NCBI GenBank assembly: GCA_947453525.1
Contig: CANGHD010000008.1
Span: 1-46,751 of the forward strand
Reading direction: 5' to 3'
DNA from: Paracoccaceae bacterium
Lineage (GTDB): Bacteria > Pseudomonadota > Alphaproteobacteria > Rhodobacterales > Rhodobacteraceae
DNA: 46,751 nt
Below, piece by piece: positions 1 through 46,751 of the stretch (the first letter of the stretch is position 1; the number at the start of each line of letters is the position of its first letter). The notes under the pieces were generated by a model. The model was not told the origin of the DNA and searched no databases. It saw nothing but the letters and a program-made list of their open reading frames with translations. The position numbers were made by a program, and so were the translations under genes.

Positions 1-692
1 GAGTGGCCATCGGGCGAGCGTTGCTGGCCAACCCGCAGATATTGCTCATGGATGAACCGCTTGCGGCGCTGGATGACGCCCGCAAGGCCGAGATCCTGCC
101 CTATATCGAGCAGCTGCGCGACAACACCAAGGTGCCGATCCTGTACGTCAGCCACGCGGTCTCCGAGATCGCGCGGCTGGCGGGGGCGGTGGTCTTGTTG
201 CAGGCCGGGCGCGTGGTGCGCAAGGGCACGGTGGCTGAGGTGTTCTCAGACCCCGCAGTGGTGAATGCCATGGGGGTGCGCGAGGCGGGGTCTGTCCTGG
301 CGGCACGGATTGCGGCGCAGGACGAGGACGGGCTGACCCGGCTGGACACCCCGGCCGGGCCGATCTGGCTGCCGCGGATCCAGGGGGCGCTGGGCACACA
401 GGTGCGGGTGCGGATCGCGGCGCAGGACATCATCCTGTCACCTGCCCGGCCTGAAGGGCTTTCGGCGCTGAACATCCTGCCCGCCACGATCACCGCGCTG
501 CGGCTTGGCGGGGGGCCGGGCGCCATCGTGCAGTTGCGGGTGGGCGAGGATCTGATCCTGGCCCGGGTGACCCGGCGTTCCGTGGCGGCCTTGGGTCTGA
601 AGGTTGGCGATCTGGTGTTTGCCGTGTTGAAATCGGTCTCGGTCGCGCCGGGCGACGTGGGCACGCCTCCGGCCGCGGGGCCGCCGGACTGA
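1..692 (+). CDS. modC: ModC, molybdate ABC transporter ATPase (5' truncated)
   Basis: C-terminal part of the ATPase that powers high-affinity molybdate import through ModB. The window opens inside the sequence just after the ABC signature: the first full codons read VAIGRALLANP, followed by Walker B (ILLMDEPLAALDD) and the switch histidine in YVSHAVSEI. From about residue 120 of the visible part comes a MOP/TOBE-type domain (QVRVRIAAQDIILSP, then ALNILPATI and VTRRSVAALGLKVGD). That ATPase-plus-MOP arrangement separates ModC from most other import ATPases. The start codon and Walker A lie outside the window, so codon 3 (GTG) is not a real start. The next gene converges on it. The ABC ATPase assignment is firm; molybdate specificity is inferred from the MOP domain. 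Confidence 0.88.
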   Translation, partial: VAIGRALLANPQILLMDEPLAALDDARKAEILPYIEQLRDNTKVPILYVSHAVSEIARLAGAVVLLQAGRVVRKGTVAEVFSDPAVVNAMGVREAGSVLAARIAAQDEDGLTRLDTPAGPIWLPRIQGALGTQVRVRIAAQDIILSPARPEGLSALNILPATITALRLGGGPGAIVQLRVGEDLILARVTRRSVAALGLKVGDLVFAVLKSVSVAPGDVGTPPAAGPPD

Positions 693-834
693 CGATGGTT
701 AGGGCGGAGGCCCGGCGGGTCGACTGGCTTCAGCTTCGGATATGCGCAACATCCGGCTCTGGCGCAAAGTGTCCGTGACGCCGACGGATCTATCTGCCGA
801 GCCGATGCCGCTGCTGCTGCCGCAACAGCGCCCC

Positions 835-2715
835 TCAGGCGGCGAGGCTTTGGGCGCGCAATTGCGTGGCAATCAATTCGGCAAAGGCAAATCGCAAGTC
901 CTGCAGCAATTCATCCTGAGCGATGCGGAGCAGCGTCATGTGCGTTTCCACCGCCTCATCCATGCGGGCGGGTTGGCGGCTGACATGGGCGGCCAACTGC
1001 AGCATCGCGTCGACCAGCGAGTCACGACGTGCTTCCTCTTGCCCGCCTTTGATCGCCAGACCCGATTCGATGCGGGCCAGACGCTCTGCCAGTTCGGGCG
1101 GAGGGGTCCTTTGCGTTTCCAGAATTTCAGACACCGCTTCCAGCCGCGCATCGACATGCAACAGGGACTGAGACAGGGCGGCAAGACTTTGCCTTTGCGC
1201 AGTCAGGTCCGGAGCCGGATCGGGCCTTTGACCCAGCGCGCTCATCTGTCTGTCAAGGTGCTGCAGCGTTGTGGCCATGGTTTCGCTCCAGGCCTCCACC
1301 CAGTCGGAAAGACCTGTCACGGTATAGGGCTGCGGTGCCGTCTCGATGCGCGTCTCAAGCGCCGCGGACACCAAGTCCAGCCGTTCAATCGCCTCAGATA
1401 GGCCGTTGCCGATGGCCGCAAAGCTTTGGTGTTGCGCGATGAGGTCCAGCACCGGGACAGGCCTTTGATCAAACGCGATGATCCGTTCGACCACGTCTTG
1501 CAGCATGGCTGCGGTGGATTCGGCCCATTCGTCCACCCGAGTGCAAAGAACGGTCAGGATGTCAGACTGGGGCGCGGCGGCATCGGACTGGCCCCGCGCA
1601 TCCATCGCCTCGGACACCAGTTCAAGCCGGTCCATCGCGCGGGAAATGGTGGTTCCGAACTCTGCGAGGCTTTGATGTTGCGCGGTGAGGTCGAGAACCG
1701 GCGCCGGCTGCTGGGCAAGGCGGGCGATCTGGTCGGTCAACCCTGACAAGGCCTTGGCATGGCTGCTGTCTTGCAGGCTTTGGATCATGCCCTGCTGCAA
1801 GGCACCCAGCCGCAGGAAAAGCGGCGACCAATCCGGCCCCGCCTCAATACGGGTAGCAAGGCTTTGAAGTGCCGAGCTTATCTCAGTCAGTTCGGGGGTG
1901 TGGCCCTTGTCTTGCAACTGCGATAGCACGTCGGCGGTTTCTTCCAGCCGGGCGGTGGCGCTGCCGACCGAGATCAGGAACCTGGTGAAAGCCTGATGTT
2001 GCGCCGTCAGATCAATCGTGGGTTCTGGCCGGTTGGCCAGATCGTCGACCTTGGCCAGCAGGCTCTCAACCCTCGCGGCGGGGGCGACGAAGGCGGTTGC
2101 GATCTGCGCCGCCACGGCATCAACCGCCATAAGAAGGCTGGACAGATCCGGCGCGGCGGGAGGCGGGAAGGCGGCCTTCAGCCGCTCTTCCAAAGTATCG
2201 ATCGTTTGCGCCAGAAGGGCGGGTTCCACCTTGCGCTGCACCTGCAGCGCCACGGCATCAAGCTTTTCGATCAGCAACTGCAACAGCGCGGCAGTCTCGG
2301 CCGGGGTGGGGGTGTCCTCTTCGGGCGGAGCAGCACGGTCTTGCATGGCGAATTCGATGGCGTCGAGCCGGTCTGCGATCTGCTCACGCCCGGTCTGGTC
2401 GGCGATCATCTGGTCAAGCTTGCGTTCCAGTCGGGCCAGATTGTCCTCCAAAACCGGGGCGGGCTGGGGCGCCGGCAGCGGTTTGAAGGGTTCGGCCACC
2501 GCGGCCAGATCGTCAGGAAGGCCGCCGGGGCAGCGCAGGATGATGGTGCCGTCCGACAGAACTGCGGCAAAGGCCACCTCGCTATGGGCGATCAGTTGCG
2601 TCACATCGGCCTGATACTCCCATAAAAGTGCTGGGTTGCGGATGATATGGGTGCCAAGCTGTCTGGCCATCAGGTCAAGCGAGGCGTCGTTCTTTTGGGG
2701 CATGGCCTTTGTCAT
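835..2715 (-). CDS. 626-aa helical repeat protein of unknown function
   Basis: I do not recognise this protein. Residues 12-65 form a small predicted globular region (LMARQLGTHIIRNPALLWEY, then a strand-rich DGTIILRCPGG). The rest looks almost entirely helical or coiled, with Pro-rich spacers near 80-90 and 130-140. A DLTAQHQ-type heptad recurs near residues 235, 342, 424 (DLIAQHQ) and 503 (DLTAQRQ), each followed by a similar amphipathic stretch ending in ARLE/DRLELVSEA, so the core seems to have grown by duplication of units of about 80-107 residues. No signal peptide or membrane segment is visible. The ATG at 2715 has a weak ribosome site; an ATG at 2703 preceded by AAAGG is a fair alternative. 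A CtrA-like box lies about 95 bases upstream. A cell-envelope or cell-cycle scaffold is a guess. Confidence 0.75.
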   Translation of the reverse strand: MTKAMPQKNDASLDLMARQLGTHIIRNPALLWEYQADVTQLIAHSEVAFAAVLSDGTIILRCPGGLPDDLAAVAEPFKPLPAPQPAPVLEDNLARLERKLDQMIADQTGREQIADRLDAIEFAMQDRAAPPEEDTPTPAETAALLQLLIEKLDAVALQVQRKVEPALLAQTIDTLEERLKAAFPPPAAPDLSSLLMAVDAVAAQIATAFVAPAARVESLLAKVDDLANRPEPTIDLTAQHQAFTRFLISVGSATARLEETADVLSQLQDKGHTPELTEISSALQSLATRIEAGPDWSPLFLRLGALQQGMIQSLQDSSHAKALSGLTDQIARLAQQPAPVLDLTAQHQSLAEFGTTISRAMDRLELVSEAMDARGQSDAAAPQSDILTVLCTRVDEWAESTAAMLQDVVERIIAFDQRPVPVLDLIAQHQSFAAIGNGLSEAIERLDLVSAALETRIETAPQPYTVTGLSDWVEAWSETMATTLQHLDRQMSALGQRPDPAPDLTAQRQSLAALSQSLLHVDARLEAVSEILETQRTPPPELAERLARIESGLAIKGGQEEARRDSLVDAMLQLAAHVSRQPARMDEAVETHMTLLRIAQDELLQDLRFAFAELIATQLRAQSLAA

Positions 2716-3031
2716 CTATCTTGAGGCCCCCACGGGCAGCGGTGTGCCGCCGCCGGTTCGGGCGATTGAAAGCAGAGCATTCGTCTTGGGCAGTTTAGGC
2801 GAATCTGGGTTAAAAGTGCCTTAACCGGTTTGAGATTGTCCGGCCCAAAGCGGCGGGATCGCGCGGAAGATCGGCTCGCTGCAATCTGGATTTCAGGGTC
2901 ATGTCCGGCGCGCGCGTGAAGGGGTGACCCGTTCTTCCGTCCGTTTGGCCACCAAAAGGCCGGCACCCTTCTGGCGGAACGCATCACGCTTGGGCAGGAG
3001 CGAAAGGCAAGGCGGCTTGCGCAAGGTTGAC
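2716..3031. other. Intergenic region upstream of the 626-aa gene
   Basis: About 315 bases without a convincing gene. It carries the CtrA-like box at 2810-2825 and presumably the promoter of the minus-strand 626-aa gene. Open frames crossing it have poor composition and no recognisable domain. Confidence 0.5.
2810..2825. promoter_or_regulatory. CtrA-like binding box (TTAA-N7-TTAAC)
   Basis: The sequence TTAAAAGTGCCTTAAC fits the alphaproteobacterial CtrA consensus of two TTAA half-sites separated by seven bases. It lies about 95 bases upstream of the minus-strand 626-aa gene. A second pair of TTAA elements near 3181-3191 has only three bases between them and does not fit. The match is seen directly; CtrA binding is inference. 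Confidence 0.45.
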
Positions 3032-3166
3032 ATGTGGGACGTGGACGACGGAACGCACATTCGCTTGCTGCAGTTTGGAGAAATTGTCGAAGCCCGGGAC
3101 ATATCCAGTTTTATCAACATCTTCTGTCACGATGGCTGCGTGATGATCCAGCCTTTGCGCCCTTGA
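3032..3166 (+). CDS. Possible 44-aa small protein
   Basis: A short frame beginning ATG at 3032 with AAGG about 7 bases upstream. It encodes a balanced acidic/hydrophobic sequence starting MWDVDDGTHIRLLQFGEIVE and ending in an aromatic and Cys-containing tail (INIFCHDGCVMIQPL). Its composition is more protein-like than the surrounding shadow frames, but it matches no family I know, so it could be spurious. Confidence 0.3.
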   Translation: MWDVDDGTHIRLLQFGEIVEARDISSFINIFCHDGCVMIQPLRP

Positions 3167-3501
3167 GGGGCGACCTTGTTAACCCTTAAGCAACCGACCC
3201 TGTGCCTAATCCGCTGAGCGGATGCGGGGAGCCCCGAGGCATGGCGGATCGACACTTGCGAATGGTTTCAAAGGCAAGCCCCGCGCGGTTCGGCGCTGAT
3301 CTGGAGTGCAACGGTGGTGGCGCGGTCGCGGCGGCGGGGGGCGACCTCTCGCCGGTCGGCCATGGCGGGCGGCTGACCCGCCGCTGGGCGGGGGTTCTCT
3401 TGGGCGATGTTCTGTCGACAAGCCTTTGGCAAAGCGGAGCATCCGGTTTCATGGTTGCGTTCACGGACATTTCTCAGGCGGGTTGAGGAGCAGGCTTCAG
3501 C
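3167..3501. other. Intergenic region, no clear gene
   Basis: About 335 bases. A 94-codon plus-strand frame (3202-3486) ends just before the next gene, but its residue pattern is low-complexity Gly/Ala/Arg and I do not trust it. Apart from AT-rich TTAACCCTTAA at 3181-3191, nothing regulatory is recognised. Confidence 0.4.
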
Positions 3502-4485
3502 ATGATCCACAAAAAGAACTTCCCCAGACGCGGGCAGGTCGCAAGGCAAGCGGAGCGCGCGCATTTTATGGACATCCGGCGGTCGAGGCGGGCCAAGAGC
3601 GGGAAGCCCATGACGCCCGAGGCGATCGGTTGCGACGGAGGGGATGTGACGACCGATCCGGTCGCGACCACGGACGAGCCGGTGGCGACCGGCCTGCCGG
3701 ATATGGCGCAGGTGACAGCCGCCAGCGAGCCGGTCCGTGCCGTGACGGCGACGCGCTTTGCCAAGAGCCAGCCCGAGGGCATCGATCAGGTGGCTTTGAT
3801 GAACCGGTTGGAGAATGCTTTGCCCAAGGCGGGGGCCGATCCGCCTTTGCTGCTTGTCAAACCGGTCGAGCGGACGGCGCCCAAGCAAATCCAAGCCGCC
3901 AAGCCCGGTGCGGCAGGGATGGCGACGGAGCCCGAGGCGCAAGAGGACGCCTGTGCCTTCACGGCTGCGGGGACGCCCGGCGTTCCGGCGGTGTGCCGCG
4001 CGCGGCCCCCTGATCTGGCAGGGGGTTCGAGGCCCCCGGCACCGGGCGGCGCGGATGATCTACCCCCGCCGGTGGTCGTGAAAACAGCGGCCGCGGTTCC
4101 GGTTGAACCACGTTCCGTGGACGATGCCCCGGCCTCGGCCTGCATGGCGCGGCGCGATGATCAGGCGCAAGCTGTCGCCACCGAGCCCTGGTCTGGGCCC
4201 TGGTCTGGGCCCTCGCCCTTGACGCCAGCGCGCCGCGCCGTGTCTGCCGGGTCTGTCATCCTGACGGAGGCGATTCCCGCCATTCCGGACACCGACCTGT
4301 GCAGCCTGCCGGGGGTGGGCCCCGGTCTGCTCTGGATGCTGCAGCAATGCGGCATCCACGCGCTGGAGGATCTGGCGCGGAGCGAAGCGGCGGTATTGTC
4401 TCTCAGGCTTGGCCCCGTCGGTCAAATCCTGACTGTGGACATCTGGCTTGATCATGCCCGCAAAAGCCGTGTTGGTCAGCGATAG
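3502..4485 (+). CDS. Low-complexity protein with C-terminal helix-hairpin-helix-like domain
   Basis: A 327-aa protein. About residues 1-255 are Ala/Pro/Asp-rich and probably disordered, with a basic N terminus (IHKKNFPRRGQ, then DIRRSRRAKSGK). Residues about 265-320 form a compact domain beginning DTDLCSLPGVGPGLLWMLQQ, whose LPGVGPGL plus LEDLARSEAAVL pattern resembles the helix-hairpin-helix fold seen in DNA- or nucleotide-associated proteins and DUF4332-like domains. A 12-base tandem duplication (ccctggtctggg) near 4185-4210 encodes a repeated WSGP. The ATG at 3502 follows GGAG at about 11 bases; the ATG at 3568 is an alternative. It converges with the creatininase operon. Nucleic-acid association is inference from the hairpin motif only. 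Confidence 0.6.
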   Translation: MIHKKNFPRRGQVARQAERAHFMDIRRSRRAKSGKPMTPEAIGCDGGDVTTDPVATTDEPVATGLPDMAQVTAASEPVRAVTATRFAKSQPEGIDQVALMNRLENALPKAGADPPLLLVKPVERTAPKQIQAAKPGAAGMATEPEAQEDACAFTAAGTPGVPAVCRARPPDLAGGSRPPAPGGADDLPPPVVVKTAAAVPVEPRSVDDAPASACMARRDDQAQAVATEPWSGPWSGPSPLTPARRAVSAGSVILTEAIPAIPDTDLCSLPGVGPGLLWMLQQCGIHALEDLARSEAAVLSLRLGPVGQILTVDIWLDHARKSRVGQR

Positions 4486-4607
4486 CGGGGCGGCGGTCAT
4501 GACCGGCCAAGCCTTGTCGCGTCGTCTTTGCCGAAGGACAGCGGTGCCCTAACGGCACATGACCTTGCGTGGTGGCGCGGCGCCGGATTCCGACGCCCTG
4601 CCGTGCC

Positions 4608-5408
4608 TCAGGCCGGAAAAAGCGGGTTCACCGGGTGAAAGCTGGAAATATCCTGCGCCTTGACCTTGTGCAGGAAGCCGATCACGTCGGCCACGCATTT
4701 TTCGGCCTGCAGCGCGCCTTTTTCGGCGGTTGCCAGATGCGCCTCGCCCACCACGCCGGCGGGGTTCAGGTCCGAGGCGATCCAGCCATAGGCCACCGGG
4801 CCGATCGGCGAAATCGCCGAGGTTTCGGCGCTGGAGCGGAAATCCCGTGCGGCGGACATGTCGACGGTTTCGGGCGCGAAATGCAGGATCATCGAGGTTT
4901 CGGCATCGCCGCCGTGGATGCCGAAGCGGTTTTCCTGATCGGAATAGAGCGCCTCGGGGGCGCCGAAGGCCCCCCAGCCGAGGCGGGTGACGAACATGCC
5001 CGCCCGGACGCGAAGCTCGCGGCTGACGATGGAGATCAGGTCGACGTTGCCGCCATGGCTGTTGAGGATGACCATCTTGCGCACCCCGGCGCGGGCGACG
5101 GACAGGCCGATCTCGACCCAGAGCTTCAGCGCGGTCTCGGCGGTCAGGGTGATGGTGCCGGCGGCCCAGAGATGCTCGTTCGACTTGCCGACGGCCTGCA
5201 CGGGCAGGATGCGCAGGTCGAGGTCGTCGGGGCAGCGCAGTTTCAGCAGGGCCAGCAGGCCTTCGTTGATGATGGTGTCAGTGCCGACGGGCAGGTGCGG
5301 GCCATGCTGCTCGATCGCGGCGGTGGGCAGGATGGCGATGGTGGTCGCAGGGTCGATGGCGGCAAACTCGGGGGCACGGTATTGCGCCCAGTCCATGCGT
5401 CGGGTCAT
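4608..5408 (-). CDS. Creatininase-family amidohydrolase
   Basis: A 266-aa member of the creatininase superfamily, metal-dependent hydrolases that open cyclic amides or remove formyl and related groups. The metal-site pattern is visible: E33, H35 and D44 in AIEQHGPHLPVGTD, then NSHGGN, and an H/E pair in GIHGGDAETSMIL. Length is typical. The ATG at 5408 overlaps the stop of the upstream reductase gene by ATGA, so I prefer it to the longer frame reaching 5639. It is the last gene of the operon. Relatives include creatininase, MftE and the formylamide hydrolase ArfB, so the substrate cannot be read from sequence. With the deaminase-like enzyme upstream, ring opening or amide hydrolysis of a heterocycle is the likely role. 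Confidence 0.87.
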   Translation of the reverse strand: MTRRMDWAQYRAPEFAAIDPATTIAILPTAAIEQHGPHLPVGTDTIINEGLLALLKLRCPDDLDLRILPVQAVGKSNEHLWAAGTITLTAETALKLWVEIGLSVARAGVRKMVILNSHGGNVDLISIVSRELRVRAGMFVTRLGWGAFGAPEALYSDQENRFGIHGGDAETSMILHFAPETVDMSAARDFRSSAETSAISPIGPVAYGWIASDLNPAGVVGEAHLATAEKGALQAEKCVADVIGFLHKVKAQDISSFHPVNPLFPA

Positions 5409-6052
5409 TCTGCCGCCTCCGTTCGGTGTTGTGGGGCGGGCAGGGGAACGGCCCGACCGATCAGCTTGTCCATCTGCCCCGCCACCCGCGCCAAATGCTT
5501 CTGACGGCTGGCCGGGGTTGAGGAATCCATGAGGTAATGCGCAGCAAAGGCGCGGCGATGTCTGGGTTTCAACAAAGCCCCCAGGCCGCGCTGCAACATG
5601 CGCTTGCCCGGCGCGCCGACGAAGGTGGTCAGCCACCAACTGGCGCCGCAGGTGGTGAAGACGCCGAGGCGGGTGATATGCTGCAGGCCGGGTTGGATCG
5701 TCTCGCCGACGGCCTTGGGCATGTGAAATGCCATGTCAGGCAGAAGCACGCGGTCCAGCCAGCCTTTCAGCATGGCGGGCAGGCCGTACCACCATGTCGG
5801 ATAAACGAAGATCAGCGTATCGCACCATTCGACATCGCCGCAATGCGCCTCGACCGGTGCACGGTTGGCGGGTGCGGAAAGATAGCCTGCCAGTTCCGGG
5901 CCGGTCAGAACGGGCTGAAACCCTTCGGCATAAAGATCGCGCAGCCGCACTTCGCACCCGGAGGCGTTCAGTTTGGCCAGCACCAGATCGCGGACGGCGG
6001 CGGTGAAGCTGGTGGGCGAGGGGTGGCAATGAACGACGAGTGCCCGCATCAA
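5405..6052 (-). CDS. NAD(P)H oxidoreductase, flavodoxin-2 fold (first of two)
   Basis: A 215-aa flavoprotein of the MdaB/KefF/NQO type (Flavodoxin_2), which reduces quinones or other acceptors using NAD(P)H. It starts MRALVVHCHPSPTSFT, the usual first strand and flavin phosphate loop. It has DLYAEGFQPVLTGPE near residue 40 and the diagnostic YPTWWYGLPAMLKGWLDRV near 85. It overlaps its neighbours at both ends by ATGA (5405-5408 and 6049-6052), so translation is probably coupled. It is a diverged relative of the next gene, probably a local duplication. Supply of reduced flavin or recycling of an acceptor for the operon's FAD oxidase is plausible but inferred. Confidence 0.87.
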   Translation of the reverse strand: MMRALVVHCHPSPTSFTAAVRDLVLAKLNASGCEVRLRDLYAEGFQPVLTGPELAGYLSAPANRAPVEAHCGDVEWCDTLIFVYPTWWYGLPAMLKGWLDRVLLPDMAFHMPKAVGETIQPGLQHITRLGVFTTCGASWWLTTFVGAPGKRMLQRGLGALLKPRHRRAFAAHYLMDSSTPASRQKHLARVAGQMDKLIGRAVPLPAPQHRTEAAE

Positions 6053-6630
6053 AGCCGCTCCATCGCGTGACCCACGCGGGTCAGGAAGGCCGTGCGGGCG
6101 GCGGCGCTCGCGGTGTTCATGTCATAGAGGGCGAGGTATCTGGTCGGCGCCACCTGCGCCACAAAGCGCAAGCTGCGGGTGACGATCTTGCGCGGAGGAT
6201 CCCCGGCGAGGAAGGCGCGCAGGCGGGTGCCGCCATAGGTGGTGACGGCGGCGAGTTTCTTGATGTTGGTCAAGGCCGGGGCGACCTTGCCGCCGTCCAG
6301 ATGGAAAGAGACGCCGGGCAGGAAGACGCGGTCGAAATAACCTTTCAGAATGGCGGGATAGCCGAAATTCCAGACCGGAAATGACAGGATCAGCGCATCC
6401 ACAGCGCGCAGGCGGTCGACATAAGACTGCACAGCGCTTTGGTTGGTGGCGGCGTCGTGATAGGCGCGGCGCTCTTGCGGGGAGAGGACCGGGTTGAAGC
6501 CCTCGGCATAAAGGTCGCAGTCGTCGACCTGCCAACCCCGGCCGGTCAGCGTGTCCACCACCCGGCTATGCAAGGCAGCGGCGAAGCTTTCACCGCAGGG
6601 ATGGGCATAGAGCACCAGCGCCTTGGTCAT
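6049..6630 (-). CDS. NAD(P)H oxidoreductase, flavodoxin-2 fold (second of two)
   Basis: A 193-aa paralogue of the preceding protein. It shares the opening ALVLYAHPCGESF, the DLYAEGFNPVLSPQE segment and the flavin/dimer motif FPVWNFGYPAILKGYFDRV. The ATG at 6630 is chosen because it overlaps the stop of the upstream FAD oxidase by ATGA and starts directly on the first strand; the nine extra residues of the longer frame are not family-like. The active-site aromatic pairs differ between the copies (WWYG against WNFG), which suggests different substrates. No membrane or export signal is visible, so it should be cytoplasmic. Confidence 0.86.
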   Translation of the reverse strand: MTKALVLYAHPCGESFAAALHSRVVDTLTGRGWQVDDCDLYAEGFNPVLSPQERRAYHDAATNQSAVQSYVDRLRAVDALILSFPVWNFGYPAILKGYFDRVFLPGVSFHLDGGKVAPALTNIKKLAAVTTYGGTRLRAFLAGDPPRKIVTRSLRFVAQVAPTRYLALYDMNTASAAARTAFLTRVGHAMERL

Positions 6631-8030
6631 TCTGCCGCCTTCATCATCCCCGGCCATGCGTATTTCGCTGTGTAGGCCCAGTCGGGAGAATGCCAGCCGA
6701 TCATCTTGCCGGGGTTCAGAAGGCCCTTGGGGTCAGCTTCGCGCTTGAAGTTCAACTGAACGTCGTCGACTTGCTGGCGGCCGCCTTCCTCCAGCGTGTA
6801 GCGGTGCGGGTTGAAAATCGGCGCGCCCATGGCTTCGTGGAGGCCCACGATCTGATCCAGCCGCGCCTCGGTGGAGTATTTCACCAAGGACAGGCCGCCC
6901 ATGGCGACACGGCCGTTCTGACGGGTGACCTCGACATGCTGCAGCACTTCGGGTGAGAGCAGTGCGCGGATCTGTTCGACAAGGCCAACGGGGTCGTCGG
7001 TGCCGTAGCCCACCTGCAGATAGGTGATGGAGGGATCGACCTTCAGCGCCCGCAAGGTGGTGTGGTTCCAGCCGTATTCGAAGATGCGTCCGGGATCGCG
7101 CGCCCATTGCGTCTGGTCGGAGCGGTAGATGACCGTGGCGCCGGGATTGCGGGCGGTGAAGGTCTCGAAGGCCCCCCAGGCTTGCGGGGCGACCATGAAG
7201 GTGCCTGTGGCAAGGCCCGCAGCGACATAGGGCGAGATGCGCTGAAAGTAGTCTTGCGTGATGGGGGCCTCGAACAGGGTGGCGAGTTTGATCAGGATGC
7301 CGTCTTGGGCCGCCAGATCGTAGCCAAAGCGCAGGGCTGTGGGGAAATCGGGGAAGGTCATGATGACGCCTACCCAGTCATAGGCGGGGGCGAGCGGGAT
7401 CTCGATTTCGGTGATGATGCCATTGGTGCCATAGGCGTGGCTCACGCGGTGGAGTTCCTCGCCGGTGAATTCCAGGGCGCGGGGTTCGGCCTCCATCGTC
7501 AGCACGCGCAGGCGGATGATGTTGCCAAGGTCGCGCAGGCCGCCCCAGCGGACCGACCCCACGCCACCAGAACCGCCCGCGATGAAGCCGCCGATCGTGG
7601 CGGTTGCCCAGGTCGAGGAGAACATGCGCAGTTCCTGATTGGAATGCGCGATGGTGGCGGCGTCGATGTCCTTCAGCAGGCAGCCGGGTTCCACGATGGC
7701 GCGTCCCGGGGCGATCTGCTTGACGCGGTTCATCTTGTGCAAATGCAGGATGCAACCCCCTGCCAACGGCATGGCCTGACCGTAGTTGCCGGTGCCGGCC
7801 CCCCGCACGGTGACGGGGACGTCGTGGGCGTGGCAGGTTTTCAGGACCTCGATTACCTCGGCCTCGGTTTTGGGCGTGACGACGAAATCGGCGCTGACAT
7901 GGTCGAGGGCGGCTTTGAGAACCGGCGAATACCAGAAGAAATCCCGGCTTTTGGCTTTGACCGAGACCGGGTTGGTGTCGATCTCCAGATGCTGAAGTGC
8001 GGCCTTGGCGGCCTCGATTTGGCTGGTCAT
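6627..8030 (-). CDS. FAD-binding oxidase/dehydrogenase, VAO (GlcD-like) family
   Basis: A 467-aa flavoprotein of the vanillyl-alcohol-oxidase fold. Residues about 45-215 form the FAD-binding half: FVVTPKTEAEVIEVLKTC, then the pyrophosphate loop VTVRGAGTGNYGQAMPLAGG, IVEPGCLLKDID and TIGGFIAGGSGGVGSVRWG. The C-terminal substrate half ends with the family-typical FKREADPKGLLNPGKMIGW. No second domain or Fe-S cysteines are seen, so it is a single-subunit enzyme rather than a GlcDEF complex. It overlaps both neighbours by ATGA. The family oxidises alcohols, hydroxy acids, phenols or C-N bonds; here it is likely the oxidative step on the imported compound. The substrate cannot be told from sequence. 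Confidence 0.88.
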   Translation of the reverse strand: MTSQIEAAKAALQHLEIDTNPVSVKAKSRDFFWYSPVLKAALDHVSADFVVTPKTEAEVIEVLKTCHAHDVPVTVRGAGTGNYGQAMPLAGGCILHLHKMNRVKQIAPGRAIVEPGCLLKDIDAATIAHSNQELRMFSSTWATATIGGFIAGGSGGVGSVRWGGLRDLGNIIRLRVLTMEAEPRALEFTGEELHRVSHAYGTNGIITEIEIPLAPAYDWVGVIMTFPDFPTALRFGYDLAAQDGILIKLATLFEAPITQDYFQRISPYVAAGLATGTFMVAPQAWGAFETFTARNPGATVIYRSDQTQWARDPGRIFEYGWNHTTLRALKVDPSITYLQVGYGTDDPVGLVEQIRALLSPEVLQHVEVTRQNGRVAMGGLSLVKYSTEARLDQIVGLHEAMGAPIFNPHRYTLEEGGRQQVDDVQLNFKREADPKGLLNPGKMIGWHSPDWAYTAKYAWPGMMKAAE

Positions 8031-9307
8031 GCATCCTCCATCAGCGGGTCAAGTTCGGCATAGTCGGGCAGGGTGCGGTCGATGGCGCGGCCATTGCGCA
8101 GCACGATGCGGTCCGATTGCGGGCGGGAGAACAACTCGGCCCAAGTGCGGGCGCGGGTGATCACCAGATCGGCAGGGGCACCGGGGGCGAGGGAAGGGGA
8201 CGGGAAGCCGCAAGCTTTCGCGGGATTGGTCAGGAACGCGTGGGTCCAGTCGGGATCGGAATGGTCGAGGTGGCCGATGCGGGTCGCCTCGCGCATCACC
8301 TCCAGCATGTCCATGTCGCCATAGGCGTAGAAGGGATCGCGGGTGTTGTCAGAGGCGAAGCTGACCGGGATGCCGCGCCCCTTCATCTCATGCACGAGGG
8401 TGATGCCGCGGTTGCGCGGGGTGCGCCGGGCGTGGCGGTCTTGCAGGTACAGGTTGCACATCGGCAGGCTTACGACATGGAGGCCGGCTTTGGCGACAAG
8501 GTCGAGGGTCGAAAGGGCTTCCGCCTCGGACATGGTGGAGAGAGAGCAGAGGTGGCCCACCACGACCTTGGCGTCGAAGTGCAGGTCGAGGACCTTTTGC
8601 GCCAGAACTTTCAGGGTGTTGACGGTGGGGTCCAGTGTTTCGTCGACGTGGAAGTCGACGGGAAGGCCTCGGTCACGGGCAAGGGCGAAGAAGTCGTCGA
8701 TTTGGTGGTGCAGGTCTGCGGTCGGATAGGTGACGGTGCCAAGGACCCCGCCCGAGGCTGCGACGAGGTCGGCGGTATGTCGGAAATCTCCGGCACGGGA
8801 GACGTTTTCGATGCTGACAAGGCACGCGGCTTGCAGGTCTATGCGGCCCGCCCAATCGGACCTGACCTCGCGGAAAACGCCCCACGAGATGTCGTCCTGC
8901 GGCGGGGCGCTGTCGAGATGGGTGCGGATGGCTCGGGTGCCGTGGGCATAGGCGGCGCGCAGAGAGAATTCCATTCGAGCGCGCACATCCTTCGCCGTCC
9001 AGCGCGCCCGCGAATCCGCGCCTACGGCCTCGATGGCGCCCCTGAAGCTGCCGTCGGGGTTGGGGCTGCGGGGCCAGATGTGACCCTTGTCGAGATGAGT
9101 GTGCATATCGAGGAAAGCGGGGAAGACCATGGCGCGCTTCATGTCGACGATGGCACCGGGATCGTCTCCGGTGACGATTTTCCCGCCTTCCAATGTCAGC
9201 GACAGGGGAGCAACAGAGCCTTGCGCCCCGATCAGGCAGGCGGGGACCGTCAGGTTGGCAAGCGTCAACCTGGGCGCATCGGGGAGGGTCAGGAAATCGG
9301 CGGTCAT
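8027..9307 (-). CDS. Cytosine-deaminase-like amidohydrolase
   Basis: A 426-aa metal-dependent hydrolase of the CodA/amidohydrolase family. Visible ligands and landmarks: HTHLDK near residue 95, the catalytic VDFHVDE near 220, GHLCSLS near 262 and SDNTRDPFY near 325, where CodA has the metal-binding Asp of its DDVFDPWYP motif. The C-terminal LAPGAPADLVI is the usual beta-sandwich return. The ATG at 9307 overlaps the permease stop (ATGA) and is preferred to the frame start at 9334. The fold deaminates cytosine, isoguanine, creatinine and various triazines and pyrimidines. Within this operon it is likely the deamination or ring-hydrolysis step after uptake. Confidence 0.87.
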   Translation of the reverse strand: MTADFLTLPDAPRLTLANLTVPACLIGAQGSVAPLSLTLEGGKIVTGDDPGAIVDMKRAMVFPAFLDMHTHLDKGHIWPRSPNPDGSFRGAIEAVGADSRARWTAKDVRARMEFSLRAAYAHGTRAIRTHLDSAPPQDDISWGVFREVRSDWAGRIDLQAACLVSIENVSRAGDFRHTADLVAASGGVLGTVTYPTADLHHQIDDFFALARDRGLPVDFHVDETLDPTVNTLKVLAQKVLDLHFDAKVVVGHLCSLSTMSEAEALSTLDLVAKAGLHVVSLPMCNLYLQDRHARRTPRNRGITLVHEMKGRGIPVSFASDNTRDPFYAYGDMDMLEVMREATRIGHLDHSDPDWTHAFLTNPAKACGFPSPSLAPGAPADLVITRARTWAELFSRPQSDRIVLRNGRAIDRTLPDYAELDPLMEDA

Positions 9308-10179
9308 TCGCGTTTCACCGCGCTTTCGTGCCACTTGCGCAGCAGAAGATGGTTCAGCGTCGTGGTCGCCAAGAAGATCACGACCCCGGTGGCGGCAATC
9401 AACAGGAGGGCGGCATACATGCGCGGGATGTTCAGCCGATAGCCCGCTTCAAGGATGCGGAAGGCCAGACCAGAGCCGATGCCGCCGGTGCCCGCGACAT
9501 ATTCCGCCACGACGGAACCGATCAGGGCGAGGCCTCCGGCGATCCGCAACCCGCCGAGGAAATAGGGCAGGGCCGAGGGCGCTTGCAGGAAGCGCAGGCG
9601 TTGCCAGCGGCTGGCTTTGTAGATCGTCATCAGGTCGCGCAGGTTGTGGTCGGTGGATTTCAGGCCCAGCGTGGTGTTCGCAAGGATCGGGAAGAAGGCC
9701 ACGATCCACGCGCAAAGGAGCAGGGCTGCCAGTTTGGAACTCACATAGATGAAGATCAGGGGGGCGACCGAGACGATGGGCGTGACTTGCAGGATCACGG
9801 CGAAGGGGAAAAAGCACATCTCGGCAAAGCGGCTTTGCGTGAACAGGACGGACAGGCCGACGCCGCCCAGCACGGCCACACCAAGCGCCATGAGGGTGAT
9901 TTTCAGCGTGACCAGCAGGGCGGGGAACAGGATCGGCCAGTCCTGCACCAGGGTCTGCACGACCAATCCGGGGCCAGGCAGGATGTAATGCGGGATGGCG
10001 TTGATCACCACGGCCCGGTCCCAGGCGAAAATCGCTAGGGCCAGCACAAGGGCGGGCAGCAGCCATTTCGCCACCGCCTCGATCCGCTTGGCGCGGGCGT
10101 GGATTTCCTCCTCGGCGTCCAGTTGCGGGGCGTCGGACTTCGCAGCGGCCATGCCCGGCGCGTCGGTTGCGGCCATCAT
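9304..10179 (-). CDS. ABC transporter permease (SsuC/TauC/ThiX-like)
   Basis: A 291-aa inner-membrane permease of the nitrate/sulfonate/taurine/pyrimidine family. It has a charged cytoplasmic N terminus (about 35 residues), then about six hydrophobic segments beginning WLLPALVLALAIFAW. The cytoplasmic EAA-type loop appears near residues 190-215 (YKASRWQRLRFLQAPSALPY). Its start overlaps the ATPase stop in the string ATGATG, so either ATG (10179 or 10176) could be used. It pairs with the ATPase at 10176-10994 and the binding protein at 11068-12075 to make one importer. Confidence 0.9.
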   Translation of the reverse strand: MMAATDAPGMAAAKSDAPQLDAEEEIHARAKRIEAVAKWLLPALVLALAIFAWDRAVVINAIPHYILPGPGLVVQTLVQDWPILFPALLVTLKITLMALGVAVLGGVGLSVLFTQSRFAEMCFFPFAVILQVTPIVSVAPLIFIYVSSKLAALLLCAWIVAFFPILANTTLGLKSTDHNLRDLMTIYKASRWQRLRFLQAPSALPYFLGGLRIAGGLALIGSVVAEYVAGTGGIGSGLAFRILEAGYRLNIPRMYAALLLIAATGVVIFLATTTLNHLLLRKWHESAVKRE

Positions 10180-10994
10180 TCGCCCTCCATCAGCACACCG
10201 CCCATGGCCGTCATCAGCGCCTCGGAGGTCTCGCGCGCCTTGGCCGCGTAATCGGCCGAGGTCCGGTAGTCGAGCCCGCGGGGATAGGGGGCGTCGACGG
10301 TGATCTCTGTCAGCACACGGCCGGGGCGGGGGGCCATGATCAGGATGCGGTCCGACAGGAACACGCTTTCAAAAACCGAATGCGTGACGAAGATCACCGT
10401 GCTGCCCATCCGCGCCTTCAGCGCCAGAAGATCGTCGTTCAGCTTCTGCCGCGTGATCTCGTCCAGTGCGGCGAAGGGTTCGTCCATCAGGATCAGCCGG
10501 GGTGCGGTCACCAGGGCACGGGCGATCGACACCCGCATCTTCATGCCGCCGGACAATTCGCGGGGGTAGGATTTGGCGAACCGCTCCAATCCGACCAGCG
10601 ACAGGATTTCCTCGACCCGGTCCTTGACCGACTTGTAGCTTTGGCCCCGCAGGCGGTAGGGCAGCCAGACATTCTGCGCCACCGTGGCCCAAGGCATCAG
10701 CGTGGGTTCCTGAAAGACCACGCCCAGATCGTCGCGACCTTGCCCGCCTTCCCATGCGATCCGGCCCGAGGTGGGGCGCATCAGACCGGCGATCAAGCGC
10801 AGTGCCGTCGACTTGCCGCAGCCGGAGGGGCCGAGCAAGGAAATGAAATCGCCAGCGTTTACCGTCATCGTCAGCCGCTTCAGGGCCACGACGCCGCCCG
10901 AGAAGGCCTTGTCCACGTCGACAAGGCTAAGGACTTTGGTGCGCTGGCCCAAGGGCGCGGTCTGGGGCTGGTTTTGACGCAGGGGAGCGTTCAT
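10176..10994 (-). CDS. ABC transporter ATPase (SsuB/TauB/ThiZ-like)
   Basis: A 272-aa nucleotide-binding subunit. Walker A is LLGPSGCGKST, the Q-loop VVFQEPTLMPW, the signature ELSGGMKMRVSIARAL, Walker B LILMDEPFAALD, and the switch His is in FVTHSVFES. The FQEPTLMPWATVAQNV pattern is characteristic of the taurine/nitrate/sulfonate/pyrimidine import group. The ATG at 10994 has a good ribosome site (GGAGAGG, 2-5 bases upstream); the longer frame to 11144 runs into a hairpin and is not used. A 73-base gap with a strong hairpin separates it from the binding-protein gene upstream. Confidence 0.92.
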   Translation of the reverse strand: MNAPLRQNQPQTAPLGQRTKVLSLVDVDKAFSGGVVALKRLTMTVNAGDFISLLGPSGCGKSTALRLIAGLMRPTSGRIAWEGGQGRDDLGVVFQEPTLMPWATVAQNVWLPYRLRGQSYKSVKDRVEEILSLVGLERFAKSYPRELSGGMKMRVSIARALVTAPRLILMDEPFAALDEITRQKLNDDLLALKARMGSTVIFVTHSVFESVFLSDRILIMAPRPGRVLTEITVDAPYPRGLDYRTSADYAAKARETSEALMTAMGGVLMEGE

Positions 10995-11012
10995 GGCCTC
11001 TCCGTTCCTGGA

Positions 11013-11041
11013 CATCGGGCGCGGAGCGGCCGCGCCCGATG
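11013..11041 (-). promoter_or_regulatory. Strong intergenic hairpin between binding-protein and ATPase genes
   Basis: A perfect 12-base inverted repeat (CATCGGGCGCGG / CCGCGCCCGATG) with a 5-base loop lies between the SBP stop (11068) and the ATPase start (10994). No T-run follows, so it is not a standard intrinsic terminator. In importer operons such hairpins often protect the upstream binding-protein mRNA or partly attenuate downstream transcription, giving excess binding protein. Confidence 0.7.
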
Positions 11042-11067
11042 CTGCTTTGGTCAGATTGATCCGGCGG

Positions 11068-12075
11068 TCACTTGGGTTTGAGTTCCAGACCCACGCCCTT
11101 GTCCACGAAGGCGGTGGTGTAGGACTGCGCAATGTCAATGCCATCCGGAATCACCCCGGCTTTGACCATCTTGCCATAGAAATCCCTCATGCGGTCATCC
11201 GTCATCGCGCCAATACCCAAGGTCAGGGTGTCGCCCGAGTCCACGATGCCTTCGGACTTCAGTTTCGAGATGGCGTAGTCGATCGACGCCGGCGTCATGT
11301 CGGGATTGTCTTTTATGATGGCCGCGTTCGCGGCCGAATTGTCGCCGTACAGATAGGTGTACCAGCCCTTGATCGATCCATCGACGAAGCACTTCACCAC
11401 TTCGGGCCGTTTTTCGACGGTGTCCTTGGTGGCCTGAATGGTGGTGGAATAGGACGTGTAACCCTCATCCGCGATCAGCCAGACATCGGGCTTCCAGCCG
11501 GCCTCTTTCTCGACCGAGAAAGGCTCGGAGGACAGGTAGCCCTGCATGGCCGAGTTTTCATCGGCGATGAAGGGGGCGGAGTTGAAGGTATAGGGTTTGC
11601 GCTGTTCGTCGGTGAAGCCATAGGCCGACTTCATCCATTCCCAATAGGCGGCGCCATCGGCGGTGAAAATCGTCGAAAGGCCTTTCAGCCCCTTGAAATC
11701 AGGGACCTTTCCGGGATGCGTCAGCAGAACCTGAGGCTCTTTCTGGAACATGGCAGCGACATTGACCAAGGGCAGGCCCTGCTGCACGCCGAACATCGCG
11801 TCCAGCGTTCCGCCCATGTAGAAGTCAAGCTTTCCGGCCAGCATGAGGGCCTGATTGTTCACCTGCGGCCCGCCCGGCACGATGGTCACATCCAGCCCGC
11901 AGGCCTTGTAGGTGCCATCGGCCACGGCCTGATAGAACCCGCCATGCTCGGCCTGAGCCACCCAATTGGTGCCATAGGTGACGGGGATCAGATCCTTTGC
12001 CAAAGCGGGGGCGGCGAATGCCGCAGTCAAGCCGAGGGCCAGCCCACAAGGTCCAAGGCGTGCGTAATCGAACAT
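11068..12075 (-). CDS. ABC substrate-binding protein, NMT1/THI5-like
   Basis: A 335-aa periplasmic binding protein. Residues 1-26 are a Sec signal peptide ending AAFAAPALA. The mature protein starts KDLIPVTYGTNWVAQAEHGGFYQAV, the hallmark of the NMT1/SsuA/ThiY superfamily, whose members bind thiamine pyrimidines, riboflavin, sulfonates, nitrate and aromatic acids. The ATG at 12075 follows AGGAGG at good spacing. It is the promoter-proximal gene of the operon and is followed by a strong hairpin. An NMT1-type receptor beside a cytosine-deaminase-like enzyme favours a pyrimidine or other N-heterocycle ligand, but this is inferred. Confidence 0.9.
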   Translation of the reverse strand: MFDYARLGPCGLALGLTAAFAAPALAKDLIPVTYGTNWVAQAEHGGFYQAVADGTYKACGLDVTIVPGGPQVNNQALMLAGKLDFYMGGTLDAMFGVQQGLPLVNVAAMFQKEPQVLLTHPGKVPDFKGLKGLSTIFTADGAAYWEWMKSAYGFTDEQRKPYTFNSAPFIADENSAMQGYLSSEPFSVEKEAGWKPDVWLIADEGYTSYSTTIQATKDTVEKRPEVVKCFVDGSIKGWYTYLYGDNSAANAAIIKDNPDMTPASIDYAISKLKSEGIVDSGDTLTLGIGAMTDDRMRDFYGKMVKAGVIPDGIDIAQSYTTAFVDKGVGLELKPK

Positions 12076-12303
12076 GCTTTCCTCCTGAATGATTCTTCAT
12101 GTCCAATGTGACGCAGCGGCCTTTTGCATATAAACGACGACTGAGTTTGCAGATGTCGCAAAGGACGCACGTGCCCATTTCTTAATCATGTGACTGTCGG
12201 GCAGCCTTTGATGCAGGCATTGTGTCAAGCAGGCTGGACAGATGGCTACCAAATCGCTTCAGAAGAAGGCAGTCTGAAGCCGTCATTGCCACCGAGAGAT
12301 GCC

Positions 12304-12693
12304 ATGCGTGCCCTGAACCCCAGTTCGATCCCGGCGCCCTTTGCGCGTTATGCCCACGGCGTGGCGGTGCCGCCGGGCATGCGGCTGATCCTGACCTCTG
12401 GTCAACTGGGGCTGGATGGACAGGGTGATGTGCCCGAGGGAGCGGCGGCGCAGGCACGGCTTTGTTTTGCCAATTGCGCGGCCATCCTTGCCGAAGGTGG
12501 CATGGGTCCGGCCGACGTCGTCCGGATCAATGCCTTCGTCACCGCGCGCGCGCATATGGCGGCTTATATGGCGGTGCGGGATGAGTGGCTGGCGGGGGTT
12601 GGGCGTCTGCCTGCCTCGACCCTGTTGATCGTCTCGGGCTTTACCCGGCCGGAGTTTCTGATCGAGGTGGAAGTGACCGCTGCACGGTTCTAG
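12304..12693 (+). CDS. RidA-family (YjgF/YER057c/UK114) protein lacking the catalytic Arg
   Basis: A 129-aa single-domain protein of the Rid superfamily. Family landmarks: YAHGVAVPPG, LILTSGQLGLD near residue 30, ADVVRINAFVT near 70-80 and FLIEVEVTAARF at the end. RidA proper hydrolyses reactive enamine/imine intermediates using an arginine (R105 in the E. coli protein). The aligned position here is Ser105 within RLPASTLL, so it resembles the Rid subgroups without imine deaminase activity. The ATG at 12304 with GAGAG upstream is chosen; the longer frame from 12190 adds non-conserved residues. It is divergent from the catabolic operon and may act on one of its intermediates, as RutC does in uracil breakdown. 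Confidence 0.85.
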   Translation: MRALNPSSIPAPFARYAHGVAVPPGMRLILTSGQLGLDGQGDVPEGAAAQARLCFANCAAILAEGGMGPADVVRINAFVTARAHMAAYMAVRDEWLAGVGRLPASTLLIVSGFTRPEFLIEVEVTAARF

Positions 12694-12782
12694 CCGCCGG
12701 CCTTATGGCTTGGCGCTGCGGCCCCTGTTCCACCGCGAATTCGCGCTATCTGTTACGGGTCATCCTGATCTCAAGGCCCGCT

Positions 12783-14096
12783 ATGCCCCCGCGCGTGAAC
12801 GAACCCTCGGCCTCTGCTGTCCCCAGTTCCAGTCTGTCACGGTTGGCCGGTCTGGGCGGCATGGCGGCTGGCATCGGTGGCCGCATGGTGCTGGGTGCGG
12901 CGCGGCAGTTGGCGTCGGGGCAAAGGCCGCGCTTGGCCGATTTGCTGCTGACGCCCGCCAATGCCATGAAGGTGACGCAACATCTGGCCCAGATGCGCGG
13001 GGCGGCGTTGAAGGTGGGGCAGTTGATGTCGATGGACACCGGCGACTTTCTGCCGCGCGAGTTTGCCGAGATCCTGTCCCGCTTGCGCGCCGACGCCGAT
13101 CATATGCCGCCCCAACAATTGCGCGGCGTGCTGGACCGGGCTTGGGGCAAGGGCTGGCTCAGCCGGTTTGTGCGGTTCGACGTCAGGCCGATCGCCTCGG
13201 CCTCGATCGGTCAGGTGCATCGGGCGCAGACCAAGGATGGCCGCGATCTGGCGATCAAGGTGCAATATCCCGGCGTCCGTCAAAGCATCGACAGCGATAT
13301 TGCCAATGTGGCGGGCCTCTTGCGCCTGTCCGGCCTGGTGCCTAAGGCGCTGGACATGGCGCCCCTGCTGGACGAGGCGCGGGCGCAGTTGCATGAAGAG
13401 GCGGACTATCTGCGCGAAGGTGCCCAACTGGCACGTTTCGGCGTGCTGCTGGCGGATCGGCCCGAGTTTCAGGTGCCCCGCTTGCACCCGGACCTGAGCG
13501 GGCCGGATGTTCTGGCGATGGATTTCATAGACAGCCGCCCGATCGAAGACCTGGCCCAAGCGCCGCAGGAAGCGAGGGACCGGGTCATGGTCCTGCTGAT
13601 CCGTCTGGTTCTGGACGAGTTGTTCACCTTCAACCTGATGCAGACCGACCCGAACTTTGCCAATTACCGCTTCAATCCGAAGACCTCGCAGATCGTCCTG
13701 CTGGATTTCGGCGCGACGCGGGCGTTCGACCAAGGCATCGCTGCAAGATACCGCGCCCTTATGACCGCGCAGGGTCGTCCGGCGGTTCGGCAGGCGGCGC
13801 TCGACATCGGCTATTTTGCGGCAGACAATCCGGCCACACTTCAGGACGCGCTTCTCGACATGATGGATGTTGTCCTGACGCCGCTGCGCCTGCAGGCACC
13901 TTTCGATTTTGCCACGACGGATTTGCCCCAAAGGATGCGTGACATGGGGTTCTCGATCGGAATGGAGCGCGAGTTCGCCCATGTTCCGCCGATGGATGTG
14001 TTGTTCCTGCACCGCAAGGCGGGCGGGCTTTTCCTATTGGGTCAGAAGTTGCGGGCGCGGATCAGCCTTGCCCCCTTGCTGGACATCCACGCGTGA
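12783..14096 (+). CDS. ABC1/UbiB (COQ8-like) atypical kinase
   Basis: A 437-aa atypical protein-kinase-like protein of the ABC1/ADCK/UbiB family, whose members support ubiquinone biosynthesis through ATPase activity. Landmarks: the family-specific KVGQ at 77-80, the ASASIGQVHRA loop near 138-148, the ATP Lys in AIKVQYPG (about 159), EADYLREG, MDFID, QTDPNFANY near 287 and the DFG of VLLDFGATR at about 308. QTDPNFANY and LLDFGATRAFD are closer to mitochondrial COQ8 than to E. coli UbiB. No C-terminal membrane pair is seen. The ATG at 12783 is preferred over upstream frame extensions. The stop overlaps the next gene, forming an operon with a photolyase-like protein and a DCC protein. Confidence 0.85.
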   Translation: MPPRVNEPSASAVPSSSLSRLAGLGGMAAGIGGRMVLGAARQLASGQRPRLADLLLTPANAMKVTQHLAQMRGAALKVGQLMSMDTGDFLPREFAEILSRLRADADHMPPQQLRGVLDRAWGKGWLSRFVRFDVRPIASASIGQVHRAQTKDGRDLAIKVQYPGVRQSIDSDIANVAGLLRLSGLVPKALDMAPLLDEARAQLHEEADYLREGAQLARFGVLLADRPEFQVPRLHPDLSGPDVLAMDFIDSRPIEDLAQAPQEARDRVMVLLIRLVLDELFTFNLMQTDPNFANYRFNPKTSQIVLLDFGATRAFDQGIAARYRALMTAQGRPAVRQAALDIGYFAADNPATLQDALLDMMDVVLTPLRLQAPFDFATTDLPQRMRDMGFSIGMEREFAHVPPMDVLFLHRKAGGLFLLGQKLRARISLAPLLDIHA

Positions 14097-15316
14097 TGCT
14101 GGCCACGCGAAGCGAGGCGCTGCGACGGTTGGCTGCGTTCCAGCCCGAGATGGGCGATGCCTATGCCGCCCGACGCAACTACGATCTTGGTGTGCAGTCC
14201 ACGGTGTCACGCCTGTCGCCCTGGCTGCGCCGCAGGCTGCTGACCGAGGCCGAGGTGATTGCCGCCGCCGTACAGGCCCATGGCGCACAGAACGCGGCCA
14301 AGTTCATCGACGAGGTGGTCTGGCGCAGCTATTTCAAGGGTTGGCTGGAACTGCGCCCCGCGATCTGGCGCGACTATGTGGAGGGCATCGCCGGCGATCA
14401 TGCCAACCTTGACGCGGGCCAGCGCCAGCGGATGGCGGATCTGCTGCGCGGGGAAAGTGGCATTGCCTGCTTGGACGCTTGGGTGGAGGACCTGACCACC
14501 ACCGGCTATCTGCACAACCATGCGCGGATGTGGTTCGCCTCGATCTGGGTGTTTGCGCTGGGTTTGCCGTGGCGGCTGGGGGCGGATTTCTTTCTGCGCC
14601 ATCTGCTTGATGGGGATCCGGCTTCCAATACCCTCGGGTGGCGTTGGGTCGCCGGGTTGCATACACCGGGCAAGACCTATCACGCCGAGGCTGGCAATAT
14701 CGCGGCTTTCACCAAGGGACGCCAGTTTCCGGATGCGGCGCAGATTGCGCGGCGTTACGGCGCGCCTGTGGAACCGATGGGTCTGCCAGCGCCCTTGCCC
14801 TTGCGCCGCCCCATCGCACCCGATTCCAGATGGCCGAGCCTGCTTCTGATCACCGAGGAAGACGGCTGCCCGCAGGATTTCGATCTTGCCGCGCTGGACA
14901 TCCGGGGCCGTCTGGCGCTGACAGCAAGCCATCTGCGCTCGCCCGATGGCGTGTCGCGTCACGTGGCGCAGTTCGAGACGGCGGGCTTGGTCGATACTCT
15001 GGCCCGATTGGGCAGCGCCACCTCCGCCATTTGTCCGGCAACCGATCCCGCTATCCTGATCGCCCATGCCAGCGCTGTGGGTGCCCGGCAGATTGTGACG
15101 CCCTATGTGCCGACCGGGCCCTTGCGCGATTGGCTGGAGGATGTAGCGCCGCATCTGGAGGCGGCGGGCCTGACGCTGGCGGAATGGCGCAGGCCGTGGG
15201 ATGAGATGATCTGGCCGGACTGCGGTGCGGGCTTCTTCAAGGTCAAGGCGCAGATCCCGCGCTATCTTGCGGCTTCAGGCGTTCTGCAGCCCTCAGACAG
15301 GAAAGTCACATCATGA
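14096..15316 (+). CDS. Photolyase/cryptochrome-like protein with FAD domain at the N terminus
   Basis: A 406-aa protein. Residues about 50-215 match the FAD-binding helical domain of photolyases: FIDEVVWRSYFKGW, then TTTGYLHNHARMWFASIWVF, LLDGDPASNTLGWRWVAG and FTKGRQFPD. In photolyases this domain normally follows an alpha/beta antenna domain. Here it comes first, and residues about 235-400 form a Rossmann-like second half (WPSLLLITEEDG, VGARQIVTPYVPTGPL, WDEMIWPDCGAGFF), so the order is inverted. It starts at ATG 14096 within TGATG, overlapping the kinase stop (a GTG at 14093 is the alternative). It ends ATGA-overlapped with the DCC gene. DNA repair versus light sensing cannot be decided. 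Confidence 0.8.
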   Translation: MLATRSEALRRLAAFQPEMGDAYAARRNYDLGVQSTVSRLSPWLRRRLLTEAEVIAAAVQAHGAQNAAKFIDEVVWRSYFKGWLELRPAIWRDYVEGIAGDHANLDAGQRQRMADLLRGESGIACLDAWVEDLTTTGYLHNHARMWFASIWVFALGLPWRLGADFFLRHLLDGDPASNTLGWRWVAGLHTPGKTYHAEAGNIAAFTKGRQFPDAAQIARRYGAPVEPMGLPAPLPLRRPIAPDSRWPSLLLITEEDGCPQDFDLAALDIRGRLALTASHLRSPDGVSRHVAQFETAGLVDTLARLGSATSAICPATDPAILIAHASAVGARQIVTPYVPTGPLRDWLEDVAPHLEAAGLTLAEWRRPWDEMIWPDCGAGFFKVKAQIPRYLAASGVLQPSDRKVTS

Positions 15317-15696
15317 CCGCGCCATCGCCGACCTGCGCCGTCTTCTACGACGGGTCTTGCCCGCTGTGTTCGGCCGAAATCGGGCTGTACCGGCGTCAGG
15401 ATGCCGATGCCGGCCTGACGCTGATCGACATATCGCAAGAGGCCCAAGCCCTGCCGGACGGGCTGAGCCAAGCGGCCGCGATGGCCCGGTTTCATGTGAT
15501 GACATCGGACGGGCGCGTTCTGTCGGGTGCCGCCGCCTTTGTCGAGGTCTGGCGGACCCTGCCCGGCTGGCGCTGGCTGGCCCGTCTGTCGGACCGCCCC
15601 GCCATACTTTGGCTGCTGGAGCGGACCTATCGCGGGTTCTTGCCGATCCGACCCGTCTTGTCATGGGCCTTCGGCAAGCTTTCCCTCCGGCGCTAA
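15313..15696 (+). CDS. DCC-family thiol-disulfide oxidoreductase (DUF393)
   Basis: A 127-aa protein with the defining YDGSCPLCSAEI motif at residues 12-23 (C16 and C19). The family is predicted to have a thioredoxin-like fold. A hydrophobic C-terminal third and the usual RPVLSWAF-type ending support the assignment. The start overlaps the preceding photolyase-like gene by ATGA, so it is the third gene of that operon. Its stop overlaps the stop of the opposing FeS photolyase gene, so the two transcripts run into each other. DCC proteins are frequently found near photolyases and similar stress genes; the exact substrate is unknown. Confidence 0.85.
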   Translation: MTAPSPTCAVFYDGSCPLCSAEIGLYRRQDADAGLTLIDISQEAQALPDGLSQAAAMARFHVMTSDGRVLSGAAAFVEVWRTLPGWRWLARLSDRPAILWLLERTYRGFLPIRPVLSWAFGKLSLRR

Positions 15697-17216
15697 ACCT
15701 CGGCCCCCGCGGCCAGCCGGTCCAGCAAGGTCTCAGCTTCTGCCAGAACCGTGGCGCAGTGGTCCGGGTCCATCTTGTCCCAAGTGCGGTACATCTGTGC
15801 CATCCTTGGGTTGGCGGCAAAACGGGGCCGGTGGCGGTCCAGAAAATGCCAATAGAGCAGATTGAACGGGCAGGCCTTTGGCCCGGTACGGTCTTTCACC
15901 CGGTAGTGGCAACTGCCGCAGTAATCCGACATCCGGTCGATATAGGCGCCTGACGAGACATAGGGTTTGGACGCCAGCAGCCCGCCGTCGGCAAACTGGC
16001 TCATCCCGAGGGTATTGGGCGCCTCGACCCACTCGAACGCGTCGATATAGACGGCCAGATACCAGTCATGCACGGCTGCAGGGTTCACCCCCGCCAGAAG
16101 GGCAAAGTTGCCGGTCACCATCAGGCGCTGGATGTGGTGGGCATAGGCCAGATCGCGGGTCTGTGCGACGGCTTTGGACAGGCAATTCATCTTCGACGAC
16201 GCACCCCAATAGGCGGCGGGCAGGGGTGCGGCATGGTTCAGGGCGTTGCCCGTCAGATAGGCGGGGCCGGTCAGGGCCCAGATGCCCCGCACATATTCGC
16301 GCCAGCCGATGATTTGGCGAATGAAACCCTCCACGGCCGCCAAGGGTGCGGCCCCGGACCTATAGGCCGCCTCGGCGCGCTGGCACACTTCCAGCGGCGA
16401 CAGAAGTCCAAGGTTAAGGCACGGCGACAACAGCGAGTGGCTGAGGAAGGGGTCGCCTTCCAGCATCGCATCCTGTTCATCGCCAAAGCGGGGCAAGCTG
16501 TGCGTGACGAAATGATCCAGCGCCTGCAGGGCCTGCGTGCGGTCGGTGGGCCAGTGAAACGGGCGCAGACGGCCGAAATGACCGGGGAAGCGGGTGGCGA
16601 CGACCTGCAGCACGGCCTCGGTCTCGGCATCCGGCGTGAAGCGCAGGGGGGCCGGGCGCAGCAGGTCGGGGGCTGCGGGCTTGCGGTTGTCATGGTCGAA
16701 GTTCCATTGGCCTCCGGTCGGTTCTGCGCCGTCCATCAAAAGCCCGGTGCGGCGGCGCATGTCGCGATAGAACCATTCCATCCGCAGGGATTTGCGGCCC
16801 TCGGCCCAAGCGGTAAAGACCTCGGGCGGGCAGAGGAAGCGATCATCGGGCAGAAACCTTATCGGCAGGGGCATGTCCTGCAGCGCCTGCAACGGCCGCC
16901 AATCGCCGGGAGAGGTCACGATGATTTCGCTGGCCCCCGTCTCTGCCATCCGCCGCAGCACTTCGGCGGGCAGGCTTGGCCCGGTCTGCGGATCGTCCAG
17001 GGCGGAGTAGAGCACGCGGAACCCCTGCGCCCGCAACTGGGTGGCAAACTTGCGCATCGCTGTCAGCACAAGGGCTATTTTCTGGGGATGATGCGGAACG
17101 GCGGTGGCTTCCGCCATCACTTCGGCCATGACCACGACGTCAAGCGCCGGATCGGCTTGCCGCAGCGACGACAGATCGAGCGACAACTGGTCCCCCAGTA
17201 CGAGAATAAGGCGCAT
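15693..17216 (-). CDS. FeS-BCP cryptochrome/(6-4) photolyase, PhrB-like
   Basis: A 507-aa member of the iron-sulfur bacterial cryptochrome/photolyase group, whose characterised members repair (6-4) photoproducts using FAD, a lumazine antenna and a 4Fe-4S cluster. It opens MRLILVLGDQLSLDLSSL, the group's typical start. The helical half carries EGFIRQIIGWREYVRG. The cluster cysteines are visible in order: NCLSKA, then the CxxC of DYCGSCHY, then KACPFN. W, Y and H residues near PYVSSGAYIDRMSDYC match PhrB-type enzymes. The ATG at 17216 has AAGGG upstream; the 47-residue extension to 17357 is rejected. It is divergent from the third photolyase-like gene and convergent with the DCC gene. Confidence 0.9.
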   Translation of the reverse strand: MRLILVLGDQLSLDLSSLRQADPALDVVVMAEVMAEATAVPHHPQKIALVLTAMRKFATQLRAQGFRVLYSALDDPQTGPSLPAEVLRRMAETGASEIIVTSPGDWRPLQALQDMPLPIRFLPDDRFLCPPEVFTAWAEGRKSLRMEWFYRDMRRRTGLLMDGAEPTGGQWNFDHDNRKPAAPDLLRPAPLRFTPDAETEAVLQVVATRFPGHFGRLRPFHWPTDRTQALQALDHFVTHSLPRFGDEQDAMLEGDPFLSHSLLSPCLNLGLLSPLEVCQRAEAAYRSGAAPLAAVEGFIRQIIGWREYVRGIWALTGPAYLTGNALNHAAPLPAAYWGASSKMNCLSKAVAQTRDLAYAHHIQRLMVTGNFALLAGVNPAAVHDWYLAVYIDAFEWVEAPNTLGMSQFADGGLLASKPYVSSGAYIDRMSDYCGSCHYRVKDRTGPKACPFNLLYWHFLDRHRPRFAANPRMAQMYRTWDKMDPDHCATVLAEAETLLDRLAAGAEV

Positions 17217-17359
17217 ATGTTGACCCTTCGGCTTCCTTCTACGATCTAGCGCGTGGGGACGGCTTTCACAGGCATTTTGGGGCCTTGCGGGGGCTTTGCG
17301 GCGCGGGCGGTTGCCGCGCGGCCTTGCGCCGCTAGATCTGATGAAAACGGGGGACAATC

Positions 17360-18892
17360 CTGCTCAACATCGTCTGGTTCAAACGCGATCTTCGGGTGCA
17401 GGATCACACCGCCCTTGCCAAGGCGGCGGTGGCGGGTCCTGTACTGCCGATTTATATTGCCGAGCCGGGATTGTGGGCCGAACCCGACGCCTCGGCCCGG
17501 CAGTGGGACTTTGCCGCCGAATGTCTGGCCGAGGTGCAGCGCGACCTTGCCGCCCTCGGCCAACCCCTGCGCATCTTTCAGGGCGAGGCGGTCCCGGTGC
17601 TGCAATTCCTCGCGCAGCGGCACAAGATCGCTGCGCTGTGGAGCCATGAGGAAACCGGCAACGGCTGGACCTTCGCCCGCGACAAGGCGGTGGCCGCATG
17701 GGCGCGGCAGGTGGGCATTGCGTGGCACGAGATGCGGCAGACCGGCGTGGTGCGGCGGTTGCCGTCACGCGATGGCTGGGCCAAGGCCTGGGACGCCGAG
17801 ATGGCGCGCCCGATCACGCCGGTCCCCGCTGGGCTGAGGGGAGAGGGTGCTGAGGGACCTACGCGAATCCCCTTGGCTGCCGATCTTGGCCTGCGCGCCG
17901 ATCCCTGCCCCATGCGTCAACCCGGCGGGCGGTCCCCGGCCGTTCGGACGCTGGACAGCTTTCTTGGCCATCGTGGTCGCGACTACCGCTTCCAGATGTC
18001 CAGTCCGGTGACGGCCTTTGACGCAAGCTCGCGCCTGTCGCCACATCTGGCATGGGGCACCCTGTCGCTGCGCGAGGTGGCCCATGCCACGTGGCAGCGC
18101 CTCCGCTGTCTGGAGGATGGGCCAGAGGCGAAAAGCTGGCGCGGTTCGCTGATCTCGTTTTCAGGTCGGCAGCACTGGCATTGCCACTTCATGCAAAAGC
18201 TGGAAGACGCCCCGAGGCTGGAGTTTGAAAACCTGCACCGCGCCTATGACGGCCTGCGCCCCGAGGTCGCCGATCCGGCACGGCTGGCGGCGTTTTGCAC
18301 CGGGACCACAGGCTTTCCCTTTGTTGATGCCTGCTTGCGGGCGCTGGATGCGCATGGCTGGCTGAATTTCCGGATGCGGGCGATGCTGATGTCCTTTGCC
18401 AGCTACCATCTGTGGCTGCCGTGGCGCGCCTCGGGCCTGCATCTGGCACGGCGGTTTGTCGATTACGAGCCGGGCATCCACTGGCCGCAGGTGCAGATGC
18501 AATCGGGGACCACCGGCATCAACACGATGCGGGTCTATAATCCGGTCAAGCAGGGCCATGATCAGGATCCGTCGGGCCTGTTCGTGCGTCGCTTTCTGCC
18601 TGAACTGGCGCAGGTGCCCGACGCTTTTATCCACGAGCCCTGGAGATGGGAGGGGGCCGGAGGCTTGCCCTACCCGGACCCGATCGTCGACCATCTTGCA
18701 GCGGCGGAGGCTGCGCGCCGGGCGCTGTCCGCGCTGCGCAAGACGCCCGAGCACCACGCGCAAGCTGACGAGATTGCCCGGACGCACGGCAGTCGCAGGG
18801 CGGGCCTACCGATGACCGGACGCAAGCGGCTTGCTGCGGCCAAGCGGAAGGCCGGCGGCGGGGCCGACGGACAACTGTCTTTCAATCTGTAA
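17360..18892 (+). CDS. Divergent photolyase/cryptochrome-like protein, uncertain start
   Basis: A roughly 510-aa protein with photolyase domain order: an N-terminal antenna domain ([14 protein letters not shown], then [14 protein letters not shown]) and a C-terminal FAD domain ([59 protein letters not shown]). The catalytic stretch that is GGWQWAAG in class I CPD photolyases reads PQVQMQSG here, replacing two tryptophans of the electron-transfer region. No ATG, GTG or TTG lies between the in-frame stop at 17342 and the conserved start region. Either a CTG at 17360 (after GGGGGA) is used, or the run of five G at 17349-17353 holds a one-base error that would link the ATG at 17341. The GTG at 17396 would delete the first strand. 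A DUF2256 gene follows. Confidence 0.8.
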
Positions 18893-18908
18893 TCGTGACG
18901 GACAATTC

Positions 18909-19055
18909 ATGGCCAAGATGATCAAGAAAACCGATCTGCCGCAGAAGATATGCCTCACCTGCGGCAGACCCTTTCTTTGGCGCAAGAAGTGGGAGAGGGA
19001 CTGGGCCTTCGTGAAGTACTGCTCGGACAAGTGCCGGGAGGGCAAGCAGGGCTGA
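18909..19055 (+). CDS. DUF2256 zinc-ribbon small protein
   Basis: A 48-aa protein with the complete DUF2256 pattern: [15 protein letters not shown], then [10 protein letters not shown]. The four cysteines form two CxxC-type knuckles expected to bind zinc. The ATG at 18909 lies 16 bases after the photolyase-like stop, so the two are probably cotranscribed. DUF2256 genes commonly sit beside photolyase/cryptochrome genes, which supports both calls. Function is unknown; a nucleic-acid or protein-binding accessory role is inferred from size and charge. Confidence 0.85.
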
Positions 19056-19182
19056 ATCAGGTGCAGCGATCGATTCAGGCCCAAGAGTTCCCGCACTCTG
19101 CGCTCAAAGGGTCCTTTCGCTCGAAAGTCGGCCGGTCCGCCGCCTTGAAACTGAAAATGGCCGTGAGAGTTTGACGACCGCA

Positions 19183-19198
19183 CCCAATTCAAATTGGG
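19183..19198. promoter_or_regulatory. 16-bp palindrome (possible operator or small hairpin)
   Basis: CCCAATTCAAATTGGG is a 7-base inverted repeat with a 2-base centre, in the convergent gap after the DUF2256 gene. The short AT-rich symmetry looks more like a protein-binding site than a terminator, and no T-run follows. There is no divergent promoter here, so its role is unclear. The rest of the 19056-19316 gap shows nothing else. Confidence 0.3.
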
Positions 19199-19316
19199 CC
19201 GATTGCTCAGGCGGCGGATGGCGGCCCAGAACATGCGCAAGAAGTCCGCAGCCCACGGGCGGCGACGTCCTTCGCCGGTCTGGCGGTTCTGGTCCAAGAC
19301 CGCCTGCGGGGCTGCG

Positions 19317-22300
19317 TCAATCGACGCCTGCCTGTGTATCAAAGGTGATCTCGCTGCGCAGGATCATGGCCTGCGCGCTTAAACTGTCGACGACCAGGGC
19401 CATATCGGCGTGGCGGGCACCCTCGCTCCACGGTTTCTCGGCATCCTCGGGGCAGGGGCCGTTCAACGGAACATAGGCCTCGACGGCGTCGATGGCATCG
19501 TTGACCGTGTCCAGAGCTTCGGTCAGGAACTTGGTGATGGCAAGTTCTGCCGCGATGGCCGTGCTGGTGCCATTGGTCTGGTCTGCAAGTTCGGCATCAT
19601 GCATGGCCTTCACCAGGTCATCGCGCTTGGAGGCATAGCCTTTGCCTTTCCACAGCGCGTCGATGCCCGTGATGGCTTCGTCGATCGTGGTGGTGCGGGT
19701 CGATGCTTCGGCCAAGGGTGGGACGGCCTTGGTCAGGGCGGCGGCCTTGAACTTGAACCAGACCTCAAGCTCCAGCTTGGGGATCGACGGATGCCAGTCC
19801 TTGACCACGGGAATCCGGCGCATGACCAGCGGATCGTCGCTGTAGGCGCCGAGGAAATAGGCCACGACGCGCTGGCAGACGTCATTCTCATCGGCCAGAA
19901 GTTCCGGCGTCAGGCCACAATTGCGCGCGACTTCTGCGGCGATCGGGTCTGAATCCTTAACGATGCCGTAAGCCAGCACGCATTTCGACAGGGTCGAGTT
20001 CCAGCGCATCGCCTTGCGGGCCAGTTTGCGGTCGCCCGCCCCTTCGGCAGAGCGCGCCTTCTTGTAGAGCTTCCAGCCCTTGGCGATCTCGACCTCTTTC
20101 TGCATCTTGTAGCCGAAATCGCTGAGCGCACGGGCCATGGTGTTGCCGACCGAGATGCCGGTGGCGACGCCGGTGATATCGCCCAGCTTCAGGCTTTCCG
20201 CCGTGACGCCGACCACCGAGAAGACCACGTTGATCGCCTTCTGGCTGACCTGAATCTGCGCATTGGCCAGACGGCTGCTGATCGCCGGGCCATAGACCGA
20301 GTCATTGCCCAAGGTCAGCGCCATGTTCTTTTGCCAGAGGTTCAGTTCCTTGCTCTTCTTGATCAGCCAAGCCACGTCCGACACAAGCTGGCGGATCGCC
20401 ACGGCCAGCCCGGCGGCGGGCAGGAAACTGACCAGCAGGCCCACGCCGCCCGAGGTGATGGCGTCCAGCGCCGCCCATTTTGCCTTGGTGGATTCGGATT
20501 CCGCGATCAGCGCGTCCATTGCCGCCTTAGCTTCGGTGTTCTTCGAGGTCGCCTCGACATTCGCCGTCGCGGCCGAGGCGAGGCTGATCAGCTTCTGAAT
20601 CTCGGCTTGCTTGACCGAGTTTTCTTCGACGATGTCCTCGATCAGCGCCTTCTTCTTGGCAGGGTCCTTGCCGATTTCCTCGGACAGGGATTTCAGCTCG
20701 GCCTTGGTCTTGGCGGCGTTGCGCGCATTGGCTTCCGCCGCGATCTTGCGGCCCAGTTCTTCTTCCGAAGGCACCTCGCCGGGGAAACCCTTGAGCAGGG
20801 CGTTCATCGACTGCGTGGTCTTGGCCATCGATTGCAGAGCCGAGACATCGCCCTTTTCGCGCAGCTCTTTCTCTTTCTGGGTTTCGACAAACTGATCGCC
20901 GCCGGTCTGGCCCTTGGGCACATCCTCGCGCACCCCATCCGAGGCCACGACATAAGTGCCCGCCATCACCGGGCCGATCACGTTCAACCCGCAGGACGCC
21001 GCCAGCGCACCGTAGTCCGGATCGCGCCCTTCCTTCTTGGCGCGGTAAAGCATGTTGGCGATCTCGCCGATATTGGCCGCGCTGGAGATGGCGGTGGAGA
21101 TGTAAGCGCCGGTCTTGCCCCATTCGCCGCCCGTACCTTCGGACAGTACGGTGCCCTGATCATTCTTGACCGTGGGCTTGTCAAACGCGGCAAAGGCGCC
21201 GCCCACGGCTTCGCCCAAAGAGACGACCATCGCCTTGATGAACGTCGGCCGGTCGTTTTCCGGGGCCTCAAGCGCCTCTTTGAAGCGGAAGATCAGCTTG
21301 GAGCCCGCAAGGCCATAGCTGACAAGGGACTGGACCATCTTGGTCATCCCGGCCGCCTGATCCTTGTCCTGCTGCTTGGCGGTCTTGTCGGCAGCGACCA
21401 GCGAGCCATAGGTGCCGATGCCGGCAATTGCGGTGTTGGCGATGGCGGTCACGGCGGATTCTGCGATTTTCCAGCCCTTGGTGTCGCTTTCCTTGTCCAG
21501 CGACTTGCTGGTCACGTCGAAGACGCCCGAGACGAAGGCGGCGGCAAGGGTGGCTGCGCCCTGATCAAAGACGGCCTCCTTGGCGGACTGGCTCATGTCC
21601 TTGAGGTGCTCAAGACGCAACTGTTCGGGCGAGCCTTGCGGGAACGGCACCTTCTTGTTGGCGGAATCCAGATTGGCTAGGTCGCGCTTGTCGTCGACGC
21701 TCATCGAGGCGCCGTCGAATTCCGCAATCTTGATCGCCGAGGCGGCCATGGACCCGGCCATCTGCACGAAATCTCCGGCGATGCGCAGGGCCCGCTGGGC
21801 CTTTTCGTGCTTGGAGGTCTTTTTGGAATATTCCTTCAGGCGTTCTTCGTAGACCTCGGCGGCGCCTGCGAAAACCTGCGCCTCCTGACTGTATTTGTCG
21901 GCCACGGCGTTCGACGGCAGGATGTCGGCCTTGACCAGCGGCGACCAGAGTTCGCGTTCGATGTCGCGGGCGGTGAACAGGGGCTTGCCGGTGGAATCGA
22001 CAGCATTCTCCATCTTGGTCTGAAGTTCGATCAGCTTCGTGTGCATGTCGATCGCCTTTTTCGCGGCTTTTTCATCGACCTGATAGCCATTGACCAGATC
22101 GTGCTTGGTATCGACCTCTGTGTCGCGGATCATGCGATCCTTCTTGTCCTTGGCGCCGGATTTGCCCTTGCTGTCGCGCACCTTGCCGTCGTCGCCGGGC
22201 TTGGCGTTGGCCTCGCTCCAGTTCATCGTCTTGGTCTTCTTCTTGGATTCACCCCAGAAGATCGATTTCTGCTCGGTCGTCCAGGTCACCTGAAAGGCTT

Positions 22301-22523
22301 GCGCCTCCTTCAACTCGTCGCGCAGCTTGTCGAGTTCCGCGTTGATCTCGGTCAGCTTCGTTTCGCGTTCAGCCTGTTTGGCATTGTCCGCGTTGAACCC
22401 CGCCAGAAGCTTGGCCGCCGCCGTTTCGGCGTCATCGTCATCCAGCGCCTTGAGCGGGTCATCCGGCAAGGGCAACGCCACGGCATTCAGCCATTTGACC
22501 TGATCGGGGGTGAATGTGGTCAT
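19317..22523 (-). CDS. 1068-aa protein of unknown function, last gene of four-gene operon
   Basis: Not recognised. The N terminus FTPDQVKWLNAVALPLPDD resembles that of the 163-aa protein two genes upstream. Residues 45-75 and 560-640 look like charged coiled coils, and 85-135 is very Lys/Asp-rich. Six stretches rich in Ala/Gly/Val occur near 320-337, 355-380, 430-448, 505-527, 692-722 (the most hydrophobic, GGVGLLVSFLPAAGLAVAI) and 763-775. They are more like amphipathic or pore-forming hairpins than regular membrane helices. There is no signal peptide. The C-terminal 300 residues are helical and fairly basic. The ATG at 22523 follows AAGGTG and lies 25 bases after the 911-aa gene. A secreted toxin, effector or large envelope assembly factor are all possible. 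Confidence 0.75.
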   Translation of the reverse strand: MTTFTPDQVKWLNAVALPLPDDPLKALDDDDAETAAAKLLAGFNADNAKQAERETKLTEINAELDKLRDELKEAQAFQVTWTTEQKSIFWGESKKKTKTMNWSEANAKPGDDGKVRDSKGKSGAKDKKDRMIRDTEVDTKHDLVNGYQVDEKAAKKAIDMHTKLIELQTKMENAVDSTGKPLFTARDIERELWSPLVKADILPSNAVADKYSQEAQVFAGAAEVYEERLKEYSKKTSKHEKAQRALRIAGDFVQMAGSMAASAIKIAEFDGASMSVDDKRDLANLDSANKKVPFPQGSPEQLRLEHLKDMSQSAKEAVFDQGAATLAAAFVSGVFDVTSKSLDKESDTKGWKIAESAVTAIANTAIAGIGTYGSLVAADKTAKQQDKDQAAGMTKMVQSLVSYGLAGSKLIFRFKEALEAPENDRPTFIKAMVVSLGEAVGGAFAAFDKPTVKNDQGTVLSEGTGGEWGKTGAYISTAISSAANIGEIANMLYRAKKEGRDPDYGALAASCGLNVIGPVMAGTYVVASDGVREDVPKGQTGGDQFVETQKEKELREKGDVSALQSMAKTTQSMNALLKGFPGEVPSEEELGRKIAAEANARNAAKTKAELKSLSEEIGKDPAKKKALIEDIVEENSVKQAEIQKLISLASAATANVEATSKNTEAKAAMDALIAESESTKAKWAALDAITSGGVGLLVSFLPAAGLAVAIRQLVSDVAWLIKKSKELNLWQKNMALTLGNDSVYGPAISSRLANAQIQVSQKAINVVFSVVGVTAESLKLGDITGVATGISVGNTMARALSDFGYKMQKEVEIAKGWKLYKKARSAEGAGDRKLARKAMRWNSTLSKCVLAYGIVKDSDPIAAEVARNCGLTPELLADENDVCQRVVAYFLGAYSDDPLVMRRIPVVKDWHPSIPKLELEVWFKFKAAALTKAVPPLAEASTRTTTIDEAITGIDALWKGKGYASKRDDLVKAMHDAELADQTNGTSTAIAAELAITKFLTEALDTVNDAIDAVEAYVPLNGPCPEDAEKPWSEGARHADMALVVDSLSAQAMILRSEITFDTQAGVD

Positions 22524-22548
22524 GTCGGCACCTTTTGTCGGGGGTGTT

Positions 22549-25284
22549 TCACTTGAGGAGGGTCAGAAGCTTGACCTGCAGGCGGTCAAGGGCCGCAAGG
22601 GCGGTGTCAAGCGACGTGTCGGCGACGAAGGTCTGCGTCGCAAAGTGCTTGATGGCGGCACTGGTGCGCAGGCGGCCGTTGATCAGCCGCACATCGGCCA
22701 AGGCACTTTCGCGCAACTCGCGGGTTTCGGCGGACAGCGAGGTGTCGCGCACCAGAAGCTTGCAAGTCGAGCGCAGACTGGCAATCGCCTTGTCGGGCAC
22801 CGCATCCCTGACCAGTTTGACGTAGCCTGAAAAGCGGCCGAGGTCGTATTTCTTGGCCGCGTCGTCATCGGCGGACCGCACCTTGGCCTCAAACCCGTCG
22901 ACAAAACGGGCGAAGGTGGTCAGTTGATCGCAAACAAGGTTGGCGGCCTTGTCGATCGGATCGGCCTTGAAGGTTTCCAGTTCATCGGCCACCTTTTCAA
23001 TCGCATCGGCGGTGTCGCTGATCCGTTCCAGTTCTTTCAGGGCGGCCACATAGTCCGGCGCGGTCTTCTGTTCGGTCGCCAGTGCATCCAGTTCCATGAT
23101 GGCGAGGTCGATGTCAGAAGCGTCAAGCTTCAGCTTGCCAATGGTTTCCTTGATCTTGGCAAGGCGCTTTTCGAGGACCGGATGGTCCTTCTTCCACTGG
23201 ACCTTGGCCTTTTCGTCGAGCTCATGGGCTTCCTGCCCCTTCACGGCGTCCTTGCGGAACTCGACCCATTGGTTGATCTCGTCCTTGGTCATCTTGTCAC
23301 GGCCGACGGTCATCCGCCTTTCGACGATCGGACGCTGTTCGTTCAGTTTCTTCTGGATTTCGTCGAGTTTGACAGAAGCGTTGGTCAACCCGGCCTTGTC
23401 GCTTTTCTCGGCCTCGCCATGGGCCTCGGCCAAATCCTTGGTCAACTGGCCCCAGTAGCCAACCAGCGGCACATTGTCGAAAGAGTAGTTGCCCTTTTTG
23501 ATCAACTTTCCCAGCGACTCGAGGCTTTTCGTCAGCCGGGTCTCTTCCTTGTCGAACGTTTCGCGCGCGGTCTTGAGTTCCTTGGCTTCGACGAGGATGT
23601 CTTCCGCCTTCTTTGTCAGTTCCTTCAGCTTTTCGGTGTTCGTCTTGGGCGCCTGCTTCTTGTAGTCCTTGTCGAAAGCATCGGTGGCGATCTTCAGTTC
23701 TGACCGCCGCTCCAGCAGATAGGGGCGGTAGCGCTTTTCAAGCTTGGTGAAGATGTCCCGGATCGCCTTGATGCCGTCGATGATCGTCTGGTAGTTTTTC
23801 GAATTGTCCTTGATATCGGTCTCGAATTTCTCGATCTCGTCCAGATAGGTCGCGGCGCGCTTGAAGGCTTCGACCGAGTTGGTTTCCAGCATCAACTCGC
23901 CCATCTTGACCCGCATGGCGATTTCATCCAGCGCCTCGCGCGGGATGTTGGAGTCTTTCTTCACGTCCTTAGGAGCCTGTGACTTGGCGTCGGTCTGGGT
24001 CTTGCGGCTGCCATCGCGGTTATGCTTGTAAAGCGTCTCGACATTTTCCTTGATGCTGGCGAGTTTCTGGCGGATTTCATCCGGATCGACATTCTCCTGA
24101 ACCAGGAGATCGTCACGGGTGACCGTGACAAGATCGCGCAGCACGTCGATCTGGCTTTCGACAAATGCGGTCTCGGTCTCGATGCTCGCGCTCTGGTTGC
24201 GCACCAGCCACACCAGTTCCGCCTCCTCGGCCTTCTCGTCATTGCCCAGAATGCGCAACTCTCCGGTCAGGCGGGCAAACTCGGTCAGCGCGGTCTTGTA
24301 GGGGCCGAGTTTCACCGCCTCTCCACCGCACTTTTCGGCAAGAGGGTCAAACGGCTTGACAAGGTCCTCCATCTTCAGACCCAGAAAGAGGTTTTTCTTG
24401 CCGATCTCGAACTGCCGGATGTTCAGATCCAGCTCGGATTGCAAGGCGTCGGCGGCATGCATCAGACCCGAGACGCGAATGGCGGCGATGGCCTGCTGCG
24501 CGCGGGCCACCGGACCTTCGATCTCGGGGTTGCGGTTGGGCCGGGCCTGCGCCAGCACAACGCCGCGTCGGGCATTGGCGAAATCGTCGAGCTTCTTCTT
24601 GGTGTCCTCCAGAAGCTTCTCGCCCGCTGCCGCATCATTGTTGTCGGCCAGAGTGTCGGCCTTTTGCAGCATGGTTTGCAGCAGGGTGTATTCCGGCGTG
24701 CTGATGCCGTTGTATTTCGTGGTTTCCTGCAGCGTAGGGTCGCGCAGGGTCACGGCAGTGTTGCGGACTTTGTCGACGGCCTGCGCCACCTCGGCGCGGC
24801 GCTTTTCATAGGCCGTGCGCGACAGATCGCCTATCGGGGTTTTCTTGGTGGAGTTCCGCTCGATCTCGTCCATCTCGCCGTGCAGGCCAAGGATGCCCTC
24901 GCGGATCGCGCCGTCCAGATCTTCCATCTGCTTGAGAAGCCTGGCCCGCTTCAGCGTCACCTCCACGGCGATATCGTGCCGGGCAGAGAGTTCCTTCTGC
25001 TTTTTCTGCGCGATCTTCAGATCGTTTTCGAGGCGAAACTTCTCAAGGTCGCGATGTTCGTCGCGGACTTTGCGGACAAGGTCGGTGACGACCATGTTCA
25101 ACTCGCCCAGTTCCTTGCCCAGCTTGGATTCCGTGGCTTTGGATTGCTCGAGGAGCGACCCGAGTTCCTTCGTCGTCGAGCGGACGGCCCCGTCATTTCC
25201 ACTGGGAACCACGATTGGATCCCAGTTCTTTTCCTTGTTGTATCTGGCGATCCAGTCCTTGAAGCGTTCGTCGTCCTTGGGCAT
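22549..25284 (-). CDS. 911-aa highly charged helical protein of unknown function
   Basis: Not recognised. The whole chain is rich in Lys, Glu, Asp, Leu and Ala with very few Pro or Gly, predicting long helices or coiled coil throughout (for example about 40-130, 260-420, 480-720). It starts MPKDDERFKDWIARYNKEKN. Scattered short motifs such as SFDNVPLVGYWGQLTKDLAE (about residue 590) could be hinges. There is no signal peptide or membrane segment. The ATG at 25284 follows GGAG; gaps of 24 and 25 bases to its neighbours indicate one operon. The build resembles structural, tether or SMC-like arms without any ATPase motif. Partnership with the 1068-aa protein is inferred from position only. Confidence 0.75.
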   Translation of the reverse strand: MPKDDERFKDWIARYNKEKNWDPIVVPSGNDGAVRSTTKELGSLLEQSKATESKLGKELGELNMVVTDLVRKVRDEHRDLEKFRLENDLKIAQKKQKELSARHDIAVEVTLKRARLLKQMEDLDGAIREGILGLHGEMDEIERNSTKKTPIGDLSRTAYEKRRAEVAQAVDKVRNTAVTLRDPTLQETTKYNGISTPEYTLLQTMLQKADTLADNNDAAAGEKLLEDTKKKLDDFANARRGVVLAQARPNRNPEIEGPVARAQQAIAAIRVSGLMHAADALQSELDLNIRQFEIGKKNLFLGLKMEDLVKPFDPLAEKCGGEAVKLGPYKTALTEFARLTGELRILGNDEKAEEAELVWLVRNQSASIETETAFVESQIDVLRDLVTVTRDDLLVQENVDPDEIRQKLASIKENVETLYKHNRDGSRKTQTDAKSQAPKDVKKDSNIPREALDEIAMRVKMGELMLETNSVEAFKRAATYLDEIEKFETDIKDNSKNYQTIIDGIKAIRDIFTKLEKRYRPYLLERRSELKIATDAFDKDYKKQAPKTNTEKLKELTKKAEDILVEAKELKTARETFDKEETRLTKSLESLGKLIKKGNYSFDNVPLVGYWGQLTKDLAEAHGEAEKSDKAGLTNASVKLDEIQKKLNEQRPIVERRMTVGRDKMTKDEINQWVEFRKDAVKGQEAHELDEKAKVQWKKDHPVLEKRLAKIKETIGKLKLDASDIDLAIMELDALATEQKTAPDYVAALKELERISDTADAIEKVADELETFKADPIDKAANLVCDQLTTFARFVDGFEAKVRSADDDAAKKYDLGRFSGYVKLVRDAVPDKAIASLRSTCKLLVRDTSLSAETRELRESALADVRLINGRLRTSAAIKHFATQTFVADTSLDTALAALDRLQVKLLTLLK

Positions 25285-25308
25285 GGTCGGTCACTCCGGC
25301 AAGTTGGG

Positions 25309-25800
25309 TCAGGCGGCGATGTTGCGGCGGATGGCTTTGACGGCGCGGTTGATCGGCGTGCGAACGTCGACCGGAATGCCGAAGACATTGTCTTCGACCA
25401 GAGCTACCAGGGCTGAGGTCGCAAGGTGGTTCTCAAGATCGGCCAGCGCCGTCGACACGGCTGCGGCCTTGGCGGTGCGGTCATCGGGAGCGGCCATGCG
25501 CAGGGCAAGGATATGCCCGCCAATCGCGGTCAGATTGCCGCCCAGAATGTCCATGATGCCATATTCGGCGATGCGCTGCAGGTTGGGGTCGTCGCTTTTG
25601 CCAAGCTCAGCCTTCAGCGCCGCCAAGGAGGCCTCGGCCGAACTGCGCGCCATGACCCAGAGGTCGGCGATGTCGGCGGAATCCTCGTCGAGATCGGTCA
25701 AGAGGGCGCTGACGTCGATCGCCTCGCCCTCCGGGATATCTGCGTCAAGCCAGGTTTCCAGGAAGGCCACCTGCGTCGGGGTCAGTTCAACGTTCGGCAT
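25309..25800 (-). CDS. 163-aa protein of unknown function sharing an N-terminal motif with the 1068-aa protein
   Basis: Not recognised. MPNVELTPTQVAFLETWLD at the start matches the pattern of the 1068-aa protein (FTPDQVKWLNAVALP): hydrophobic-TP-x-QV-x-aromatic-L. An acidic stretch (ALLTDLDEDSADIADLW) follows, and the rest is helical, ending KAIRRNIAA. There is no export signal. GAGGT precedes the ATG at good spacing; it lies 45 bases after the 406-aa gene and 24 before the 911-aa gene. Small size and the shared motif suggest an adaptor or chaperone that binds the same partner as the large protein's N terminus, which is inference. Confidence 0.72.
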   Translation of the reverse strand: MPNVELTPTQVAFLETWLDADIPEGEAIDVSALLTDLDEDSADIADLWVMARSSAEASLAALKAELGKSDDPNLQRIAEYGIMDILGGNLTAIGGHILALRMAAPDDRTAKAAAVSTALADLENHLATSALVALVEDNVFGIPVDVRTPINRAVKAIRRNIAA

Positions 25801-25845
25801 GGCCTACCTCTGGCGGGATGAAGGATCGGATCGGGGTCACGGGGA

Positions 25846-27066
25846 TCACGCCAAGATCTTGCCAAGCGCGCCCAACGAGCGGCGGGCGATGGCGGCGACG
25901 GCGACTTTGGCAAAGCCGTTGGCCTCGTCAACGTCGCGGAAGAACGGGGTTTCGATGGCTTGCATATAGCGATCCAGATGGCCCAGCGCCTCGTCGCGCA
26001 GGCTGCTGATGGCGTCGGGATCGGCCTTGGCGGCGACGTCCAGCGCATCGGACAGATCAGTGTCGAAGACATCCAGCCGGTCGGACAGGTCGGCGGCCTT
26101 GGCGGAAATCTCAGCCATGCGCGGGTCGGGCGAGAGGTGCTTGGCGATGGCGACCTGAAGCTTGGCCATTTCGGCCTGCATCGACTTGAAGGTCTCGCGC
26201 CACAGGCGCGCGGCCTTCGTAAGATCTTCGGGCTTGAAGGAGGCTTTGGGCTTGGCGGCCTGTGTCTCGGCCTTGGGCGGTTCCGGCGGGGGAGGTGCTG
26301 CGGGAATCTCTGCCTGAATGGGCACTTCGAGTGGTGGCGTTACCGGTATTTCGACGCGGGGCACCATCGCCTCGGATCGGACCGCGTCCTTCAGCAGGGG
26401 CATGATCTTATTGACGACCAGCATGGCGTCGTCAAACCGACCGGCTTTGGCGACGGCCAGCGCACCCTTCCACGCGGCCGCCACCTGCGGGGCCTTTTCA
26501 GCGCCGCCTTTGACATAGTCGTCCACACGGGGGCCGACCGCAGCCACGATCTTGTCCCAAGCCTCATTGCGCTGCGCCTCCCGCGCCGCGACGGTTTCCG
26601 AGGTCGGTGCGCCGGGAGCTGGCTGGCCAGGGTTTGGTGTCGTGGCTTGGTCTGCTGCCCGAACAGAGGCCTCTTGCGCCGGGGCGACTTGCTGGGGAGC
26701 CCCTGTGACGTCGTCCTCATCGGTATCCGTGGCCTTGCCGCTTGGGTCAAAGGCTTTGACCTTCAACGTGATCTTCTGCAAGGCAAACAGACCTTTGACC
26801 CTTTTGCACAAACCGGACGGCACATCATCGGCACAGCGCAGCGTGGCGATGCCCTCTTCGACGGTGATGGTGCCAAAGGTCGTCTTGTTGGTTTCTCCCG
26901 CCTTCTTGGCCGCCAGAACCAGACTTTTGGGTTCCTTGGTCTTGGAAAACAGGATCACTGTCGTTGCAGGCGTATTTCCCAGACAGACTGCGAAGCCGAC
27001 CGGATTCTTCTTGGCGGCTTCAAGCTTGGGCTTGATATCAGAAAGGTCATCGGCACTCATCGGCAT
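25846..27066 (-). CDS. 406-aa protein of unknown function, first gene of four-gene operon
   Basis: Not assigned. Residues about 1-105 look like a compact alpha/beta domain (NPVGFAVCLGNTPATTVILF, TTFGTITVEEGIATLRCADD, LFALQKITLKVKAF) of a kind I have seen only in uncharacterised proteins. About 110-165 is a Pro/Ala/Thr linker. Residues 168-230 are helical (RNEAWDKIVAAVGPRVDDYV, then AGRFDDAMLVVNKIMPLL). About 235-275 is Pro-rich (PPPPEPPKAE), and 275-406 is a helical bundle. It starts at 27066 (MPMS) or 27060. It is promoter-proximal, with 541 bases of non-coding sequence upstream shared with the divergent autotransporter. Modular domains joined by flexible linkers suggest a scaffold or regulator of the operon. 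Confidence 0.73.
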   Translation of the reverse strand: MPMSADDLSDIKPKLEAAKKNPVGFAVCLGNTPATTVILFSKTKEPKSLVLAAKKAGETNKTTFGTITVEEGIATLRCADDVPSGLCKRVKGLFALQKITLKVKAFDPSGKATDTDEDDVTGAPQQVAPAQEASVRAADQATTPNPGQPAPGAPTSETVAAREAQRNEAWDKIVAAVGPRVDDYVKGGAEKAPQVAAAWKGALAVAKAGRFDDAMLVVNKIMPLLKDAVRSEAMVPRVEIPVTPPLEVPIQAEIPAAPPPPEPPKAETQAAKPKASFKPEDLTKAARLWRETFKSMQAEMAKLQVAIAKHLSPDPRMAEISAKAADLSDRLDVFDTDLSDALDVAAKADPDAISSLRDEALGHLDRYMQAIETPFFRDVDEANGFAKVAVAAIARRSLGALGKILA

Positions 27067-27607
27067 TGTTCAAATATCCCCAAGCAAGCAGTAACGGAAT
27101 CGGCAATCGGACTTTCGTTCAATGTCAGCACGGACAGCGAAGGTCTGACAAGAGCGAACTGTCGGAGAGAGGTTCCGGAATTGAAGGCGTCCCGTCGACG
27201 CGTTCAATTTGACAGAGGCTCTGGCCGCATGGCAGGGACCAGAGACCCAACGCACCGGGTTTTTGGAAGACCGGATCAACGAAGTTCCGAGAGATGTTGG
27301 AGGCTCCGAGCACAGTGGCAAGCCGTTGCCTGGGTGCTGGTTCCTGATGCCAGACGCGAGGGGCGGCCGGGCCGGGCCAGACTTTTGCCCGATGACGATG
27401 CGGCTTCAGATGCTGCAATCAAAACGTGCAATCGACCCGATCAGATCGTGCTTTTGGGGTTTTATCCAAAGATAACGCGCCTATCCCTTTGAGTAATTGC
27501 TCGCTCCAAGAAGTCGGGTTAACGGCTGCTGTGATCACGCAAAAAGTGTTCATGAGGCTCGGCGATGTCTCTTCGCCTGTACCGAAATACTGGAAAGATC
27601 GAAGAAA
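27067..27607. other. Divergent intergenic region, four-gene operon / autotransporter
   Basis: About 540 bases that must hold promoters for both the minus-strand unknown operon and the plus-strand autotransporter. Frames across it (for example about 97 codons on the minus strand at 27125-27418) show no family I recognise and could be decayed sequence. I see no clear sigma-70 pair, palindrome or terminator. Confidence 0.4.
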
Positions 27608-30600
27608 ATGAAGACGTCATCTCCAAGAGCCACAGATCATTTTGTCGCTTCTAATGCGCTGACAAAGCTGAATCTCTCGCTGTCTGGGCGTATGAAATCA
27701 TACGATCGGGCAAGCGCGTTGCGCGTGCTGCTCATGGGGAGCGTTTGCGCGGTCGGTCTGGTCGCTGGGTTTTCGTCGCAGGCGCGGGCGGACCAGACCT
27801 GCAGCCCGACTGGTGATGTTTTGGCCTGCTCCGGCGATCTCTCGTTGGGTGTGCTGGTCGATCCGGTCTATTCGGGTTTGACGATTGCCGATGTGACCTC
27901 CGATGTCGGCTCTGTCGGCGGTGTCGTGGGGCTTCGCTTTGACAATGACGGCGCCATCACTGTGACCAGCAACACGGGTGATTTCGCCATTGTCGGACAA
28001 GGAACCGGGCTTGAAGCCGTGCATCTGTCCTCATTTGGGGGGGATTATGCTGTCTCGCTGACCCAAACCGGCAATGTGACGTCGGATGCCGGTAAGGCAG
28101 TTCTGGCAACAAGCTGAGGCGATGTTTCGGTCTCTGTGACGGGCGATGTCAGCGGCAAACAGAACGCCATCCAAGCGCAAAGCTTGACCTACGGCAGCGC
28201 TACGGTCGTTCAGACCGGCGACGTGATGTCCTATGAAGGATCGGCGATCTATGCGACCGCACCGGGCGCGGTGGATGTGACGGCCGACGGGTCATTGACG
28301 GCCAAGCAGGACGCGATCTATGCCAACAACTACGGCACCGTTCCGGCCGAGGACGTCAGTGTGACGACCAGCGGCGCGATCGTTTCGTGGGAAGGATCGG
28401 GCATCAATGCTTCCTCGGCCTACAATTCGGTCAAGGTCGACAGCACCTCGGCCATTACCGCCAAACAGGATGGCATCCACGCCAACAGTTCGGGCAATGC
28501 CAACGGCGGCTCGGTCACGGTCGAACAACATGGTGCTGTCACCACCAGCAACGGCGCCGGCATCTATGCTCTGTCGACCTATCACAGCGCCTCGGTCACC
28601 AGCACCGGAGACATCGCATCGGGCACCGATGGCATCTGGGCGAAAAGCACCGGAAGCGCCACGGATGCCAATGTCTCGGTCACCCAAACCGGCAAGGTAA
28701 CCTCCAACACGGCGACCGGCATCAGTGCGGAATCGACCAACCGCGCTGTCGCGATCACCAGCAACGGCGATATTCAGGCCAAGACCGATGGCATCTACGC
28801 CCGCACCAACGGCACCGATGCCCTGACCAGCACGCTTGTCCTGCATCAGACCGGCGCCATCATGGCCTTCGACGGCTATGGCGTGAACGCACTTGCAGCC
28901 CATGAGTCCGTGGTTGTCACCGACAGCGGTGCCATTACGGCCAAGCAGTCAGGCATCCATGCCCGATCGACAGGCAGCAATTCCCAAGCCACCGTGTCCG
29001 TCACCCATGATGGTGGCTTGATCACCAGCTATGACTCCTACGGCATTGATGCCTCGTCTTCGGCGACCAATGTCACGGTGACAAACACAAGTGACATAAC
29101 GTCCAAGCAGGATGGTATCCGCGCCACAATGACGGCCACCAATGCGCCCGGCTCATCCTCGACCGTGAACCAGACCGGCACAATCCTCAGCTACGACGGC
29201 TACGGCATCTATGCAACGGCAACCGAGGCCGGGGTTTCGATCACCAACCACGGGAACATTCAGGCCAAGATGGGCGGCCTTTATGGCTATGCGGCGGGTG
29301 CTGCGGACAATGCCACGGTCACGATCGACAACACGGGTGACATCAACACCTATGACGGCGCAGCCATATCGGCGGTTGCCACCAGCCAATCGGTCAGTGT
29401 CACGCAAAATGCAGGCAACCTCACCGGCGGCAGCTACGGGATTTATGCGGAATCCAAGACCAAAACGGCATCTGCCACGAACTGGGGCGTGATCCGCTTC
29501 ATGAACAACACCGGCGTTTATCTGCGCGGTATCACCGGCACCACGGTCACAAACTACGGTGCAATCAACGGAGGCGATGATCAGTTGGCCATCGCCACGG
29601 AAGGCTATGGCGGTTCGGTTGTCGACAACTATGGCACGATCGAAGGCGCGGTCACGATTGATACCGGCTTCAGTTCGTTCAACAACCACTTGGATGCAGC
29701 CTATGGCGTCACGGACCTGGCTTTCAACCAAGGCGGTGTCCTGACCAACGACGGCAATCTGTCAGCCGGAAAGGATTCAAATTACTTTTTTGACATCCAT
29801 GAGTCTCACGTCGGTGGTGATCTGGTCCAGTCAAAAACGGGTGTCCTTTGGATCGACGCCTCGGCCACCGCAGCGGACAAGTTCGTCGTGGCCGGCAATG
29901 TGTCACTTGATGGTGGGCTTCGGCTGCACTTCTCTGACTTCGGCGCGGCGCGGTCTATCGACGTTCTCAGTTCCTATTGGGTGGATGTCGGCAATCTCAA
30001 GCTGCTGAACCCTGCAGTCAATGCCACGATCCGCTACACTGATACCGATGTCATGCTGGACTACACCGGCCTCAACTTCGGGGCGAACCTGTTGACCGAT
30101 ACGACGCGGCCGATTGGTGACAGTCTGACCGCCGCCTACAACGCGGGAAGCCCGACGCTTGATCCGCTGTTCAACCGTTTGGCCTATATCGCTGATGACG
30201 CCGAGTATCAGGCCGCCCTTGATCAACTGACGCCTACCTTGGTTCTGTCGCAGGCGAGGCAGGCCCAGATCGGCGCCATCGGGTTTGCCGACTCGCTGAT
30301 GAGTTGCCCGGCCGGGTCTGGCCTTGCCTTCTCGATCGGACAGGGGTCGTGCGTCTGGGGTCGTGGCGAGCGTGTCGACGTCTCGCAAGATAGCTACGGC
30401 GCGGTCACACCCTATGGTGCCAAGGATCTGAACCAGGAAATCGGCGGGCAATTTGCACTGAGCGAAAAGCTTTACCTCGGCCTGTCGCTCGGGTCGAACA
30501 ACAGCAATCTGGACGCGGGCGCGTCTGGCAACAGCACTCAGTCCGGTACACAGGCTGGGGCCGCGCTGAAATATGTCGACGGCGCTTGGTTGTTCTCGGC

Positions 30601-31174
30601 GGCTCTGTCTGAGGGTCAGGGCAAGATCGACACCACGCGTAATGTGACCATCGGCGATTTCGCGGAAACGCTGAAAAGCCAACGCGATGTGAAGTCCCAG
30701 AACCTGCGTCTGCGTGCGGCCAATTCGATGGATCTGTCAGGCAACTTCTACCTCAAGTCGGTGCTTGATCTGAACGTAACGCGCGTTTCGACCAACGCCG
30801 CGACGGAAACTGGCGGCATCTCTGCCCTGAGCTATGCCGCCGGCTCAAACGTGATGTACTCGCTTGCGCCCACGCTGGAACTGGGGGCGAAGTTCGCCGA
30901 GGCCAATGGACTTGTGGTCAACCCGTTCATTCGGGTCGGCGCCTATGAACAGTTCGGCAAGTCGCAAGGCTTGAGCGGAGACTTCGCTCAGTCTGAGGCC
31001 ACTGACGGCAGCTTCACGATCCGTTCCGCCGCAGCAACCCAACGCAACACAGTGGCTCTGGGGGTTAACCTGGTGAAGTCTGACCTTGGCAGCCTGAACC
31101 TGCTTTACAGCCGCCAAATTGGCGATGGCGCAGACCTCGGTGCGATCTCGCTGAAAGGAACGGTCCGGTTCTAA
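27608..31174 (+). pseudogene. Autotransporter adhesin interrupted by one in-frame TGA
   Basis: A 1188-codon frame encoding a type V secretion protein. It has an extended signal peptide (MKTSSPRATDHF... to SQARA, about 62 residues), a beta-helix passenger built from about 53-residue repeats, and a C-terminal translocator of about 280 residues ending LKGTVRF with the required terminal Phe. Codon 170 (28115-28117) is TGA, while the same frame continues open for another 1018 codons. Comparison with the repeats places the stop exactly where one residue belongs (ATS-stop-GDV against ATAPGAV), so it is a point change, not an indel. As written only a 169-residue exported fragment is made, unless the stop is read through, is an assembly error or is a recent mutation. 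A terminator follows. Confidence 0.82.
28154..29400 (+). repeat. Passenger-domain tandem repeats, 159-162 bp
   Basis: Units of 53-54 residues recur with the pattern AITAKQDGIxAxSxG...VSVxQTGxIxSxDGxGIxA. The AKQDGI-like core starts near 28154, 28301, 28460, 28619, 28778, 28940, 29102 and 29264; after the first interval the spacing is 159 or 162 bp. DNA identity between units is moderate, so the duplications are old or have been diversified. Regular GxI/VxV steps fit a right-handed beta-helix. Confidence 0.75.
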
Positions 31175-31204
31175 GCCTTTAGAGCCGGGATCAACGAAGA
31201 TGAC

Positions 31205-31242
31205 CCACTCCGGCAGCATTGCCGCGGCCGGAGTGGTTTTTT
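31205..31242 (+). terminator. Intrinsic terminator after the autotransporter
   Basis: A 10-base perfect stem (CCACTCCGGC / GCCGGAGTGG) with a 12-base loop, followed immediately by TTTTTT, 31 bases after the autotransporter stop. A long frame of the following glycosyltransferase has an ATG inside this hairpin, which argues for a start further downstream. Confidence 0.9.
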
Positions 31243-31314
31243 GTGGTTGGGGACACCCAAGTCAGGCTTGACCCAAGGGGGGCCTCGGTCACCTTGCGAA
31301 GGCGAAACCCGAAA

Positions 31315-33474
31315 ATGATGAAGGCTCTGCAACGGCAAACGCCTGCCATGACCTCCTTGCAGGCTTATGATGCGCGCAAGGGGCCCAAGGTCTTTGTGAA
31401 GCGTGATCTGACAGTCGCCCCCAGCTTCTCCTTGCCTTCGCCTGCGGCCATCGAAACCTTCCCAATGCGGAAGACAGTCGGGATAAATTCGCGCAGTTTT
31501 GTCAAAGGCGGCCCAATTCTGCTGTTGATCTTGGTTTCTGTCGTCGCCTTCGGTCTGGTCGTTTATCTGGCGGTAATCGGCCAGACTGTTCATCGACCGC
31601 GCCTTATCGACACTCTGGCAATGGCCGGGCTTTGGTTCTGCAGCATTTGTTATTTGATCAACCGCTACGGGACTGCTCGGCGCACGCCTGTCGCGCAGTC
31701 TGCCCTCCATGACGCAGAACTGTCACGATCCGGGCAGCCGGCGCCCCATATCACGGTTTTGGTCCCTTCATACTGTGAAGAGCCCCGCGTCATTCGGATG
31801 ACGGTGCTGTCTGCCGCGCTGGCGGTTTACCCCGCGCGCAACATCGTGGTGCTGGTCGATGACCCGGTCAAGGATTTGGCCTCGGTGGCGCAGAGCCTGA
31901 GAACGGTTGACAACGTACGCGCGGAACTCGCCGTACCTATGGCGCGCTTGAGGGCTGAACACCGTGCCTGGCTGCAGCGGCGTCATGGACACCTGATCGA
32001 CCCCGCCGTCGAGGCGAAACGGTTGTCCCTAACCGTCCATTGGCTGGCGGACTGGCTTGATGATTTTGGCGGAAAGATGATCGAACAGGGGCAGCCAGCC
32101 TTTGCTCATATCGACCGCTTCTTTCTAAGTTCGATCATCGTGCCGCTGGTCCAATACTACCGGCACATGTCCGGGTCGGTTACGCCCCGGCCAACGACAG
32201 AGACATTGGATGCAGCCTATGCGCAGCTGTCCTCAGCCTTTTGCACCGACATCACGACCTTTCAGCGCAAGCAGTTCTCCAATCTGTCGCACGCTTCGAA
32301 CAAAGCCATGAACCTCAACGCGTACATTTCCCTGATGGGAGGCTCTTTCAGGCGGCGTTCGCGGATGAAGCAGGCGTTTCTGCGGGCCGAAACGAGCGGG
32401 CGTCCCGATCTTGTCGTGCGTCGGCCCGATTATGTCCTGACGCTGGATGCCGATAGCCTGATCCGTCCGGAATATCTGCGGGACCTGTCCGCGATCCTGG
32501 AAAAGGACCAGAGCCTCGCCGTGGTCCAGACCCCTTATCTGAGCTTTCCCCAAAGCACGACGCCCGTGGAACGCTTTGCCGGAGCAACAACCGACATTCA
32601 GTATCTGGTCCATCAGGGCAGCAGTTTCTTCAAAGCCGGTTTTTGGGTGGGTGCCAATGCCTTGATCCGATTCAGCGCCTTCAAGGACATTGAAACAACC
32701 GAACCTGAGGGCGACAAGATTGTAACTGTCTTTATTCAAGACCGCACGGTGATTGAGGACACGGGATCTACGATTGACCTTCTGGCAAAGGGATGGGGCG
32801 TGCGGAGCCATTTCGCTCCCCTTGCCCACAGCGCCACTCCGGCTGATTTCGGCGCGCTGTGCATACAGCGCAAGCGATGGTGCAATGGCGGCATTCTGAT
32901 ATTGGGCGGGCTCCTGCGCGCCGTGGTGACGGCCCCGCGCGGCAGTTTCAGCCCAATTGGCATCATGCTGCGGATCTATTACCTGATGTCCCCGATGATC
33001 GGGAACATTTGTCTTTTTCTGCTCATGATCAACTCAAGACCTAACCTGCCCATCCTCTGCTGGATGGCGCTCGCGGTGCTCCCCTATTTCCTGATGTATG
33101 GGCTTGACTTGCGGCGGTTGGGTTATCGGTTCAGCGACCTCATACCTGTATCAGCCCTCAATCTTCTCTTGCTGCCAGTGGCTTTCGCAGGAATTGCGGA
33201 GAGCCTCGTGCAACTCGCGACCGGTCGCAAGACCAGCTTCGTGCGAACTCCCAAGGTAGAGGGACGCACCTGCGTGCCGGCGGTATATCTCCTGTTCTAC
33301 GGGGTTATGGTCGTCTATATGGTCTGGTCCGGTCTTGACAGTGCGCTTTCGGGGAACGGCCTGGCGATGCTTAGCCCTGCTGTCAACGCGCTGCTACTGG
33401 TCTATGGCGTGGTCCGCTTCGTTGGTCTGGGCAATGCGGTCCGGGACTGTTCTGTCGTCCTGCGCAAAGGGTAA
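31315..33474 (+). CDS. Membrane-bound processive family-2 glycosyltransferase
   Basis: A roughly 719-aa inner-membrane polysaccharide synthase of the cellulose/hyaluronan synthase type. Two N-terminal membrane segments (GPILLLILVSVVAFGLVVY; LAMAGLWFCSICYLI) precede a GT-A domain with all four signatures in order: VDDP after ITVLVPSYCEEP, the DADS metal site, IEDTGS and QRKRW. Four or five membrane segments follow. There is an insertion of about 170 residues between the first Asp motif and DADS, longer than in small synthases. Start choice: ATG at 31315 (31318, 31348 and 31465 are alternatives); an ATG at 31219 lies in the terminator. Its product and any link to the adjacent autotransporter are unknown. 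Confidence 0.85.
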   Translation: MMKALQRQTPAMTSLQAYDARKGPKVFVKRDLTVAPSFSLPSPAAIETFPMRKTVGINSRSFVKGGPILLLILVSVVAFGLVVYLAVIGQTVHRPRLIDTLAMAGLWFCSICYLINRYGTARRTPVAQSALHDAELSRSGQPAPHITVLVPSYCEEPRVIRMTVLSAALAVYPARNIVVLVDDPVKDLASVAQSLRTVDNVRAELAVPMARLRAEHRAWLQRRHGHLIDPAVEAKRLSLTVHWLADWLDDFGGKMIEQGQPAFAHIDRFFLSSIIVPLVQYYRHMSGSVTPRPTTETLDAAYAQLSSAFCTDITTFQRKQFSNLSHASNKAMNLNAYISLMGGSFRRRSRMKQAFLRAETSGRPDLVVRRPDYVLTLDADSLIRPEYLRDLSAILEKDQSLAVVQTPYLSFPQSTTPVERFAGATTDIQYLVHQGSSFFKAGFWVGANALIRFSAFKDIETTEPEGDKIVTVFIQDRTVIEDTGSTIDLLAKGWGVRSHFAPLAHSATPADFGALCIQRKRWCNGGILILGGLLRAVVTAPRGSFSPIGIMLRIYYLMSPMIGNICLFLLMINSRPNLPILCWMALAVLPYFLMYGLDLRRLGYRFSDLIPVSALNLLLLPVAFAGIAESLVQLATGRKTSFVRTPKVEGRTCVPAVYLLFYGVMVVYMVWSGLDSALSGNGLAMLSPAVNALLLVYGVVRFVGLGNAVRDCSVVLRKG

Positions 33475-34116
33475 CACTTGGTGCGGGCGGTTGGCCCGGT
33501 ATGAGACGGCGCTTTCGGATTTGACGCCGATAGCCTCGCCTAGGAAAGTCAGGGGGGCATCCTTTGGCTTTGAGTGCCGCCATCCAGATGTCTTTTGGGC
33601 GCGCCTTGGCCTTGGGCTGGACCGACTTTGGCAGGGCTGCAGAGCATTTGCGGGTGTTGTGAACCGCAACTCGTGTAACGTCAGCGTCCAGGTTTCCACT
33701 TGATGGCTCTTGGACGGCGGATGGTCTGAGTTCGCTCAGGAGCGAGGCCATGCGCGTTCAAGTATGGCCGCAAGGTTATCGTGGGACAGGGGGAGCATCG
33801 GCAACATGGCCCATCCCCTTCCGCAGATGGACGCAGCACGCTCGTCGCGCTTCATTATTGGTCTTTTCGGGCTGTACAGGTGCGCTATTCTATTCCATCG
33901 TGGCACGTCTGCGAGGCAGCCTTCGGCTGAACCTCGGGTTCGCGTCGCACCTTTCGATAGTATGGCGGGGAGCGTCATCTTGCGCCTGTCAAGCGGCATA
34001 AAGACAGAACCACCTCAGGCTTGGGGCTTGAGTGAATTGGTTCACGGAAGAATATATCATCATCGCTGCAACGTGTTGACGGTCTCTGGTCGCCAATGCG
34101 GGCACAAGGGGGGACT
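33475..34116. other. Intergenic region with transposase scrap
   Basis: About 640 bases without an intact gene. It holds a short IS256-type transposase remnant (33560-33664, minus). The remainder is AT-richer near 34040-34090, where a promoter for the lactonase gene probably lies. Other frames show no family resemblance. Confidence 0.5.
33560..33664 (-). pseudogene. IS256-family (mutator-type) transposase remnant
   Basis: A minus-strand translation reads VHNTRKCSAALPKSVQPKAKA followed by RPKDIWMAALKAKG. This matches the conserved block of IS256-family transposases (W-V-H-K-T-x-N-V-L-x-A-L-P-K-S-x-Q-P-K-A-K). Only about 35 residues survive; the catalytic DDE residues are absent and no terminal inverted repeats are recognised. 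It marks a past insertion between the glycosyltransferase and the sugar locus. Confidence 0.65.
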
Positions 34117-35034
34117 ATGACACAGGCACAATATCAGGTTGACGACGAGCGATTTCTGTTTCTGACGGTGGGGTCATCGCGTCTGGAAAGGCTGTATGGC
34201 GGCTGTCGTTGGGCCGAGGGACCCGTCTGGTTCAACGATCTGGGTTGCCTTTTGTGGAGCGACATTCCCAACGAGCGTATCCTGCGCTATTCCGTCAATT
34301 CATTGGAAGGCCACGGTGTGTCGGTCTTCCGGAGCCAGTCCAACTTCGCCAATGGTCACACCCGTGACAGGCAGGGTCGACTGGTGTCTTGCGAACACGG
34401 CTCGCGGCGTGTGACCCGGACCGAGGTCGATGGCTCCGTTACCGTGCTGGCTGACACGTTTGCGGGCAAGCGGCTGAACTCGCCCAATGACGTGGTGGTG
34501 CATTCGGATGGCTCAATCTGGTTCACTGACCCGACCTACGGTATCATGTCGGACTATGAAGGCTACCGCGCCACGCCGGTCCAGCCGGTGCGCGGCGTCT
34601 ACCGGATCGACACTTCCGGCGAGATGACCTTGGTGGTTGATGACTTCGCCCAGCCGAATGGGCTTGTCTTTTCGCCCGATGAAACGAAACTCTATATCGC
34701 CGACAGCGCGTTCAGTCATGACCCTTCGGCACCGCGTCATATCCGCGTCTTTGACGTCGCAGGCGGTAAGTTGAGCAATGGCCGTGTCTTTGCCCACATC
34801 GACGCGGGCCTGCCGGACGGCATAAGGATCGACGTCGATGGCAATATCTGGTCGAGCGCCGGGGACGGCGTGCATTGCTTTGCCCCTGACGGTACCCGCC
34901 TGGGCAAGATTTTCGTGCCCGAAACAGTGGCAAATCTGACCTTTGGCGGACCCAAGCGCAATCGTCTCTTTATTGCGGCGACCTCGTCGCTGTTTTCCAT
35001 CTACGTCGCAGCGACGGGGGCCCAAATACCATAA
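34117..35034 (+). CDS. SMP-30/gluconolactonase family lactonase
   Basis: A 305-aa six-bladed beta-propeller of the SMP-30/gluconolactonase/LRE family, which hydrolyses sugar lactones to sugar acids using a divalent metal. Metal and active-site landmarks are present in order: AEGPVW near residue 33, LNSPNDVVVHSDGSIWFTDP with the Asn ligand near 130, and AGLPDGIRIDVDGNIWSS near 235 with the catalytic Asp. No signal peptide is seen. The ATG at 34117 follows AAGGGGGG at good spacing, so the frame start at 34096 is not used. It converges with the sugar ABC operon and probably processes the lactone made from the imported sugar. Confidence 0.9.
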   Translation: MTQAQYQVDDERFLFLTVGSSRLERLYGGCRWAEGPVWFNDLGCLLWSDIPNERILRYSVNSLEGHGVSVFRSQSNFANGHTRDRQGRLVSCEHGSRRVTRTEVDGSVTVLADTFAGKRLNSPNDVVVHSDGSIWFTDPTYGIMSDYEGYRATPVQPVRGVYRIDTSGEMTLVVDDFAQPNGLVFSPDETKLYIADSAFSHDPSAPRHIRVFDVAGGKLSNGRVFAHIDAGLPDGIRIDVDGNIWSSAGDGVHCFAPDGTRLGKIFVPETVANLTFGGPKRNRLFIAATSSLFSIYVAATGAQIP

Positions 35035-35052
35035 GGCGCGGCGAAACGCCTT
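35033..35052. terminator. Weak hairpin after the lactonase gene
   Basis: AAGGCG / CGCCTT with an 8-base loop overlaps the lactonase stop. The stem is only 6 bases and there is no T-run, so it is at best a weak terminator in the convergent gap. Confidence 0.25.
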
Positions 35053-35265
35053 GAGAGAGATGGGACGGCCCTGCGTGACAGGGTCGTCACCGATTTCAGC
35101 TTTATCGAGGGGGCCCAGCAAGGACATTTACAGCGGCTCATGTCATGGCCAGCCCATTCCGAATGCCTAGGCTCGGCCTTGAAGGGGCGAACCGAGTGGA
35201 GCCCAAAACAACGCACGCCACCCAGTCGGTGCTCCGGCGCAACATCCCCGCGCCAAGTTTGGCTT

Positions 35266-35475
35266 TCAGGTCTTCTGCCGTTTCTGCTCGACGCTGGTAT
35301 CACCAACGAACCAGTCGCGGGCGTCGATCTCCTCAAACACCACCCAGACATCGTTCTTCGAAATGCCTGCGGTCTCGGCGATGGCCGTGACGATCTTGTC
35401 GGCCATAGCGGTTTTCTTTCCGACCGGATCGGCGGAGATGACTTCCTTGACGATGCGAATGTTGACAAATGGCAT
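35266..35475 (-). CDS. 4-oxalocrotonate tautomerase family protein
   Basis: A 69-aa protein starting MPFVNIRIVKE. After Met removal it has the N-terminal Pro that acts as catalytic base in the tautomerase superfamily. The middle (KKTAMADKIVTAIAETAGISKNDVWVVFEEI) and the Trp-containing beta hairpin (DWFVG) fit the 4-OT fold; length is typical for the hexameric type. AGGAAGG precedes the ATG at 35475. It lies 19 bases after a sugar permease and is probably the last gene of that operon. A keto-enol isomerisation of a sugar-derived acid is the likely role. Confidence 0.85.
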   Translation of the reverse strand: MPFVNIRIVKEVISADPVGKKTAMADKIVTAIAETAGISKNDVWVVFEEIDARDWFVGDTSVEQKRQKT

Positions 35476-35494
35476 GGCTTGGCCTTCCTGAGGT

Positions 35495-36442
35495 TCAGCG
35501 TCCGGTCTTGTGCCCACCGGCCGCAGTGATGACGCCGACAATGATCAGTCCGGTCAGAAGCAGGCGAAGACCGGCGCTGACACCGAAGGTATTGAGCATC
35601 GTAAGCAGCAGAACCAGGAAAAGCGATGCCCCCCAGATGCCGGGCACGTTCGCCTTGCCGCCTGCCACAGAGGTGCCGCCGATCACCACGACGGCGATGG
35701 AGCTCAGCAGATATTCATTGCCGATATCGACACTGGCACCCCTGAAATAACCCGCCAGCAGCGCTCCGTTGATACCACCCAGTGCCCCAGACAGCGTGTA
35801 GGTCAGCAGCCTTACCCGCTCCACCGGTATGCCTGCCAGTTTCGCTGCGCGGAGGTTCTGCCCGATCGCAAGCACCGAGCGCCCGTAGACCATACGCTGC
35901 AAGGCAACCCAGGCGACCATCGCCAAGGCCACGCCAAACAGGGCAAGTATCGGGAAGCCGAGGATCTGCACATTGGCAAAATCGGCGAAGCCTTGCGGCG
36001 GTTTGATCTGCAAGCCGCGCCCGTAATGGATATCGGTCGACAGAATGATGAAGCTGGACGACAGCGTGGCAATGATGGGCGGGATCCGCAGCACGCGGAT
36101 CAGCGCGTAGTTGACAAGGCCGATCACGGCTCCACAAGCCAGCGCCGCGACAAGGCCTGCGACAATCATGTTGTCATCGCCATTCATTGTTTTCATGGCC
36201 ACGGCACTCGCCAGACCGATGTTGGCAGGCAAGGACAAATCGACGTTCCCCGGCCCAAGGGTGATGACGAACATCTGCCCCAAGCCCACGATCACCGTGA
36301 AGACGGCCAACGACAGGGCTGCCGTGATCATGCCTCCGGCGCCATGGCCACCGGTGAAGGTGATGGCCGCCAGCCAGACCACCAAAGCGCCGATGAAAGA
36401 CCAAATCCAGGGCGTCGCCAGGAGGTTGCGGAACAGCTGCAT
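35495..36442 (-). CDS. Sugar ABC transporter permease, RbsC-like (second)
   Basis: A 315-aa inner-membrane permease of the BPD_transp_2 (ribose/xylose/galactose) family with eight or more hydrophobic segments. Diagnostic elements: TLGPGNVDLSLPANIGLASA (the LDLSVG-like motif), IIATLSSSFI, GQNLRAAKLAGIPVERVRL and VVIGGTSVAGG near the end. The ATG at 36442 has AAGGAG at ideal spacing and lies 2 bases after the stop of the first permease, so the long extension to 36787 is a shadow. Two different permeases indicate a heterodimeric channel. Confidence 0.9.
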   Translation of the reverse strand: MQLFRNLLATPWIWSFIGALVVWLAAITFTGGHGAGGMITAALSLAVFTVIVGLGQMFVITLGPGNVDLSLPANIGLASAVAMKTMNGDDNMIVAGLVAALACGAVIGLVNYALIRVLRIPPIIATLSSSFIILSTDIHYGRGLQIKPPQGFADFANVQILGFPILALFGVALAMVAWVALQRMVYGRSVLAIGQNLRAAKLAGIPVERVRLLTYTLSGALGGINGALLAGYFRGASVDIGNEYLLSSIAVVVIGGTSVAGGKANVPGIWGASLFLVLLLTMLNTFGVSAGLRLLLTGLIIVGVITAAGGHKTGR

Positions 36443-36444
36443 GG

Positions 36445-37413
36445 TCAGGCTCCTTTCCGGCTGATCAGGGCGCGCGCCGCCAAGACCGTGATCAGGATCA
36501 CGCCATTGGCTGCCACCTGCCAATCGGGCGGGATATGCATGAAAGTCAGAAGTGGAGAGGCTGCCAGCGCCAGCGTCAGCGCCCCGATCACGGCACCAAT
36601 CGGCGATATGCGTCCCCCTACGAACTCTCCCCCGCCCAGAATGACGCCCGCGATCGACAACAGGGTGTACCCATTGCCGATGTTGGCATCGGCCGAGGTG
36701 GTGATGCCAATCAGCGCCATGCCGGAAATCACGCCGAAAGTACCGGTCAGTGCGAACATCACGACCTTGGTCTTCAGCAAGGACCATCCCGCCCGCCCGA
36801 TGGCCTGCGGGTTGCCGCCCGCGCCGCGCAAGACGGTGCCGTAAGCACTGCGCATCAGGCCAAAGTGGACAACCAAGCCGATCGCGATCGCCGCAAGGAT
36901 GGGAAAGGGAACGAAGGGCGTCTGAAACCCCATGAAGCCCTTCAGCCAGTCCGGGGCCGCTCCGCCGGGCTTGGGCAGCAGCAAGATCGCCAGCCCCTGC
37001 CAGACAAAGCTCATCCCCAATGTGACGACGATCGAGGGGAGATTGCGCAGATGGATCAACGCCCCAAGACCGGCATAGACCGCGATCGATGCCAGAAGGA
37101 CCAGAACCCCCATGACAGGGGCGTCGTGCAGCCAGGTGGCCGTGACACAGCCGACAAAGCCGACGAATGTGCCGATCGACAGATCCAACTCGTTGATCGT
37201 GATCACGAACAGCTGCGCGACGGTGGCCAGAGCGATCGGAATCGCGAGGTTGAGCATCAGGTTGAAGCCGAAATAGCTAATCGCCCGGGGATTGAGCCAG
37301 GCAATGGCGATGAGGATCAGCGCCATCGACAGGGCGGGCAGGATGGTTCGCAGCAGCCGCCCCATGTTGCGCGATTTGCGGGATGGCGTTTGGGTGATGG
37401 TGGCCGCGTTCAC
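36445..37413 (-). CDS. Sugar ABC transporter permease, RbsC-like (first)
   Basis: A 322-aa permease, homologous to the next gene. It has about nine hydrophobic segments, [19 protein letters not shown] (LDLSVG-type motif), [29 protein letters not shown] and [13 protein letters not shown]. The start is GTG at 37413 within GTGA, overlapping the ATPase stop, indicating coupled translation. It forms the channel with the second permease and is driven by the fused ATPase upstream. Confidence 0.9.
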
Positions 37414-38891
37414 GATATTGCCTCCGCAAAGGAGGAATGGATGATCTTTTCCTCGGTCAGTTCACTGTGGTCGAGTGCGGCCACGATGCGCCCGTTTCGA
37501 AAGACATAAACGCGGTCGCAGTTGTCCAACTCATCCGTTTCGGTCGTGTACCACAAGAAGGTACGACCGTTTTGTGCCTCGGTCCGGATCAGGTCGTAGA
37601 CATCCAGTTTGGTGCCGATATCAACGCCGCGCATCGGGTCATCCATCAGGATGATCTGGGCGTCCGAGGCCAAGGCGCGCGCAAACAGCGCCTTTTGCTG
37701 ATTGCCGCCGGACAGCGACAGGATGTTGTTGTCCAGATTGTCGGTGCGAATGCCGATCCGGTCGCGCCAGACGGACGCCAAGGCCGCCTCTTGGTCTGAC
37801 GCGATAAAGAGGCCGCGCCGCAGTGTGTTCAGGGAACGCACGGAGATGTTCTTGGCAATCGACCAAAGCGGAAAGATGCCGTCGGTCTGCCGGTCGCCCG
37901 CCACCAGGGCCACGGCTCCGGCCACCTCAACCGTCTTGCCCTTCGTCCCGGCAGCTTCAAAGAGTTCCATCAGCATCCTGGTCTGGCCATGACCGGCCAA
38001 GCCCGCCAGCCCGATGATCTCTCCCCGCCGCGCCTGCAACCCGGTTGCGCCATGCGCTGCACCGGCCTGAACAGACACTACAATCGGTTGTGCTTCCGTA
38101 GCCTGCGCTGCCGTGCGGGACGTCTTGTCGTGCAATCGGGCACCGCCCATCGCTGCCACCAGACTGTCCCGCGTCAGCCCTGCCGAGGCCGCATCTGCCA
38201 CGACCTTGCCATCGCGCATCACGATGACCCGGTCGCTCGTCTCCAGAATTTCGCCAAGGATATGCGAGATCAGGATGCAGCTGATCCCGGCAGATACCGC
38301 GCGCCGGACATGCGCCAGCAGCTGACGGGCGGTTTCGGCATCCAGCGAGGATGTCGGCTCGTCCAGGATGACAAGGTGCAAGGGGTCATCGGTAACGGTG
38401 AAAGCCCGCGCCACTTCGACCATCTGGCGCTGGCCGATGGCCAGATCGCCCACGATGTCCTGCGGGCTGATGCCGTGGCCGGGAAATATTTCATCCAGAC
38501 TGGCGCGGATCAGGTTGGCTGCACGTCGCGCACCCCCCCACCCGTTCAGCGCACCATGGCTTACACGTGTATTTTCCGCCACGCTGAGATTGGGGCACAG
38601 CGACAGTTCCTGAAACACGCAGCGCACACCCAGGGCGCGTGCGCGCTGGATCGTCCATGCGGTCTGCACCGCATCGTCGATTGTGATCTGCCCGGTGTCC
38701 GGTGTTCCGGTTCCGGCCAGGATATTCATCAAGGTAGATTTGCCGGCCCCGTTGTGGCCGACAAGTCCGATGCATTCTCCGGAGTGGACTGCGAAATCCA
38801 CCCCATCCAATGCACGGACGGCGCCAAAACTTTTCTTGACGCCGTCCAGTCTGGCAACGCTGCGCGCGGCTTCCTTCATGGTCGAATTCAA
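37410..38891 (-). CDS. Sugar ABC transporter ATPase, RbsA/XylG-like fused double domain
   Basis: A 493-aa protein with two ABC domains in one chain. The first has a full Walker A ([10 protein letters not shown]), Q-loop [10 protein letters not shown], signature [15 protein letters not shown] and Walker [14 protein letters not shown]. The second keeps the signature [15 protein letters not shown] and Walker [14 protein letters not shown] but has a degenerate Walker A ([13 protein letters not shown]), as is usual in this family. Start: TTG at 38891 preceded by GGTGAG is preferred on ribosome-site spacing; ATG at 38879 is possible. It lies 22 bases after the binding-protein gene. Confidence 0.9.
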
Positions 38892-38913
38892 CCAACGCTC
38901 ACCGTTATTGAGG

Positions 38914-39927
38914 TCACTTCATGTTCGCCTTGATGGCAGCCAGCGACTCTTCCATCGTGTATTCGTGGCTGGCAACGCCGCCTGCGGCGATGTTGGGCAG
39001 TTCGGCTTCGAAGTCGTCTTGCGTGAAGGCAAGATAGGGCACCAGCAGGTCATGCGGGATGTCCGTGCGGCCATCCAGCACCTGCTGGGCGACCCAGAAC
39101 GCCAGCGTCGAGACGCCCGGCGCGATCGAGGCTGACCACGTCGCGTAACCGTCCTTGGCCTTTTGCTCTTTCCACCACTGCAACTCGTCCTGACGGTTGC
39201 CCATGATGATGGTCGGACGCGGCTTGCCCGCGGCGGCGAAGGCCTGGGCTGCGCCGTAGCCGTCTCCGCCTTGGTCAACGATGCCAACGATATCGGGCAA
39301 CGACGGCAGAACGGTCGCAACGGCTTTCTGGGCCGTGGTCTGGTCCCAATCGCCGGTGACCGAATTCACGATCTTGAACTCCGGATGGGCAGCGACGCCG
39401 TCCAGAATGCCCTGGTGGATGGCTTCATCGATCGAGGTGCCGGCGAGGCCGCGGATTTCCAGCAAGTTGCCGCCCTTCGGCTGGAACTTGGCCATTTCTT
39501 CCACTTCCTGCTTGCCCATTGCCTTGAAGTCGACAACGACGCGGTAAGCGCAGGGTTCGGTGACAATGCCGTCGAACGAGACGACGACGATGCCCGCATC
39601 GCAGGCCTGCTTGACCGCGCCGTTCAAAGCGTCGGGCGAGCCTGCGTTGATGACGATGCCGTTGTAGCCCTGCAGGATCAGGTTCTGGATCTGGGCGGCT
39701 TGCGTCGGAACTTCTTTGTCGGCAGTGGTGAACACGTCAGACGCGGCAACCACCTTGTCGGCGACGGCCTTCTCGGACACCAGACCATAGCTGGTCAGCA
39801 TGGCTTGCCGCCACGAGTTGCCAGCATAGTTGTTCGAGAAGGCGATCTTCATGGACGACGTATCTGCAAGGCTGGCTGTCGAGGCAGCCGACATCAGCAA
39901 AGCAGCGATCACGAGCTTGTTGTTCAT
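38914..39927 (-). CDS. Sugar-binding periplasmic protein (RbsB/SBP_2-like)
   Basis: A 337-aa type I periplasmic binding protein. Residues 1-21 form a Sec signal peptide ([21 protein letters not shown]). The mature chain starts [21 protein letters not shown] and carries the two-lobe landmarks [33 protein letters not shown] and [20 protein letters not shown]. The ATG at 39927 follows GGAGG; the longer frame to 40002 is rejected. As first gene of the operon it sets the substrate. The neighbouring lactonase and tautomerase suggest an aldose or uronate-type sugar, but the ligand is unknown. Confidence 0.9.
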
Positions 39928-40003
39928 TCTTGAATTCCTCCCATTTTTGCACCGACTGGATTCCGCTTCTCTTGGCGGGCCGGATTGCCGACCCTTCTTC
40001 ACA

Positions 40004-40015
40004 CTAGCATGTTAG
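40004..40015. promoter_or_regulatory. Near-palindrome upstream of the sugar operon
   Basis: CTAGCATGTTAG (10 of 12 bases symmetric) lies about 77 bases upstream of the sugar-binding-protein start. On the minus strand a TTGACT element starts at about 40025, a spacing compatible with a -35 box. It could be the operator of a GntR-type or LacI-type repressor. It does not match the 17-bp palindrome at 43405. Confidence 0.35.
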
Positions 40016-40183
40016 TTAGTCAATTCACATAAAGGATCATCAGGATTGGGGTCGGTGCCACTGAACCGCGCCGCGTTTGCCGAAGGCCGCAGTCCCCAGC
40101 CGGGTGGCGCATGATTTCACGATCTCATCGGTTGCCGTCGCGCGCGCCGACGTCGTCCCAAGGCCGGCACACCAGCAAGAAGC

Positions 40184-40203
40184 GCGCCGAGTTTCCCCGG
40201 CGC
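40184..40203 (-). terminator. Weak hairpin downstream of autotransporter 2
   Basis: GCGCCG / CGGCGC with an 8-base loop, about 45 bases past the minus-strand autotransporter stop, followed on that strand by GCTTCTTGC rather than a clear T-run. A weak terminator is possible. Confidence 0.25.
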
Positions 40204-40246
40204 ACATGTTCGATCAAGGTCGGCCGTCAAGGCTCCGGGATGAACT

Positions 40247-42134
40247 TTAGAACTTGGTGACCATGCTGACCGAGGCGCTGCCGTCGGAGGTGGATTGCCC
40301 GAAACGCTGGCCATAGGTGACGTCGATCGAGGTGTTCTGCGACAGTTGTCCGGTCAGGCCAACCTCGATGAGCGCGTAGTTGCCTTGCCCGTTGTCGATC
40401 AGGCTGTGGCCGCCCAACGTCGATCCGACGTAGTTGGTTGCCACCGAACTGTCTCCGGTCAGGCTGCGCCCAAGGCCGGCCCCGACAAAGCCGCGCAAGA
40501 CCGCGCCATCTGCCATGGAAAACTTGACGTTGTCGCGCAGGCCGGCATAGACATCCGTCCGCCCGACCCCAAATGACGCCACGTCCAGATTGCCATTGCC
40601 GGCCCCGGTTTCGGTATAGCCATCAACCGCGATATGGCCGTAGCTGACGCCCGCATAGACGGCGAGACCGGTTCCGTCGGCCCCGAAGGTTTTCGACGCT
40701 TCCAGCTTGCCGCCAAGACCAAGTCCGCCAAACCGCGCATGAGCGGTCTCGGCACCCGCATCACGGGCATAGCTGAAGCTTTCGTTAGCCAGGAACAGGC
40801 TGCCGAACACCTGAACGCCACCCGCGGCATTCCATTTTGCATAGGACGACAGCGTGACGTTCTGGCTGCCCACCGACGAATAGGTGCCGTTGATGGCGCC
40901 ATTGCCCTGTGACCGGCCCAAGGCAAGCCCACCGACCAGACCGCTGTCAAGCGAACGCTCCAAGCCGATGCCCATGACACTGCCGTCAAAGCCCAGCTTG
41001 CCCTCGTCAAAGCTCTGATTGCCGCTCAACAAGCCCCCGAACAGATAGGAGGTCGTCTCGCCATTGTCCGACAGCACCACCTTGCCGCCTTTCGAGTCGA
41101 GGGCCGCCGCCGTGGCCTTGGTGCTGTCCGTGCCGTTTGCGGCCAAGCCCTTGGCGTCAAGCAGCAGGGCCTTGCGGCGCAGCATGCCGTCGAAGGCGTC
41201 CTGCAGACCGAAGGACACCGCCGTCGGCGCCCCGGCTGCCGGAAGTTCCCCGCCTGTTGGCACATTCCAGTTGATCAGCGTCGCAATCTGGTCGACCGTC
41301 AGCCCGTCAAACACCGGGCTGTTGACGAAAAGCGGGCCTGCGGCCAAAGCCCGTGCCACATCCTGACCATAGAGAGTGCCATCGCTGTCGCTGTTCCGCC
41401 CGGCTTGCGCGTACAGGATATCGACATTCATGATCGACACGGTCTGGCCCGCCGCGACCGTGATGGGAAACAGCAAGTACGAGTTAAATTGGTGGAGGGC
41501 GAAGTGGGTGGCGGCCGTGTTAAGCGCGTAGTCGTTGTTGCCGTAGACGTGCAGGATCACGGGATCACGCAGCGCTTGGTAGACCCCCCCCCGCCCCCAA
41601 GGCGCCCTCTCCCGTTACCACGTAGCCAGCGCCCGTGCCGTGAACGGTGGTAGCTTGATCTGACGCCAGATTGCCACCGAAGGCGATGTTCGCCGTGATC
41701 TCGTTGCCCGTGGAGTTGGTGAACGAGTCAAACCAGCGCACGGAATTGGCCGGCAGGGCCGTCGCCACGGTGTAGTTTTCGGTCTGGCGGGTGGCGGTCA
41801 GACCATTGAAACTTGTCGCGTAGTTTGTAGAAGGCGAATTTGGGTCGAACGTCGACGGGTTCGACACACCGTAAATTGCCCCCCAAAAACTGTAAGCGTC
41901 ACCCTGTGTGAAGTTTCCCGTGACGGCGCCTGCAATGCTAAGCGCGTGCACAAAGGCCGAGTCATAGCCTACCCCCACATAAGAATCCCCACGGCTGCCG
42001 CAGTAATCGCTCGGCAAAGGCCCTTGACACACGATTAAGGTCGCCGGCGGATCGTCGGCCCGCGCCGTGCCGAGCGACATCAGGGTTATCAGCGCCGTCG
42101 TCGAAGCGAGGCGCGCGTAAATCAGTCTGGACAT
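40247..42134 (-). pseudogene. Autotransporter 2, frameshifted (possibly phase-variable) at a G9 tract
   Basis: Two frames make one autotransporter of about 628 aa. Segment 1 (42134 to the stop at 41565) starts MSRLIYARLASTTALITLMS with a signal peptide ending TARA, after GGAGAAGG. Segment 2 (to 40247) carries the rest of the passenger (VILHVYGNNDYALN) and a beta-barrel domain from about residue 360, ending SMVTKF with the terminal Phe. The span is 1888 bases, one more than a multiple of three. The switch is at a run of nine G on the coding strand (C at 41584-41592). With eight G the frame reads through as ALGAGGVYQALRDPVILHV. As written only a short exported fragment is made. Phase-variable OFF state, recent mutation or sequencing error are all possible. 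Confidence 0.82.
41584..41592 (-). repeat. Homopolymer G9 (coding strand) inside autotransporter 2
   Basis: Nine consecutive C on the plus strand, separated by one G from five more. It coincides exactly with the frame change in the autotransporter. Such tracts are typical of slipped-strand contingency loci, and also typical of sequencing length errors. Confidence 0.85.
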
Positions 42135-42280
42135 TGGTTTTTCCTTCTCCCTGCACGATCGACACATCCCAGCGAATTCAGCCCGCCAAGCCTGTGCGTC
42201 GCGCGGAAGTCTCGTTTTTGGGGCACCGAACTCAAGCGGCCATCGGTTTTGCAAAGGTCTCCAAAGTGTCTCCCGGCCTT

Positions 42281-43075
42281 CGACCGGGCTTCGATCCCGC
42301 GCTTTGGATCGCGCAAGCCCGCCGGCGCCATTGGGCCGGGAACGTCGCGATGGCCCAGGCGATTGCCGTGCCGGTTCTTCTGGCCGATGCGGCAAACCGT
42401 GCGGCACAAGAGGTTGAGGCGCCGGTCGAGACGGAGCATGGCGATCTTGGTCACTCCATCAAGTTGCTCAAGAAGAGGCATGCCCTGAAACCGAACGACG
42501 CCGTCACCGCTTACAACATCCCCGGACCGCTTCTTTCGGGATTTGGGCAAGGCGTACAGGACCCGGATGCGTGCACGGACCAAAGCTGTCCCGCGCGTGA
42601 CCCACAAGATGCTGGGCAACTGCCTTCACGTCGGTATGATCCACCTCTGTCTGCCCGACGCAATCATTCTGGACGTCCGACGGGATGCCATCGACAATTG
42701 CCTTGCAAGCCATGAGCGTCAGGTCCGCACGAGGCACGCGTTTACTTGTGATTTGCGGGCGCTTGCCGCGCACTATCGACGCCACGGGTCTGTCAAGGCG
42801 TCTTGGGACAAGGTTCTTCCGGCCCGCGTTGTCCGCATCCGGTACGAGGATCTTGTGGCGCGATCGGACGGCTCCATGCGCCGCCTTCTTGATGTGTGCG
42901 GTCTTCCTGGAACGACGACGGGACCGGGTTTTATGTAAGCACCTGCAGCGCGCGCACCACCAGCCTCGCTCAGGTCCGCCGCGCGATCAGCGCGGCATCG
43001 GTCGGTAAATGGCAGCCCTATGCCGCCCATCTTGGCCCGCTTATCAAGGCACTGGGGCCCTATGCAACCGATGGG
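42281..43075 (+). pseudogene. Decayed TPR-containing sulfotransferase
   Basis: Three reading frames carry consecutive pieces of one gene. At 42440-42517 a TPR-like unit reads GDLGHSIKLLKKRHALKPND. At about 42594-42920, in another frame, the sulfotransferase core reads THKMLGNCLHVGMIHLCLPDA, then VRRDAIDNCLASHE, VLPARVVRIRYEDLV and RRLLDVCGLPG. At about 42944-43063, in a third frame, the C terminus reads RTTSLAQVRRAISAASVGKW and HLGPLIKALGPY. The P-loop region that binds PAPS is missing between the first two pieces, so there is an internal deletion as well as at least two frameshifts. It cannot make an active enzyme. It sits in the gap between autotransporter 2 and the GntR gene. Confidence 0.72.
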
Positions 43076-43433
43076 AAGATGCCTTGGGCAAAACGATTTA
43101 GTTCAGAGACCCTGCCGCCGCAAATCGGCCCTCGACTGTTGGCAAGGCGTCCGCGGCAGCCAGTTCATGTCCTGCAACCGGACCGACCGCCTGAAGTGCG
43201 CACAGACCGAAATCTCTCGCGATAGCAATTCTTGTTGCGGCGGCCGATGATGTCAACCCGGGCCTGCCGCCCACATTGATCATCCCAGATTGCATTTTCG
43301 CCTGCCCCGTCGCAGGTCGCCGGGACCAGATTCACATCAAAAATCAGCGCCCGCACGAATCTGTTGACAGGCGGGACAGGCGCCCCATAAAACATTTGAG
43401 GTCTAACCTGTCAGACAGGTTTAGGGGATTTGA
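43076..43433. other. Intergenic region upstream of the GntR gene
   Basis: About 350 bases with no gene I can support. Minus-strand frames here have no recognisable domain. The right end holds the 17-bp palindrome and the ribosome site of the regulator. Confidence 0.45.
43405..43421. promoter_or_regulatory. Perfect 17-bp palindrome, probable GntR operator
   Basis: AACCTGTCAGACAGGTT has two perfect 8-base arms around a central A and ends 12 bases before the GntR start codon. The GTC-x-GAC core is like operators of FadR/FCD-type GntR regulators. Autoregulation of the regulator-dehydratase operon is the simplest reading. I did not find a second copy of the full site in this window. Confidence 0.7.
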
Positions 43434-44135
43434 TTGGAAAATGCTGGCACCAGCGGACTGGTCAGTGGCGCCATCGGAGCCATTTCGCGCCATATCCGCG
43501 AGAAGGAACTCATGCCGGGTGACAAGTTGCCATCCGAGGCCATCCTTTCCAAAGAACTGAATGTATCGCGGACCGTGGTGCGCGAAGCCTTCCGGTCCTT
43601 GGCCGCAATGCGTATCATTGAATTGGCAACGGGCAAGCGGGCGACTGTGGCGCAGATCGACCATGGGGCGATGTCGCTGATGATCGAACACGGCGTGCAC
43701 ACCGACCAGATCAATATCCAGCAAATCTATGATGTGCGCCGTACAATCGAGACGCGGATCGTCACCTTGGCCTCGATCCGGCGCAGCGATACCGAGGCAG
43801 CAGAGATCCTCGACTTGGCCGCTCAGATGCGGCGCAGCATGGATGATCCGGCGGCCTTGATGGAGCATGACCTGGCTTTTCATACGGCACTGGCCCGGGC
43901 GTCACGTAATCCTGTTTATTCGCTGCTGATTGGGGCATTTCAGGGTATCACCCGACAAACTTGGCCGATTGGCTGGAAAAGCAGGTCGACACAGGCCTCA
44001 CGCGATCTGATGCTGGTGACCCATGTCGAGATCGCGCGCGCGGTGGCGGCAAGCGACCCGCAAAAAGCGGTAGCCGCCATGTCGCTGCATTTCGACGAAA
44101 GCGTGCGGGCGCTGCTGACGGCGGGGCTGTCATGA
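43434..44135 (+). CDS. GntR-family regulator, FadR/FCD subfamily
   Basis: A 233-aa transcription factor. The N-terminal winged helix (residues about 5-75) has PGDKLPSEAILSKELNVSRT as the recognition region, then VVREAFRSLAAMRII. The FCD effector domain (about 85-225) shows YDVRRTIETRIVTLA, the metal-ligand pattern HDLAFHTALARASRN, then HVEIARAVAASDP and MSLHFDESV. The start is TTG at 43434, set by AGGGGA just upstream; no ATG in frame preserves the DNA-binding helix. A palindrome lies directly upstream. Its stop overlaps the dehydratase start by ATGA. FCD regulators usually sense sugar acids or other carboxylates, here probably the dehydratase substrate or product. Confidence 0.92.
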   Translation: MENAGTSGLVSGAIGAISRHIREKELMPGDKLPSEAILSKELNVSRTVVREAFRSLAAMRIIELATGKRATVAQIDHGAMSLMIEHGVHTDQINIQQIYDVRRTIETRIVTLASIRRSDTEAAEILDLAAQMRRSMDDPAALMEHDLAFHTALARASRNPVYSLLIGAFQGITRQTWPIGWKSRSTQASRDLMLVTHVEIARAVAASDPQKAVAAMSLHFDESVRALLTAGLS

Positions 44136-45334
44136 AGATCACCGCGCTTGAAACCATACGGGTGGCGGAACGGCCCAACCTGATCTGGCTGGAAGTTCAC
44201 ACGGATGAGGGGATCACCGGGCTGGGTGAGACGTTCTTTGGCGCTTCGGCGGTTGAAGCGCATATCCATGACTACATCGCCCCGCGCGTCATTGGCCGTG
44301 ATCCTTTCGAGATCGACAAGCTGGCGGCGGACCTTGTGGGCTATCTGGGGTTCAGGTCCTCGGGCGTCGAGATGCGGGGCAATTCGGCCTTTGACATCGC
44401 GCTGTGGGACATATTCGGCAAGGCGCTGAACCAGCCGGTGGCGCAGATGCTGGGCGGCTTCACCCGGCGCGAAATCCGCACCTACAACACCTGCGCGGGC
44501 ACGGAATACGTCAAGAAGACAACCGGGCAGGTCACCGCCAACTACGGCATTGGCGACAGCAACCAGTATGACGATCTGAACAGCTTCCTGAACTGCGCCG
44601 ATGAGCTGGCGCTTTCGCTTTTGGAAGAGGGCATCACGGCGATGAAAATCTGGCCCTTCGACCGGGCCGCAGAGGCGGCGCGGGGGCAGTACATATCGGG
44701 TCCCGATCTTCGCAGTGCCTTGGAGCCGTTCGAGAAAATCCGCAAAGTGGTCGGCGACAAGATGGACATCATGGTCGAGTTCCATTCCATGTGGCAGCTA
44801 TTGCCGGCGTTGCAGATCGCCAAGGCGCTGACGCCCTACCAGACCTTCTGGCACGAAGACCCGATCAAGATGGACAGTCTGGCAAGCCTGAAACGCTATG
44901 CCGAGGTGTCTCCCGCGCCGATTTCTGCATCCGAGACGCTGGCCACCCGCTGGGGCTTCCGTGACCTGCTGGAAACCGGTGTGGCGGGCGTGGTGATGCT
45001 GGACCTGTCATGGTGCGGCGGGCTGTCGGAGGCGCGCAAGATCGCCTCGATGGCCGAGGCCTGGCATCTGCCGATTGCCCCGCATGACTGCACCGGGCCG
45101 GTGGTGCTGTGCGCCAGCACGCACCTGTCGCTGAACGCGCCCAACGCACTGGTGCAGGAAAGCGTGCGCGCCTTTTACCGCACCTGGTACCGCGATCTCG
45201 TCACGGCCTTGCCCGAGGTAAAGGGCGGCATGATCACGGTTCCACCCGGACCGGGGCTTGGGATGGCGCTTCATCCCGACCTCGACCGGGTCTTCACGAC
45301 GTCGCGAAGAACATCCGACGCAACAACGGTCTGA
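44132..45334 (+). CDS. Enolase-superfamily sugar-acid dehydratase (MR/MLE type)
   Basis: A 400-aa mandelate racemase/muconate lactonising enzyme family protein, most likely an acid-sugar dehydratase giving a 2-keto-3-deoxy acid. The capping domain opens MKITALETIRVAERPNLIWLEV with GITGLGETFFG. The barrel shows the Lys strand AMKIWPFD near residue 173, the three metal acidic residues in MVEFHSMW, WHEDPIKMD and ASETLATRWGF, and the His of APHDCTGPV near 315. The PHDCTGPV motif is shared with galactonate/gluconate dehydratase-like members. The ATG at 44132 overlaps the GntR stop. Substrate identity is not determinable from sequence. Confidence 0.88.
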   Translation: MKITALETIRVAERPNLIWLEVHTDEGITGLGETFFGASAVEAHIHDYIAPRVIGRDPFEIDKLAADLVGYLGFRSSGVEMRGNSAFDIALWDIFGKALNQPVAQMLGGFTRREIRTYNTCAGTEYVKKTTGQVTANYGIGDSNQYDDLNSFLNCADELALSLLEEGITAMKIWPFDRAAEAARGQYISGPDLRSALEPFEKIRKVVGDKMDIMVEFHSMWQLLPALQIAKALTPYQTFWHEDPIKMDSLASLKRYAEVSPAPISASETLATRWGFRDLLETGVAGVVMLDLSWCGGLSEARKIASMAEAWHLPIAPHDCTGPVVLCASTHLSLNAPNALVQESVRAFYRTWYRDLVTALPEVKGGMITVPPGPGLGMALHPDLDRVFTTSRRTSDATTV

Positions 45335-45367
45335 CAAGACCATAACCGCTTCTGGGAGGAGCATCTG

Positions 45368-46348
45368 ATGAAGAAACTTACGGGAATAGCTATGGCTGCC
45401 TTGTTGTCCACGGTTGCGACCGGGGCTTGGGCGCAGGACAAGCCGCTGGACATCGTGTTCACCGTCCACTCGGGCGCGTCCAACACCTTCTGGCAGGCTG
45501 TGCAGAAGGGTTATGAGGATGCTTGCGCCAAGATCGCGGCGACCTGCCAGATGGTCTACGTGCAGACCGATGGCTCGATCCCCGAGCAGGTCGCCAACAT
45601 GGAGGCCGCACTGGCCCGCAAGCCGGATGCGCTGATCACCTCGATCGTCGACAACACCGCCTTTGACGACGTGATCAAGCGCGCCCGCGATGCGGGTGTG
45701 ATCGTGATCGCTTCGAACGTGGACGATCTGGAAGGCGCTGCCGGCAATGCGCGTCAGGCCTTCATCGGGCAAGGCTTTGAACCGGCTGGCTACAATCTGG
45801 CCAAGGCGCAGTGGGAGAATATGCCCAAGGACGGCCCGATTCATGTGCTGGTCGGCATCTCTGGCCCCGGACAGAACTGGTCGGAAACCCGCGCCCTGGG
45901 TGTCACGAACTTCCTGGATGAGACGATCAAGGCCAACCCTGACCGCAAGATCACCTATGAGAAGATCGACTCGGGTACCGACCTTGCCGTGACCGCCGAC
46001 CGCGTGGGCGCGTACCTGAACGCCCATCCCGAAACCAACGCCTATTTCGACACCGGCTTCTGGCATGCCGGCGTGGCGGGCGTGCTGAAGGACAAGGGCG
46101 TGCCCCCGGGCAAGGTTCTGCTGGCGGGCTTCGACCTTGTGCCGGTGGTGCTGGATGCGATGGATTCCGGCTACATTCAGGTGGAAGTCGACCAGCAACC
46201 CTACGAACAGGGCTTCATGCCGGTGATGGAGGTTTACCTCGCCAAGACCGTGGGCCTTGCCCCCGCAGACATCAACACCGGCAACGCGCTGGTCTATCCC
46301 AAGGACGTCGCCGCCGTGCGCGATCTTTCGGAAAAGGGCCTGCGCTGA
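45368..46348 (+). CDS. Sugar-binding periplasmic protein (SBP_2 type)
   Basis: A 326-aa type I binding protein. The signal peptide MKKLTGIAMAALLSTVATGAW ends in AQ before DKPLDIVFTVHSGASNTFWQ. Landmarks: VQKGYEDACAKIAATCQM, ANMEAALARKPDALITSIVD, AGVIVIASNVDD and the second lobe VLLAGFDLVPVVLDAM followed by QVEVDQQPYEQGFMPVME. GGGAGGAG precedes the ATG at 45368. It is followed by a hairpin and a permease gene, so it is the receptor of a second sugar importer, possibly for the substrate or precursor of the dehydratase. Confidence 0.9.
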   Translation: MKKLTGIAMAALLSTVATGAWAQDKPLDIVFTVHSGASNTFWQAVQKGYEDACAKIAATCQMVYVQTDGSIPEQVANMEAALARKPDALITSIVDNTAFDDVIKRARDAGVIVIASNVDDLEGAAGNARQAFIGQGFEPAGYNLAKAQWENMPKDGPIHVLVGISGPGQNWSETRALGVTNFLDETIKANPDRKITYEKIDSGTDLAVTADRVGAYLNAHPETNAYFDTGFWHAGVAGVLKDKGVPPGKVLLAGFDLVPVVLDAMDSGYIQVEVDQQPYEQGFMPVMEVYLAKTVGLAPADINTGNALVYPKDVAAVRDLSEKGLR

Positions 46349-46361
46349 TCCTTTCAACCCA

Positions 46362-46390
46362 ACCGGCGCGGGGGCACCCCTCGCGCCGGT
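46362..46390 (+). promoter_or_regulatory. Intergenic hairpin between sugar-binding protein and permease
   Basis: ACCGGCGCG-GGGG-CA-CCCC-T-CGCGCCGGT forms a 13-base-pair stem with one bulged T, 14 bases after the binding-protein stop. No T-run follows. It has the same placement as the hairpin at 11013-11041 and probably stabilises binding-protein mRNA or attenuates downstream transcription. Confidence 0.7.
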
Positions 46391-46418
46391 CCTTTCATGA
46401 CAAGGGGAACCCCGCCGG

Positions 46419-46751
46419 ATGCGCCGTCTTGTAAAACTGTTCCTGCAGAAGCCAGAACTTGCAAGTTCGATCCTGTTGCTGCTTTTGGTGATCGCCTTCC
46501 AGATCCGTTCGAACGCCATCTTCTTGTCGGTGGATAACCTGCGGGGCATTCTTGGCCTGTTGCCGGAAACGGCGCTGGTGGCCGTGGGGGTCACATTGCT
46601 GATGATCTGCGGCGAGTTCGACCTGTCGGTCGGGTCGGTCTTTGCGCTGATGCCGATGACGATGGCGGTGCTGGTCGTGGGCGGCTGGCCCTTCTGGGCG
46701 GCGGTGGTCGTGGGATTGCTGCTGTGTGCGGCCATTGGGTTTCTGAACGGC
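46419..46751 (+). CDS. Sugar ABC transporter permease, RbsC-like (3' truncated)
   Basis: The first 111 codons of a BPD_transp_2 family permease, cut by the window end. It starts MRRLVKLFLQKPELASSILL and has the family motif LMICGEFDLSVGSVFALMPM near residue 62, within three or four hydrophobic segments. The ATG at 46419 is preceded by AAGGGGAAC. It belongs to the importer of the binding protein just upstream; the ATPase should follow outside the window. Confidence 0.88.
   Translation, partial: MRRLVKLFLQKPELASSILLLLLVIAFQIRSNAIFLSVDNLRGILGLLPETALVAVGVTLLMICGEFDLSVGSVFALMPMTMAVLVVGGWPFWAAVVVGLLLCAAIGFLNG

Follow-up and report, generated by a model that had tools for sequence, protein, structure and literature searches.

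Type VI secretion systems (T6SS) are molecular spearguns, and DUF4123, DUF1795 and DUF2169 are their classic adaptor families. Among delivery domains, RIX is characterised in passages of the describing paper as ~55 aa long, arginine-rich, confined to Vibrionaceae and Moritellaceae, and with demonstrated T6SS secretion, for which it is necessary and sufficient; the same passages carry the authors' speculation that further bacterial families have T6SS secretion domains particular to them (PMC10435454). MIX and six further domains from vgrG loci, e.g., DUF2345 and LysM, were identified by their place beside vgrG, according to excerpts of PMC10673891, and WHIX is presented in part of PMC12135965 as a T6SS delivery domain common to polymorphic effectors. 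The T6SS of roseobacters includes TssCL, a TssB–TssC fusion; in the passages on this protein its part in a sheath is left open, and neither the T6SS of squid symbionts nor that of any reference roseobacter genome has a described function (PMC9515649).

The locus considered here lies in a window (the whole stretch of DNA that was analysed) of 46,751 nucleotides from a Paracoccaceae bacterium (assembly GCA_947453525.1, contig CANGHD010000008.1). The features are as follows.

25846–27066, minus strand, A, ORF of 406 aa
26710–27066, minus strand, A-NTD, the 119-aa N-terminal domain of A
25309–25800, minus strand, A2, ORF of 163 aa
22549–25284, minus strand, B, ORF of 911 aa
19317–22523, minus strand, C, ORF of 1068 aa

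All four ORFs are intact and separated by gaps of 45, 24 and 25 bp, and the close-packed arrangement and protein sizes given in the original prediction are borne out. Searches of Pfam, PHROGs, NCBIfam and PADLOC returned zero families at E ≤ 0.001 for A, A2, B and C, the lowest E-value being 0.0033 (B against a PHROG tail-fibre model). The four proteins were said to belong to no nameable family, which agrees with this result, and the four databases showed no clear relationship to a known but unrelated family, the finding that was to count against a common system. As for the related loci, of which there are 45, a B-like gene directly precedes C in 43, and an A-type gene is present at at least 28; at the other 17, no A-type gene was recorded in the stretch by an ORF picker that misses some (e.g., an NTD match inside L019). 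At the level of sequence, A–B–C is a conserved gene neighbourhood, and the co-occurrence of homologues in other genomes that had been proposed as a test is observed. The identities of B and C correlate with r = 0.94 over 741 pairs, a value that is too strong because the genomes are related, and that, like the ORF-class and post-C gene counts given below, comes from a mechanical ORF picker with near-duplicate genomes included. Relatives of C were seen neither in phages or viral contigs nor in a first single-sequence genome scan. Chance ORFs were considered as an origin of the four genes and are excluded, because gene order is kept across the 45 loci.

The predicted model of A contains a compact α/β NTD (residues ~1–119, pLDDT 94–96), a linker, helices at residues 156–232, a second linker, and a helical C-terminal domain at residues 279–405 (CTD type 1), the linkers being of low confidence; a compact N-terminal domain joined by linkers to helical parts is what had been anticipated. 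A2 consists of an N-terminal motif and a CTD of type 2 that is homologous to the C-terminus of the A proteins at loci L015, L016, L017 and L023, and may duplicate the C-terminal module of the adaptor. B, assigned to B type 1, is mostly helical with 36% charged residues and lacks a strongly hydrophobic 19-residue window (maximum 1.04), in keeping with its earlier description as a charged helical protein. Type-2 B proteins have a C-terminal domain in common with A proteins; none was seen in type-1 B. C is the best-conserved member of the set, with helix predicted for nearly its whole length. Six separate stretches exceed 1.2 on the same 19-residue scale, the number originally noted, of which only residues ~690–720 are clearly hydrophobic throughout 40 homologues (97% above 1.0, 65% above 1.5), taken from 40 of 54 alignment rows (from the window and 53 ORFs of L031–L075; the rows removed were split, partial or near-duplicate). 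This one conserved segment, in a low-confidence region of the model (residues 689–701 below 50), is what remains in favour of the "pore-like" character proposed for C. α-Helical pore-forming toxins of the ClyA/MakA type are helical bundles with a hydrophobic tip.

The A-NTD belongs to no known family. Pfam searches with 21 members gave no recurrent match (eight weak families, one member each), and with 56 members no family recurred at a meaningful E-value: DUF3801 was matched by five members (best E 0.0072), Internalin_N by four, Pil1 by three and DUF1971 by two, and GHMP_kinases_C by a single member (E 1e-4). No match to DUF4123, DUF1795 or DUF2169 was listed at E ≤ 1 for any of the four proteins or of 21 NTDs, nor at E ≤ 5 for 56 NTDs, with speed filters that drop most Pfam matches above ~0.1. 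A profile of 21 NTD sequences found ribosomal protein eL22 as the best match among PDB sequences (E 0.0074, collinear over positions 18–100); with 56 sequences the match was weaker (E 0.042), behind a GRAM-domain match (0.031), and eL22 is accordingly a possible fold lead and not a result. The best PDB match of the C profile had an E-value of 0.048. Structural comparison of the A and C models with the PDB gave nothing at E < 0.25, and a fold search of A against the PDB and BFVD and of C against the PDB gave no match at E < 0.08 and only common helical arrangements; for A the listed matches were dominated by the C-terminal bundle, so that the NTD was little probed.

The genomic distribution points to T6SS. 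In a sample of 198 genomes, 45 of which contain TssC, it is present in 10/10 C-bearing genomes and 35/188 others (Fisher p = 1.6e-7). It is also found in 43/43 genomes from which the C loci come, and these include two Rhodospirillales, one Azospirillaceae and one Singulisphaera MAG; this count derives from the 45 loci with L042 and L068 omitted (titles naming the same isolate as L035), and at least seven of the 43 assemblies overlap the 198-genome sample, as judged from identical coordinates. For the NTD, the figures are 17/18 genomes against 28/180 in the first sample (p = 1.1e-11), with one NTD genome (G027) giving no TssC match, and 22/22 against 58/270 in the second (p = 4e-14), where three of the 22 also occur in the first; these three p values are too strong because the genomes are related. 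A second VipB match of ~110–170 bits accompanies all 17 and all 22 genomes with both NTD and TssC, and 3/28 and 9/58 of the remaining TssC genomes, in a score band that was chosen after the rows had been inspected and that leaves out second copies scoring outside it. This match is absent from 2/43 C genomes. Its ORF is at least 1000 aa long in 14/17 and 21/22 NTD/TssC genomes and in 24/41 C-locus genomes, so that the name TssCL fits many of them, not all. TssCL belongs to the same T6SS subtype as the NTD genomes, but is itself a machine part, and the passages on it in PMC9515649 do not describe A, B or C. Of the possibilities raised by the original prediction, a contractile machine is the one to which these genomic links lead, while a defence machine finds no support (PADLOC gave zero families at E ≤ 1 for A, A2, B and C).

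Large toxin-like proteins carry the A-NTD at their N-terminus, with domains that include DUF4781 together with Endonuclease_NS_2, and VanY (E 1.8e-5, at the VanY cut-off); CdiA_C, Fic and Pkinase are encoded by neighbouring genes. Judged from sequence, both co-occurrence with T6SS and fusion of the NTD to toxin-like proteins are found, as expected of a T6SS-linked cargo/adaptor class. The predicted matching N-terminal motif of a small and a large protein is confirmed as LTPTQVAFL in A2 and FTPDQVKWL in C, with the consensus F/L-T-x-x-Q-x-x-W/F-L. The pattern, written after inspection of these sequences, is present in 40/62 C-type and 19/48 B-type ORFs compared with 2/467 other ORFs of at least 200 aa, and is absent from the window's own B. 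Two further proteins carry the motif and have an A gene nearby. The first (1728 aa, followed by CpXC) is homologous from residue ~190 to proteins of 1845–1927 aa in which the NTD is fused and the motif is absent. The second (1157 aa, followed by a 152-aa gene) is homologous to proteins of 1248–1379 aa, again with fused NTD and no motif, and with a 145–150-aa gene homologous to the 152-aa gene. By homology, the members of two protein families either carry a fused NTD or are encoded near a stand-alone A gene, i.e., a cis/trans swap, which yields a clear prediction for the recruitment of cargo without a fused domain. An NTD-fused C was not seen. C differs from the CpXC- and ~150-aa-linked families in having no conserved immunity-like gene behind it.

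On balance, A is probably a T6SS adaptor, with B and C as large helical cargo or co-cargo, the module serving a T6SS subtype marked by an additional, divergent TssC-like protein, which in many genomes is the long TssCL. A would dock to the apparatus through its NTD, hold cargo in trans with its helical C-terminal domain, and recognise the N-terminal motif of partners to which no NTD is fused. The putative cargo would be C with its helical partner B, and C would probably act on a membrane through the conserved hydrophobic segment; secretion and toxicity of the module are presumed in this scheme. The candidate undescribed system of effector, tether and chaperone suggested earlier survives in outline, through the conserved neighbourhood and the genomic links to cargo and adaptor; the T6SS was not identified in that suggestion. 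More tentatively, the A-NTD may be a family-specific delivery domain of the TssCL-type T6SS, acting either in cis, when fused to toxins, or in trans as part of a separate adaptor that reads the motif, with A–B–C as a three-part secreted complex whose 1068-aa C inserts into target membranes.

Several observations could also be reconciled with A, B and C being non-secreted accessory or structural T6SS parts (assembly scaffold, anchor or regulator) that work with the second TssC-like protein, a somewhat unlikely alternative. In 15/22 and 8/17 genomes, the start of an NTD gene is less than 3 kb away from tssC, at a nearly fixed distance of 2.4–3.0 kb, A-NTD genes elsewhere adjoin tssA/tssC, and presence of the NTD goes with that of the second VipB. 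C sits inside a run of T6SS genes in Pseudovibrio and Pseudorhodobacter, with B–C or C placed after tssM or pppA. The absence of a conserved immunity-like gene behind C would also suit a machine part. However, the NTD is fused to or encoded beside varied toxin-like domains, with 14 NTD matches in a single genome, so that cargo fits better than machine parts. In addition, 35 of the 45 TssC-positive genomes in the 198-genome sample have no C match. Still less should be made of a helical system of another kind (envelope, scaffold or defence) whose only tie to T6SS is shared inheritance, which we regard as very improbable. It would account for the 37/45 C loci that are more than 10 kb from T6SS core genes or have none within that distance, but not readily for TssC in 43/43 and 10/10 C genomes, for the NTD on toxin-like proteins, or for the eight loci in three genera where C is less than 10 kb from core genes (representative labels verified with Pfam), inside T6SS gene runs in the two genera named above and near T6SS genes in the third; the PADLOC result also speaks against it.

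Within the adaptor–cargo reading, C and B could form an anti-eukaryotic effector pair delivered by T6SS, which we consider unlikely, if less so than co-inheritance. Since the two genes that come next behind C (104 genes at 54 loci, near-duplicates included) comprise no conserved immunity-like gene, C may target eukaryotic cells or be a non-toxic co-cargo; the host-linked titles of some C records and the conserved hydrophobic segment are consistent with the former. On the other hand, a host-target domain was not found in C–B, an immunity gene could sit elsewhere, and T6SS clusters are not enriched in host-associated isolates according to passages of PMC9515649.

Returning to A as an adaptor, its NTD resembles RIX, as far as the passages on that domain go (PMC10435454), in occurring at the N-terminus of varied toxin proteins and also of proteins that have no toxin part and are encoded beside cargo, in having genes often away from the T6SS cluster, and in its restriction to certain T6SS-bearing bacterial families. 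Unlike RIX, the A-NTD is 119 aa long, predicted to be α/β, 5.0% Arg, found mainly in Rhodobacterales and putative in its delivery role, and its putative cargo bears an N-terminal motif of its own. The first 55 aa of C contain 4.0% Arg and, like the NTD, are not arginine-rich in the RIX sense. The resemblance to MIX concerns the stand-alone and fused gene layout only, and in contrast to MIX and the six other vgrG-locus domains in the part of PMC10673891 concerned, the genes for the A-NTD are found next to tssA/tssC or at other sites. The A-NTD is similar to WHIX as a candidate delivery domain common to polymorphic effectors, as described in part of PMC12135965; the WHIX motif WHxxxH occurs in 0/21 NTDs, 0/40 C and 0/26 A proteins, the last from an alignment of the window's A with 25 of 28 A rows.

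The A-NTD is a candidate for a family-specific T6SS secretion domain of the kind on which the RIX authors speculated, and a domain that tracks the TssCL subtype and marks probable cargo would offer a direct route to effectors in Rhodobacterales, Pseudovibrio and relatives. C and the NTD occur mainly in Rhodobacterales, together with other alphaproteobacterial records. Several C records have host-linked titles (brittle star, Bugula, Pseudovibrio), and plasmid records are represented by one with C and seven with the NTD.

Four intact minus-strand open reading frames lie at the positions given in the original prediction, and an ORF reading confirms the gaps of 45, 24 and 25 bp between them:

25846–27066, minus strand: A, 406 aa
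25309–25800, minus strand: A2, 163 aa
22549–25284, minus strand: B, 911 aa
19317–22523, minus strand: C, 1068 aa

None of the four products has a match at E ≤ 0.001 in Pfam, PHROGs, NCBIfam or PADLOC. The genome carrying the window comprises 4.0 Mb in 302 contigs. Two plus-strand ORFs in one frame (27497–28117 and 28136–31174 of the window), the second with an Autotransporter beta-domain, are perhaps a single autotransporter gene interrupted by a stop.

A protein search finds C in 10 of 198 family genomes, and a profile scan with one genome per species yields 45 C loci, most of which, judged by record title, come from Rhodobacterales or Pseudovibrio; two are from Rhodospirillales, one is from Azospirillaceae and one from a Singulisphaera MAG. 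B is directly upstream of C in 39 of the 45 loci, with a median gap of 22 bp; a wider B profile adds B before C at L070–L073 (E 6e-43 to 1.8e-5), and L044 and L063 are then the loci without B. An A-type gene is present within the fetched stretch at no fewer than 28 of the 45 loci, a lower bound from a mechanical ORF picker. Types 1 and 2 of B form one family (hhalign E 7e-30), and B and C identities are correlated with r = 0.94, a value inflated by kinship of the genomes. At four loci (L015, L016, L017 and L023), A ends in a C-terminal part with homology to A2 of the window. The two types of helical C-terminal domain in A are related to each other (E 6e-9), and type 2 also shows homology to the C-terminal end of type-2 B (E 5e-9); no such link to the type 2 domain of A was found for type-1 B, the kind present in the window.

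The C loci are associated with the type VI secretion system (T6SS). TssC (PF05943) is found in 45 of the 198 family genomes, including all ten with C (p = 1.6e-7, too strong a value as the genomes are related), and in 43/43 genomes underlying the C loci, at least seven of which are assemblies of the 198-genome sample, as identical coordinates show. A second, diverged VipB match is present in 41 of these 43 genomes, the exceptions being G996 and G1025. T6SS core genes lie inside the 10-kb flanks of C at 8 of the 45 loci (five Pseudovibrio, two Pseudorhodobacter and one Halocynthiibacter), and are absent from these flanks at the other 37. In Pseudovibrio and Pseudorhodobacter, tssL-tssM or tssK-tssL-tssM-tagF-pppA is followed by B-C or by C alone, all within one same-strand run. 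Representative T6SS labels were confirmed by Pfam (DotU, IcmF, TagF, PP2C, VgrG, PAAR and VasE), and the remaining ones come from sequence reading and similarity. By similarity, the T6SS cluster of the window's own genome includes TssC, Hcp, ImpE, TssE, F, G and ClpV, and further a TssCL-like ORF, VgrG, PAAR, FHA and TssM. At L015 (G094, contig C3), A-B-C and a T6SS cluster share one 382-kb replicon, a plasmid, and type I secretion genes are found immediately upstream of A.

A profile of 119 positions, covering the N-terminal domain (NTD) of A, matches 18 of the 198 family genomes, 17 of which have TssC. A further sample covered 292 genomes at the level of the order; the NTD occurs in 22 of them, three of which are already in the first sample, and all 22 have TssC. 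A second VipB match of about 110–170 bits, a band chosen after the rows were seen, is present in 17/17 and 22/22 of the genomes with both NTD and TssC, compared with 3/28 and 9/58 of the other TssC genomes. By manual reading of the rows, the second VipB ORF reaches at least 1000 aa in 14/17 and 21/22 NTD genomes, and these long ORFs match TssCL, described as a TssB–TssC fusion (PMC9515649). The TssCL-like ORF of the window's genome (L077:7310–9040) is only 576–580 aa, compared with 1000–1780 aa in most NTD-bearing relatives. In 15/22 and 8/17 genomes, the start of an NTD gene is no more than 3 kb from tssC, and in the T6SS clusters read the NTD gene is divergent from tssA. The single-contig genome G175 (C1) has 14 NTD matches, an enlarged set of candidate cargo proteins. 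Genome G027, with no TssC match, encodes a 1885-aa NTD protein and CpXC (contig C37, L088).

Two protein families each occur in two layouts, with the NTD either fused or missing, in the latter case with a separate A gene nearby:

L025:3585–9491, L087, L088, L108: family 1, giant proteins (1728–1927 aa where measured) with CpXC; NTD fused or A gene near
L019:13920–17888, L089, L091, L092: family 2, 1157–1379-aa proteins with a homologous 145–152-aa gene

A family 1 protein of the window's genome, 1728 aa long, lacks the NTD and has the motif F/L-T-x-x-Q-x-x-W/F-L near its start; a CpXC gene comes next, with an A gene adjoining that. From about residue 190 this protein is homologous to proteins of 1845, 1885 and 1927 aa that have the NTD fused and lack the motif, and homologous CpXC genes follow the latter two. 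These are probably an effector and partner family. Family 2 includes a 1157-aa motif-bearing protein whose gene precedes a 152-aa gene and an A gene, in that order; homologues of this protein, of 1248, 1287 and 1379 aa, have a fused NTD, no motif, and each a homologous 145–150-aa gene downstream, possibly making these effector–immunity pairs. DUF4781 plus Endonuclease_NS_2, or VanY at its cut-off (E 1.8e-5), is found on NTD proteins, and genes neighbouring NTD genes encode CdiA_C, Pkinase or Fic. Because of this fused or separate arrangement with toxin-like proteins, we infer from gene organisation that A would be an adaptor and its NTD a delivery domain. The motif, a pattern composed after the sequences were seen, occurs in 40/62 C-type, 19/48 B-type, 2/37 A-type and 2/467 other ORFs, and is absent from the window's own B. 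Proteins with a protein-kinase domain and a motif-like N-terminus, nearly matching the pattern, adjoin A genes at L018:2742–5837 and L096:3576–6644.

Known delivery domains of the T6SS, which occur alone or fused, include MIX, DUF2345, RIX and WHIX (PMC10673891, PMC10435454, PMC12135965). The NTD does not have the sequence features of RIX or WHIX. In literature listings on T6SS of Rhodobacterales, VgrG of roseobacters, TssCL, CpXC, alphaproteobacterial delivery domains and Rhodobacteraceae adaptors, none of the entries describes A, B or C. A Pseudovibrio study (PMC4811931) mentions conserved T6SS-cluster genes without names, which may include A, B or C.

In the predicted structure of A (mean pLDDT 82.5), the NTD has the order α-β-β-α-β-β-α-β-β (pLDDT 94–96), followed by linkers and helical parts. 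The model of C is nearly all helix (pLDDT 72.6, pTM 0.62). Foldseek searches against the PDB gave no match below E 0.25 for A or below E 0.36 for C. The NTD has a weak collinear sequence match to eL22, a ribosomal protein, at E 0.0074; it weakened to 0.042 when more sequences were aligned and is taken as a lead. In C, a hydrophobic segment at residues ~690–720 is kept in 40 homologues (97% above 1.0, 65% above 1.5) and in the model spans the turn joining helices 659–698 and 702–740, a low-confidence place; this conserved segment is the sole basis on which C might be proposed to insert into membranes.

No recurrent immunity-like family is present in the first two genes 3′ of C (54 loci, 104 genes, near-duplicates included), and C may therefore be anti-eukaryotic, a non-toxic co-cargo or a part of the machine. 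The largest groups 3′ of C are opposite-strand Pseudovibrio genes at 6 and 5 loci, followed by two groups of four loci each, one of them OmpA/YceI-like. Caspase-like (C14) proteins are found near C at L024 and L067, and also at L043, L059 and L066, with YceI-OmpA-like proteins near C at some of these loci.
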